A stretch of 64,000 nucleotides of DNA. Origin: Athripsodes cinereus. Taxonomy: Eukaryota; Arthropoda; Insecta; Trichoptera; Leptoceridae. Below are positions 1 through 64,000 of the stretch, one piece after another (within the stretch, counting starts at the first letter, position 1; every line of letters begins with the position of its first letter). The stretch lies in contig OX388309.1 in NCBI GenBank assembly GCA_947579605.1, positions 12,842,713 through 12,906,712 on the forward strand, written 5' to 3'. Below the pieces are notes generated by a model. That model worked only from the letters and a program-made list of their open reading frames with translations, was not told where the DNA came from and did no database searches. The translations under genes and the position numbers were made by a program.

Positions 1-27
1 TTTCAAACCTGCTCGTCTTTCGGTTAT

Positions 28-156
28 CATCATCAACATCATCGCCCTCAACGCTCCTCTTTGGGAGCACAGGGCAGAAACCAGCCTCCTCCACTCAGAG
101 CGTCTCTGTGCCAATTGCGTCACCTCTTTTCACGACATTCCTTGCGCTCTGATCGG
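28..156 (-). mobile_element. RTE-like LINE 3' stub, 129 bp, with target duplication
   Basis: Minus-strand 3' end of a non-LTR retrotransposon, severely 5'-truncated. Read on the minus strand it encodes the end of a LINE C-terminal domain (VTQLAQRRSEWRRLVS, then LCS), with one in-frame stop where the copy at 12405-12625 has a tryptophan. The tail is a CATCAT-type simple repeat. The 9-bp TTCGGTTAT lies on both sides (19-27 and 157-165), as expected for a target-site duplication. Non-functional relic. Confidence 0.7.
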
Positions 157-165
157 TTCGGTTAT

Positions 166-1538
166 ACTACATATAATATAAAGTAGATACCATTTTTTTT
201 TAAATATATTTATTTTATTCATAAATACACAGTATACATTGATATTACATTAATAAAACAATATAACACATAGTAAAAATGCTCCCTCCATAAGCAACTA
301 AATGCTTGTGCGGAGGGTCGGATTTCAATTATAACATTAACACACATATAAGAATCAGCTAGAAATATTAATACACATATAAGAATTCGTTACAAATAGC
401 AAACTTTCAGTTCTCATGTACGTTCATCAAACGTTCAACAAAATCTACCAGCACAATACAAAATTAAACCAATACAATTATTCACAACGTCAAAACAATA
501 TACAAATCAGTTGGATCAATTTTCCTCTCATCAACATTAACACAAACACACATACACAGAAATACATCAATAAATAAATACAATGTAGGTATAAAAGTTT
601 ATCCATATTTGCCATTTATTCAGGGATATTAATTGGGTGTTACGTGACAAAATTATTTTAATTATTTATCAAAACATTTTTTTAAATTATCAAAACTTAA
701 TAATCATTTGTTTTAAAAATACTTTTCAGTTACATTACACGCAAAAGAAGTGAACGACCATTTTATTTTAGGCAAACCTATTCCAATGAATCCAATTAAT
801 TATCTGTATCTGAATCAAATTAACATATTCTAGCTAAAATGGTAAATATTCTATTAATATATGAAAGCTATCCTATTACAAAATTTATACATATTTACAA
901 AACGTTGTTTTTTGCGCTTGCTTATTGTTTTTTTGAATTGAGAATATAATATCGACTATTTATATTTCAAATCCATACGTGTATTCACAAAAATATTCAA
1001 TTGGCTCTTCTGTCTCAAATATTATGCAATTTACATAATTATAAGATTTTTATTTTTACAACTCAACATTATACTTTGGTGTCTACATTACACATTTTAC
1101 TTATGAATCTCGCATATAAGGCGAAGGAATGACCACTTCACCTTGTTTGGTAGTTCCCCAGATGAGATTGATTGTATATCCAGCATGAAATACTCATTCT
1201 TAGGTGTTCTAGAGAAATGCCTACAAATGAATCTGTAATTGTGATTCATGAAAGATAATTTTAAAGCCTTCCATATGACGCCTAGTAGTTTAATTTAACA
1301 GAGCACACCTTGTGAAATAAATTAATGAATTGCGGCCTTGTGTCTCATCTGGAGAACTACTAAATGAGATGACATTGTGTTTTATAAGCCTATCATGAGT
1401 ATTTTATAATTCACATAGTTTAATGATTTTGAAGACTCTCGGAAAGGTTGTCTAATTGGGGACCGAATATTTTCTATCAGTCCAATATTCATAATATTCG
1501 ATTTAGAAGACGATTATCATGTGGATTCCTAATTTTGA
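166..1538. other. AT-rich DNA without a recognisable gene
   Basis: No convincing reading frame. A T-run followed by TTTATTTTATT near 190-215 looks like the reverse complement of a polyadenylated 3' end, so part of 190-600 may be the 3' UTR of a minus-strand retroposon, but no coding motif supports this. The rest is unstructured AT-rich sequence. Confidence 0.4.
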
Positions 1539-2164
1539 ATACCTACTAGTGATGTAACGAATGTCTGATTTTGGATATTCGCGAATGCGAATGCGAATGC
1601 GAATATTTCATGCCGACATTCGCGAATGCGAATGCGAATGCGAATATTGACTTGAAAATGGTATAGGAATTTGAAATATTCCAAAACTCCTCGGTTTTCT
1701 TAAAGAATATTTTCTTGCAATACCTTTTTCCACAATGTACCGGGTAAGTATCCGGTACTTTCACCGAATTACTGATTTGTTTCTTCATTTACATGGTACA
1801 CAACAGATGAAAGACATATAAATATAAACATGTAAGCGACAAAAACATTCCAATAGTCTTACATCGAAACAGTGCATACTTCAGCAATAACACACAAAAC
1901 AATTATAGAAAATCTTACACATAATATAGGTATTAATTCACAATACATCCAATCACCCATTCCTATTACAAATCGCTGCTCACCCAATTTCGCACACATA
2001 TGTACCTAATACATTCATTCGCACAAACACATTCACACTTCACTAATGTATGCAATAACAATACAAAAAAACTCTTAAAAAAGAAAAATCAAAAATTTAA
2101 AAATTTAAAAAAGAGTCTAAAAATTAATTCTATCCCAAACACTTTACATTTTATCAAACATATA

Positions 2165-5100
2165 CATTTTTTTTTATATTTATTTCATCTTATTCTACCC
2201 TCAACTCTCCTTTCTCACAAACCTGACTAATTGGCACTTTAAAATTCTATAAACAGGGTTTCTTGAGTCTGCAATCGTTTTTGTTTTTTTTTAATGTAGA
2301 ACGGAAAACAAGATCTTGTTAAAGGAAGCATTCTAAAGTTAATCCTATCTAAAATATTAGGCACATCGTATTCGGACAAGCATATTTTTCTCAGGTTGCA
2401 TGCATCCAGCAAAACTCTTCACAATTCCAATTTAGGCAAATCTTTAATAAATACGGGATAATGCAATCTCTTCCTAACCAAACGAATGAATTTAGACTGA
2501 GTTCTCTCAACTTGATCGACATATTTTTTAAAATGTGGATTCCATACAGAGGAACAGTCCTCCAGCTTGGAGCGAAACAACGATAAGTACAAGTACAAAT
2601 ACGATTCATATAACCTAAATGACTTTGTAGATCTCAGAATAAATCCCAGTATTTTATTGCTCTCTTCGATAATTTTGTTCACGTGATCATCAAAGTGAAG
2701 CTCAGAGTCAAACACCACACCTAAATCTCTAATCTTATTTACTTCTTTTAAATCATGATTATGGATATTGTAAATTTATCGAATTTTGTTTCTATTTTTG
2801 GTAAAAGAGATCAGATTACACTTCTCCAGATTCAAGTGCAAGTTATTTCTTTTACAGTACTCGTGTAGTCTTTCCAAGTCCTCGTTAAGCATTTCATAGT
2901 CAAACAATAATTGAATTTGACAGTATATTTTTAAATCGTCCGCAAATAATAGAAGCTCTGAGTGGTCAAAGCACTTTTTTATGTTGTTTATGAATATCGT
3001 GAAAAGTAAAGGACCCAAAGAAGACCCCTGAGGGACACCAGATGTAACACTGACACTGCCAGATGAGTAACCGTTAAGTTTAACTGTCATCAATCTATCA
3101 GAAATATATGAGTCAATCCACCTTAGTTGAAAAAAGTCGATGTTCTACTTTATCAAATGCCTTTTGAAAGCCGATATAAATGGCATCCAACTGTATACGA
3201 TTGTCCATAGCTGAGAAAAAAAATCAGATTTGTTACTGTCGATCTTCCACTCATGAATCCATGCTGCTCTACAAGAAGATACGGCTTCAGGAAAAAAGTA
3301 ATTTGTTCACGAACCATACCCTCAAATATTTTTGAAATAGGTGATAGAATTAAAATTGGTCTGTAGTTACGAACGTCCGATTTGCTGCCAGATTTATGCA
3401 AAAGAATAATACTAGCCATCTTCCATTTGCATGGAAAGCATCCTTCTTGTAAACTCCTAATTTATTTATCGTGTCGAAACCCAGAGAAAAAACCCATCAA
3501 ACTGATTTCCAGTACTGCGCAAAACGCGCAGCAGGTGGAGATGCGTCAAAAATATCCTCCATAGTGCAAGTGACAGGGCACAATGGACACTCCAACAAGT
3601 GTGGCATAGTCTGTGCTGCACCACAGTCACACGCTCCGGATTCGTCCTGTAGGAAGCCCAATCGTTCTCTATTGTCGCGGCAGTTTCCTACACCAGATCT
3701 CAGTCAATTTAGGGTTTTCCATGTCCCATAGTCTAGTTTGCCTCCTGCAGCAAGGTGTTCTAATAAATGTCAGATACAATGGTTTGGTTAAATGACTTAC
3801 ACATCTCTTTAATATATTGGTGCTAGACCATCAGGGCCAACTCCTTTTGTCTCATCTATACCTAATAAACGTTTATGAATATCAGATTTCAAGATATTAA
3901 CCATGGATAAACATGAGTTAGTTAAAATATTTTCCAATTCTTTAGTATTAGAATCATGCAAATTATTCAGTGAAAATACAGAACCAAAAAACGTCGAAAA
4001 CAAGTTTGCAATTCCCTCTGGATCGCTCGAAGTCTGGTCACCGTCACCCGTTACCCTTGGATAGCCTCTAGATTCTTTAAGGGAATTCACGAATGAAAAG
4101 AAAGACTTGACATTGCCCTTAAGTGACTTCTCAGTGTTATTAATAAAAGACCTATAATCGTGATTCTGCGACAACTTCAACTGAGCTCTTAGTTGAAAAA
4201 ATAAATTGTAGTCAGAATCATTACGGTTCATCTTCAACTTACGCCAAGCCTTAGACTTCTCTTAAACAATAACAGAATTCTATTAGAGAACCATTTGGGA
4301 AAATTATTAGGTGACACCCTCTTCATATGTAGGTGTATGCTTCTCAATTATTGGCAAAACATAACCATAAAAAGATTCAATCATCTTATTCACCGGTCCG
4401 TTTCCCAAAACACTGACCCAATCAACACTTTGTAGTTCAAAATTTATTTCCGAAAAGTTTGACTTAAAGTATATTAATTTCTGGATCATATTTTGAGACA
4501 AATCCTCAGCAATTTCAAACTCATAATCTATCAACAGTGAAGGATAGTGTGAATCCTTACCAACCAGTGGAGAGTCACATCTGGTAACAGAACACGGAAT
4601 AGTTGAAAGAACTAAATCCAAGATAACTTGATTGCTGTTATAAACTCCGTTAGACTGAAACATATTGAGAAAAGATATAGATTCTATCAAATACTGCGCA
4701 ACAGGACACGAATAAGAATACGGAACAAAGATTGAATCAACATCGGGGTCTTTTTTCCATTGGATTGTTGGGATATTGGAATCTCCAATAAGACAAATAT
4801 CCGTTTTGCCGTAATAGCTGATTAAACGTTCAGATATACTTTAAAAAAAGATGTTTTAAGTATCTAAGGATGTGGAAGGCGGTATATACATATACTACAC
4901 CCAGTAGCGGTGAGCATTTTTTCATGCGTTACCGATGAAAAACGAATACTGGTAAAAAAAACTTTCACCAGTATCATCCCAAACAAGAGTGGATGAATAT
5001 CCTAGTGTCCGATCCACAGCAATTAAGACCCCACCTCCATCCCTTTTACCACTCAACATGAAATCCCTATCCTTGCGGTAAACTGTATATTCGTTTTGAA

Positions 5101-5332
5101 AAAGTTCGCTGTCAAATATGCCACAATTTAGCCAAGCTTCCGTCAGAACAATTATATCATAACTATTTGCAAATAAGTTTGCTCTAAACTCCTCGATCTT
5201 AGTCTTCAAGCCCCGAAAATTCTGAGAGAATACTTTAGTGTGGTTCACCTTGTAGTATGATATAAATATTCCTTAAATAGAATATAAAATTATTGTAGGG
5301 CCCTATACTCATAGCAGTTGTAATACTTAAAA
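2165..5332 (-). pseudogene. CR1/Jockey-like LINE, 5'-truncated and decayed (endonuclease + RT)
   Basis: Minus-strand non-LTR retrotransposon relic. In protein order: APE endonuclease start (FSQNFRGLKTK, IIVLTEAWLN, GGGVLIAV) at 5248-4922; endonuclease C-terminus and linker at 4690-4307; pre-RT segment ending GVGPDGLAPIY at 4237-3809; RT fingers (ASIILLHKSGSKSDVRNYRP) at 3419-3153; RT palm with SGVPQGSSLGPLLFTIFIN and the catalytic box LLLFADDLKIY at 3093-2776; thumb/C-terminus at 2718-2400, decaying toward 2250. The pieces lie in different frames with stops, so it is dead. A poly-A tail (T-run on the plus strand) follows 2165. CAAACATATA (10 bp) is present at 2155-2164 and 5333-5342, a likely target duplication. 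ORF1 is missing. The RT is interrupted near 3471-3761 by another LINE. The clade is inferred from motifs only. Confidence 0.85.
3471..3761 (-). pseudogene. LINE 3' end nested inside the CR1/Jockey-like RT
   Basis: A minus-strand insertion that splits the host LINE between PLYLTFI (3762 onward on its minus strand) and the SLQEGCFPCKW segment at about 3455. Its reading frame gives GGKLDYGTWKTLN, RLRSGVGNCRDNRERLGF, then a C-terminal zinc-finger-like stretch (CDCGAAQTMPHLLECPLCP) and a stop after AARFAQYWKSV. This Cys/His arrangement is typical of the extreme C-terminus of certain LINE ORF2 proteins. One in-frame TGA interrupts it. No clear target duplication was found, so the boundaries are good to about 10 bp. 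Confidence 0.75.
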
Positions 5333-5589
5333 CAAACATATAAATTAAATCTCCACAAATGCATATTTCTCCTAATAATAATAACATCATCAAGCAAACG
5401 AACACAGGAAACAATACAACAAATGTGGCCAACACGGAACAGACCAGATACTTTATTACTAAAATAATATTCGCAAAACATTCGCATATTTTTTTGCGAA
5501 TGCGAATGCGAATGCGAATACTTTGAAATATGCGAATATTCGCGAATGCGAATGCGAATGCGAATATTCGTTACATCACTAATACCTAC

Positions 5590-6391
5590 ATATATAATAT
5601 ACAAGTTGATATGAAAATTATTCATAAAAAATGTTCACATAATTACCGCTATAAGTATATACTTTATTTTCAAGATTATTGATCTCAGGTTTGATCACTT
5701 ATAAAATAGTCCTTCCTACCTTTAAAAAAATTCAAGAACGGAAAAACTTATTGAAAGAACAATACAAAATGTTCTCCAACTTATCCTTCAGCTGTCTTCT
5801 TTCTATACGTATACTTTAGATTTCCGGTCTAACCTTCTTCTAAAAATAAACCCGAAGTATACACGAAAGAATATTCTTTTTTAATTCTACAGAGTGTTAT
5901 ATCTGTATTCATTATGTTAAACTCCACATATTATATTAAAAACAAACAATTAAAAATCCATATATTAAAAACAAATAAAAGTATGATTGAAAGTTTTACT
6001 TTTAAACTGGTTTTATTTGAAAACGACAGTGCATGTCGAAACCTAAGTCACTATAATAAAGTAACTAGTAAAACTTTAAATAATATTTTTCTTTCTTGCA
6101 ATTTCTTCCTTAAATTTCACTTTTGCATTTTTATGTTTTTGTGATGTTCGATAATAATAATAACAAGACAATTTTTAGATGCGCCGTTTTGTGGAAAAAA
6201 ATCACTCAAGAATCATAACACCTCCTGAAAACAATAGGGTCTCTAACCCTGCCTTGAATACTTCCACACTCTCCAGAGTGTCTCGCAAATCATTCGATGA
6301 AGTATTTCTAGTCCTTAAATATTTTGTAACAGTTTTAGCAAATAACTTGTACGTAGGATATGCTTAACTCAAAATTTATTCTAAGTTTATA
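5590..6391. other. AT-rich DNA without a recognisable gene
   Basis: Short frames here are low-complexity K/N/F/I-rich translations with no conserved motif. I see no repeat or RNA signal. Confidence 0.4.
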
Positions 6392-6564
6392 TTTTTTTTT
6401 ACAAAGATATATCTGGGTTTGTTTTAAACCCAAATACAACCTTATACACCTTTCACACTAAGTCAAAAGCTTGTGCCGTGAAAGGGGAGTTTGCCAACAC
6501 TGGGATCGAACCACGGACCCCTTGTTCTGAAGGCCGAGACTCTACCTCCAGGCTACCGACTCTT
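6392..6564 (-). mobile_element. tRNA-derived SINE (family A), full-length copy
   Basis: Minus-strand copy of a SINE of about 170 bp. The 5' tRNA-like head reads GGTAGCCTGGAGGTAGAGTC (box A-like), followed by a box B, GGTTCGATCCC. The body contains CCCCTTTCACGGCACAAGC and GGTGTATAAGGTTGTATTTG, and it ends in a poly-A-like stretch (T-run at 6392-6400). Other copies lie at 27911-28080 (plus), 29892-29997 (minus, 5'-truncated) and 17099-17460 (minus, interrupted). RNA polymerase III transcription is inferred from the box A/B match. Confidence 0.8.
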
Positions 6565-6739
6565 TAAAACAATGGAATCGGAAAACAAAATGTTTCAACT
6601 TAATTTTATGGAGGATTTTCCTCTTGAGCCCTCCCGTATGAAGAGCCCTCAAGAATAGTTTGGATGATATATAAACTGACACAGCCATTATATTCACGGG
6701 TGAGGGAAGGTACAACCCTGTGTAAGTGTGGGCGTATCG

Positions 6740-6900
6740 AGACATTTATCATCGTCAATTCAGCGATGAAGTTTGTCTCCCATTACAAATGTTTTTACTT
6801 TTATTGATAAGGAGAAGAGAACTAGAATGTTTATTACATATGATTGGTCCGCTGGCTTCCTCAATTGTGAGAAACGACGTGATGGTATGAATGAATGAAA
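6740..6900 (+). mobile_element. SINE-like repeat (family X) with ATGA tail
   Basis: Begins around AATTCAGCGATGA and ends GACGTGATGGT followed by ATGA repeats. It is clearly related to 19692-19859, with more diverged copies at 16356-16444, 18585-18735 and 27790-27890. Its 3' end resembles the TACCCCACTTG...GCGTGA tail of the LINE fragments at 19365-19575 and 41250-41840, suggesting it borrows a LINE 3' end. No tRNA-like head is obvious. Confidence 0.55.
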
Positions 6901-7752
6901 AATAAAAAGACATTATTTTAAAGTTACGTGTTGATTGAAAGAAATCAGAATGCATTCACGAAAAATTATGCCTTTATAATTGAGTATCTATGCAAAAGAG
7001 GTATTAAGGATAAGTTTTTTAGCATATCATCATCTTTACTTTTTAAACTGGTACTGCAGTGCGCAAGAATGCATGTATATGAACCTACGCTTTTCTAGTT
7101 TTTGCGCCCTTTAAAATTTCGTCAACCACAACCTTTAACTTTCATGGCCTCCACGTCGTCTTTTAAAATTTCTCATCAAATGAGTTGGAAGATTTTATTT
7201 TTATTTCCAAATGAAAATATGAAACCGTGATATGAAATATCGCAGACTTTATTATTGGTCGTATGTGATATATTGTTGGTGATATGTTGTTGGGTTAACA
7301 GAAATTAAATTGCAGATTAAGTTGAAGTTGAAAGTATACATGGTTTGCTTGTTACCTATGTGACTATGTAGTAGCTGCATTTCACAATTGCTCTGCTTAC
7401 ATATTGTATAAGCGAGTTTAATACATACGTTCATCAGCAAGTAGCTAATTACTGAAACCAAATGTTAACATTGTAACATCTAATCACAAAACATATTCTA
7501 AAGGACGTACGTTCGAACAGATTCTACAGCAAACCTGTGTTGCAACTATCAGTTTAATAAATGTATTATCAGTGGTACCAATCGTGCAAATTGAGACAAA
7601 TATTTAAATTTCCTACGTGAAATTATTGAAACGTAGTAACTATCATATTACAAAGGGTTTTATAAATTTAGTTTGTGAAGTTGTTTCAAATTTATTGTTG
7701 AATGAGGCACAAAAGGATCATGTTTTTTTTGTGTTTATTGTGAATATATAAA

Positions 7753-8200
7753 GAAGAAAGTCTACGAAGTATCCTCCCAGTGACAACATATGGACTAGAA
7801 TCCATATCGCTAACTGCAGCAAGTGTCCGCAAGCTAAAATGCTCACATATATCTATGGAAAGACGAATGTTAGGGGTGAGTCTGAGAGATAAAATTAGAA
7901 ATGAAGACAGACACCCAACAAAAGTCACAGATATTATGGATCGTGTTGCAAATCTTAAGTGGCAAATGGCGGGTCATGTTGTGAGACGAAACGACGGTAG
8001 ATGGACTCCTAGAATCCTCAAATGGCGACCATGGAGTAGCAAAAGAAGCATCGGCAGACCACAAAAGAGATGGACTGACGACATTACTCCAATCGCGGGA
8101 AGGAAATGGATACAGAGGGCACAGGACCGCAACGATTGGAAGAGTTTGGAAGAGGCCTATATCCAGCAGTGGAGAGATGGCTGACTAAGAAGAAGAAGAA
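7753..8200 (+). pseudogene. RTE-type LINE 3' fragment with 13-bp target duplication
   Basis: A 448-bp 5'-truncated plus-strand LINE insertion. The main frame (about 7780-8184) encodes the post-RT C-terminal region: LPVTTYGLESISLT, MERRMLGVSLRDKIRNED, LKWQMAGHVVRRNDGRW, IGRPQKRWTDDI, and the end DRNDWKSLEEAYIQQWRDG before the stop. It then runs into an AAGAAG repeat tail, as usual for this LINE group. GTGAATATATAAA is exactly repeated at 7740-7752 and 8201-8213. The first codons (VYE) are in another frame, so even this piece carries an indel. Dead on arrival, and relatively young because the duplication is perfect. Confidence 0.88.
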
Positions 8201-8213
8201 GTGAATATATAAA

Positions 8214-11200
8214 ATATAATAAAGATGTGTTTGTACAACAATTTCAAATAGGTAATTAAAAATGAAATAATGATGGATGAGAGTAATATATCACGACGTG
8301 GTATTGTAAAATTATCTTATTGAATTTCAAAGCAGGTCCTAATAGAATAATAGTGAATCTTCTCTTTGTTTATTGAAGAAAATGCTTTAATTATTAATAA
8401 TAACTTGTGATGTGAATAATTAATTAATCTTAATACTAAACGTGTCGCAGCCAATCTAATTTAAAGATAATATCTCGCGAGATCTGTTATAATATAGATA
8501 GATAATATTATTATTTAAATATTGTACCTAATCTGATCCCATATGATTTACGATAAATTAATTGTATTTTATTTGGGTAGGTGTAAGTATGTACATAGAT
8601 AGTTCCACACAGCATTATGTAAAGATAATCCATGTTCTGTGACTAAAACCTTAATTTACAATACTCTCGGAGATCCTTGTGTTTAATAAGTCATCTCACC
8701 CCCTGTTGAAAACTTCACAGCTGTTTGATTTGCCTTATGTTATTTGTAATTTACGACCACTCGGTTGTCTGAAACATAAAGTGTGCTTAGGCTAATTTTG
8801 AGGTTAGTCCTGCGTAATAATATCTTTCAACAGAGCCTAATAATAATCCCCATCATTTTTTATTTTTATTGTGGCTTTTATGACTCCATAAGTTTTATCA
8901 CGTATTTAAAATCCTTTATTTAGACAATAACAAGATCTACTAAACCGCGGACGCCACACTTGTACAATGGGTACAAACAAGGAAATTATTCATTTAATTA
9001 TGCTACACTTTTTACGAATAAAAATAATTCGTCATAGTCATTTTTCCTATTTCTTGTTTTATTTATGAAAAAACACTCAAAGATAATAGGAGGAAAACAG
9101 ATATCAAATTTTCCCTAATGGCCATTAAAGTCAACTTCTTCATTTTTCAACAGCTTGACACCATAGACACAATTACATCATTAAAGGTTTGACAAGGATA
9201 ATCATGTTTCTATGTTTAATTATTTGTAATGTATTAAATTGTCCAATGTCAGGAATTTTGTGTACTAACAAGGGTATCCAACTAATCTTAAGGCTTGTTT
9301 GAAAATATCCGATGGGACCTTATGTTACACTCAGAACATAAAACATCAGACTAACATTGGTTGAAATTCAATCTCAAATGTTCTACTCAAATTTACAAGT
9401 AGGTAACTATTCCTTAAATTTTGCTGATATAATATCATGAATGAGCATCATGACAGAGATGGTCGATTGATGTTTACGACAACATTCTGACTTGTTATCT
9501 GAATCTTTAAGTAATACAGTATATATTGAATTATACATAAACTCAAAGAAAATGTATATTTAGAAATGACAACTAGAGATTTCTGAAATTAGTTCTGATT
9601 ATTTCACAAAACTATCAATTTGTTCAAAAGAACACGTTCATAATAATAGTAAGTAGATAGATGCATGGAAAATTTCAATTTTAACACTTACATAGTAGAA
9701 TTCTGAATTCCTCTTTTTTTTGTGAGGAAAATAATTTAGTCAATTATTTTTTTTTTGTGAGGAAAATTACTTAGCCAACAATATTATCTTATAAACAATA
9801 TTAATTTTATATTCCTATCATAATACCTGCAAATTACATGTTCCAAGAAAGCGTGTGTAGTAGCACATCTACTATTTGATTTGCAATTATTTTTTTGTTT
9901 ATTTTAAATATTTTATACTGATTAAATTGACTAAAATATATAAATAATTTTTTGTGGTTTTATTCAGTGTAACGAGTTTGTGAGCCACTAAGTAATATAT
10001 TTATACTCGTTATAACATTACTAGATGAAATGGGGTTTTTATAGTCCTTGTCAAACATTATAACGTTACATTAAGATAATATTACAAATATTTTATTAAA
10101 TAGAGTCAGATTTAGAAAATGATAGAATTGACTTTTTGTGACCTGGAAAAGTAATGCAAAAGGGTGTAATAAAAAAGTACCAAATCCAATAAAAAATGAA
10201 AGAAAATAAAAAGGTGACAAGCAAAAAGTATAAAAGAAGGTTTTTAAGATAAATCAAAAGGAAATGACAACTTCCTTGAATCAGACGTTGGGAGCTTTTT
10301 CGAAATTAAGTTTCATAATAATAAATAGATTTGTGTCGGGATGTCGGAGAGTTTTTTCGTTTTCTAATAAATGATAAGCCCTCACAATCAATTCCATACA
10401 TAGGTATGTACATACGAAATACTAAAATATGTCCTAATAATATAGTGGGTACCTGCATATTCAAATAATGAGATGGGATATATGCGCTTGTGAGTGTACT
10501 AAAGAATATGAAAATATTATTTCTAAAATCAAAGCATTAGGTATTATTATTGTATAACTTTTTATAACCCAAATAAGTTTCAAATACTTATGCGTGAATA
10601 CGTTATACAAAACAATGGTAAAATTTTCTTTGGCTAAAGTTGTATAAAAAAGTTATAGCTTCTACTTACGGCTTTGGCATAAATGGATTTATGTTTGCGT
10701 AAAATATATTTTTTAGCTTATAAAACTCAAATACTATAGATATAAAGCTTTGTACTTTGGAATTGCAATTCAAACAGTTCTCACAGGTTTCACGTTACTT
10801 TTGTTTTATTTTTTAGTAGCGCAGAATTAATTCATTTGTAAAATGAGGAAAATCACAACACATCTTAACATAAGCGCTCTTCATAATGTACTAAAAGTAT
10901 TTCAATTCTGTACATGGGTAATTCAATGAACAAGAACAATATAGAGTAAAGAATAAATAAATATTCTTCTTTTCATAGTGTCGTCTCATTTGAGAAGGTA
11001 GGTAATCATAATGACTATTTCCTCCTTGTTGACTGCTGCCCTTAACAGCAATGCCGTGATACTTCTGAACCGTTAACTTAAATTGTGCTGAAAAGAGATT
11101 CTTCACCTTGGTATTTTTCCATTAATTAGTTGCGGGAGTATATTTCTAGTCTCATCATATGATCAAACTATACAGTTTTCTTGAAAAATAATTTCATAAC

Positions 11201-11218
11201 GAATTGTTTCTCTCCAAA
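8214..11218. other. AT-rich DNA without a recognisable gene
   Basis: No convincing reading frame or repeat head. A short imperfect tandem duplication (TTTTTTTTGTGAGGAAAAT, period about 41 bp) lies at 9712-9765. Otherwise only homopolymer-rich sequence. Confidence 0.4.
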
Positions 11219-11229
11219 TTATTTTAAGT

Positions 11230-11541
11230 CTTCTTCTTCTCCTTGGGCAATTATTAGTCCCACATGGTGGTGGGGTCTGCCTTTCTTGTTTGGTTACGCC
11301 ACTTGGTTCTGTCGAGCGCATCCTCATGGGAAACATCACAGCTCCTCATGTCTTGTCTCACTACTTCACGCCATCTGCGCTTTGGTCTTCCTCTTGGTCT
11401 CTTGCCGGTAACCTCGATACATTGAGCTTTATTGCCTACATACTCAGGTGGTCTCCTGGCCACATGGCCATACCATCGCAATCTGCTCTCTTGTATTTTA
11501 TCCGAGATATCCCGCACACCCAGACTCCCTCGGATGTATGT
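11230..11541 (-). pseudogene. LINE C-terminal fragment with 11-bp target duplication
   Basis: A 312-bp 5'-truncated minus-strand LINE. The whole fragment is one open frame on the minus strand: GSLGVRDISDKIQESRLRWY, GHVARRPPEYVGNKA, RPRGRPKRRWREVVRQDM, and the end DRTKWRNQTRKADPTTMWD plus stop, then a GAAGAAGAAG tail. This is the RLRWYGHV...GRPKRRW C-terminal pattern of RTE-like non-LTR elements. TTATTTTAAGT is repeated at 11219-11229 and 11542-11552. No ATG start is meaningful because the fragment starts mid-protein. Confidence 0.85.
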
Positions 11542-11552
11542 TTATTTTAAGT

Positions 11553-12404
11553 ATTTTTTCTATAAATCCAGAATTCAAGTGGTTATACCCACAGTTGCAT
11601 TAATCAGTGTCTAGACATCCGTATCACTTAATAACATTGGAAACACATAACAACGTCAATAGGCACTTTGAGATTATATTAAAAATATTATACAGTGAAA
11701 TCAGTATTACCTACTGAAAATGCCAAGAATAATATTCATTACAGATGGGAGAAGGTATTAATTTGATCAACTAAGTAGATACATTAAACTACATTATATC
11801 AATCTTCACAAAGTTGATAAACTTATTCAATTTGAATCAAATAAAAGTGTAATTTTCCCATAAAATACTGATTTAACTAGTTATAACTTGCAACATCTAT
11901 GAGTGACTTTAGTTTAGAAAGTAGCTTCTCTGCCTTTGGCATTATTGAAAAGTTTCCCATGAAATAGGGAAAATTATTATTTCATCGATTAACTCGTATT
12001 ACATAGTTTGCTACGCATCGAGTTCAAAAGCCTAAAGTAAATTGTTTCAGTGTTGTTAACAAAATTGAATGAAACAAAGGTAATCGGGAATATCTACTAT
12101 AAGAAAATTATTAAACCTGGTTTCCAATAAATATATTCAAAGCTGCGTGATTAATTTCTCATTAAGTAGGTACGTTCATTCTCTCGTTGTGTTTTTATTT
12201 TTTTTTTATTCTGTTTCATACGTCCTATCTAAGCTGACTTTATGTATAGGAATGTATAACAAAAAATGTTTAAGATTTACTGGATACCTTCATTTCAATA
12301 TGTACGCCGTTAGTATAAAATTTATACTTATGTACAATAAAGTGTTATATTATTATGATACATTTTATTGTCCATTTACATTAACATCATTTCCAAATAA
12401 CATC
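11553..12404. other. AT-rich DNA without a recognisable gene
   Basis: Only low-complexity frames; the 95-residue plus-strand frame near 12150-12430 runs into the LINE relic and shows no conserved motif. Confidence 0.4.
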
Positions 12405-12625
12405 ATTCATTCATCGCCCTCAACGCTCCTCTAGGGAGCACAGGCCAGAGACCAGCCTCCTCCATTCAGAGCGTCTCTGCGCCAATTGCGTCACCTTTTT
12501 CCACGACATTCCCTGCGCTCTGATGTCGTTGTCATAGGAACGGTGTATTGTGACGGAAGAACAGTGCTCTTTTTGGCCAACTATCATTGGGCATTCTCAA
12601 AACATGTCCCAGCCAGGACTATCGT
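12405..12625 (-). pseudogene. RTE-like LINE 3' fragment (same family as 28-156)
   Basis: Minus strand: SWLGHVLRMPNDSWPKRALF, then after a frame change GMSWKKVTQLAQRRSEWRRL, LVSGLCSLEER and a stop, ending in a GATGAATGAATG tail. The WLGHVLRMP...PKRAL pattern is characteristic of RTE-like LINE C-termini. This copy is longer than the stub at 28-156. A third, much more decayed copy is at 22035-22285. Confidence 0.8.
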
Positions 12626-13863
12626 ATGACCAAAGTATGATATAAATGCGATTTTTTCTGTTCATTTTAAAGCAAATTACTTTAAATTGATCTATTTTTA
12701 CTCAGTCATTAAATTAGACTCGCTCTCCATTAAAATGTACTAACATTATATTTAACATACTTTTTAATATTCACTACAGAGTATAGAGTGTTATTAATAA
12801 TTATACAGCTAGTAAATATATTTCAATTGCATTTTACTTTATTGCTCAATAAAATGAATCGATCTATTAAGTAGAAACAATATGAGTTGGTATAAAAGTG
12901 TTAGTACAACATCCATTTCACCCTATACATGAGTCGGTGTAAGTAGGTATTTAATACTTAACTACTTTACTGAGTACACAACACTACGAAATAAACTACT
13001 TAAAGTAACCGTGAACACATTAAGCTGTCTTTATGCTATATTAAGTTTTATGTAATATCCCCTGTACGTTGTAATAAGATTATTTTAAATAATAAGTACG
13101 GAACAATTACTTATTTACAGTTACTTTTCATATAATATATATTTGATAAAGGTCTCTTCAGACTGTTTTTATGTTCTTGAAGAAACATGAATCCATTATT
13201 TCCACAGCTGTATAGGATGATGTCATCAGCCCATTTCTTTACTATCTTCCCATATTTCTGTTGTCATTCCACCATTTCCAATCGAGATTCCTGACAGATA
13301 ATTCATGTGATTTAATACCACAAAATATTTTATGTGGTTTTGAATAATTACCTATAGATAAAAAAAACGAAATTTCACTTACCGCTCCTGTTATTTAAAT
13401 TCCTCATTTAAACGATTATGAATGTAAGTCTCATTTTAATCTCATTTAAAATTTTATACATTAAACTAATCCATGAAAATATTAAATAGTCTTAATGAGG
13501 CCTTGTGTGAATATTTTCAAAATATTCTTATGAAAATGAAAAATCTACACATATTGTAAATATTTTAATAGTAATAATCATAGGTAAGTACTTAATAATA
13601 AGCATTTTATATCATGCTACCTAGATAAAAGTTTATGCAGATATTTTAACGACAAAGTGGTTTCAAAATGTAACTACGGAGAAAACAAAAATAAACAACA
13701 TTAATAAAGTAATATAAACAAATAATATATACCTGATAGAAAACAAGTTTTTATTTAATTTTGAAATGTTTTTGATTCGGCTTGCAATATACATTTTTTT
13801 AAAAAAAAAAAAACTCACTATTGGGTGCAATGCCAGAAGGGGAGAGAGAGAGGACAGAAATAT
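12626..13863. other. AT-rich DNA without a recognisable gene
   Basis: No gene seen. An A-run at about 13800-13812 is followed by a GA-rich stretch (GGGGAGAGAGAGAGG near 13840). Confidence 0.4.
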
Positions 13864-13875
13864 GATTTAGAACAT

Positions 13876-14155
13876 GGGTGGTCAACCTTTTCAGCAGCGG
13901 GCCAAATTTCAGAATGAGATTTCCTGCCGGGCCGCACAACAATACACCCCATATATGGAACATTAGATAATTTTACTTCACGTTAAAATTTCTAACCCCG
14001 TCGCGAAATTTTCAAAATGGTATAGGAATTTGAAATGTTTCAGAACTCCTCGGTTTTCTTTAAGAATATTTTCTCAAAGTACCTCTTTTCAAAAAAGTAA
14101 CGGGTACTTGTACCGACTTTTATTAAGAATAGTGTGCATATGCTGTGACACCCTT
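13876..14155. mobile_element. Small hAT-like insertion with 12-bp flanking repeat
   Basis: The left end GGGTGGTCAACCTTTTCAGC, followed by GCGGGCCAAATTTC, resembles hAT termini of the GGGGTGGTCAACC...GGGCCA type. The right end is TGTGACACCCTT. GATTTAGAACAT is repeated exactly at 13864-13875 and 14156-14167. The repeat is longer than the usual 8 bp, so either 4 bp match by chance or a different mechanism inserted it. The interior (14010-14120) matches 1655-1770 of the large hAT-type element, linking the two. Confidence 0.6.
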
Positions 14156-14499
14156 GATTTAGAACATTGAATATTCCAATGTTTATTTTGGTTTCGAAAA
14201 CCTTCATATTAAATTGTTAATTTTGTATAGAACATTGTTCAACAAAATACGTAAATCCTAAAATAACTTCAACGTTAGGCGGTAGGTATTTTTATAGAAC
14301 ACCCAGCTTGTGTAAATTGTATTCCATACTCGGAAATAAGCTCCACTATACATTCTCAACTATTCCACTACTTTAAAATTAAACCTGATGTAATTAATGG
14401 ATCGCGGAATAAATTTAACTTTATCACTTTATGTTTTTCGCTTGGCAATGTCATGCCAATTGAAACTTTATGTGACCTTTTGGGGTGAAACAATATTTG

Positions 14500-16124
14500 A
14501 ACAACAAATTTAAGCTGCAAATTAACTGGTTTTATTACTGTTTGTGATTATTTGTACTGTCATAGCATCATTTACAGTTCATTGCAAAAAATATAGGCAA
14601 ATATCATATTTAGTCTTGAACTCAACAGGTAGTTAAAAATATTCTTTTGCAATGTATTAAAGTAGGTACCTACTTAAAAAAATATATACTTCATAATTTA
14701 AGCTGCAAATTATTCGGTTTTATTGCGGTTTGTTATTATTTGTACTGTCATAGCATCATTTACAAAAAATATAGGCAAATATCGTATTTAGTATTGAACT
14801 CAACAGGGAGTTAAAAATATTCTTTTGCAATGTATTAAAGTAGGTACCTACTTAAAAAAATAAATACTTCATAATTTAAGCTGCAAATTAACTGGTTTTA
14901 TTACGGTTTGTTATTATTTGTACTGTCATAGCATCATTTACAAAAAATATAGGCAAATATCATATTTAGTCTTGAAATCAACAGGGAGTTAAAAATATTC
15001 TTTTGCAATGTATTAAAGTAGGTACCTTCTTACAAAAATATATACTTCATAATTTAAGCTGCAAATTATTTGGTTTTATTGCGGTTTATTATTATTTGTA
15101 CTGTCATAGCATCATTTACAAAAAATATACGCAATTATCGTATTTAGTCTTGAACTCAACAGGGAGTTAAAAATATTCTTTTGCAATATATTAAAGTAGG
15201 TACCTACTTAAAAAAATAAATAGGTACTTCATAATTTAAGCTGCAAATTAACTGGTGTTATTACGGTTTGTTATTATTTGTACTGTCATAGCATCATTTA
15301 CAAAAAATATAGGCAAATATCATATTTAGTCTTGAACTCAACAGAGAATTAAAAATATTCTTTTGCAATGTATTAAAGTAGGTACATACTTAAAAAAATA
15401 TATACTTCATAATTTAAGCTGCAAATTATTTGGTTTTATTGCGGTTTATTATTATTTGTACTGTCATAGCATCATTTACAAAAAATATACGCAAATATCG
15501 TATTTAGTCTTGAACTCAACAGGGAGTTAAAAATATTCTTTTGCAATGTATTAAAGTAAGTACCTACTTAAAAAATACATACTTCATAATTTAAGCTGCA
15601 AATTATTTGGTTTTATTGCGGTTTATTATTATTTGTACTGTCATAGTATCATTTACAAAAAATATACGCAAATATCGTATTTAGTCTTGAACTCAACAGG
15701 GAGTTAAAAATATTCTTTTGCAATGTATTAAAGTAGGTACCTACTTAAAAAAATAAATACTTCATAATTTAAGCTGCAAATTAACTGGTGTTATTACGGT
15801 TTGTTATTATTTGTACTGTCATAGCATCATTTACAAAAAATATAGGCAAATATCATATTTAGTCTTGAACTCAACAGAGAATTAAAAATATTCTTTTGCA
15901 ATGTATTAAAGTAGGTACATACTTAAAAAAATATATACTTCATAATTTAAGCTGCAAATTATTTGGTTTTATTGCGGTTTGTTATTATTTGTACTGTCAT
16001 AGCATCATTTACAAAAAATATAGGCAAATATCGTATTTAGTCTTGAACTCAACAGGGAGTTAAAAATATCCTTTTGCAATATATTAAAGTACTGTTTTAA
16101 AAAAATACATACTTCATAATTTAA
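14500..16124. repeat. Satellite array, nine ~178-bp units with A/B alternation
   Basis: Taking AAGCTGCAAATTA as unit start, units begin at 14512, 14700, 14878, 15056, 15238, 15416, 15593, 15771 and 15949, spacing 177-188 bp. Two subtypes differ at linked positions: A has AACTGG...CATATTTAG, B has ATTTGG or ATTCGG...CGTATTTAG. The order is A B A B A B B A B. Units 5 and 8 share private variants (TGGTGTTATT, CAGAGAATT). Most units carry the palindrome GTAGGTACCTAC. The last unit decays after 16080. No coding potential. Confidence 0.92.
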
Positions 16125-16355
16125 TTTAAAGTAATATAAAAATATTTTTTTAAAGATTTCGTTTAATCGCAAGATATTTGATTGGAAGATTCGGATGTAC
16201 TAAATTATTATCATGTATTTAAATGATTATCTATATACGTCGAGTTATCATATAAGTCGATTACAATTCATAAAAAAACTATAACTGTGATTTACTTTAA
16301 ATATTATCTTTTATAACTGTGAGTTATTTCCACCTTGAATAATTAAAATAATTCA

Positions 16356-16444
16356 TACCATCACAGCATATACCACAAGTGGGTAGGCAAACGGGGCAAA
16401 CATATGTAATAAACACGCAAGTTCTCCTCTCTGTGCCATTATAA
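16356..16444 (-). mobile_element. SINE-like family X copy, degenerate
   Basis: On the minus strand GCACAGAGAGGAGAACTTGC, TGTTTATTACATATG and TACCCACTTGTGGTATATGC align with the 3' half of the copy at 19692-19859. Short and diverged. Confidence 0.5.
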
Positions 16445-17098
16445 GCTATGGTATTCAGCATGGGTGGCATATCTTATTGTTGAACTGAAGACGACAAAAA
16501 AACACCAATTCGAAAATGGTAGAGAATTTAATTAAAAGCTGCAATCGTTATGGAATTTTACTACCTTAATACCGACACAGTGATCATTGAAGTAAAGAAA
16601 TCCAGTGAAAATTAGCAAGATTGTCAAATGTTCAGTGTCAAAGATACTTTACATCTTGTTATGAAAATGTCCAATGACATTAACTTGAATAGTGTACGAG
16701 TATAATTAACATTGGCACCGAATCATGTTACTCATGATATTATTCAAAGCAAAATTATTTATTAAAACATTTTTTTTCACCCAACATGTTGCTTATATGT
16801 TTATGATAAAAACATGAGTGACAGAATTATTCATTTTATTTTATTGCTATTTCTACTTGATAATTTTGTATGGTTTTATGTCAATTGCAAAATGATCTTT
16901 TAAAAATAGGTAGGTACACAATTTTTGCGAAATATCAGATTATATTTAAATTTTTTTTTGTTTTATGTGCTGCCTATTTGTGTACAAAAATTGCTTCACA
17001 CCTCACTGAAGATGGTTCTAACGAGATTTCTAATGTTTCACAAATTTCATTGAGTTTATGTTTTCTTATTTTCATCATAAGATTATGAATACATTTAT

Positions 17099-17460
17099 TT
17101 TTAAAGAGTTATCTGGATTCTGAATAATCCCAAATTCATCCAAGACACCCTCACAGAAAGCAATATGCTTGTGTCGTGAAAGTGATAAGAACTAACCTGC
17201 AGGGTTACTCTTGAAAAAACTAAACACGATCTTAATTTAGTCTTGATCTTGATCATACGACGCACGAAGGGACTATGGTCAAAAACACCGCGCTACCGCT
17301 ATCGCGCGAATGGTTTGCGTGTATTTTTGGTCAATAGTCACTTCGTGTGTCGTATGATCAAGATCAAGACTAGATTAAGATCGTGTTTAGTTTTGTCAAG
17401 AGTAGCCCTGCTGGGTCTTCAAATTGAAAGTCAGAGACTCTACTATAGGACTAACGACCA
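17099..17460 (-). mobile_element. SINE family A copy, degenerate and interrupted by a MITE
   Basis: The minus-strand SINE body is recognisable at 17099-17196 (GTGTCGTGAAAG, ACACCCTCACAGAAAGC) and its tRNA-like head at 17414-17460 (AGTCAGAGACTCTAC, ACTAACGACC). The hairpin MITE 17200-17410 separates them. Joining the flanks at a single CTG gives CTAACCTGGGTCTTC, which aligns with CCAACACTGGGATCGAA of the copy at 6392-6564. Confidence 0.65.
17200..17410. mobile_element. Hairpin MITE, ~100-bp inverted repeats, CTG flanks
   Basis: A 211-bp near-perfect hairpin. The left arm starts CAGGGTTACTCTTGA, the right arm (minus strand) CAGGGCTACTCTTGA. The arms continue through AAACACGATCTTAAT, TTGATCATACGAC and GACTATGGTCAAAA up to a short central loop near CGCGCTACCGCTATCGCGCG. 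CTG flanks both ends (17197-17199 and 17411-17413). A 3-bp CWG duplication is one listed for PIF/Harbinger elements, so that superfamily is a tentative guess. A second copy is at 62557-62738. No coding capacity. Confidence 0.85.
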
Positions 17461-18584
17461 CCTCAAATAATTATGATTAGTAAAAAAAAAAAATAGGTAA
17501 CATTAGAAATGTTCTACATGTACAAAAAGTTACAACTATGGTGATAATAAAACCATGAGGTAAACCACTCAAACCACTCAATGTTTTGTAGGAGAAAGTA
17601 AAATATACATAAATGTATATCTATCAAAAATATTATAGCAATCATGTTTATATAAATATACCACCTTTATTGATTCTCATTAAAACGTACTGACTCGTTA
17701 ACCTTAAAAAATAAGGTTTTCAGGAAAATAATTTAATTATCATCATATTTTAAGAAGAACCTCGAAAGACTTACACTTTCGGTATAAGGTAACTAATTAA
17801 AAATGATATAATTTATAAATACGAGAAAGTATCTGCCTATAGATACGAGAATAATTCAGCTTTTTCAAATGTCAAGTTTAATTAAATAAAACGACACTCT
17901 TCTGAGAATTGCAAGTTATATTTGAAAATACATAATTAATTAACGTAAAAAAAAATAATTGAGTTTGGTGAAGAGTTTCTACTGTTGATAATTTATTCTT
18001 GTTTAGGTACCAACACTAAGGAATTTTCAGAATAACAATATACCTACAAATTGAACTGAATGTGAAATATTAACTTTCTCTCCGAAAATAACAAATTAAT
18101 GAAAACCAAACAATGATTTCTTGCAATATTTTTTTTTTATTTGAACATTCCTGGTAGACACAGGTATAATAAAATATGTTTCGCCACTCAAAATAATTGT
18201 TGATTAAAATTATAAATTTGAGTATTTCGTTTATTGTTTATGTAATAAGTTGGCTGAAAAAATTACTTTAAATATACATTATAAATTGATTTTATAGTGT
18301 GTACATGTGTACATATAATTTTGTAAAAATATTGTTCTTTTGAAACCGGTGTATTATATTTAAATTTTATACTTACAAATTTTATTGTCATTGCCCAATA
18401 CAAATTGATACGTACCTGAAACAAAACATAAAATATTATAATAAATTAATATTTTTGTTTTCATATTTCGCAAATTATAGTACAAAAGCTTGATGTAAAA
18501 AAATGAGCTGCGTGAATACAGGAAAAGGATAAGCCCGTAAATATTTTCAGGTAAAAATCACGAACAAGATTCTCGACACCTATT
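17461..18584. other. AT-rich DNA without a recognisable gene
   Basis: No reading frame or repeat head that I can support. Confidence 0.4.
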
Positions 18585-18735
18585 TGTAATGCCGTGATGA
18601 GGTGCAGAATACATACCTACTGATTACCTTTGTTTTTCTTTGTACAGAGGAGAAAACAGTCTGCATGTTTATTCCACGTAGTTAGTCTCAACTTGTGGGG
18701 TACGCCTAGTGGGGTGTGGTAACAAATAAATAATG
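18585..18735 (+). mobile_element. SINE-like family X copy, degenerate
   Basis: Plus-strand GAGGAGAAAACAGTCTGCAT, GTTTATTCCACG and ACTTGTGGGGTACGCC parallel ACGAAGAGGACAGTTTGCAT, GTTTCTTACATG and ACTTGTGGGATATGCC of 19692-19859. The start is uncertain. Confidence 0.5.
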
Positions 18736-19364
18736 ACAGTAATGTAACAAAATCTTGCCCGTTGAAGACTATAAAGATATACTCAAAATAATTATAAACG
18801 TCATAAAAAATATATATTCAAATAATAGATGACAACGAGTATTCGATAAAATCATTAATCTCTTAATTACAGATCATTGACGGACAGATTGTTTCACCGT
18901 CAAATTAATTAATGCTTAATCAAATATTTTTTACATAAATTTATTTCTTGTCAAATAAGTTGCGGTCCTTTAGATAAAGTAATCAATCAATTATTTACTT
19001 TCCATTTTGTTATCAAGCTGATTCTTTGAAGCACTTTATTATCTTTGAAAATAAATTTAAATAAGGCAATGTATAAAAAGAGAACATTAAACAGCCATCT
19101 AAACCTATTATTGTTGTGATTTGATTGTTAGTCTTTTGAAAAAACCTATATTTAACTGTATTGATTTTTATGGTTCTCTGTTTGATATTGTTAAAATATA
19201 TAGGTACATAATAGATACTTTATGTATATTTTATTTTAATTTATTTTACTTTACAAAAAATTCACCGCATAAGCCTATTACATGACAAAATACATTATAC
19301 TTAACATTTACAAGTTACAGTGAAAATTTTAACAATTTTAAGCTAAAAATATTATCAACTTATC
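18736..19364. other. AT-rich DNA without a recognisable gene
   Basis: A stretch TTTATTTTAATTTATTTTAC followed by CATAAGCCTATTACATGAC at about 19227-19290 resembles a minus-strand retroposon 3' tail, comparable to that at 36150-36200, but nothing upstream confirms it. Confidence 0.35.
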
Positions 19365-19575
19365 TGAAAGAAGGGGTGTGAGGAAGCGCGGGCGTCTGAG
19401 AATTATGTGACTTGAACACGTGGTTAAAATTCTCAAGGATGGACGTGTGTTGAGATAAGAGAAAAGTTATATGAATGTAGAAGAAGCGAAAGAAGTATGA
19501 AAGGACAGAATGGCGTTCCATTCTCTCTGCCTACCCCACTTGGGTTGCGGCGTGAGGGAAGTATTGTAGCAAGTA
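19365..19575 (+). pseudogene. LINE C-terminal fragment
   Basis: A plus-strand relic of a LINE C-terminus. Across two frames it reads RGVRKRGRLRI, LEHVVKILKDGRVL, then MNVEEAKEV and WRSILSAYPTWVAA with a stop. The GRPR...VVKIL..GRV...C/WKDR..WRS.LSAYP pattern is found in LINE ORF2 C-termini. A related fragment is at 41250-41840. Stops and frameshifts make it non-functional. The DNA CTGCCTACCCCACTTGGG, which encodes SAYPTW, is the tail shared with family X. Confidence 0.65.
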
Positions 19576-19691
19576 TTTTTTTCCTCATAAAATTGGGTTT
19601 CAAACTTTCGTAGGTTGTATTATTTAAAATGATATAATGTATGTAACGTAAGTTTTCGAGTGTCCTGTAAAAGGCAGGTGTTCGAAAAAAT

Positions 19692-19859
19692 TAAGACATT
19701 TTACATCTTAAATTCAGCGATGAGGTTTGCCACCCATCCTGAATGTCTTGATTTTATATTGGCACGAAGAGGACAGTTTGCATGTTTCTTACATGCAGCT
19801 GATCTGCTGGCTACCCCACTTGTGGGATATGCCGTGATGGTGTAGTAGTAGTAGTAGTA
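19692..19859 (+). mobile_element. SINE-like repeat (family X), best copy, TAG tail
   Basis: The best-preserved family X copy: AATTCAGCGATGAGGTTTGC near the start, CACGAAGAGGACAGTTTGCA in the middle, and CTACCCCACTTGTGGGATAT followed by GCCGTGATGG and a (TAG)n tail. The short translated frame across it has no homology I recognise; I treat it as noncoding. Confidence 0.6.
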
Positions 19860-19904
19860 ATATAATGTATAATGTATCTTCAATAAACGTACTCTAAACC
19901 GATA

Positions 19905-20531
19905 GGGGAGAGTCCCTATGAAACGGACATTTTTGAGGAAAGTCTTATATCTCGGTTGCATTTAATTGTTCACGAAAAATAATCATATACCCACAAACTA
20001 CGAATTTTGCACCTCTGTTATGCACTAAAGAAAAAATATTAAAAAAATATTTTAGATACTTTTAAATGTAAAATTCTAAAATTAAAAATATGTCCGTTTC
20101 ATGGAACGATTACCTTGAAACGGACATGGGGTCCCATGGAGCGGACATAGTAATGGAATGACTGTTTACTATTTTATTGACATTATATTATTATTTTATT
20201 ATTATGGTTTCTGGAGCAGAAGACACCAGAAATTAAAATAAAATGTTATGACGTGAATAAATATTTTTTTACAACATGTTCAGTGTTCTTTTTACATCAC
20301 ATGTTTCATGTGCCTATATCTGGAATACCTTGCACTTCAATCAATCTTTTTCACTGGCCAATATGATTTACGACTACCAGAACATGTGCTGCTTCCTTCC
20401 GATGCTTTGGATAGGTATTGAAGATTCGTTTTTCTTTTCTTTAATATTTTTTTTAATATGAATCGGACGTCCGTTTCATTGTACTTTTTGTGTCCGCTTC
20501 ATGGGACGTCCGCTTCATAGGGACTCTCCCC
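19905..20531. mobile_element. 627-bp MITE with TA duplication and GAAACGGACAT repeats
   Basis: Terminal inverted repeats: GGGGAGAGTCCCTATGAA at the left; the right end read on the minus strand is GGGGAGAGTCCCTATGAA followed by GCGGACGTCC. Dinucleotide TA lies outside both ends (19903-19904 and 20532-20533). This fits Tc1/mariner-type target preference, though the superfamily is unproven without a transposase. Variants of ATGAAACGGACAT recur inside (about 20095-20150 and 20461-20520), so both termini and the middle carry the same subterminal motif. No coding capacity. Confidence 0.85.
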
Positions 20532-20859
20532 TACTTAGTTTGTGTATCAGTTCGCAGTGAAGCAGTGTGCTAATTTATATCAAATTTACAATATGGCGGT
20601 TCACCATGGCTTTATAAATTATCTTGTTAAAATACTTCATCATTTATTTCGTGTTGGTTATTGAAATGACATAATGGTTTACTTTTAAAAATAATACAAC
20701 CCAAAGATTAGAAATTACTTTCTCGCTTTGAAATTCGATACTTACTTTTGACAAAATCTTTGTTGGTGGTAAAAAAAGAAAATGAACCGGAATTAATTTA
20801 CTGTTTATATATTCGGAATATATTTATTCTGGTTCGGTTTAGTAATCGATTCTTAGGGT

Positions 20860-21030
20860 GCTAACACAAAGAAAGCAGGTTACCTGCGCCTAAAGGCGCC
20901 GATCGGTGCCGGCGGGCGTCGGCAAAGTAAATCGTCGATCGGCGTTCCTGCTTTTACTATGTGCGTGTTCATTGAAATGCATGTAACCATTCTATTGCAC
21001 CGATCAGTGCCAGTTAGCGCTTGCGAGATA
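20860..21030. repeat. GC-rich palindrome-rich island
   Basis: Unusually GC-rich against its surroundings. It contains CGCCTAAAGGCG, GCCGATCGGTGC, CGGCGGGCG and further GATCGG/CCGATC copies (20935-21005). Half of a transposon with internal palindromes is likely, but I could not find a matching far end. Confidence 0.4.
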
Positions 21031-21296
21031 TTACTTAAAGGGTAAACAGAATGAAAATATATAAAAGGTGTGATGATGAATGAAGTAGGTATCCACTGGT
21101 AAACATGCAAATCGACGTTTTTGTTTCAAATGAAGCATGGTATTTGAAATGAGTAGTATACTTAGATAAGTGTTTGTTTGATGAATTGATAAATATTTGA
21201 ACGTGATGTTTAACCTAGGTTCACTTGATGTCTACAGGACACCCAAAAATTTACAACAAAAAAAATAGTAGGTACGAGACCTATTCTATTCGAACT

Positions 21297-21465
21297 CCAC
21301 GGGGATTTTGTAACTTTCAATGAAGAAACAGTATAGTTAATAATTTTTAAATGAAACACGATATCCACTATAGTTATTCCACTATTGACTTTATTAATTT
21401 TGCGAGCCGGCTTTCAAGAACCTCCACTTTCATCGTCGGGCTCGTATAGTTAGGTACCTACCTAC
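21297..21465. mobile_element. Half of a foldback-type element (same family as 32411-32765)
   Basis: Contains TTTTTAAATGAAACACGATA, ATTCCACTATTGACTTTATT and GCGAGCCGGCTTTCAAGA in the same order as the left arm at 32411-32475, then CTCCACTTTCATCGTCGGGC. Only one arm is present. A further relic (ACTTTATTAATCGCGAGCCG) lies at 63228-63250. Confidence 0.6.
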
Positions 21466-22034
21466 TGAATAACTATATGAATTATACTAATATTATTTGA
21501 CAACATAATTCGAAGATGTTTGCTGATATTCATACCGAGCAAATATCCATAGTATTCATAGTTTATGCAATTCATACAATTCAATGTTCGATTGCTGTTC
21601 ATGAATATTCAATAAGAGGAAAATTTCTGAATATTATTTCCTTGCCAAGATATTCGTGTGTGATGTGTGTAGTAGGTACTATTAGTTCATAATACGAGAA
21701 TCATACCATAGAATATTATATTATTATATTCTATGATGATTAATGGTTTAGAGAACGTCAACCATTTACTTAGTGGTGATTTAGTTCTGAAGCACTAGTA
21801 TAATAGGATTATCATTGTAACACATACATACACTCTAAATGTTTACACATATGTCTATTAAATAATGAAAACAAATAGCACGTGCCAATATATTATAGCT
21901 ATACGAAAATAAATCATGTAGCATAACTACACTCAGTCTCTACAATAATTCAACAATGAGGTATACCACACATACATAGTATAAATAGATATGTAGATAA
22001 AGTCATAATATAATTATGTTTCGCCATTCTAAGA
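21466..22034. other. AT-rich DNA with one short palindrome
   Basis: No gene. A palindrome CATAGAATATTATA...TATATTCTATG lies at about 21707-21735; it is too short and AT-rich for a miRNA precursor. Confidence 0.4.
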
Positions 22035-22285
22035 AGCACCGGACATCAGCACTTTTCATACAGAGCGACTTTGCACTGCTTCCTCTTCCATATATCGAGT
22101 CTCCACTTTCACAATATTCCTGATATACCTACTTATGTCGCTGTCGTAAAAAACAGTGTATTGACTTAATAAAAAGGGCCAATCAGATTATGAAGAACAT
22201 TGTGAATGAAAAAACAGTGCTCTTTTTGCTCATCTGTTAGGTATTGTACGATGTACATATTATATTCTCAAAACATGACATAATC
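22035..22285 (-). pseudogene. Degenerate RTE-like LINE 3' fragment
   Basis: Aligned by eye with 12405-12625. Shared islands are ACAGTGCTCTTTTTG, ATTCTCAAAACATG, GTCGCTGTCGTA (versus GTCGTTGTCATA) and AACAGTGTATTG (versus AACGGTGTATTG). Many substitutions and indels; no open frame left. Confidence 0.6.
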
Positions 22286-25200
22286 AGTGATCTCGTCTTT
22301 TTCGTATTGTAAATATTTGTGACATACCTACCTATACTTATATAAAAAATATACCTAATGAAAATTATTTAAACAAAACTAGTGAGATAACTATAATGAA
22401 TCTAGTTTATATAACGTTAAATACCACAATATTCAGTAATAATAAACCACATTTTATGGTATATTTGTGGAGACACTAAATTTTAAAATATCATTGTGGA
22501 AAATATTGTATGTAGGTTGAAGATAATACTTATATATTATTATTTCACCTAAAATTCAAACAACATTATAGAAAATGAAAAGTATGTTTACTCCCTACAA
22601 AATATAAAATAAAAGGGTTTTCATAGTATTTAGTGACAGATTAAATTATTTTGCGAAATTTCCAATCAATTAGGTAATATTGTATTGTGTCTTCTAAAAT
22701 AAGCTTTAAATTACCCATTGTAGCTATTACTTTAATGATTCTCAATCAAATTCCGTCTTTATTCAAAATATAAGTGCCACATTGGTAGTTATATATATTA
22801 TGCGAGTAATACGTGGTATCAGTTAAAGTTATAATCTAATATAACTAGAATAGTGTAAGTAGGTATCTAGGAACAATTCGATATGTGCTGGAATAGTAAG
22901 GGTGTACTATCAACCGAATTGCTACCACAATGATTACAATATTGAAACCACCACCATGAGCCATTAGTGGGGAATGGATGGACGTGGGTAATTCAGTTAA
23001 TAGCAGCTTCTAGCAGTAAACCCTATCCACTAAACTAGATACTAGGTAAGCAAGCGTGTGTGAAATTGGAAAACGGGAGAACTCACAAACACCCAACAGA
23101 GGTGACAATTACACTGTGTAATTAGGGGCAATGTATCACCCGCAAACGGAATGCGTTGTTCACTACCATGCGAAATTAATAAAGTTTTGTAGGTATTAAT
23201 TTGTTGTAGTACATTAAACACTATCTCAAATCAACCAACACCTACCTGTAAGTAGAAATTTGCAACAACTAAATAGCATTTCACTGTACATATCATATAT
23301 TCTATTGTGAGGTATCACTGAATACTACATACAGAAGTTACCGGTTCGAAAATAATTAGAAATATACCTACTACATATTTTGCTGTTTTGATGCATCATC
23401 CCACCACTTTTAGACAATCACCGACTCCCTCTAGTAGTTAATTAGGAGTGATACATCTCTGCATTTGATACATCCCTACAAATTTATTTATTTCTCTCAT
23501 TTACGGCTTTAAACTTCTTGCATCAGGGAGGTTGATGTATACTAAAATTATTAACAATAAGTAATTGAAGTCATAAAAACAAGAAGAAATATGATTAAGG
23601 TATAAGATAAAACTGAATACTTTACAAAAAGATAATAATCCTTAATTTAATAAGACTATTAATTTCAAAATTCTTTACAAGCCTCATTTATTTATTTGTA
23701 ATAAACATTTTTCCATTACTTTATAAATACTTTTGACAGTATTGGTATAAAATAATTACTTTGAGAAATAGTTCAGTCAATGTGATCAACTTAATTTAGC
23801 TGTCACAAAAGTACAATACCAGTAGGTATATTGTAGTTTATTGTTGCCAATATAATTTTGATCATTAACCATAGGTATCCTACCCTGTAAGCAGATTATG
23901 ACCGTATCAGATGTTTTAATAAATTGTAAATTATCATCATTTCCACACTCTCGTAATATTTTAAGCTTTGACGTTATTAACGTAGAAGCTATAATTTACG
24001 CAAGATTGGGAAAACTGCGGCCGAAGGGACCCGGTGCTAAATACAAGATGGAAATATTAATAATATCTGTCTATAAATTAAAGAGAATATCGCGTTTATG
24101 TCATTTTCAGAATAACTTCAACATAGGTATTTATATGCAGGTATATATTTATAAATGATATATAAAATTTATATCCTAATATTTTATCAAATATTAAGCA
24201 AAAACTTTTTATTTTAATTAATTTAAAAACTTTTGACTTATGCAATTTTAGTAATTTAGGTATTTTTCTTACGTGAGTTGAAATAAAAATAATAAAAGAT
24301 ATATACGAGGATCACGGTTTTATTTGTCTTCTTGATTTTTAAGTATCTTGGATAAACATGTTAATGTATAATGTCATGAATATTTTTCCTCTCTTTTCTT
24401 TCAGAAACGAGAACCTTACATGTAATATAATAAAATGATGACAATTTGTTATACTCGTAAACAAGTTGATTTCAGCAACGTAATGTCTTGTTCATTTGAT
24501 GTCTATTTTCGTCTGCTATCTTAACAGAAGGTTAGAAATTACCACTAAAAATGCATTTTAAAAATAGCACAAAGAGAGTTTATTACGCAAGAATGATTGC
24601 TTCAAACAAATTTTATTCGCGTGAAGAGTGAAGTTAATTTAAAATTATGATTTGTGTTTAAAAGATTACAACCTAATGTAAAGAAAACGTTAAGGAATAA
24701 TTTCAAAGTAATACTTCTGTCAGGAAAGCTAATGAGATGTTTATTTAAAAGGTGAAGAATTAAATTACTAAAGGAACTGAATTAAATTTCAACATGGTTC
24801 AACAAGTTTCTAAATGTAATCAAAAATGAAGGAAAAGCTGTATAATCATACAAACTTTAAAAAAGGAAAACGAAAGAAGCACTTGATGAGATTAACAAGT
24901 TTTTCTCTTTCCTTTACACGGAAAGGTTTTATTTTTTTATGTTTGGGGAATAAAAATTCTTCTACAACTGGCTATTTTGCCTGTCTAAATTAACGTGTCT
25001 TTTGAAACCGCTTATTTATGAATCGTTTGAAATTAAGAGCTGTTTATGATATATGAATTATATTAGTGTACCAATGGGAGTAGTTCTTGCCACGAATATA
25101 AATATTATTATGGTAATACTTTCAAAACCAATTTCTTTATCATACACAATACCTCTCTACAATTTCAAGACGAAATGATGAAATACTGAGAAATATTTTA

Positions 25201-25589
25201 GAAAGGAGAGTTGATAGCTTGTTAGCCTTAAATTTTATATCAAAAGATGCCGGATTCATATCCTCCTGCTGATAAACTTCACCTCAAGAAACATAAATAG
25301 TTATTACAGGTTTCCAAAAAAGATAATCAAAAGCTGGTGGAAATAAAGGGTTATCAAGGATAAAAAATATTTGAACAAGAAAACTTATAACATTTGTTTT
25401 ATTGTCCTTTCGTTACTTCGCGTTCCACTTGTACACTTGTCAATTATAATGGAATCCGTGTGATGAACTGACAAGCTGTCATCAATCTTTTCTTTAAAAC
25501 GCCTAAATTAATTGATTGTATCGGCATTAACTTTGTAAAACTTCATTTTAAATTATGTAATAAAATAAAAACACTGTTTTAATGTAACA
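22286..25589. other. Mostly featureless AT-rich DNA
   Basis: Two spots are less AT-rich: 22940-23170, and 23995-24045 (AACTGCGGCCGAAGGGACCC). Neither matches anything I recognise. The 86-residue frame over 23898-24158 has no conserved motif and I do not call it a gene. Confidence 0.4.
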
Positions 25590-25764
25590 TTGAGTATGAC
25601 TAAGGACCAATTTCGCGGACATCATCAGGTGCTGATCTGTACTGAATAAAACAAAAACAGCATTAAAAGGTCGTTATGATTTACAGTGAAGATGTAGGGA
25701 TAGAAACCGGTGTGGAACTAGTGAAGACGTAGAAACCGGTTGTGCGTTAGTCATACCTACTCAA
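25590..25764. repeat. 175-bp segment with inverted ends and AGAAACCGGT repeats
   Basis: The left end TTGAGTATGACTAA (25590) and right end TTAGTCATACCTACTCAA (to 25764) are inverted repeats with a 3-4 base indel. Inside, GAAGATGTAGGGATAGAAAC and GAAGACGTAGAAACCGGTTG form an imperfect direct repeat. TTTCGCGGACATCATCAGGT near 25610 has the look of a retroelement 3' hairpin. Class unknown. Confidence 0.4.
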
Positions 25765-27789
25765 TTTAGCAATAAAACAATATATTATTAATGATTATAT
25801 AGCGCCTTAATCAATTTTATGTTAGGAAATATTACTCTTAAGTCTTACCAATTATTAGTCAATAAATTAGTTACATAATTATACAAAATTATTTCAAGTA
25901 GATATTTTAAAAAATAATTAAAAATGTTTAATTACTGAAAATGTACTAAATAATCAGCAAACTATGTATCATTTTCCAGAAGACTATTCTTACAACAATA
26001 TGTTACTGCATTAAATTAATATAATACACTGAATCAATAAAAATAATGTATGTATGTATAATATTATATAAAACACAATGTGTGGTAAGTCTTGATTTTA
26101 TTTAAATTAATTGTACCTGAATCTTATAATTAATTATTCAAAGTAGGAGTATAAGCAAGTGTACGTGATTACATTAGCTTCCGAGGAGGATCTTTTATTA
26201 ATTAATAAAATTAATGTTGACAAATTAATTAATGAAAAATGATAAGAAGGTGTACGTTTTTTATTACTTAAAATACGGTTCATTTAAAACTAAGGAAGGA
26301 AAAATGCAACTCATTATATATTGGTTCGAACAATATAACGAGTATGTGCATATTTATTAAATGCAATTAACCTACTACATACCTCAAATGTTAGATATAT
26401 TATGGTTTAATTAAAATGTTATATGATATAAAAGTGCTTTTTTCCAAAACACAAACATTCAATACAAACAGTATTAAAAAAAACGTGATAGTGTCCTGTA
26501 AATAGTGATACCCAATGTAATTATCCTAATGATATTTCTATTTATAAAAGTATAAATCTAAAAACTTAAATTACGCAATGTCATTAGTACATTACTTTAT
26601 TTTCACATAGGTTGACAAATTTCGGAGTTTTTATTTTACAGCAATGTTATACCTATAACAAAAAGATATTTCCAAAACAGTTAAGCAAAGAATGGATAAA
26701 TAAATTAATAAAAAATATTAGTAGGCACACGTTTCATTAAACACCTAATCTGACTTTGTATGTCATTATTGTTAAGTGGTGTATTTTAATTAAAAGAGTT
26801 GGTGTTATTTTCACACAGTTTATTCGTTCTACAGTTATACAAGAAAAGAGGCCTGTCATCTGAATGACAACAATTATTTACCTGAATAGTCTTGGTGTTG
26901 TCAGCATACAAATATATTACAATTATAAGATGATTTTCATTTTTATTACGTGCAGCTACTATACTGGATTTTATTTGTTTCAAATGCCATAATTTTATGA
27001 ATAAAAAGAATCATTAAAAAGCATAATAACTTTTCAAATTAATAAAACATGAACGTCTCCAATACGTCTAATCCAATTCTCATAAAAAAATGTGCAATGT
27101 AAGTAAGATTTTTATTGGTAATATTAGTGTTACATATAAAATGTATGACAATGCGATATCATAACTAAGACATCTGATTTGGAGAAGATCAATAGTTAAC
27201 ATAAGTTTTCAGCTGAGGAAAATCAATAATTAACATTAATTGACATAAATTTTCATGAAATGATTTCTATCTCTATTCGTTATGTGACTCCTCTATTTAC
27301 TGTTCCGAGCTGATGAATAAATTGATGTCATAAAAAGAGAATTAAATTTATATTACGAGTGTTCAATACAGCGATGACTTGGTACTAACCGATGTGGGAA
27401 TTGGGTATATTCCAGTTTTATTAAACATAAATCATTGAAACAGGAAGGTTTTCATACTATGGTATCGTAATGGAGGCGCCTGAAAACTTTCTCGATGTAT
27501 TATTTTACTTTAGGTGGGTGTCAACTGTCGAGGTAATTTATAAAATTCATTTATTAAACAAAATAACATGGTGAAGTTGAGTCATCGTCTACATTATTTT
27601 TTTTCTAATTTAGCAATGTTGTGTTAGTTAGCATTCTAAGTAAGTTATTTATCATGTTAGCAATATTTCTTGACTTTTGATTGTGATGATTTCCGTACCT
27701 AAGCAGACATTACTATGCAAATGTTTAAAATTTTATCAATAATTCATAAATATGTTGATAACATTCCTTCGTTATAGATAAATCAAAAT
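25765..27789. other. AT-rich DNA without a recognisable gene
   Basis: No supported feature. Confidence 0.4.
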
Positions 27790-27890
27790 ATAAACCATCA
27801 TTGCTTATCCCACAATTGGGATATACAGTGGACATCTTATACATGATAAACATGCAAGTCATCCTCTCTGTCTCAAAAAATAAGTCATTC
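27790..27890 (-). mobile_element. SINE-like family X copy, degenerate
   Basis: On the minus strand GACAGAGAGGATGACTTGCA, TGTTTATCATG and CCCAATTGTGGGATAAGC parallel the 3' half of 19692-19859. Confidence 0.5.
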
Positions 27891-27910
27891 AGGGTTTTAA
27901 AATATTAATA

Positions 27911-28080
27911 GTCGGTAGCCTGGTGGTAGAGTCTCGGCCTCATGAACAAGGGGTCCGCGGTTCGATCCCAAGTACCGGCAAATTCCCCTTTCACGACACA
28001 AGCTTTTAGCTTACTGTGAAAGGTGTATAAGGTTGTATTTGGGTTTAAAATAAAACCCAGATATATACATTTAAAAAAGA
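27911..28080 (+). mobile_element. tRNA-derived SINE (family A), full-length copy
   Basis: Plus-strand copy: the head GTCGGTAGCCTGGTGGTAGA (box A-like) then GCGGTTCGATCCCAAG (box B), body CCCCTTTCACGACACAAGC and GTGAAAGGTGTATAAGG, then GGGTTTAAAATAAAACCC (a short hairpin) and an A-rich end. It is head-intact and the clearest reference for the family in this window. Confidence 0.82.
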
Positions 28081-28149
28081 TCTTTCACGAATTACCTCAT
28101 ATTTTAGGAGGCTCGAAGACAAACAAAAAAGAGCAGGAAACCTTTCTTT

Positions 28150-28192
28150 GCCAAGGCCTCCGTGGCCTAAAAAGGTTAGCGATGAGGCATTA
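28150..28192 (+). mobile_element. Possible truncated tRNA-like SINE head
   Basis: GGCCTCCGTGGCCTAAAAAG followed by GTTAGCGATGAGGC resembles a SINE box A region of the TGGCCTAGTGGTTAGCG type, with no box B after it. Weak. Confidence 0.3.
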
Positions 28193-29891
28193 AAAACTTC
28201 ATTATTATCTACACCATTTTCATTCTATAATAACTTCATAAAAATAATAATCAGATAAAAAATAATTTTAAGCCTGTAAATAAATAGTAATATGGAGTTT
28301 CACAAAATAATTACCCACAAAATAATTATTAATAAGATTTTTTTTTTTTATTCGACGTTTACATAATAATATTTGAAAATTATATTTTATATTAGCGAGG
28401 TAGGTAAAGTATTATTTTTAATCGATACCATTAATTTTATATTTTTTTTCTTTTATATTTTTATTCAAAAATCATTTTTAATATGATTATTTTGATTTCC
28501 TTGAATAAGGTTTTTTTTTTATTTTTCAATCAATATTTTTTCACCTCTCTTTCGCCGTATTTTTAATTAAGCAATTAAAATTGGCCACCTGTTTTTCCAC
28601 TGAGGCTTCTTGAACGGCAGGCGGTAGAGATGTTGAAAAATCAAATTTTCTAAAAGACAAACTTTTAATATTCATCGAAAATATTAAATAATTTTCCTAT
28701 TTTTTATCCCGAGGGAATGATCCCCATATAAAAAAATATTTCTCGGAAATTTAATAAAAATCGAAGTTATGATAAATTATGCAGAACTACTTAAAATGTT
28801 GGACTGGCGGCGTACCTACCGACGAAACTTTGAAAAGTAAAATTTGAAATGAACACTCGTATACATTTCTATAATAATAGGAATGTATAATGTGAAACTA
28901 ATTCTGTTAGGTTGATCTAAGATGACTATGAATAGGTAAAATTTCTTTTTAGAATTCGGAGTAAGAACAGTGACATTTAATTTCTTCCTATAACTCACGT
29001 AACACATCTCTCTGTCATATTGTCATCGTTTATTTATATTAAATTAACGTACTCGTATAAGTGCTTCTACGTAGTTACGTGTTTATTTTGTCTTCAGTAG
29101 ACGAGTCATTTTTATTGCCTACATTTACCCGCAGAAGCTATAAAGAAAATGTAACAGTGAGATAATACCATAAACTTATTAAAGTGTAACTTACTCTAAC
29201 TTACAATAAAAATAATTTCATCTTCTTTCTCGTCAACCACAAAATTCAATGAGTGAGAAGAATTATTTACATATTCAATTCTCCATCTACTCAACACTTT
29301 TCATAAGTCAAGGGCTGCTAGGAAAACCAAAAATATTCTGAGAAAATTTAAATACATTTTTGAGATACAAACAACTTTATTTATTTTTCTTTCTCAGAGA
29401 TTTAAATAAAACTTAAAATCTTTCGAGAAACATCGCGGTGAATCCTATAACATCACTTTTTAATTTATTTAGAAGCGATAGAATTCTAACATTAAAGCCC
29501 CAGAGTATTTGTTTTGTTCTCAAAAGTATGATATATATTTTTTAATATCATTGAACATATATTAAAATTTAAAAGTCTTCACTAGAATATTTTAGCATAT
29601 TCTTTATAAATAAATATAAACATAATATTTTTGTAGTAATATATACTATAAATAAAACACGAACAAAAAGAAACCAGATGTGTCATACCATACACTCGAG
29701 AATATTGTGAAAAAGTAATGTATGAATTTTGAATGTTGTTTAAAACGCTCACTTAAGAATATTTTGGCAGAGTATTCTTAATCCTTTGTGAAATACAAAG
29801 CAGCAATATCCAACGTGAGTAGAATTAAATAGTTAAGAAAATATTTTAAAACATCAACTAGAAAATAATATTTTTTTAGTTTTTAGAGTAA
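28193..29891. other. AT-rich DNA without a recognisable gene
   Basis: Long T- and A-rich runs (28330-28530). No supported gene or repeat head. Confidence 0.4.
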
Positions 29892-29997
29892 TTTTTTTTT
29901 TTAAAGATGTATCTGAGTTTTTATATAAACCCAAATACAACCTTATACACCTTTCACAGTAAGCTACTAAAAGTTTGTGTCGTGAAAGGGGAGTTTG
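29892..29997 (-). mobile_element. SINE family A copy, 5'-truncated
   Basis: Minus strand, 3' half only: CCCCTTTCACGACACAAAC, TTACTGTGAAAGGTGTATAA, GGTTGTATTTGGGTTTATAT, ending in a T-run on the plus strand. The tRNA-like head is absent; 5' truncation is typical of reverse-transcribed insertions. Confidence 0.7.
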
Positions 29998-31984
29998 AAT
30001 ATAATACATATGAATACATAAATCAAAACTATCCCTCTGATCGCATCTGATACTTGAGAAAAGTGTTAGTGACGAGTGAAATCAGGACCTTGTTTTTTAT
30101 TCACAAAACTTGCGATATCTTCATCAGGATATTAAAATCGTAAGTAATATCATGAATAGTGAAAATCGAAATAATTATTTCATATTTCAAAATGAATAAA
30201 ATCTCATTTATAATAAGTGTCTGTAGGTATCTCTTTGCGACAAGTTAATTCCAATACATGTAGTTTTATGTCATCCCTGGCGAGTAAAGATTCACTTAAG
30301 CCTTATTACATTTCATATACATGAGGAGCTTTCTGAAGTGGGGCTCACTTGTACATACATATCTATATATACTTGTACCTATCAAGCAGTAAGTGAAGGC
30401 GACCCCTTTTTACTAAATTACTAAATGGCTTGGAGATAAAATAATACGCAAGAGAAATAATACTTCGGGACTTTACTTAATTTAGAATATCTTCATTGCA
30501 ATTAAATAAAATGACATTGAAAACTATTTGCGTAGGCGGAACATACAATTATTTAAATAACCCTAATAAATAACCCTTATGATGAACTCATTATCAGTAT
30601 CAGTGTTTGATTCCATAATGAAATTGAAAAACAAATGTTCAAGATTGAAAATGTCTTTGAAAGATGAAAGACGACAGGCATTGCTCTCCATAAAGTAATA
30701 TAATAGAAAAAACACTTGTTTTTATTTAATAGAAAAAACACTTGTTGTATGTTTCATAAGGACACTCGAAATTCGCAGAAAATAGAAATATTTTCTTTGC
30801 TGGTAGCTCCATAGATTGTATTAGCCAAAAAAACATGAAAATAAATAATTTAAGGTGACAAGCGTTTTCCTTAACCGTAAAAAAATAAAGCATATAAAGC
30901 CTTAGTCTGGGAACTTCTATGACTATTTACATAATTTGTAGTTGGAGGCAAAATATACTCGTATTGCTTAGCTGGTAATGAGTAACGTCGACAAACACAA
31001 GCTCTTGCTTTCTTTTATCGGGGCAGTAAGCTGGTTTAAGCTTATTTTTGTAATAAAATATAAGTTTATAAAATGAAAATATTTTTTAAAAACGTACATT
31101 AAATATTTTAAAACTGGACACTGAATAACGAAAATCTAATTGACTTTGATATATATATTTTTAGCGTATGACTTAACCTACTTAAATAACCATGGAATTT
31201 TCATGTAAAAGCATCTAATATAAAAGGTATATATGGTATTTTTAAAGGGTAGAAAACTTCTCATAGAGTTTATACCTTTTGCGAAACATATAATTATCAG
31301 TTTAACTTAGTTAATGGCATAAGAACTTGTGACTTCGATCAACTTTGATAAGATATTATTATCTCTAATTGTTCATAACAATTTTGGTTTTTAAGTATGT
31401 AATGTATAATGATCTAGAGTTTGTGTGTTCACATTGTGAAAAGACATTTTAAACATATGAGTGAAAATGTCTTGACGAAAGCGCTTGAGTATTAATAAAT
31501 CAATAGTGAAAAGTAAAACAGTGTGTTTTTGATATCAAATATGTAATGTATGTTGTAAGTAATTATAAAACTATAAACACAACATTACGAGTATTTTGTA
31601 TCTCTCAAACCGCTTCAAATATAACGAAATTTGATTTTCATTTTGAATTTGAAAAGTCAGAGAAAAATTAAAAGTGATGACATGCCTAGTAAATTTCAAA
31701 TTTGGGTTTTAAAATACTGATATTTATAAAATTATTGATTTTTTAAGAGGAAACCTTTAAGTTAGTATTTTAATCCACTCAAATGAATAAAAATGTAAGA
31801 ATACATAAAATATAATTATAAGAATGCTATTCACATTTTACTATATTTGCCATGTACGATAGACACTGGCTGTAGCACAGATGGAACTTTGGTTCCTTCG
31901 AGGTCAATTCGATATGAGGTTAAATTGTAGTGAACATTATCTTTGTGTTTATTTAAAACATTGACTTATTCTGATAAACAAGTG
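29998..31984. other. AT-rich DNA without a recognisable gene
   Basis: A 28-bp direct duplication (ATAGAAAAAACACTTGTT, about 30702-30746) is the only internal structure noticed. Confidence 0.4.
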
Positions 31985-32142
31985 TTGAAAGTTTTATTTA
32001 TTTATTCAATTTTTTTTATTGTATGTTGATCACAATTCGTATAACTTTATAGAAAAAGAAATTCGAATTAAATATAGACAATACAAAGAGCGCATGTTTA
32101 TCGCAAATGCGTGATCTCTTTCAATTATCCTAAAAAAAAAAC
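31985..32142 (-). mobile_element. LINE 3' UTR fragment (same family as 46.5 and 47.1 kb)
   Basis: On the minus strand AGAGATCACGCATTTGCGAT, then AAACATGCGCTCTTTGTATT, parallels AGAGATCGCGCCTTTGCGAT, then AAACTCGCCCTCTGTATATT, at 46557-46596. It runs on to an AATAAATAAATAAA tail. More diverged than the other two copies. Confidence 0.6.
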
Positions 32143-32410
32143 AATTTAAAAAATATCAAGTGATACATAAAAACTCTTATAAAATTTATTTTCTTCTTTT
32201 CCTTAGGTTGATTGAAGAGAGTCCCACCTCACACCTGGGAAATCTCAAGAGTCGTAAACCCTTATTGATCCGTACATTCACATCCAAAATTATCGTCAAG
32301 GGAAAAACCCACTGTCGAAATCAGGTTAAGTCAAAGGTGCTTAGGCCTAAGTTATTTGATAGAGCTTAGTTTATCGACCGACGGTTCTAGGTGGAAGTTT
32401 ATATTAATAA

Positions 32411-32765
32411 TTTTTAAAATGAAAGACGATATTCCACTATTGACTTTTTTATTCTTGCGAGCCGGCTTTCAAGAGCTTCCGCTCTTATCGTCAGGCGAAA
32501 GCCGGCTTGCAAGAATAAATAAAGTCAACAGTGGAATAAATAGACTAATAACTAGAGTGGAATAACTAACTCGTCAGAATAAATAAAGTCAACAGTGGAA
32601 TAAATATACTAATAACTAGACTGGAATAACTAACTCGTCAGAATAAATAAAGTCAACAGTGGAATAAATAGACTAATAACTAGACTGGAATAACTAACTC
32701 GTCAGAATAAATAAAGTCAATAGTTGAATAACTAAATACCTATATATCGTGTTTCATTTTAAAAA
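32411..32765. mobile_element. Foldback-type element with 64-bp internal tandem repeats
   Basis: The left end TTTTTAAAATGAAAGACGAT and the right end (minus strand) TTTTTAAAATGAAACACGAT form terminal inverted repeats. A second inner inverted pair, GCGAGCCGGCTTTC (32458) and GAAAGCCGGCTTGC (32497), brackets a 25-base loop. The right arm is expanded into a 64-bp tandem repeat: TCGTCAGAATAAATAAAGTC recurs at 32571, 32635 and 32699. No target duplication is clear and there is no coding capacity. A half copy is at 21297-21465. Confidence 0.75.
32507..32745. repeat. 64-bp tandem repeat, three full units plus partial
   Basis: Units contain GTCAACAGTGGAATAAATA, ACTAATAACTAGACTGGAAT and AACTAACTCGTCAGAATAAA. 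They begin near 32507, 32571, 32635 and 32699 (the last diverging after GTCAATAGTTGAAT). Near-identity suggests recent unequal exchange or slippage. Confidence 0.85.
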
Positions 32766-33723
32766 CAAGTAAGTTAATTGCTTTGTTATATTATTCTTCT
32801 GTTTAAGGCTTAAAGCTTTTTATTATTAAATAAATATATAAAATTTATGTATATTTATTCAGGTTTCAGATGTTGAGTATGAGGAAAGGATTTTTTTTAT
32901 TGAACTACGAGCCGGGATTGAAATGATGTACTGTTTGATGCATTAACCTCGGAAGTAAACCATGACTCGTCAAGTATTCAAAAGCTTCCTTAATATGATA
33001 TGGTTTAGTAAAAGAACTGGACAAATTGATTGTTTTTCTTTGTCGAAAAGTAAGCCATTCCGATTTTCATGGTCAGCTTTGTTCAAACAAAAACATTACA
33101 AGTGGCAAGATTTTGAAATCGTCTAATTTTTTAAAAAGATCCTCTTTCATATCTATATAATATAGACGACATCAGAATGATTGATAATGGGCAACAGTAA
33201 AGATTGGACCAATTTTTTTTTTTCATTTTAGTGAGCAAGACTTTTAACTGGAAGAATGTACACACTCCGGATAAAATATTGATCATAATAATATTTTATT
33301 TCAATATGTGCCGAGATACAAAACGATCAAAGGAGTAAGTGATATTACAAGTAGGTAAGGAGGTAGATACTTTACATATTATAGTAGGTATATTTTATTC
33401 TTGTGTCTGCTTTTTGCGCTGTGAAAGCTTTTCATAAGAACATAATATTATGTAGAAAGATAGGTTCTCCCGAAGGAACAACTCTATATGAATAACATAT
33501 TTCCATCTTAATCTATCCATCATACAGAAAAAAGCTTTATACTCGCAATCGTTTTGTGACTAAACTGTACCTAGACAGATTTCTTAAGACAGCAACACAT
33601 GTTCGTATCAAGAAGAATGTTAGTTATTTATATGTACTTTCAAAAAGAATCTGAATATTTAATGAGTTGTTTATTAAAGTTTTTGATTTCTGTTACTTAA
33701 TTTTAACAAATGTTTTTATAAAT
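32766..33723. other. AT-rich DNA without a recognisable gene
   Basis: No supported feature. Confidence 0.4.
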
Positions 33724-33810
33724 TCTTCTTCTTCTTCTTCTGCTTGCAGTAGGTCATTGACCTGTTTGCCCGGAAGTTGTTTCCTCTTGCGACGCTGAGG
33801 ATAAGGATTT
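33724..33810 (-). mobile_element. LINE 3' tail remnant with GAA repeat
   Basis: The minus strand reads QRRKRKQLPGKQVNDLLQAE running into a GAAGAAGAAG repeat, a common ending of RTE-like LINE ORFs. Only about 25 codons remain. Confidence 0.45.
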
Positions 33811-33911
33811 TATAAATTAATTAATGAAATATGTAGAAAATTTACTACTCTCAGTGTTTTGAAGCAAATTGAACAATTTTTAGGTGGAATAAAAAAATGG
33901 TCTAGACAATG

Positions 33912-33975
33912 AACCAAAATTTTGTCAAATAACCGCTTCTTCGTTTCTGGACCAAAATTTTGTCAAATAACCGCA
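33912..33975. repeat. Direct repeat ACCAAAATTTTGTCAAATAA, two copies, period 39 bp
   Basis: ACCAAAATTTTGTCAAATAA plus CCGC occurs at 33912 and 33951, immediately before the LINE insertion at 33976. The second copy ends in the 9-bp sequence duplicated on the far side of that LINE. Confidence 0.7.
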
Positions 33976-34574
33976 GTTCGTGTACTTGGGCAGCAGAATA
34001 AACTAGGACGGACGCTCCAAATCAGAAATTGTGAGCAGAATAAACCAGGCAAGAATTGCCTTTAACAAGAATCTAAAATTTTGGAATCCCCCAATATTGA
34101 TTTAAGCGTGAGGAAGAATCTCACTAAAGCTTTTGTGTGGAGCATTTTGCTATATGGGTGCGAGACGTGGACCGTCAGCAAGAGGGAAAGCGGATGGTTA
34201 GCGGCATTTGAAATGTGGTGCTATAGACGCATGCTGAAGATTCATTGGTCGGAACACGTCGAAAACGAAGAAGTGTTAACCAGGGTTGGCGAAAAAAGGC
34301 AACTCCTCAAAAGAATCTGCCAACGACGAGCTAACTGGATTGGACACAACATCAGGCACCCAGGACTGCTCATCGCAATTGCAGAGGGTAGGACCGAAGG
34401 CACAAATGGCAGAGGCCGACCGAGAGACGCCTATATGGACCAACTGAAGAGGGACATGAGCTGTGGCTCATACATGGAGTTGAAGAGACTGGCTGAGAAT
34501 AGGGAGAAGTGGAAAAGAAAGTCCAAACTCATTGCAGACCAATCCAATGGATTGTAACTCATTATATAATATAT
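33976..34574 (+). pseudogene. LINE post-RT fragment with 9-bp target duplication
   Basis: A 5'-truncated LINE of about 599 bp. It starts inside FVYLGSRIN and SEIVSRINQARIAFNKNLK; after a 1-base frameshift the frame 34081-34557 gives NLTKAFVWSILLYGCETWTV, FEMWCYRRMLKIHWSEHV, RRANWIGHNIRHPGLL, GRGRPRDAYMDQLKRDM and a stop after QSNGL. These are the SVLLYGCETWT, FEMWCYRRML and GRGRPR landmarks of an RTE/BovB-like ORF2 C-terminus. The frame opens at TTG, not ATG, because it begins mid-protein. ATAACCGCA flanks it (33967-33975 and 34575-34583). The tail is TATA-rich. Confidence 0.83.
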
Positions 34575-34634
34575 ATAACCGCATCTGCAATCTATTCAGA
34601 TCAAATTTAATTGTTCATGAAAATAAAAAATGTA

Positions 34635-34700
34635 AAATTTACAAAGATCGAGTTGGTCCCAAACAACGATATGAATCTTATATTATGAGCTAAACAGCAG
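34635..34700 (-). mobile_element. SINE family B relic
   Basis: AAGATCGAGTTGGTCCCAAA and ATGAATCTTATATTATGAGC match, on the minus strand, the GGACTAGCTCGGTCTGTG and CATAATACAAGG region of the SINE at 60966-61222. Very short. Confidence 0.45.
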
Positions 34701-35539
34701 TTTATTATTTTATTCAACATAATGGATTATGTTAAAATATCATGTGTTTTTTTATTATAATATGTAATCCACACATAAATATTTGAGTCGGTTCGTATGT
34801 GCGTATGTCCTCAATGGACTCTGAAATAAGGAAAGACAGAAGTAAAATAATACACTCTATACGAGGTCTCATCTCCTGGGCAGGTTTAAGGCCAAAAACA
34901 TTTTAAATATCTTATGTATTGATAAAGATATTACAATTTTAATGAGATTCCCATACATTCCCTTGCCATAATTTCCAAGCGAATGTATGAAAATCCAATA
35001 TTTATAGTCAAACATTTTTCATTGTATTGAATTTATTTCAAAATGGATGTAACAATAAATAAAACAATACTGAAACGAAATAATTAGGGACTATTTACAT
35101 AATGAAACATTGTGATTGCTAATGACAAAAAAATCCTGAACTGTGTGAATAAAAATTGCATATTTTTGACATTTTGAGCTATTTTCATAATGGAGGATAT
35201 TATGAGACCATAGAAATCCATACTGTAGAATAAGAATAGTATTATGTAAAAAATCCATAAACAATGTTAATTGATTTTTTTATAAATGAATACAAAAGTA
35301 CCTCGGTACTAGCCATAAGAACCTATTTATTTTCGCCTAATATTTTTCTTTACTTTTTTTTTAATTTCATGGCAAATCACTTGAAGATTTATGTAGGTAT
35401 TACAAACTAAAAATACCAATTTGAATGTGGCAATTACATAACATTAAGGTCCAAAATCACTCGCAAATGAGTGGATGGTCTTGAGAAAAATAGAATAGAA
35501 TAACATTTAGGTACCAACAATTTTTTTCTCAGAATGACA
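34701..35539. other. AT-rich DNA without a recognisable gene
   Basis: No supported feature. Confidence 0.4.
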
Positions 35540-35920
35540 TATTTACCCGCTTTTTTTCTTATTTAAGTACGGGATGTCAAACTTTAAGTTTTTCAGCACT
35601 TTTTTCGATGCAGGTACCTAGTTTCTTTTGTTTTAATTAAATATCGGCATGTGAGGTGTCAAACTTTAAGATTTTTCATTGCGAAGATGTTTGTAACACT
35701 TTTTTCATGAAGGTACCTACCAATTTTGTTAGTTAAATATAGCTATGTGGGGAGTCAAACATTAAGTTTTCTCATTGGCTATAACTTTTTATTACTTTTT
35801 TCCACGTTAGCGCATACTCCATTTTAGTCCAATAAGTTTATGTCATTTTAACCCATGTATTTGCACGGTTTCTGTTTATTTAAACCCGAGCAATGCCGGG
35901 TTACAAAAGCTTGTATTTAA
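35540..35920 (+). mobile_element. Possible degenerate non-autonomous Helitron
   Basis: An imperfect ~100-bp tandem repeat of about three units (GGATGTCAAACTTTAAG 35574, GAGGTGTCAAACTTTAAG 35654, GGGGAGTCAAACATTAAG 35749; two units carry GGTACCTA) leads into a hairpin AACCCGAGCAATGCCGGGTT (35882-35901). ACAAAAGCTTG then T follows. Helitrons end in a GC-rich hairpin a few bases before CTRR and insert before T; here CTTG would be a mutated CTAG. No RepHel protein and no clear 5' end. Inferred from the 3' structure only. Confidence 0.45.
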
Positions 35921-36149
35921 TAAAATAGTGTAATACAATATGTTCATACTGATTTTTTTTTTGTAATCAGATATAAAGGTTTCAAAGGAAATTCTTAACA
36001 ATGAACTTTCTTACTAATCGGCTTTGCAGTAATATTTTCCCATTATTATAATACCTATAACTTTTTATATATACTTACCATATTTCTAATGCAAAGTTCT
36101 TTGAAATAACATGCACTAAGAAATTTTATTTATCCATTTAATTTATTTT

Positions 36150-36815
36150 ATTTTATTTATTTTTATCAACTTTACACGGCGTGAGCCTTTTACATGTTAA
36201 ACATATTATAGCAAAGAAAAAAACAATTTGACAGACAAAAACAATAAAATATGAGTTAACAGCTGATGATTATTATGTTGGAATAAAATATATTTAAGTA
36301 TTTCCGAGAATCTAATTTTTAATTTATAAATTTTTCCCTCTGGTTTTTAATCCAGTGGATTTGTTCGCAGAAAAGCCATGCATCTTTCCATACAATTCGC
36401 AACTCATATTCTTGGCGTGGGTATCCACTTTAATTTGTCTTCTAAGCCATATCATCTACTGTTTTTTGAAGAAGGTTCATTTTATCTGGTACATCTTTCC
36501 AATATGGTTTTAATCAGCTGCTTTCCTTCTTTGATTCTGCTCAAATCTTCGTAATGTGAAATTTCAAGGATATTCCCAGAATTCTTCTTAAGGACCACAT
36601 CTAAAACACATCAAATCTCTTTTCATTTTTTTTCAAAAAGTATCATATCTCGCAGCCGTATAATAAGACATTCCGCACATAATATGCCATCACGAATATT
36701 TTTAACTTTTTGAAAAATGCAAGCCTTACTTGGTGTATACGGCTGTTGATCTCGTTCTATGACCGACCGTCCAAGATGACGCAACAAACCACTTTAGGCT
36801 CTTTACTGGTACTCC
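36150..36815 (-). pseudogene. Old LINE post-RT fragment, stops only
   Basis: On the minus strand a single frame, interrupted only by stop codons and not by frameshifts, reads NEINSRIHQVRLAFFKKLKI, VRNVLLYGCEI, KRFDVF, MWSLRRILGIS and later WIKNQREKFIN (about 36770 down to 36335). The remainder to 36150 looks like 3' UTR with an A-rich end. It has the same LLYGCE...MWxxRRILxIS architecture as 33976-34574 but is clearly older. The LINE 36827-37606 inserted at its upstream edge. Confidence 0.7.
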
Positions 36816-36826
36816 TGATATACCAT

Positions 36827-37606
36827 TCTTCTTCAAGTGCCTTGTCGGGTCCCCCCAACGTTGGCGATCACCTCGGCGAACTTGTCCCTGTCCTGCGCTG
36901 CTCGGAACAACTCTTCCACACTTCGGATGCCGGTCCACTCCCTTATGTTTCGCAGCCAGGACATCTGTCTCCTACCGGGACCTCGGCGTCCCTCAATTTT
37001 CCCCTTCAATATCAGTTGGAGAAGGTGGTATTTTTCTCCACGCAGAACATGACCCAGATGTGAAACCTTCCGAACCTTGATGATTGATAACAGCTAGCTC
37101 CCTGTCAACTCTAGCTCGCCTCAGGACTTCGGTATTGGTAACCATGTCGGTCCAGGGAATTCTAAGCATACGGCGATGGAGCCACATTTCAAATGCTTCC
37201 AGTCAGTTCATTGTATTGACTTTTAAGGTCCATGTTTCACATCCATACAATAAAACAGACCATACATAGCACATAATCATTCTTTGGCGGAGCTTCAAAT
37301 TTATGCTGTCATTGCAGAAGAGTGGTTTCATTTTGTTAAATGCAGATCTTGCTGCCTCAATTCTGCATTTTATCTCTACATCTGGGTCAAGAGATTGCGT
37401 TAGTATGCTGCCGAGGTATTTAAATTTCTCCACCCTTTCAACGCTACGGCCTTTCAAATGCAATACTGACCCACTGTAATCAAGCCGTCCGAAAGTCATC
37501 CATTTGGTTTTGCCGATATTTATGGTTAGCCCCAGTCTTGGACCGGACTCGTCAACAAGATTAAGGAGGTCTTGAAGGTCATTGACACTTTCAGCCAGTA
37601 AAACAG
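36827..37606 (-). pseudogene. 5'-truncated LINE with 11-bp target duplication
   Basis: A 780-bp minus-strand LINE starting just after the RT YADD box (TVLLAESVNDLQDLLNLVDE). It continues MTFGRLDYSG, FKYLGSILTQSLDPDVEIKC, RSAFNKMKPLFC, VWSVLLYGCETWTLKVN, FEMWLHRRMLRIPWTDMVTN, then after a +1 shift near 37090 LGHVLRGEKYHLLQLILKGK, RRGPGRRQMSWLRNIREWTG, SVEELFRAAQDRDKFAEVIA and an AAGAAGAA tail. TGATATACCAT is repeated at 36816-36826 and 37607-37617. One stop lies near 37203. A shorter relative is at 61901-62103. Confidence 0.87.
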
Positions 37607-37617
37607 TGATATACCAT

Positions 37618-39766
37618 GAAATAATATTTATTTAGAAATAATACAAAATATCAAAAATTCATGGATTATTTATTTTAAGCTATAAAAACAATATAAAATT
37701 GTACTGTTCCTTTACTGAAATACCTACCTACTTGTGATTTTATAATAAAAGTAATAGGTGTGGAGTTGATCAACATAGTAGATGAAATGAACCCGACATC
37801 AGATTTTGTGGACGAGACTCAATCATCAGGCAACCGACCATTGTTATAAATTTTATGTAAATGATCCAGAATATCATTTTAGGTGACAACGGAACACCGA
37901 AATACAATTTTTGTAACCCTATTCGTTTGATGTCGGCGAACTTTATTATGAATATTCTCTAGTAATATTCTTCTTGAAAACCTGCGGTAGATTTCTATTT
38001 ATTTATATACGAGTAGATATAATTACTTCGAGAGAATGTCAAAGGCTTCCTGATATTTTTAAAGTTCTTAAATAATCTTTCATACAAGGTAAGGGTCCTA
38101 AGTAATTGAAATTCTTTCATCTTTATTTTCTATGAATATACCTACCTTGTTCTTTGTGACGGATTATAATATTTTCTAATAATAAACATAAAAAACCCGT
38201 ACCATTACATCAATTATTATAATAAGAAGGCTGTCAGTCAGTGTCTAACGTGATAATTAAATGTAAATATATTTAGTAAACATAAATAATAAACTGATTG
38301 TAATTACACTTTCATTGTTGTTCGGAAACTTTCCATACCCTTTCAATGAACATATTCCTAATTACAAGTTTCACACACTTACCATTGTATCCAATATAAG
38401 CCTTCAATATATTATTAAAATTTAATTATGTACTTAGAATCCCATTTACCCACTAAAATAATTGTTTAAATTATTATTTAATATTTTCGGACTACTCGAC
38501 CAAGTATGTGGAACCTGACAATAATAATGAAATTAATTAAATAATAATGTTTCAAATGTTACAATTGCTATGAAATATTTGACAGCAGACGTTTGTTTTC
38601 TTTAGTATTAACAGGTAGGTACTTCATTATTGTAAGGAACCAATTTCATATTAAAAATTGTTTCTAATAAAATTCCAAACTTGTTATATCATTTGTGATG
38701 CCCCACTTTATATGTAAATAATATGTAGAAATATATTTATCTACGTAGTTTGTGTTCCCCACTGTTCTAAAGTAAAGACCATGACGTATGTGGTAACGTG
38801 GTATAAAGATAGGAGACATAGATAAATGCAAATGTAAACAAGTATCCATGTACTTATGTAAAACTAATCTAAACTATTATTAATATTTCTTATCAAATTA
38901 TTAATCATATTTTTATTACTCGAGCTTCTGTTTTACCGTGAATATTATTCAGTTTTACGTAACTTTCTGAAGTTTCATTCATTCAGCGAGTTTAATAATT
39001 TTCACTACGACGTTAGTATTCTTGGAACCCTTGGGTAATTTATGCTAAGGTTTTTATATATGTTGGTCGCTATTTTTTACAATTAATTGAACAATTAAAT
39101 AACTTTTTACATTAGCTTTACCTGCATCAGTACTGATTCGACTTCTCTACAAGAAGTTATAATTTCTGTTTTTTTTCATTTTTTATTCTTCATTTAGGCT
39201 AAACAGCTCTCGGGCATTCTATTTTTGGTATAGGGATATTTTATTAAAATTTTACGAAGTTTGAACTTTTTAAATAAACCTAAAACCTTTTTTTCTCTTA
39301 TTTTTATTTAACCGTTATATATACAAGGGCTCTTATTGCTCTCTTACTGGAACACCTATTGTATACAATATTTATTTACTAGGTACATCTGTTCTTGATA
39401 ATTAAATTTTCTAAATCTGTCTAAATGATCTGAAATTAATCTATGAATACATATAGAAAAAATGGTAAAAATATTCTTAATATAAAAACAACATTTTACC
39501 GATGCAATACTCTCCTATAATAATATTTTTTCTCAACCTAAAAGAAAAGAAGTAAGTTCATATCTTGGAATAGAACTAAAAAGGATATTTCAATTTATCT
39601 GAGAGACGACCTCGAGGCATCGTTATCTTTGCCGTAATACGAATAATAATAATAGAACGCGGGCAGGTAAAATAAACTACATACATTAATAATCTTGTAG
39701 ACATCTGTGGAGTGGAAATGAAACCCTTATCTAGTTAAAACTTTACACCTGAGGTCATCACATATT
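37618..39766. other. AT-rich DNA without a recognisable gene
   Basis: No supported gene, repeat or RNA. Confidence 0.4.
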
Positions 39767-40830
39767 TTTTTTTTTTTTTATTTATTTATTTATAATTTTT
39801 TTTTATAACATATTTACATAGTTAACAAATTCATATAAATAAAACATTATTTTTCAATGACTCAACTTCAAAAAGAGAAAATCTCGTGTTTTGAAGTGAG
39901 CTACATTGTTACAATATTACAAAACAATACAAAAGTAAATAAAAAGAAAACAATTTCAAAAACGTTACCAGAATAAATCCTGAAACTTTCCATAAACTTG
40001 AAAAGAAAAAGAAAAACACATCATACAAAAATAAACATGTTAGTACAAATTAAATAACAATAAGGTACACTTTCAATCATCAATAATCTATACCCAATGA
40101 GAAGAAAAATCTACTTCATTAACTTTTTTAAAGCTAACTTAAACTTAGCTATACCAATATTTGCTAGATCCTTGCAATCCACCGGCAAAGCATTATACCA
40201 CTTCACTCCTAGGTAGGAGTAGTGGTTTTGCGCAAACGTTGTGTTTTTTTTTGGTATTTTTATAAGACCACCTAAACGAGGCAATGTGCTAATGCACTCC
40301 ACCGGGTGGATCGGATCAGTTATATATTCCTTACAAATACGCAGTAAAGCTTGTCTCCTATATATTGTGTCCAATCTTAATACTCCAAAGTCAGAAAACA
40401 GTTGGTCAGATGGGTAATCACTCGGCTTATGCAATATAATCTTAATAATTTTTCGCTGTATGATGTAAAGTGGCTTCAAGCTGGTAGAATATATTCCTCC
40501 CCATCCTATTATTCCATACTGCATAACCGACTGCGCAAGAGCATAGTAAACCATTTTTAACACATTCGTACATAGAAAACTTCTGAGACGATAAAATACA
40601 TAAAATATCTTTCTCAATCTCTCTACAGTCATAAACAATTGATCTCTCCATTTTAATTCCGAATCAACCAGCACACCCAAATACCTAACCGAACTATGTA
40701 CTTTCAATCTAACACATTCAGTTTCTTCACCATAACATTTCATATCACAATCATAGCGGTGGATTCTAACATCCAAATTTTTAGGTACATTTTTTTCATT
40801 AATAGAGAAAGGTTTATAACAAGACAAGAA
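39767..40830 (-). pseudogene. 5'-truncated LINE, RT thumb and C-terminus (238 codons)
   Basis: A minus-strand retroposon with a T-run and TATTTATTTATT (plus strand) marking the poly-A end near 39767-39790. The open frame 40827-40111 starts inside the RT: VRYLGVLVDSELKWRDQL, LRKIFYVFYRLRSFLC, VYYALAQSVMQYGIIGWGG, LYIIQRKIIKIILHKP, YSYLGVKWYNALP, ending LALKKLMK. YLGV.LD..L.W and YGI..WGG are landmarks of Jockey/CR1-group C-terminal RT regions; the layout matches 50343-51590, a different family. Endonuclease and catalytic RT core are missing, so it cannot move. No target duplication was found. Confidence 0.82.
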
Positions 40831-41249
40831 AAAAAATATACAAGAATATAATACCTCTCATCCATACAAAATAAAAAGAATAGGAAAGCTTTAATACGAT
40901 AAGCATTTTGCTTTACATGATCTTATAACCATTATGAATACAGTTATTGTTCCTGCACTTACCTATATACATTTTTCTTTTAAATGTAACTACATACCTT
41001 TGTACGTAACAGCTTTGTTTCGTCACGTGTTAAGAGTCTGAAGAGGACTCAGATGTACATATAAACTTAAATGATTACAACTTATATATTATAAATATGA
41101 TAAATGAATTCATACATATTATTTTGTATATCATATTTACGTAATAGAATAAAAATAGAAATCAAATTTTGGACAGAATCTAATATTATTGAATCAGTAA
41201 GATGGTTTTGTAGCATTTATATGATTTAAGGGAATTTGAAAATTTATTT
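40831..41249. other. AT-rich DNA without a recognisable gene
   Basis: No supported feature. Confidence 0.4.
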
Positions 41250-41840
41250 TAGTCAGCTTATAGATGACAAAAGGGTGCTGGCAGAAAGTAAGCATTATCA
41301 ACTGGAGACGTGTGTCCGAAGAATGCAGGAGCTTTTTTAACTTTACGAAAGAAAAGGGGAAAAGGAAATGTATATATTCTTTTAAAGCTCAATCAATCTT
41401 CAGATATTAGCTTTTAAACACTAAAAGAACTTTAAATGAATCTGTTCAAGAAAAAATATGAACGGAATGAATGAAAAGTAGAAATTAAGTTATATTATAT
41501 TTTTTTTCCTGTAAAGAGTGAAGAATGACAATATCACAAGAATGAATGAGTAAAACGAATGCGAATGTTGTCGATATAATGATTGTAAATAAGTTATTAT
41601 CGTTTGGACATGCGGAGCCAATGTACGATGAAAAGATGACGAAGACGAAAGAGATGTGAGAAAGCGCAGACGTTCAAGATCTAAAGAGTAGTTTCGTGTT
41701 GAGTAAGAGAAATTGGCATTTAGAGAAACCGATGTATGTGGAGGATACGAGAAAAGTATGTAAAGATAGATTTATATAAGATTTTGTTCTCTCTGCTTAC
41801 CCCACTTGGGACACGGCGTGAGGGTATAAAAAAATAATTA
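41250..41840 (+). pseudogene. Degenerate LINE fragment (RT box edge to C-terminus)
   Basis: Plus-strand islands in order: DDKRVLAESKHYQLETCVRR then MQELF at 41267-41340 (compare ADDTVLLAES...), then FGHAEPMYDEKMTK at about 41605, MYVEDTRKVCKDR at 41732, and FVLSAYPTWDTA with a stop at 41782-41820. Between them most of the sequence is lost or unrecognisable. The C-terminus matches the fragment at 19365-19575. Confidence 0.6.
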
Positions 41841-44800
41841 CGATAGCAAATTCAAAGAATAAAATAAATTTCTAATGTGTGCCGAAAGAACTGAACAACA
41901 TTTGAAATAATATTAAAAAATACTACATTTACATACTTATAGTTCATGACGTATGGAAAGTAGGTACTTTTTCATTTATATATTGTACAAAGTCTCTCTC
42001 TGTGTGACATTACTTTTACTATTGGTGACATCTAAATGTCAATAAATCACTTTGACAGGTGCCATAGATTACATCATAAAAGAGAACACGTTTGCTTTTC
42101 GGATTCATATGAAAAAATCTTATAATATTATATAAGTACTCCCACGTTTGGCTATGTCGCACACCCTTGTGGGTAGCAACAAAACGAAATAATGGTTATT
42201 CGTAAGAAACGATAGATTAAAAGAGTGCTTATAATTATAGCTGTATGTTCTGTGCATAAGTTATACTTCCTCTATTTGCAATCACATATACCACAACTAT
42301 AGTAGTCAGTGAACCAAATGAATGTAATAAATTTACAAATCGTCCCCTTCGGGAAAATAATATTTTATATTATTTAATTTTTCTATCAATATAATTAACA
42401 ATTAAACGAACGTTGTATACAACATAGAATCCGTCTAGAGTAATTGAAAGTATTTTTTTTTGTAAAGAACATTAAAATATGTTTCTGTACAATAAATTAG
42501 CTACAAAGTTTGCGCAGGTTTATTTCAAACAGATGGACAAAAATAGTAGAAATAATTTAGTATGCTTAAGAATTTATTTTGGAGTTTTATGAATAATCTA
42601 ATGAATCTACCTGTGAGGTTTTAAAGCTAAATTGAAAACTCTTTTATTCATTGTGTCATTTTATGTAAATATTTATAATCATAACGAAGAAGAAAAACAT
42701 AATATGTAATGGTAATATGTAGCAAATTTTCTACAACACTTTTTTGCAATTTGTGATATTTCCAGTACCATAGACGGTATTATTTTATATCATTGATAAG
42801 GCACCACGTTGCTGCCAATTGAAACGGCAATTTAACGTACTTACAAACAAACTTAATATGTAGAAGTCAAAATATGACCAAAATATTCTAGTCGATAAAC
42901 AAACAGCCGCATAGCGCATAGAAACATTGTGAGGGGTACTAGTGACGGTGTAGCTACTATTTTAACTCGCTTCCTCACTTAGTCGTAATATAATAATACA
43001 TTGAACTATGTACATTGTACAAGTATAACCAATGTGGCCTATGCAGTCATTAACCCACATATTCACATTATACAAGGCCACGACGAAACAAAATAATGAC
43101 TGGCCATGGTGAAAATTATTCCTGTTTACAATTTCTACCGAATTCATAAATCTCATGCAACTAAGTTTCTTCCTTATCAGTTTCGGGTTACCCTTAAAAT
43201 CGTACTACTAATAATGTTTTCTTTCACTTTGTTTTATCGCTTAACACATGAATATTTTTAAAGGTAAAGAAAGGGTCAGTTGTAATGTTAGGAGTTAGGA
43301 CGATCATCGAAATAATTTTTCTTTTCACGATATTTTACTGAAATCTAAGTTAGATCGTAACGTGATTATTAATAATATGTTAAACAAAGTAGGTAAATGA
43401 AATAAAAATTAAACTGCAGAGATATCTTTTTATTTATTAAGTAAGGATATATTTATATGGCATTATATCCTTTCTGCTTACCCCACTTGTGATATGGCGT
43501 GAAAGTGTAGATAAATTCATAGAAAGAAAATAGAGGATACTTATAATGTTTAAGCTTTTATATTATTTTAAGTCTAGATGTACTTGTCGTAGATTTCAGC
43601 AAATCGCACTTAAAGCTCGTCCATTCATGAGAATATGTTCCTCCCATCCATCCATAAGATTAATCCAAATGTTTTTAGGCAGACCATGAAAACCCTTCCT
43701 TTCAACCAAATATATTTTCACCTAGGCACATTTTACTTTATGTTACCTTTTTATTTTCTAGGAAATACACATTAAGATATAATTACAATCACATATTTCA
43801 ACAAAGTACCTACAGTATTTTTATATATAAAAACATTTTATTTACGAGGCAAATTTGAAATAATAACAGCTCAAAAACCTTATGTTGCAATGTCACTAAA
43901 TACGTAAGGCCGCGTAGAAAAAACGCTATTTTCTCTTTATAAGCTATATTTCGGAATGCTTTAAAAATGGAGTAACAAAGTATTTAAAATCGATGTAGGT
44001 ACCTACATAGGTATAATCTCAATTGTTTACCCATTTTTTTTTCAAATTTGAGTATAAGTTCGTAATTTAAACTTTGTATTTTTAAAATATGATGATATAT
44101 GCCACCAGGTGGTTGCATAAAATTGCTGATTAATTTAATTAAAATATTCATTGAACTTCTCGGCAAGGGAAATATTTTACAATGAGATTTATTATCAAAC
44201 ATTTAGATTTGACTGAAATTTAAAGTGATGATATTTATTCTAGAAAATAAAATAAAATATTTTTATGTACATACATATGTATACTTATTTGGTCAAGAAA
44301 TTATTAACAGTTTAATTGTTTTTCATAAATAATGAAGACATCTGAACCAAAAACAGAAATTTTATTTTAATATTACCTATTTACTAGGTATTCGAATCAC
44401 GTTTTTATACCTAAAATCATTTTATTTGCCATTTTTAAATAGTTTTGAAAAAAAGTTGTAATAAGATCCATGTATATTAGCAACGAAAATTAACCAAAAT
44501 TGACTGAAATAGAAGATTTTGAAATAAACTTTGTAACAACAACAATAAATTTATTACTAATTATTATTACAAAAAAATCTATAATGCTTTGACTGACTTC
44601 GTAGAACAGGGTAAAATAATTTATATTGAAAGAGTAAATTAAAACAGAAAATTTTCAGTATGTTCTAGTCCCCATTTATTTATTTTTTTATTTACAATAC
44701 CTAACCATACCTTATTATAGTTTAAATAAATTGGCCAAGACGTAGGTAGTCGATGGAATAAAAATAATATTGAACTTCTTTTAACGCTAAGAGTATGATA

Positions 44801-46129
44801 ATAAGACAAGAATATGATATCTACACAGTAAACGTAATTAATAAGCACACGAACAAAAATAATACAGACATAGTAAAATAATACAGATTTTTAGAAAATA
44901 TCAAAATGCTATTCAACAGCAAATAAGCATACCTCAATTTGTAACAAAAACCACGTTTCATAAGCGACCACGGCAGAATCTGAATTCTCATTAGAGAAAC
45001 TATTCACATTTTCCAAGTGCTTGTTTGATTATCACGAGAAATATTATAGTAGATACTTCATTTCATTTTCTGAATCGCAATTTCCACAAGGCACTGCGCC
45101 AAATGAGCAGTAATTATTTATGCAAATTAGAGGCCTTTCTCTGAGTTTCGATTCTCTTTTTAGAGAGTTCTCTGATAAACGAGCAAAGATTATATATATA
45201 ATATGAGATGAGATTCTCTAAGCATGTTAGTTCATGTACACTACATATATGTAGAATTTATACAAAGCTTTCCTAATGCATCAAATTATTTTGATATTCA
45301 AGTGAAAGGGTATATTTATATAAGACATTTAACTTGATATGCAACATATGTGTAGGTTAGTACTTACCTATTAAATGAGGGTGGAATTTCTGTGAATATT
45401 ATAGAAGGGTAACTAAATGTGTTATGAGAATGGCTTTAGAGGTTATTCACGATTATTGCCTCTAAAAGAAGGTTTCTGGAAGAATATAACTGAAGATATA
45501 ATACTCGTATTTTCCATAAAATTACTCATTCTACGAACGAAAAGGATTTGATTACCTTTCTATATTACTTATATAGCATAATCATCGCAAAAGTTGTCAT
45601 ATTTCTTAATTCGGTATGTTCCAATGTGTAAAGGTTGTAGAGCAATTCCCAAATGGAAAACTGTCTCAAATCTCAATATCCTACTTAATATGCTTACTCA
45701 CCTTCACCATGAGTATTTATTAGGTATTTATTATCTATTCATAATTAATATAACTAAATAATATTAATTATGACAAAGCGAACATTTATAGGAGCACCAT
45801 TTGACCTCATAAGAGTTTAGTTCAGTGCTACCAAGTTCCTAGTAAGAGAAGGTTTAATTTATGCACATAGCTGAATGTGTACATTCTTGAAACAATATTC
45901 TAGAAAGTTAGTTTCTTTTGTATAATGTATAAATAGAAAATTATTATTCTACAAAATAAGCATACAACACACATTGGTACTTATATTTTATATGAAATGT
46001 TCATAAAGTTGAAAAATTTAGATTATTTGGAGCAAGTTACAAAAGTATTTAGTGATTCTGAATTTGATTTTTTTCTAAAAATAAATGATAATTAGGTTAA
46101 ACTTGTCACAAATAAAGACGTTTGAAAAT

Positions 46130-46130
<1 letters not shown>
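41841..46130. other. AT-rich DNA with short repeat relics
   Basis: No gene supported. TTCTGCTTACCCCACTTGTG followed by ATATGGCGTGA at 43471-43502 is a family X / LINE tail fragment, and 42283-42340 (ATACCACAAC...AATGTAATAAA) may be a minus-strand family X relic. Everything else is unstructured. Confidence 0.4.

Positions 46131-46164
<34 letters not shown>
46131..46164. repeat. (CA)n microsatellite, ~16 units
   Basis: Uninterrupted CA dinucleotides. Confidence 0.95.
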
Positions 46165-46165
<1 letters not shown>

Positions 46166-46199
46166 TTGAATACGATACACTTATACGCGTAGGCTTCAA

Positions 46200-46682
46200 T
46201 TATCCTCCAGCCCCCTAACATTTTTTCACATGCCACGTACAAACATAATTAAATGGGAAAATTTTCTCTATCTATTTATTAAACTGGCAGAAAATTCATG
46301 TCATTTAATAAAAACAGTTATTTTTTATTTTTGAGATATATATATTGCCTAACACAAACAAAGCCTCTGAAACCTGAAACCCATCACTCCTAACCCCCCC
46401 CCCCCTTTTTTCCCCCTTTTCCGTTCCCTTTATGCATGTATGTTTGTATCCTTTTTTTTTGCAGTCTCTCCCTTTTTATATATATGTGTGTATGTATGTA
46501 TGTATGTTCGTATATATGTTCACTTTGTGAATATTTTTTTTTCCAAAATCCTTTGGAAGAGATCGCGCCTTTGCGATAAACTCGCCCTCTGTATATTGAT
46601 TGTATTTAATTTGAATGTATACCTTTTATGTAATTGTTTTTTTATCAATGTACAGTAAAGAATGAAAAAATTAAATAAATAA
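46200..46682 (+). mobile_element. LINE 3' UTR, plus strand, poly-A end
   Basis: Noncoding 3' end of a LINE: a C-run of 12 at 46394-46405, TATG repeats at 46490-46505, TTTGGAAGAGATCGCGCCTT, TGCGATAAACTCGCCCTCTG, then TTATCAATGTACAGTAAAGA and an AATTAAATAAATAAA tail. The start is uncertain. The last ~130 bp recur inverted at 47086-47215 and more diverged at 31985-32142. Confidence 0.65.
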
Positions 46683-47054
46683 ATATATTGGACCTGTTGG
46701 CTTATGTCTGATAGAATAAATAAAATAATTCCTATTAGGTATTAAAATTACTCGACGAGGTATCATAGTTGAAATACAGTATAAAACGTAAAGTACCTAT
46801 ACCCTTAGAAATTTGGTTGTCACCGATTAGATAGGGTATTGTTAGCTTGAGATTGAGCCTTGTTACCTGTTATTTATAATAATAATTATTCAGTTGAAAA
46901 CTTGTTTCGTTTGATTATTACCTCCTACCTGAGCAGTGGCGAGAGTAGATTTTTTTTTTTTTGTCTTTTTGTTGTATTGTCTTTGTTGTGTATGTTATGT
47001 TTTGTTTATGTTTTTTGTATATTGTCTTGTATTTTGTATATTGTTTTGTATATT
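46683..47054. other. T-rich spacer between two LINE tails
   Basis: No gene; a T/TG-rich stretch (TTTTTTTGTCTTTTTGTTGT and relatives) occupies 46955-47055. Confidence 0.4.
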
Positions 47055-47092
47055 ATAAATTGTCTATGTATGTTATGTTATGTTATGTTATT
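47055..47092 (+). mobile_element. SINE family B tail with ATGTT repeat
   Basis: AAATTGTCTATGTATGTTAT followed by three more ATGTT units matches the 3' end of the SINE at 60966-61222 (GAATTGTCTATACATGTTAT...). Only the tail is present. Confidence 0.5.
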
Positions 47093-47215
47093 TATTCATT
47101 CTTTACTGTACATTGATAAAAAAAACAATTACATAAAAGGTATACATTCAAATTAAATACAATCAATATACAGAGGGCGAGTTTATCGCAAAGGCGCGAT
47201 CTCTTCCAACTAACC
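47086..47215 (-). mobile_element. LINE 3' UTR, minus strand
   Basis: On the minus strand TTGGAAGAGATCGCGCCTTT, GCGATAAACTCGCCCTCTGT, TTTGAATGTATACCTTTTAT, GTACAGTAAAGAATGAATAA: nearly identical to 46553-46670 in the opposite orientation. Together they form an inverted pair about 400 bp apart. Overlaps the SINE tail by a few bases. Confidence 0.75.
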
Positions 47216-47225
47216 CAAAAGTATC

Positions 47226-47740
47226 TTAATAATAATAATAAAATTTATTCATCGACATAGTACAAGACAACAAATCAAATATATTTTTATTCTTTTTTTA
47301 ACTTTTATATGACCTTCACCAATAATATTGTTCTTGGTCAGTCTCAAGTTTATTTTTTTTATTTTCACATACATGCGTCAATCTTTTTTCTTTACTCAGA
47401 AATCATAAAATCTCAAAATCACAAAATCTACAAACGCACCCCTTTCGTGTCCAAAAAACCATTCAACATTCGTACCATCTCAACAGTTGGATCACACAAA
47501 ATACTCCGCAGGCCCGTGGGGAAGGTAGCCCTTCTCTTCAGAAGTTCTCAGATAAATTCCCTCCTATTCTTCAGCAATTAACATTGAAGGACCCACCGAC
47601 CACTCGAATAGCGAAGAAGTCGAATCAGCAATTTTATAACACTCAAACACAGTATAATTAAGATCTGCCACATCCATCCCGCAAGTCTTGGATTCTCCAA
47701 CAACTTGATCTTACTCAAATGAGTCGGGGCAGTTGTGTAG
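47226..47740 (-). pseudogene. Probable degenerate LINE 3' end
   Basis: On the minus strand a frame gives MDVADLNYTVFECYKIADST, SLFEWSVGPSML, then EGIYLRTSEEKGYLPHG after a stop. The ADLNYTVFEC stretch resembles the Cys/His C-terminus (H..FEC) of LINE ORF2 proteins. The far end (47226-47245) is an ATT/AAT repeat, as in LINE tails. Evidence is partial. Confidence 0.45.
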
Positions 47741-49021
47741 GATTTTTGTATTGATCATATTTCGAAATAAATTAATCTCACACTTTGGTATGAGAATTTA
47801 GGAGAAAATTTGCAATTTTTAAGCCTCGCCGCCAATTTATTACCAATTTAGTATAGAAGTTTTCATTTTTGTATAAAGATTTTAAATCCAATATAACTAG
47901 GGTTCGAGAGAATTAGCCATCATGTATGCAAATATTGAAGCATTACATATGATGTTAGTACATTTATGATAAATAACCAATACTCTAGTATTACTCGTGA
48001 GGTGCTTTTTGCATATTATGTTTATAGAAAATACGTCCCTGCTCCTGAGATGGCTCTATATAACAATAAAATGAGAATAACGGAACAAACAGCCGGTGTG
48101 CTTTGTTTGCTTGACTTTAACATTGCTGCAAACAAACTACTCAAGGCGGACTTGTCTCCCTGGTCATAAAGATAATAATTATTATTTTACAAACAAATTT
48201 GTTTTCTAAAGTGACAATGTCAATTAGTGTCAAAATATTTGTGCGGAAACATTTTAATGATTTATTATTTATCGTGTCGCTGTTCCAACGTGAAATAAAA
48301 TATTTGCAATTTTAACATCAGAATGTTTTAATGCTACTGATGAAAATATTTTACAAAATTAGCTCGGTTATTTGACACCAGCTTAGGATCAAAATAAATG
48401 TTTTTAACATTTATTTTTACTCTTGAAATAACTACCCTCACATTGTCTATGTTTTATTAAAAATAAGTACAAAATTTATGAGAAATATTCACTGGACATT
48501 TTCTAAATACTTTTGATGTGATAATGTTGCTGTCGTTGGACAACAAAAAACAGTAACGTCTCTGCTAAACAATAACCACCCACATACCTATTCCTTTTTC
48601 AAAAATCATATTGTTATGGGTATAGTATGTATTGGCATTGTTTTGGATTTGTTTTTTCTCGTTGTTTATATAAAAGATTATTTTCTTAATATCAAAATTA
48701 GAAGGAAAGAAAGGTTAGTATTTACCTAAAAGGAAGAAACTTTATAGCAATATAAAAATAACAATTTAGTTTAATCACTTATTTACAAAATCTTTGTCTG
48801 CATATTAAAAATAGGCGTCTTTCCTTATACACTGTTTCTAGTTGAGCCTATATGAAAGGGGATAAGTTCACTACCTTATCTGTAATTATTTAGATGGAAT
48901 CCCACTAATCTTTAACACTGCGGGTTAACTGACAAGCTCTCTTACGATTTTAGTTAAAAGAAGTCTTACAAACGGCAATTTTTCTCCAATTTGATAAAAA
49001 AACATGTTGTTCCGATTTTTA
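47741..49021. other. AT-rich DNA, one unrecognised 67-codon frame
   Basis: The plus-strand frame 47966-48169 is less AT-rich than its surroundings and not obviously low-complexity (AYYVYRKYVPAPEMALYN), but I recognise nothing in it. I do not call it a gene. Confidence 0.35.
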
Positions 49022-49183
49022 ATTATAACATAACATACATAGATAATTCACATAGATCGAGCTAGTCCCAAACTCAGATGAATCTTGTATTATGGGAACT
49101 AACGCAACGATACACACATATACAATGTACTAAATACATATACATGTAACACCCAGACCCAGGACAATTTGAAAAAGATCATT
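49022..49183 (-). mobile_element. SINE family B copy, 5'-truncated
   Basis: On the minus strand CCTGGGTCTGGGTGTTACAT, GTTAGTTCCCATAATACAAG, GGGACTAGCTCGATCTATG and a tail with ATGTTATGTTAT match the 3' half of 60966-61222. The tRNA-like head is missing. Confidence 0.7.
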
Positions 49184-49185
49184 TC

Positions 49186-49488
49186 ATGAGTTCTGTTGAA
49201 ACTAGTGCCCTATTTTTATTCGTTTTCTCCAGCGAAGTATTTGAATTATTGGTTTATAACCAAATGTGTTTGGCTGCTGCTGCTCAAATTCCTACAGGCC
49301 AGCGTGGTTTTCTAGCACCCGAATTCATAGTCGTTTACTTGAGTAATACTTGGCAGAGGAGCACTCCAGTAAAAGGCGATACTCAAGTAGTGGATGCATT
49401 CTATAGACAAACACTGCTCCTTTACTTCGCTAAGTTAGCGCTTGAGTCGTGGGGAAAATATTATTGTGGCGAAAAGTATTACCACTAA
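49186..49488 (+). other. Unrecognised 100-codon frame, possibly a decayed transposon ORF
   Basis: The plus-strand frame from an ATG to TAA is clearly richer in G+C than its flanks. FSSEVFELLVYNQMCLAAAA loosely resembles the piggyBac-type FF.DEV...LV.QTNLYA segment, but the rest (GQRGFLAPEFIVVYLSNTW) does not, and no DDD catalytic region follows. It could equally be part of an unknown element or chance. Low confidence. Confidence 0.25.
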
Positions 49489-50324
49489 ACAAAATCTATT
49501 TTTAATTATGTTTTAAAACATAAATTCAAGTTCAATATTCAATAATTTTATTCAAATTGCTATTAAAGGTTTGGTCAGGAGAAAAACAAGAAACGGAAAC
49601 GAAAACAAGGAAGATATATCTTAAAAAGGGCTGGTTGGAAAAATGCAGCTCTGTGATCAAATGCAGGATCGCGTAGATCTCGAAAATTAACACTTGCTGA
49701 CCAAACTGAACAGGAGAGTACGTATTTATTGTTTAATAAGTTTTGAATGTCATTGTAAAAACGATGCGTATTTCTTATTCATATTATGAGCCAATATGCA
49801 TTATTTTATCAATAAGAACTTCTCCATAAAAATGTTTGCTGATATTTTGATTCATGTTAATTAGCAGCACAGTCAAAGCAGAATTAATTTATTTTCTCCC
49901 AAAAATATTTATTCCAAAAATAAATACACACAATATGGTTATAATAGTAGTACAAACAGAATAATTGGCCTATAATAATGAGTTCATTCACGTAGAAAAC
50001 CATTGTCACACACGAATGACGATGTGTGGGAAAACCCACACACAATCCTACGTTCTAATAACAAAATCAATGCGAGCAATTTTCTGCAATAATTTGTGAC
50101 ATAAATTACTCTACTTGTATTGAAAAATATCACTGCTACATAGTAGGTAGGTACAATATTTACAGATCACAAAACACCAACAATTTTTATTATTTACATA
50201 TAATAAAATAATTCAGAATAATTTCACATTTTTTTCAAGCAGGAAAATATTCTTTCGCGTAAGAATTGTTTCCTTTTTTATCTCACACATTTAATAACTG
50301 ATAATTCCCTCTATAATAGCGATA
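49489..50324. other. AT-rich DNA without a recognisable gene
   Basis: No supported feature. Confidence 0.4.
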
Positions 50325-52512
50325 AGCCATAGAACATTCTGCATTCTGTCTCCCAACCAGTTTGGATTCACTCAGGGAAGAAATACGGAGGACGCAATTA
50401 CTACTCTAACAGAATATGTATCAGGTAATTTAGACAAGGGCAGGAAATGTATTGGTATATTTTTAGACCTGGCAAAGGCTTTCGATACCGTGTCGCACAC
50501 AATCCTACTCAAGAAACTCGAGCAAATGGGTGTCAGAGGTCTATCTCAGAGGTGGTTTACTTCTTATTTGGCGAGACGGAGACAGTCGGTTCGTGTTGGA
50601 GAGTGGAAGAGTGGCGGTCGCCCCTGTGGAGCCTATGGAGTTCCTCAGGGTAGCATACTGGGGCCTCTTCTGTTTTTGGTATACATAAACGATTTTTGCG
50701 AAAAAAAACTTTTAGGGGGTAAAGTTATCACATTTGCGGACGACACTGTCCTTTTGTTTGAAGGTAAAGATTGGTGTACCGTTTCCCAGCTCGCTCAACG
50801 GGGTTTTGACGAAGCAAGCTCGTGGTTGAATGAGAATCTATTGACTCTGAATACGGAGAAAACTAAAGTGGTTTGTTTTCATATAAGCGCACGGTCACTC
50901 CCGCCCAGCGATGTTGAGATTCATGTACACTCAGATTATGGAAGTTCAACTCAAAAAATAGAACTCGTGCAGAATGTTAAGTATCTTGGTGTACAGATCG
51001 ATTCGAATTTGAGCTGGAAAGCTCACGCTTGCATTCTAAATACACGAGTAAGAAAACTCATATACTTGTTCAGGCGACTTAGAGAGATCCTAGATTTCCC
51101 ATTGTTGCGCTCGGTGTACTATGCGCTGTGCTACTCCATTGTGAATTATGCAATTTTGAGTTGGGGGGGTGCGGCCGCAAGTGTGTTGAGTTCGTTGACC
51201 AGGGCACACAGAATAGTGTTAAAGGTGATGTGTGGACATCCCTACATCTATCCAACGGGGGATTTACTGAGGGAGTGTCATGCCTTGGACGTGAGACAGA
51301 TTTATATTTTAAGGTTAGCTGAATATCACCATGGAACAGCACCTGCGATTCCGTCTGCTACGCACCTGCATTTCACCAGACAGGTTTCTGATCAGAGACA
51401 TTCTCAAGTGGAGACAAATACAACCTTCCGCCAGCGATTCCATACTGTATTGGCTCCGAAGGTGTATAACTCACTTAAGTTAGAGTGGAGACTCTTGCGG
51501 GGTGACGGCGCATTTAGGGGTGTGATTAAGAGGCATCTTGTTGATATTGGGGTGGATGAGTCGGAGGCCTTACTGAGGTTTTTGGTGTGATGGGGTGAGT
51601 GTTGTTGTTGTTGCTTTTTTATTGATGTTCTTAGATTTCTTGGATTGAGAACTTGTTCAGTTACACATTCGCTCACTCTCGTATTTGCCCGCGAACTCAC
51701 TCATTGTCATACATAGCTTTTTACCTGAACTAATAAACTAACACACTGTTGAATCAGCCGCTAACCTATTGACTCGCTCATTCACTGGCTTTTGCTGGCA
51801 TTCAGGGCTCATTGCGAAGCCCAGTGCACTGGCGTGAACATTGGAAAACTCACCATCTCATTATTGAAGACTTATATACTGACGTTCATGACAATTATTA
51901 CTAACCCAACTAACACAGCCAATAATGACTCATTCGCAGACAGATTTCACTCATTGACATTACTAGATTATTCTCTGACCCATTTTTGTATTGTAGTGTG
52001 TGTTTATTTTTGTAATTGACCGTATTGTGGAGACATGTTTGTAAATAATTGATTTTGTTTGACTAGATGTTTTTTATTAATTAATTGTAAGGTTTTAGCT
52101 TTCTTTTTTTATTTTTGCTAACTTCAAAAGCTCTATTGTTTTGTATCTCATTTGTATTTCTGCCACAACACAGCCCTTTGGCTAGTGTGGAAGACATTTT
52201 TTGTGATTGTATTAAGTATGTTTTTTATTTTATTTTATTTTATTTTATTTTCACAATATTTAGAATCAAACAGTCGTTACACAATATGTTGACAATTAAT
52301 ATATTTGACATGTAGACCAGCGAAGATTCCACTCTTACCAGAAATGTTTCAATCTTGAGGAAAAAAAAGTAAAAGTTAAAATGCTCCAAAAAAGTCAAAG
52401 TAAATTTAAATTTAAAAACAACGATAATACAATACTTAAATATGTTCAACTGTGTTATAATGAAAATGTAAAGACGATATTATTATTTGAATAAAATTAT
52501 TATTATTATTAT
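50325..52512 (+). mobile_element. 5'-truncated Jockey/CR1-like LINE with ~900-bp 3' UTR and ATT tail
   Basis: A plus-strand LINE beginning inside the RT domain at about 50325-50345 and ending in (ATT)n at 52494-52512. After the ORF stop at 51590 there is a long 3' region with TTG repeats (51601-51615), TCACTC-rich sequence and a TTTTA repeat (52225-52250). The clean frame and simple tail suggest a moderately recent insertion. I could not identify a convincing target duplication, so the 5' boundary is approximate. Confidence 0.78.
50343..51590 (+). pseudogene. Truncated LINE reverse transcriptase, frame intact (~415 codons)
   Basis: Open without a stop from ILSPNQFGFTQGRNTEDAIT (50349 onward); the first ATG (50490) is not a real start because the fragment begins mid-protein. 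RT motifs in order: FLDLAKAFDTVSH (catalytic Asp), YGVPQGSILGPLLFLVYIND, ITFADDTVLLFEG (the FADD box), WLNENLLTLNTEKTK, VKYLGVQIDSNLSWKAH, YALCYSIVNYAILSWGG, and TTFRQRFHTVLAPKVYNSL near the end. Endonuclease, ORF1 and the RT N-terminal part are absent, so it cannot retrotranspose alone. The relic at 61258-62450 is a diverged copy of the same family. Confidence 0.88.
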
Positions 52513-54225
52513 TATTCATTTAAGGACTAGAAATAAAAGACTCTTCCTAGTTCTTTTTTTATTGTTCAGAAATGATGTGACAGCGATTGAACGATTTTTT
52601 TAATTCCCAAAGATGGTTAGCTACTAAATAATATAAAAAAAATCACATCTATTTGATAAGTAACACAACTTTAATATAGACATTGTTGGTAATTATTACT
52701 ATTACTATCAATCTTATGATTGTTAATCAATATTTATTAAAAAAATATATATAAACGTTGTTAGTAGGTTTCTATTAACAAACAGAAATGAAAGTATTTT
52801 TGGTAATTATTACGGTACTTTTAATACATACATTTAATTACCCACATATTAATTCGGCAACTGTTCAACGCTAATGGGTGTTTATCACACAATTGCAAAA
52901 TGTTATCGTTCCTCACTGACGCAATGGTAACACTGTTATACGATTCCATTTACTATATCGAAAACCAACATAATATTATTATGTAAGCGGATTTCTGAAT
53001 ACAAAACACAATATGTATCTACTTTAGACTATTATCATTATGATACATATCTTCTAATTGATATCCTATCAAAGCTCATTCATCAGCTAATGTACGTCGT
53101 ACCTACACTGTGATAATATTATAATGTTAATGTGTTAATACTACAGCAATAATTATGTCAAAACATTTATATTACCTGCCCACGAAGTAGAATATGGGTG
53201 ATATCATAGTACGAGTAATTCTATTTATAGTGCGTACCTACAGCTAAACTGGTGATTTTTAAAATTTATTACCTTTTTTATTATTATCTTATTATATGTC
53301 CTCATTTCATCAATTTTAAATGATGTGGATGTACAATAGAAATATTAATACCTATCTTTAAAATATGAGTCGTATACAAAATTAAATCAGTCAGAAAATG
53401 AATATCAGTCTTCATATTATATTGCTGATACTTCATAAAAAAACTGATCTTTTGTCTTTGCAAGTGGGTATTTCTTTCATTATATTATGTTTTTTACTAA
53501 TAAAGAAAGTCAAAGTTTCAGCTAAGCTTAGAAAAAAGATAAAAAATCATATTACCAGACTACTAATAGTATTAATTTTTGAAAAATGTTTTAATCTGGT
53601 TCAGATTAAAGTACGACTAGTAAGTTCACGTATTTGAAAAGTTAAAGTTATAGATAACCGTAGTTTTTATTAGATAAAGATAACTTACTAGATATCTAGC
53701 AATTCCCTTTAATTTAATATTTCTCAACAAGTACTTGACGTACTACAAGGTCTGTTTTTCCTGTTGAACTTTTTTGTTATTTTACTTCTGCAATAATTTC
53801 GCTGCCGGACTTTAGCGTGATTTCCATAAACTTCTCCGTATTATGTTGGTATTACGGTAATGTCCTATATTATAATACATATAAATGTTTTCAACACGTA
53901 GTCGTATGCGGCGTAATATTATTTAAAGTATTATTATATCAGACCCAAGCGATGATGATAATGGCACTACTTGATGATTTATTAAGATTGTGCTTGCACC
54001 GTTTAACAGTTTTCATATTTCTCTCAAAGACGTAGTAGAAACTTATGGTAACCGACGGTGGTAGGTATCCGTAATGAACGATTTTAACTATCGCACTTAA
54101 GATATCTGTTCTTTATTTTCTTTTAAATAATATAAAACTAACGTTTGGAAATTTTTGATTACCACAATAGTCCAATGTAAACAATAGTGTGTCGATGAAA
54201 AAGCTCCTGAATTTATATATGTACG
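52513..54225. other. AT-rich DNA without a recognisable gene
   Basis: Frames here (for example 53398-53637) are low-complexity with no motif. This is the pre-insertion flank of the I-like LINE. Confidence 0.4.
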
Positions 54226-54238
54226 TACAATAACTTGA
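54226..54238. repeat. 5' target-site duplication of the I-like LINE
   Basis: TACAATAACTTGA, identical to 60099-60111. Confidence 0.95.
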
Positions 54239-54479
54239 AGTTCTGTTTTGGATTTTGTGAAGTGTACACGTGCATTCTGTTTGTATCGCTGCACCGCTGG
54301 ATCCAGATAAGAGTTTTTGTAACAATATTAATTATTGAAAAAAATAATTTAATTATTCATTAAGTTTTTTCAAGGTTTTTCAATTCTAGTTTAATTTTTT
54401 CTTTATTTTATTAGTTTTAGTTCAACATTCTGGTAAGTTTTTTTTTATATATTATTGGTTAATTCTATTGTATCTCTAA
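54239..54479 (+). promoter_or_regulatory. LINE 5' UTR with candidate internal promoter (DPE-like)
   Basis: Taking the base after the target duplication as +1, ACACGTG lies at +28 to +34 (54266-54272). The arthropod downstream promoter element has consensus RGWYVT(G) at that position; six of seven bases fit, with the second differing. I-factor and Jockey elements are known to use such internal promoters. There is no TATA box. The rest of the leader is T-rich. The promoter assignment is inference from position and match. Confidence 0.5.
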
Positions 54480-55946
54480 ATGGATGTCGATAAACCTCCA
54501 ATTCCTCCAATTCCCCCCGATCCTCCAGATGTCAAAAAACGCAAAAGAAGTAATCTGGAGAGTTCTGATCTCTCTGTACCTTCCAACCTACCAACAACCT
54601 CTCAAACTTCTATAGATGATAATATACATCTAAATAATAATACTTCTTCTTCTAACACTCCTATTGTAATCACTTCTTCTTCTACTACTCCTTTAGCTGC
54701 AGTTCGTAATCACTTTTACTCTGAAAAGTCTCGCGGTCCATTTATCGTTCACGTTCAACATACCGACTCGAAACCTATTCATCCTATGGATTTTGGTCGG
54801 TTTATCTTCTCGAAGAATGTTAAAAATGTGGTTAACGGATCAATTAAGGCAGAGGGGAGATTCAAAATATCAATAGAATTTGTAAGCGGAGTAGCTGCCA
54901 ACAATTTTATCAAGAACATTTTTATTAACTCTAACTCTCTATACAAGGCTTACATACCCACTTTTAACGTCTCTCGCATGGGGTTAATAAGAAGGATATC
55001 CACAAATGTGACGGATGAGGAAATTATTGCTTCATTGCGCCATTCGAATCAAAACATTGGAGACGTCCTAAAAATAAGACGTTTAAATTACAAGGATAAA
55101 TTCTCGGAAACGCCGTCATGGAAACCATCCAATACCATTGTAATAACGTTTGAAGGTCAGGTTTTGCCGAACAAAGTTTATATTTTCTACAACTCATTCA
55201 CAGTGGAAAAATATTTTTATCCGACTATCCAGTGCTTCCAATGTCTTAAATTTGGACATTCGAAGGTAGCATGTAGATCAGCGGTCAAATGTTATAACTG
55301 TGGAGGAAACCACTCGTCAGAAAGTTGTTCAGCACAAATAGTTAAATGTTATAACTGTAAAGGTGAACATAAAGCCATAAGTTCTATTTGCCCTGAGCTT
55401 ACGCGCCAGAAAGCTATAAAATATGCTATGGCATCCGAAAATATCTCCTTTTTCCAAGCCTCCAAGTTGATCCCACCTAGTGGTAAATCAAGTTATGCTG
55501 AAGTTACTGCCAAACCAGTAACGTCATCTCCCCTTCCTCCTCCATCTAGCTCATTAGCTCCCACAAACGTGGTAACTTCCAAAAGTACATTAACTTCACA
55601 CACAAGGGGTAAGTTCAGGTATAGAACTCCCATTAGTACTGGGTACAGCAAAGATGATCATAATAATCTACTTTTCTATCCTAACGGTACATCATGTACA
55701 ATGGCCTCCAACGGATGTGCTTATCCTCCTGAACCAGAATCCAATATTCAACAAGAAACAGTTTACATAAATGATAACCTCCGTAAAAACCTTGCCAATG
55801 ACAATAATAACTTCTTGAAAGTAATGATCACGATGCTTATAGAACTTCTTTCTTCTAAAAATTCCCAACCGTACAACGCAGCTTCTTTAATTACTTCCCT
55901 TCAATCCTTCGTAGCTGGAGATGGCTCCACAACTCCAGAGAACTAA
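54480..55946 (+). CDS. LINE ORF1: nucleic-acid-binding Gag-like protein with three zinc knuckles
   Basis: A 488-residue ORF1 protein, expected to bind the element's RNA and form the RNP delivered to target DNA. Residues 1-70 are a low-complexity Pro/Ser/Thr/Asn-rich head (PPIPPIPPDPP, then KKRKR, a possible nuclear localisation signal). A middle domain (about 85-245) containing RGPFIVHVQHTD and RMGLIRRISTNVTDEEI resembles the RRM-like region of I/Jockey ORF1 proteins. It is followed by three CCHC knuckles: C252-x2-C255-x4-H260-x4-C265, C271-x2-C274-x3-H278-x4-C283 and C290-x2-C293-x3-H297-x6-C304. The third has longer spacing than the canonical CX2CX4HX4C. A Pro/Ser linker and a C-terminal tail of about 180 residues follow. 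The ATG at 54480 is the first in the frame after a T-rich leader. Its last 26 nt overlap ORF2. No stop or frameshift. Confidence 0.92.
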   Translation: MDVDKPPIPPIPPDPPDVKKRKRSNLESSDLSVPSNLPTTSQTSIDDNIHLNNNTSSSNTPIVITSSSTTPLAAVRNHFYSEKSRGPFIVHVQHTDSKPIHPMDFGRFIFSKNVKNVVNGSIKAEGRFKISIEFVSGVAANNFIKNIFINSNSLYKAYIPTFNVSRMGLIRRISTNVTDEEIIASLRHSNQNIGDVLKIRRLNYKDKFSETPSWKPSNTIVITFEGQVLPNKVYIFYNSFTVEKYFYPTIQCFQCLKFGHSKVACRSAVKCYNCGGNHSSESCSAQIVKCYNCKGEHKAISSICPELTRQKAIKYAMASENISFFQASKLIPPSGKSSYAEVTAKPVTSSPLPPPSSSLAPTNVVTSKSTLTSHTRGKFRYRTPISTGYSKDDHNNLLFYPNGTSCTMASNGCAYPPEPESNIQQETVYINDNLRKNLANDNNNFLKVMITMLIELLSSKNSQPYNAASLITSLQSFVAGDGSTTPEN

Positions 55947-58900
55947 TGACATTACCATTCTCCAATGGAACAGCCGTAGTGCTGTTTCAAACAGATCAGA
56001 AATAATTCAGTTATTAAATACTCACAAGATTAAAATAGCCGCGATCTCTGAAACATGGTTTCCTCCAATGTCCCAGTTTGTTGTTCCCGGATACTCGATT
56101 GTCAGGGATGACAGATGTGATGGCAAAGGGGGTGCTGCCATTTTTATTCACTCCAGTATTCCATTCACACAAATTTCTCTTCCGTACATCCAATCAATGC
56201 AGATTGTCGCTGTAATAATTTGTGACATCACCTATGTATCCGTTTACATCCCACCAAGAAAAATATTTGACCTTACTTACTGGAATAACATAACCTCCAA
56301 ATTCTCCAAATCGTTTGTTATATTGGGAGATTGCAATGCACATTCGACTTCGTGGGGATGCGCATATACAGATATATCAGGCAGAAATGTTCTTGATTAT
56401 GCCGATAATTATGGATTATGTATACTGAATGATGGCCAACCAACTAGGTTCTGCTCTCCGGATCAACGCCCAAACGCCGTGGATATATCTCTATGTACGG
56501 CAGATCTGGCCCCCTTATTTATTTGGAGTATTATGAGTGACCCACATTCAAGTGATCATTTTCCGATTCTTTTACGCTTGCAGAAAATTGCCAAAATAAG
56601 TCAAATATCACGTTCTCCTCGTGGTTTCAATACTAAAAAAGCCAAATGGGAGGAGTTTAAGTCTTTGCTTTCTATTAATACCGCTCAATGTAAAGAAGCC
56701 TTAGGTGAATCCGATATTTCTCAGAAGGCGGAAGCAATTAAACAAATAACTCTCTCTGCTGCCAATATTTCTATTCCGAAATGCCATTCTAACCACAAAA
56801 AACCTTCAAATCCACCTTGGTGGGACGACGAGTGTTCCACAGCAGTTCTTGAACGTCGAATTGCAATACGATCATTTAAAAGGGACATGTCTTTTAGTAA
56901 CTTTCTTATAGCAAAACAGGCCCAGGCCGCGGCTAAAAGATTACTTAAAAGGAAAAAAAGACAAGGTTGGAAAAATTACTGCACGTCATTATCTCCAGAA
57001 ACGCCGTTGACTGAGGTGTGGAAGGCCATTAAACGCTTTCGTGGGGCGTTAGGGTCTAACAAATCCCATTCATCCTCTGGTGAATGGATATATGAATTTA
57101 CTGACAAATTAGCGCCTCCTTACGCTCCACAGATCTCAGAGCTTGCCACCCCCCATTCTTCAAAGCTGAATGTGTACTCCGAAATATCTCACCCATTCTC
57201 ATTAAATGAACTTAAATCAGCTATTGATTCAACAGGGGACTCAGCTCCGGGAGAAGATCTCATTCCATATTCTTTTATTAAGAAGTTTCCTGAAACTCTC
57301 CTTATACATTTACTCAATCTTTATAATGCCATTCTCTCCACTGGAGATGTGCCTGCACAATGGAAGAGACAAATTGTAATCCCAATTCCTAAGCCTGGCA
57401 AAGAGGCTGATTTAAGTAGCTCATATCGCCCTATTGCTCTGTCGTCATGTTTTCTAAAAATTCTAGAGAGGATGATAAAAATCCGACTAGAATGGTTTAC
57501 AGAGAGCAAGTCTACCCTACCTCCCTGGCAGTTCGGATTTAGAAAAGGTAAATCAACCCTTGATAGTTTAAGTGTAATTACAACAGATATTCGTATGGCA
57601 TTCGCCAAAAAATCTAATATTGCTGCGGCCTTTCTGGACATAAACAGTGCATATGATAACGTACTTCTTCCACTGGTAAAATCTAAATTACTAAGAATGG
57701 GAATCCCTTCCAATTTGTCCTTCTTGATTTTCAATATAATGTCCGAACGTCAAATCCTGTTGGAATCTCCTCAGGGAATGATAGAGAGAAACGTCTATAA
57801 AGGACTTCCGCAGGGTAGCGTGCTAAGTCCAATCTTATTTAATATTTATACTGCTGACTTACAATCATTTCTACCAAACTCCTGTTCCATTCTTCAATAT
57901 GCAGATGACTTTGTCGTGTATTCTTCAGACATCTCTATTCCCACTGCAGTAGCTAGGCTTCAGGAAGGCTTGAATACAATGAATACATGGCTCAAGGAAA
58001 ATGGCATGAGCTTGTCCCCATCGAAAAGTCAAGTAGTGATCTTCTCAAAAAAACACAGGATCCCTAACGTATCTATCCATCTGGACAATACATTGATTCC
58101 TGCGAGCGAATATGTAAAGTTTTTGGGAGTTATTTTTCATAGAAAGCTTAATTGGAACATGTACGTGGAGCACATTGTAACGAAATGCGAAAAGGGAATA
58201 AATGTCCTTAGAGCCATTTCCAGAGTCTGGTGGGGTTCACATCCCATTACCATGAAAACCCTTTATATTTCTCTGGTGCGCAGTCACTTGGATTATGGTT
58301 GCCAAATTCTTGATCCTCTACCAAGATACCTCGAGTTGAAACTGCAAATAATCCAATCCAAATGTCTGCGTATGATTTTAGGGGCGATGAAGTCCTCGCC
58401 CATTGATACATTGCAGGTAGAATGCGCAGAAATGCCTTTGAATTTGCGAAGAAAATCATTGACCTTCAAATTTTTATTAAAAAGGTACAATAATTCCTCA
58501 CACCCACTATGGAACGGACTCACTGCTCTCATGGAAATACAGTCCTCTCATGTAGCCCTACGGGCCAAGCCTATTTCAAATATGTGTTTCACTTTACAGG
58601 AGATCAATTCCCTCAATATTACTAGAAATGATTTTCACATTCAGATGTACTCAATTCCGTTTGAAACGATAGCTTATCAACCAGTAATTTGTACAACAAT
58701 AGATATTGATCGCTCGACCACTGAGAATTACGGTGAGTCCATAGTTCACAATTTGTTTATGTCCGAAATTTCCCGTAGATGGCCAGACTCCGTATCGGTA
58801 TTTACAGATGGGTCTAAATATCCTCAGATTGGTTGTGGAGCAGCTTTCTATATACCTGATCTAAAAATCGAGTCCAAATTTCGCCTTCCCAAAAATTCTT

Positions 58901-59652
58901 CCGTATTTACAGCGGAGTGTATTGCACTCAGAGAGGCTTTAAGTGAGATAATCAATCTTAGTATAGAAAAGTCTGTTATTTTTACTGACTCGCTTAGTCT
59001 TGTTATGAAACTGGATAGTAATGGCAATTATGACCCCTGTGATTACTTGTTCTGGACAATCAAAGAATTGCTATTTAATGCGATGATCAAGGGTTTGCAG
59101 ATTGCAATTGTGTGGATCCCTTCACATGCGGGCATTGGTGGAAATGAGAAAGCTGACCAATTAGCTAAGAGCGCTTGCTTAACAGGATCTGATCCTCAAA
59201 GATACCAGCGTCCTAGGAATGAATATTTACACGATTACGAGTCAAAACTAAAACAAGAATGGTTCAATGTTTGGCAATCTTCTTGCAAAGGGCTTCGTTA
59301 TAAAAATATCCAGTATACAATTCCTACTTCACCGTGGTATGCTGAAGGAAAATTATCGAAAGTCGATATTTCTTTAATATGCCGGATGAGAATCGGACAT
59401 TGTTCGGTCGCATCTCATTTGTTTAAAATCAAGGTCATTAACTCGCCCGCGTGCGAATGTGGAGCCGAAGAGGAGACAGTGGATCATATATTTTTTGAGT
59501 GTTCGCTGTTGAATCGGGAACAATTTATAAGTGAGATCCGACAACACAGTACTTCATTCCCTATAAATATGCAGTATCTCTTGTGTTTAAATAACAGTAG
59601 TGTTCATAAGAGTATTGCAAAGTTTTTGAAGGGAAACAATAAACTGATTTGA
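55921..59652 (+). CDS. LINE ORF2: APE endonuclease, reverse transcriptase, RNase H, CCHC
   Basis: A 1,243-residue polyprotein that would nick target DNA, copy the RNA at the nick and digest it. APE-type endonuclease at about 10-225: WNSRS, SETW (E44), GDCNAHS (D137, N139) and SSDHFP (D212, H213). Reverse transcriptase at about 440-740: KRQIVIPIPKPGK, YRPIALSSCFLKILE, FLDINSAYDN (D573), GLPQGSVLSPILFNIY and YADD (660-663). Thumb: FLGVIFHRKLNW. RNase H at about 958-1090 with all four acidic residues: FTDGSK (D963), TAECIA (E999), FTDS (D1023) and GNEKADQLAK (D1079), plus SHAGIGG. C-terminal zinc motif C1178-x-C1180-x8-H1189-x4-C1194. The ATG at 55921 lies in the +1 frame relative to ORF1, so termination-reinitiation or a frameshift at the overlap is likely. 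Every catalytic landmark looked for is present. Confidence 0.95.
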   Translation: MAPQLQRTNDITILQWNSRSAVSNRSEIIQLLNTHKIKIAAISETWFPPMSQFVVPGYSIVRDDRCDGKGGAAIFIHSSIPFTQISLPYIQSMQIVAVIICDITYVSVYIPPRKIFDLTYWNNITSKFSKSFVILGDCNAHSTSWGCAYTDISGRNVLDYADNYGLCILNDGQPTRFCSPDQRPNAVDISLCTADLAPLFIWSIMSDPHSSDHFPILLRLQKIAKISQISRSPRGFNTKKAKWEEFKSLLSINTAQCKEALGESDISQKAEAIKQITLSAANISIPKCHSNHKKPSNPPWWDDECSTAVLERRIAIRSFKRDMSFSNFLIAKQAQAAAKRLLKRKKRQGWKNYCTSLSPETPLTEVWKAIKRFRGALGSNKSHSSSGEWIYEFTDKLAPPYAPQISELATPHSSKLNVYSEISHPFSLNELKSAIDSTGDSAPGEDLIPYSFIKKFPETLLIHLLNLYNAILSTGDVPAQWKRQIVIPIPKPGKEADLSSSYRPIALSSCFLKILERMIKIRLEWFTESKSTLPPWQFGFRKGKSTLDSLSVITTDIRMAFAKKSNIAAAFLDINSAYDNVLLPLVKSKLLRMGIPSNLSFLIFNIMSERQILLESPQGMIERNVYKGLPQGSVLSPILFNIYTADLQSFLPNSCSILQYADDFVVYSSDISIPTAVARLQEGLNTMNTWLKENGMSLSPSKSQVVIFSKKHRIPNVSIHLDNTLIPASEYVKFLGVIFHRKLNWNMYVEHIVTKCEKGINVLRAISRVWWGSHPITMKTLYISLVRSHLDYGCQILDPLPRYLELKLQIIQSKCLRMILGAMKSSPIDTLQVECAEMPLNLRRKSLTFKFLLKRYNNSSHPLWNGLTALMEIQSSHVALRAKPISNMCFTLQEINSLNITRNDFHIQMYSIPFETIAYQPVICTTIDIDRSTTENYGESIVHNLFMSEISRRWPDSVSVFTDGSKYPQIGCGAAFYIPDLKIESKFRLPKNSSVFTAECIALREALSEIINLSIEKSVIFTDSLSLVMKLDSNGNYDPCDYLFWTIKELLFNAMIKGLQIAIVWIPSHAGIGGNEKADQLAKSACLTGSDPQRYQRPRNEYLHDYESKLKQEWFNVWQSSCKGLRYKNIQYTIPTSPWYAEGKLSKVDISLICRMRIGHCSVASHLFKIKVINSPACECGAEEETVDHIFFECSLLNREQFISEIRQHSTSFPINMQYLLCLNNSSVHKSIAKFLKGNNKLI

Positions 59653-59925
59653 AAATCCTTCCCTACAAATTGATATTGTTTTAGAATAGAAATAATTTGT
59701 ATTCCCATGTATATAGATAGCTACAACATAGATAATAAACTGCTTTGAAAATCCGTCCCTACAAGTTGATATTATTTTGGAATAATAATAGTTTGTATTC
59801 ACTTGTATATAGATAGCTACTATATCGATAATAAACTGCTTTAAAAATCCGTCCCTACAAATTAATGTTATTTTAGAATAAGAATAATTTGTATTCACAT
59901 GTATATAGATAGCCACTATATAGAT
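59638..59925 (+). repeat. Three 96-bp tandem repeats across the ORF2 stop, each with AATAAA
   Basis: AATAAACTG begins units at 59638, 59734 and 59830 (spacing exactly 96 bp). Each runs through GAAAATCC.TCCCTACAA, AGAATA..AATA..TTGTATTC and GTATATAGATAGC. Unit 1 includes the last codons and TGA of ORF2, so the array grew out of the end of the coding region. Each unit carries an AATAAA hexamer, i.e. three potential polyadenylation signals. A minus-strand frame runs through all units only because 96 is a multiple of three. Confidence 0.92.
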
Positions 59926-60077
59926 AGGTATTATAAGTACCAATTAGTTGCGTTGTATCATTTTTTGTTTTTATGCTCGCTTCTAATGCGTAGTTGCGGT
60001 AGGATGTTATTTTGCAGTTTTGTTTGTTAATTTTATTTTTATTACGGCAAAATCACTCAGAATTGGGTGGAATGCCT

Positions 60078-60098
60078 AAATAATAATAATAATAATAA
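60078..60098 (+). repeat. (TAA)n 3' tail of the I-like LINE
   Basis: About seven TAA units directly abut the 3' target duplication. I-clade elements characteristically end in TAA repeats instead of poly-A. Confidence 0.9.
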
Positions 60099-60111
60099 TA
60101 CAATAACTTGA
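60099..60111. repeat. 3' target-site duplication of the I-like LINE
   Basis: TACAATAACTTGA, identical to 54226-54238. Confidence 0.95.
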
Positions 60112-60965
60112 GTTTGATTACTTTTTTATCGCGTAACAATAGTTATAAGTTTAGACATGTTTCTGCCAAAGGATAGTATTAGTAAAAGATCAAATAAAAG
60201 ACATTTAACATCTTTATTACAGCGACAAAATATGTCACCTATCAGGAATGACTGTTTTTTTTAGTTTTTTAGTCTGCTGGCTACTTAATTTGAAATGTGA
60301 TATGTAGATAGTTATAGACAGATTGATAGAACTATGATTTTATTTAGCAAAAAATGAGCTATGAATACTAAGCTAGCTAACTGTATTTATAAAGATGGTG
60401 TGTTTAAAATTTTAACATATATATAATGTATTGCTTGAGAAAATATACGTATACTTTTTATTTTATATTTTTCACGCTTTAAGCTCTTATGATCTCACTC
60501 GACATGACTGTAGTTCTATATTTATGTACATTCAGAAATAGTTTAGCTACATAATATTATCTTTAGAACCAATTATAAAATGTAGCTGATCATCTATCCT
60601 AGTAAAATGTGTTAGAATATATTGAAATGGGACTCTTTATATAATAGATTCTAATAATAATAATAATATCAGACTCCAACACTCCTTCCACATCCATGCA
60701 ATCAGTTCCAAATGCATGCATGAATCGATTTACTGTCATAGAACGATAACCCTCATTACTGTGTTAGCAGAACGGCGAATCATTATACTTGTGCTGGTAT
60801 GAATCTATGTATATGTACTCGTACATATTATTATTATGTCATCGTTATTTTGTAGAACCTGTTCGTTTACAAATAGCGTCGCCATTTGTTTACAGCCATA
60901 TTTGCCCACCTGTGTGATGGAGATATCTATGTTGGTCTGCTCTATCACATTATGTCAAAGGATTT
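60112..60965. other. AT-rich DNA without a recognisable gene
   Basis: No supported feature; a short AAT repeat sits at 60651-60666. Confidence 0.4.
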
Positions 60966-61222
60966 TGACGACCGATGTGGCGTGGAGGCTAACGCACTTG
61001 CCTTTGAGTCACTAGGTCCCGGGTTCGATTCCCGGCCAGGGCAAAATGAAGAATGACCTTTTTCAGATTGTCCTGGGTCTGGGTGTTACATGTATATGTG
61101 TGTAGTGCATTGTATATATGTGTATCGTCGCGTTAGTACCCATAATACAAGGTTCACATCTTAGTTTGGGACTAGCTCGGTCTGTGTGAATTGTCTATAC
61201 ATGTTATGTTATGTTATGTTAT
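60966..61222 (+). mobile_element. tRNA-derived SINE (family B), full-length, ATGTT tail
   Basis: The tRNA-like head includes TGGCGTGGAGGCTAACGCAC (box A region) and GGGTTCGATTCCCGG (box B). The body has TCCTGGGTCTGGGTGTTACA, CCCATAATACAAGG and GGGACTAGCTCGG, then GAATTGTC and an (ATGTT)n tail (61201-61222). Truncated relatives are at 49022-49183, 34635-34700 and 47055-47092. Pol III promoter function is inferred from the boxes. Confidence 0.82.
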
Positions 61223-61379
61223 ATAGTTTATAGTTTGTTCAAAGTGTCAAATATTTATGTATGCTAGTGGACTCCAACTTGAATTGAAAAAACCATGCTC
61301 ATTAACTGAATACCAGAGTAAGAAAACTTATATTCCTGTTTCGGTAATTGAGGGATATATTGGACTCGCACTTACCTAC

Positions 61380-61710
61380 TGCACACGATATGCGCACTAT
61401 GTACTATTATGCTATTCGGTTGTAAATTATGCTGTTTCGGGCTGGATTCTTGCAACCAAAAGTGTCTTATTTTACACGATATGCGCACTATATACTATTT
61501 ACACGATATGCGCACTATATACTATTATGCTATTCGGTTGTAAATTATGCTGTTTCGGGCTGGATTCTTGCAACCAAAAGTGTCTTATTTTACACGATAT
61601 GCGCACTATATACTATTTACACGATATGCGCACTATATACTATTATGCTATTCGGTTGTAAATTATACTGTTTCGGGCTGGATTCTTGCAACCAAAAGTG
61701 TCTTATTACC
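61380..61710 (+). repeat. 118-bp tandem duplication inside the LINE relic
   Basis: The block GCTATTCGGTTGTAAATTAT...CAACCAAAAGTGTCTTA occurs three times with a 118-bp period (near 61412, 61530 and 61648), separated by paired copies of CACGATATGCGCACTATATA. Because 118 is not a multiple of three, the repeated peptide appears in shifting frames. Confidence 0.88.
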
Positions 61711-61900
61711 AGTTATCAGAGTGAACAGAATCATTTTTTTTGTTTTATTAATACAAATAAACAGCTTTTACATATTATATAGTATAACTTAAATATTACA
61801 TTTTTCACAAGCCAGTGAAGTTTGTTAAATTATTTTATTTAACACTTTGTTCCAAATTAAAAAGATAACACAAATTTAAAAAAATCATCTTAAAAGTAAT

Positions 61901-62103
61901 CTTCTTCTTTTTCTCGTGCCGTATCAGGTCCCCCCGACGCGAAGGCTTTTCTATTCTGCGCGACCCGGAATAGCTCCCCCCAAGTCTCATCCCGGTCCAG
62001 TCTCTTATGTTGCGCAGCTAAGACGTTTCCCTTCTACCAGGACCACGCTGCCCCTCAATTTTCAAACAAACTATACTTATCATCCCGCAGAACGTGACCC
62101 AGA
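61901..62103 (-). pseudogene. LINE 3' stub with 10-bp target duplication
   Basis: A 203-bp 5'-truncated minus-strand LINE. YLGHVLRDDKYSLF at its start, then RGPGRR and a decayed remainder ending in an AAGAAGAAG tail, align with the end of the LINE at 36827-37606. TAAAAGTAAT is repeated at 61891-61900 and 62104-62113. It is inserted in the older LINE relic 61258-62450. Confidence 0.8.
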
Positions 62104-62556
62104 TAAAAGTAATGCATGGCCATAATTACACTTACCCAACATAAGATCTATTGAGGGAACTTGCTTCACATCAATGATCCCATATTCACAAGCCGAAACA
62201 CTTTCACAGAAAGAAATCTGAACGATCTATTATATTACATAGTCCTTGCACGAGACAGATTAATGACCAGGCGAGGCTAACTGCGGAGGTAAGTACTACT
62301 TTTAGACAATGTTTTCATACGATTTTTGCTCCAAAGATATAGGTATAATTCCCTGGGAATTGAGTGAAGATAATTAGAGATTGGCAGAGCTTACAAACGT
62401 GTGGTCATAGGATATCTTTTGGGTCTCAAATTTACCATATAACTGTTCTTCTTCCTTTCTTTTTGTGCATGTTTTCGCCTTGCGGACTCCATTTGATTTG
62501 AGCTGTGCGGGGTATGATATAGTGGAAGTATTAATTTATTGGTGGTTCATGATCAG

Positions 62557-62738
62557 CAGGGTTTCTCTTGACACAATATAAATACGATCTTTATCTAATC
62601 TTGATCATAATCATACGACGCGCGAAGGGACTATGGTCAAAAATATCTCGAGATTGGTACGCACGTATTTTTGACCAATAGTCACTTCGTGCGTCGTATG
62701 ATTAAGATCGTATTTAGATTTTGTCAAGAGTAACCCTA
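62557..62738. mobile_element. Hairpin MITE, second copy
   Basis: Same family as 17200-17410. The left arm starts CAGGGTTTCTCTTGAC, the right arm (minus strand) TAGGGTTACTCTTGAC. Arms share CATACGACG, CGAAGGGACTATGGTCAAAA and its complement. Flanks read CAG on the left and CTG on the right, compatible with a mutated CWG duplication. 29 bp shorter than copy 1, mainly in the arms. Confidence 0.8.
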
Positions 62739-63819
62739 CTGTATTATATTTTTTAAACATGAAATTTGTCTGAATGTGCTATCGACATTTTGTATAATAT
62801 CGACACCGTTTGTTTACAAACAAATTCTACAAAATACCGACGTCATACGATTAATATATATATATATTTAAGTATATAGTTTCTGTTTATCCAGAATTTG
62901 ACAGACGTATTATTATGACGTAAATATGTTGAAAACAAACACACATGAACATAGATTTTGTCCTATTAGGCCGAGCTGAGTCACAGCGCAGAACGATCAT
63001 AATAAATGTTATTTTCTATAATGAAAGTCTGGTGAAGTTTGGATAAAACAATTTTCTTATTAGGTATTACTTCTGAATGAACAATCATACTTTTTTATAT
63101 ATTTACTTGTTGTTTATTATTACAATACATCGATGAATAAATACTTATATTACCTTTAATAATTAAAATTATTTATTTATTGTTGCCACTTTCTTATGAG
63201 TCATTAAAAAATAAACACTTCCACATTCACTTTATTAATCGCGAGCCGGCTTATCATGCCTTCTATAAATATATCGAGAAATCTACAACATCTTCTCTTT
63301 GATCTTTAATCGTTTGCATTACTTTACAACTTTGCTAAAATAATCAGATTTTTTTAGATGAGTGGGTATTCTTACTATTCAAAACAATACCCAGCCGTGG
63401 CCAACGTATATCCTATATTAAATAGACTAGAGAAATTTCTAGCCAAGTATATTGACGTACAGTAGGCCTTATAAGGCACTACCCCCGTTTCTATTTCTCC
63501 GTGCACTAACTAATATAGGAACGTTTTAGTAAGTCTACATTGGTATTCTATAAACTGTAAAATTATTCCTAATTAGAATTAGAACTTGTATTATATAGAA
63601 TGCAAATGTTAGTTCGAGAGAACTTTAAAATAAAATTTTGGAACGTTTTTATTTTAGTTTGAATCAACATACTCGTAGAATAGTGGGTATTATTTATTTT
63701 TGAAACTTATATCGTCACTTTCATAAGTGAAATTATCGTCTCGGTTGACATTTTATAAAAATTGGAATAAAATAATCATAAAAGGGGCGTGTTTCTTTGG
63801 CTGGCTACCTACCACCTAC
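62739..63819. other. AT-rich DNA with one foldback relic
   Basis: CACTTTATTAATCGCGAGCC at about 63227-63246 is a remnant of the foldback family at 21297 and 32411. No gene seen. Confidence 0.4.
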
Positions 63820-64000
63820 ACAAATGTTACACGACGATATAATATAGGTAAGATGTATGTAAGTATGGCCGCACATGAAAGCGTGAATGACATAATTAAT
63901 GACAATAATTATACCTTTACAAATGTTACACGACAATATAATATAGGTAATATGTATGTAAGTATGGCCGCACATGAAAGCGTGAATGACATAATTAATG
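63820..64000. repeat. 99-bp tandem repeat, truncated by window end
   Basis: ACAAATGTTACACGAC begins at 63820 and again at 63919. The second unit is nearly identical through ATGTATGTAAGTATGGCCGC and AAGCGTGAATGACATAATTA up to the last base, so more units may follow outside the window. Confidence 0.88.

Follow-up and report, generated by a model that had tools for sequence, protein, structure and literature searches.

A full-length LINE of I-superfamily type in the caddisfly Athripsodes cinereus and the recent activity of its family

Introduction

The stretch of Athripsodes cinereus DNA analysed here (64,000 nucleotides; hereafter the window) contains a region that an initial annotation, made from the sequence alone, described as an intact, recently inserted LINE and a candidate active source element. 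This raises the questions of whether the family of this element was mobile in the recent past and whether the copy in the window has any special place in it. We find that the element is very probably a full-length, autonomous non-LTR retrotransposon of I-superfamily type whose family was inserting in this genome until very recently, with the recent activity of the family being well supported and the window copy being one recent product of it among many near-identical ones. So far as sequence searches show, the family is new and belongs to a known kind of LINE (the kind of element that our literature search covered). It is scientifically ordinary, with a conserved 3' hairpin combined with mixed tails as its sole mildly unusual point. 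It leaves knowledge of LINEs in general unchanged. For work on how RNase H-bearing LINEs move, it is useful in that a single genome supplies a well-defined and datable series of near-identical copies, along with natural variants of the tail and a candidate 3' recognition element that can be tested.

Structure of the element and other coding matter in the window

Positions 54226–60111 constitute a complete non-LTR retrotransposon bounded by perfect 13-bp target site duplications (TSDs; TACAATAACTTGA), the left copy at 54226–54238 matching the right copy at 60099–60111 base for base as initially annotated, though its length is best given as 11–13 bp because the first one or two bases are indistinguishable from the TAA tail. 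Between the duplications and all on the plus strand lie a 5' UTR that begins with AGTTCTGTTTTG (54239–54479), ORF1 (54480–55946; 488 aa) and ORF2 (55921–59652; 1243 aa), which overlap by 26 nt and are both uninterrupted as had been claimed, three 96-bp tandem units (59638–59926), a 3'-terminal RNA hairpin, predicted to include an internal loop, directly before the tail (60046–60076), and the TAAATAATAATA end followed by TAA repeats (60077–60098). The observation goes beyond chance, given that the Pfam scores for endonuclease, reverse transcriptase (RT) and RNase H all lie above the cut-offs and that the same ends and frames recur in copies with other TSDs.

The further claim that everything else coding in the window is broken is consistent with a tblastn search using 161 homologues, which found other RT matches only at about 2–3 kb (minus strand) and 50 kb (plus strand), and with a Pfam scan of 10 frames besides those of the element out of the 23 stop-to-stop frames of at least 110 aa. 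One of these frames is open over 430 codons (50298–51590, plus strand) but lacks the start of the RT domain, inside which it begins. This frame and one at 2776–3144 (minus strand) match RT over the Pfam cut-off, and weaker RT and endonuclease matches below the cut-off were seen at 37.2 kb and at 4.9–5.3 kb (both minus strand). A blastn search within the window revealed no further copies of the element, only short chance matches.

Proteins encoded by the element

ORF2 comprises, in this order, an N-terminal APE endonuclease (to about residue 216; PF14529/PF03372), an RT domain (residues 489–738; PF00078) and a downstream RNase H domain (residues 957–1086; PF00075), all over the Pfam cut-offs. 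Alignment with homologues adds a C-terminal Cys/His motif (residues 1178–1194) of which C1178, C1180, H1189 and C1194 are kept in all 120 ORF2 homologues, while the zf-RVT profile scores 24.9 bits against a cut-off of 27.5. The catalytic residues had been annotated correctly, with E44, D137, D212, H213, D573, YADD at 660–663, D963, E999, D1023 and D1079 all found in place: D137, H213, D573, A661, D662, D663, D963, E999, D1023 and D1079 are invariant among the 120 homologues, and E44 is present in 119 (with one gap), D212 in 118 and Y660 in 117 (F in the other three). Across the 179 alignment columns with conservation of 95% or more, ORF2 of the window copy departs at six; the homologues themselves depart at a median of three (range 0–15), and 18 of them at six or more. 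The structure match of the endonuclease, among the 60 solved structures listed, is TRAS1, a member of the R1 clade.

For ORF1, Pfam gave no match at E up to 0.1, and the protein carries three CCHC knuckles (residues 252–304), all 12 ligands of which are invariant in 15 aligned sequences. A structure model with a mean pLDDT of 61 and higher values at about residues 80–330 displays RRM-like folds at about residues 88–251 as well as C-terminal helices, and a Foldseek search of the PDB with this model retrieved the tandem-RRM proteins NONO, SFPQ and IMP3 (best E 2.5e-5), for which the TM-score by query is only 0.16 and the rmsd about 11. An ORF1 with one RRM or two ahead of its CCHC knuckles is of the type called Jockey-like (PMC3905857), so that this combination is not specific to I elements.

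Copies in the genome and recency of insertion

The genome (716 Mb in 160 contigs) was searched with the two ends of the element. Its 5' 1762 bases were found in at least 17 places at 98% identity or more over the full length (window copy included, two from base 2) and its 3' 1699 bases in at least 22 (window copy included), both counts being lower bounds with 40 candidates scored out of 259 and 350, respectively. At least 26 places at 98% or more reach the 3' end, five of them without a partner in the 5' search. On C24, one such copy is truncated at its 5' end, has a TSD of its own (as read by eye) and carries a poly(A) tail; one on C8 is 5'-truncated with no clear TSD seen, and those at C1:13538275, C4:33566877 and C2:27798072 were matched by their 3' end.

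We read the window copy and 20 others (L018–L037), a sample of 21 that favours complete copies because the 20 were chosen as best-scoring by their 5' end. Both frames have full length (488 and 1243 aa) in 13 of the 21, variant lengths occur in L026 (488 and 1236 aa) and L035 (495 and 1243 aa), and frames are broken or interrupted in six (L030, L032, L033, L034, L036 and L037). Fourteen copies (L018–L031) are contiguous, full length and 99.3–99.8% identical to the window copy, with TSDs of their own, which bears out its description as intact and recently inserted. The genome-wide comparison of copies that the initial annotation had proposed thus yielded many near-identical ones, with a mean difference of 0.40% (range 0.09–0.67%) among the 15 core copies, i.e., these 14 and that of the window. 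The nearest kin of the window copy are 10–13 substitutions away (L021 being closest with 10), private substitutions number 2–15 per core copy and seven in the window copy, and no two of the 15 are identical, the minimum being five differences and the trio L027–L029 being only 5–6 substitutions apart.

Both ends are present in 19 copies, and 17 of these have their own TSDs of 10–15 bp, all different and without a shared fixed target; that of L032 measures 12 bp and that of L025 is found only if three extra bases are allowed at the 5' end. No TSD was found at L035 and L036, the two copies at 96% identity, and L034 and L037 have no 3' end within the stretch fetched. The family thus presents multiple near-identical full-length copies with their own TSDs and open frames, as expected of a recently active one. 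For the window copy alone, the open frames set a rough limit: at 0.1 indels per substitution, the probability of their staying intact under neutral drift would be down to 5% past a divergence of about 0.4%. With 2.9e-9 mutations per site and generation, a butterfly rate that may not be that of the host and gives the scale only, 0.12% would amount to at most about 400,000 generations.

Ends, tails and the 3' hairpin

At the 5' end, the first 12 bases of the window copy recur in 15 of 19 others (L018–L036), mostly preceded by an extra C that the window copy does not have. The motif ACACGT at +28 to +33 (54266–54271) is DPE-like, agreeing at six of six positions with the DPE consensus, a match of about 3% probability by chance at a fixed place. 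Comparison of the 5' end with Rfam (E up to 5) detected no self-cleaving ribozyme or other known RNA, and that of the 3' UTR gave two chance-level matches alone (E 2.1 and 3). The 96-bp array starts within the last ORF2 codons, with the ORF2 stop in unit 1 and AATAAA opening each unit. Its units are alike at 83–86 of 96 positions (86–90%) and hence differ more than the copies of the element do, which indicates that the array predates the insertion in the window; L035 and L036, judging from their length and matches, would have an array shorter by one unit.

The terminal stretch of the 3' UTR (60020–60099) folds with a z-score of -3.95, and none of 200 shuffles folds as well. It is also what is shared with a sister family that is 66% alike in ORF1 DNA and 55–59% at the amino-acid level in the C-terminal part of ORF2: in blastn comparisons (E up to 0.01), the 3' UTRs of the two families align only there, at 79–88% in five of six sister loci, and at the sixth (L040) the match stops before the hairpin, with none shown. 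When two sister copies are compared with five of the window family, 10 of the 11 hairpin pairs are unchanged and one is broken, with compensatory changes on both sides in none of the 11. The sister family's own fold reaches only a z-score of -1.62 (12 of 200 shuffles as good), so the hairpin is supported by sequence conservation and not by covariation. The hairpin pattern had no match in viral_contigs.

The tails that follow TAAATAATAATA in the 19 copies with a 3' end are poly(A) in 12, TAA repeats in two (the window copy and L026), mixed in one and of a GAATA type in four, and the five sister copies with their end in view all have poly(A). The TAA tail that had been listed among the features of the element is therefore a property of the window copy, shared with L026, and not of the family. 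Conservation of the hairpin suggests that it may be recognised by the RT, as in stringent-type LINEs (PMC4176376, PMC3747384). A still mobile I-type LINE that selects its template stringently by a conserved 3'-terminal hairpin, with poly(A), TAA and GAATA repeats as interchangeable tails, is a reading that we put forward tentatively and consider rather unlikely.

In the cycle that we propose, RNA polymerase II would start at the first base of the element and the ORF1 protein, judging from its fold, would coat the RNA via its RRMs and zinc knuckles. The ORF2 protein would nick the target, recognise the conserved 3' hairpin and a short A/T-rich tail and carry out target-primed reverse transcription with the nick as its priming site, and its RNase H would remove the template. 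Observed of this cycle are repeated insertion with TSDs of 10–15 bp, near-identical copies, open frames and purifying selection.

Selection, standing of the window copy and alternative readings

The private coding substitutions of the 15 core copies comprise 45 nonsynonymous and 41 synonymous changes and one stop, which is a deficit of nonsynonymous changes relative to the neutral ratio of 2.72 expected from the observed mutation spectrum (p = 4e-5); those common to at least two core copies stand at eight to seven. The private substitutions are thus under purifying selection on recent branches. It follows that many of them date from lineages in which transposition was still going on under selection, and that the insertions are younger than raw divergence would have it. 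The dN/dS ratio is 0.18 between the window copy and the 96% copy L035, 0.36–0.40 for closer pairs (L033 and L031) and 0.37 for L035 versus L036. The window copy's own private changes, five nonsynonymous to two synonymous, are too few to judge; one of them affects a glycine of ORF1 that 38 of 41 homologues share, and the copy may thus be weakened. While it is one of the 13 copies with both full frames and in this sense a candidate source, nothing marks it as the parent of any other copy, and it is not clearly the fittest.

The same data bear on whether the family is still at work. A burst that ended recently and left all present copies, including that of the window, silenced or weakened would fit the 2–15 private substitutions in every core copy, the lack of any identical pair and the altered conserved residue in ORF1 of the window copy. 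Selection has left its mark on these private substitutions, however, which places many of them in transposing lineages, and the trio L027–L029 is very closely related, so we consider a stopped family rather unlikely. That the near-identical copies stem from segmental duplication or an assembly artefact instead of retrotransposition is scarcely credible: we found no point in its favour, TSDs and adjoining bases differ for each of the 17 copies on many contigs, tails vary, and the truncated C24 copy has a TSD of its own. Recent retrotransposition of the family accordingly stands as our preferred reading.

Affiliation among LINEs

The label "I-clade-like" of the initial annotation is supported by architecture, namely two ORFs, the order of endonuclease, RT, RNase H and Cys/His motif in ORF2 and RRM-like folds with three CCHC knuckles in ORF1, and it has this architecture rather than phylogeny as its basis. 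With the Drosophila I factor the element shares two ORFs, three CCHC knuckles in ORF1 and the APE, RT, RNase H and C-terminal Cys/His modules of ORF2 (PMC2881922). It differs from the I factor in having poly(A) as its prevalent tail, with TAA in only two copies, and in the 3'-terminal hairpin kept between two families. The I element ends in TAA repeats (PMC3747384), and the tail is a weak pointer to the I clade here because the family mostly has poly(A). This prevalence of poly(A) and the TRAS1-like endonuclease would suit an element of another RNase H-bearing clade (Nimb, R1, LOA or an unnamed one) instead of I proper, which has an appreciable chance of being correct yet is not what we favour, as the order of ORF2 modules and the three ORF1 knuckles are those of the I factor and the TSDs lack a common fixed target. 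Assignment to the I superfamily by type is our reading. UnaL2, ZfL2 and SART1, which are of the stringent type, likewise have a conserved 3'-terminal stem-loop or a 3' UTR requirement (PMC4176376, PMC3747384), but they belong to other clades, and hairpin recognition in the window family would be an extrapolation from them.

No protein named as an I-clade reference is found among the best 120 of 796 ORF2 matches or the 41 ORF1 matches. Searches with the single protein detected no relatives in viral_contigs or genome_contigs; with alignment A1, the former gave three matches, of which two stand at 26% and the third spans 27 residues, and the latter six at 23–28% identity on contigs filed as bacterial MAGs, which we rejected as an aid for the 3' end for being too distant. 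Among the best 120 of 796 ORF2 matches, the closest is 60% identical (P0001), followed by matches at 48 and 46%, all with JGI as source, and five are named by organism, at 38–40%. The organism-named ORF2 and ORF1 matches are all from Lepidoptera. Three of these ORF2 proteins (P0029 from Parnassius, P0043 from Bombyx and P0085 from Plutella) are only 38–39% identical to the window ORF2, and P0043 is without a precomputed RNase H label, but they align over 99% of its length and with the active-site residues of both RT and RNase H in register.

Related LINEs and repeats around the studied element

The studied LINE (54226-60111, + strand) has a sister LINE family in the source genome to which it is 66% alike in ORF1 DNA. 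At the six loci of that family that we read (L038-L043), the matched 3' parts of the sister family are 96-99.7% alike to one another, and this family has probably been active recently as well. Among the other copies of the studied LINE itself, three (L032, L034 and L037) contain interruptions that range in length from several hundred bases to several thousand.

Upstream of its 3' end, the studied LINE carries AATAAA polyadenylation hexamers at 59638, 59734 and 59830, one opening each of the 96-bp tandem units, which could cut transcripts short.

The window also holds a broken LINE in five open pieces (2419-5272, - strand), with a reverse transcriptase match above the cut-off and a weak endonuclease match in Pfam, and a fragment of another LINE that begins within the reverse transcriptase domain and stays open for 430 codons (50298-51590, + strand). 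Tandem repeats in the window include a satellite with 8.7 copies of a 178-bp unit (14585-16124; 93% matches) and arrays of 118-bp (61383-61707; 99% matches) and 99-bp units (63820-64000; 97% matches).

A search of genome contigs also found LINE-like reading frames (L004-L009) where the contigs are catalogued as bacterial MAGs; these frames are probably eukaryotic contamination.
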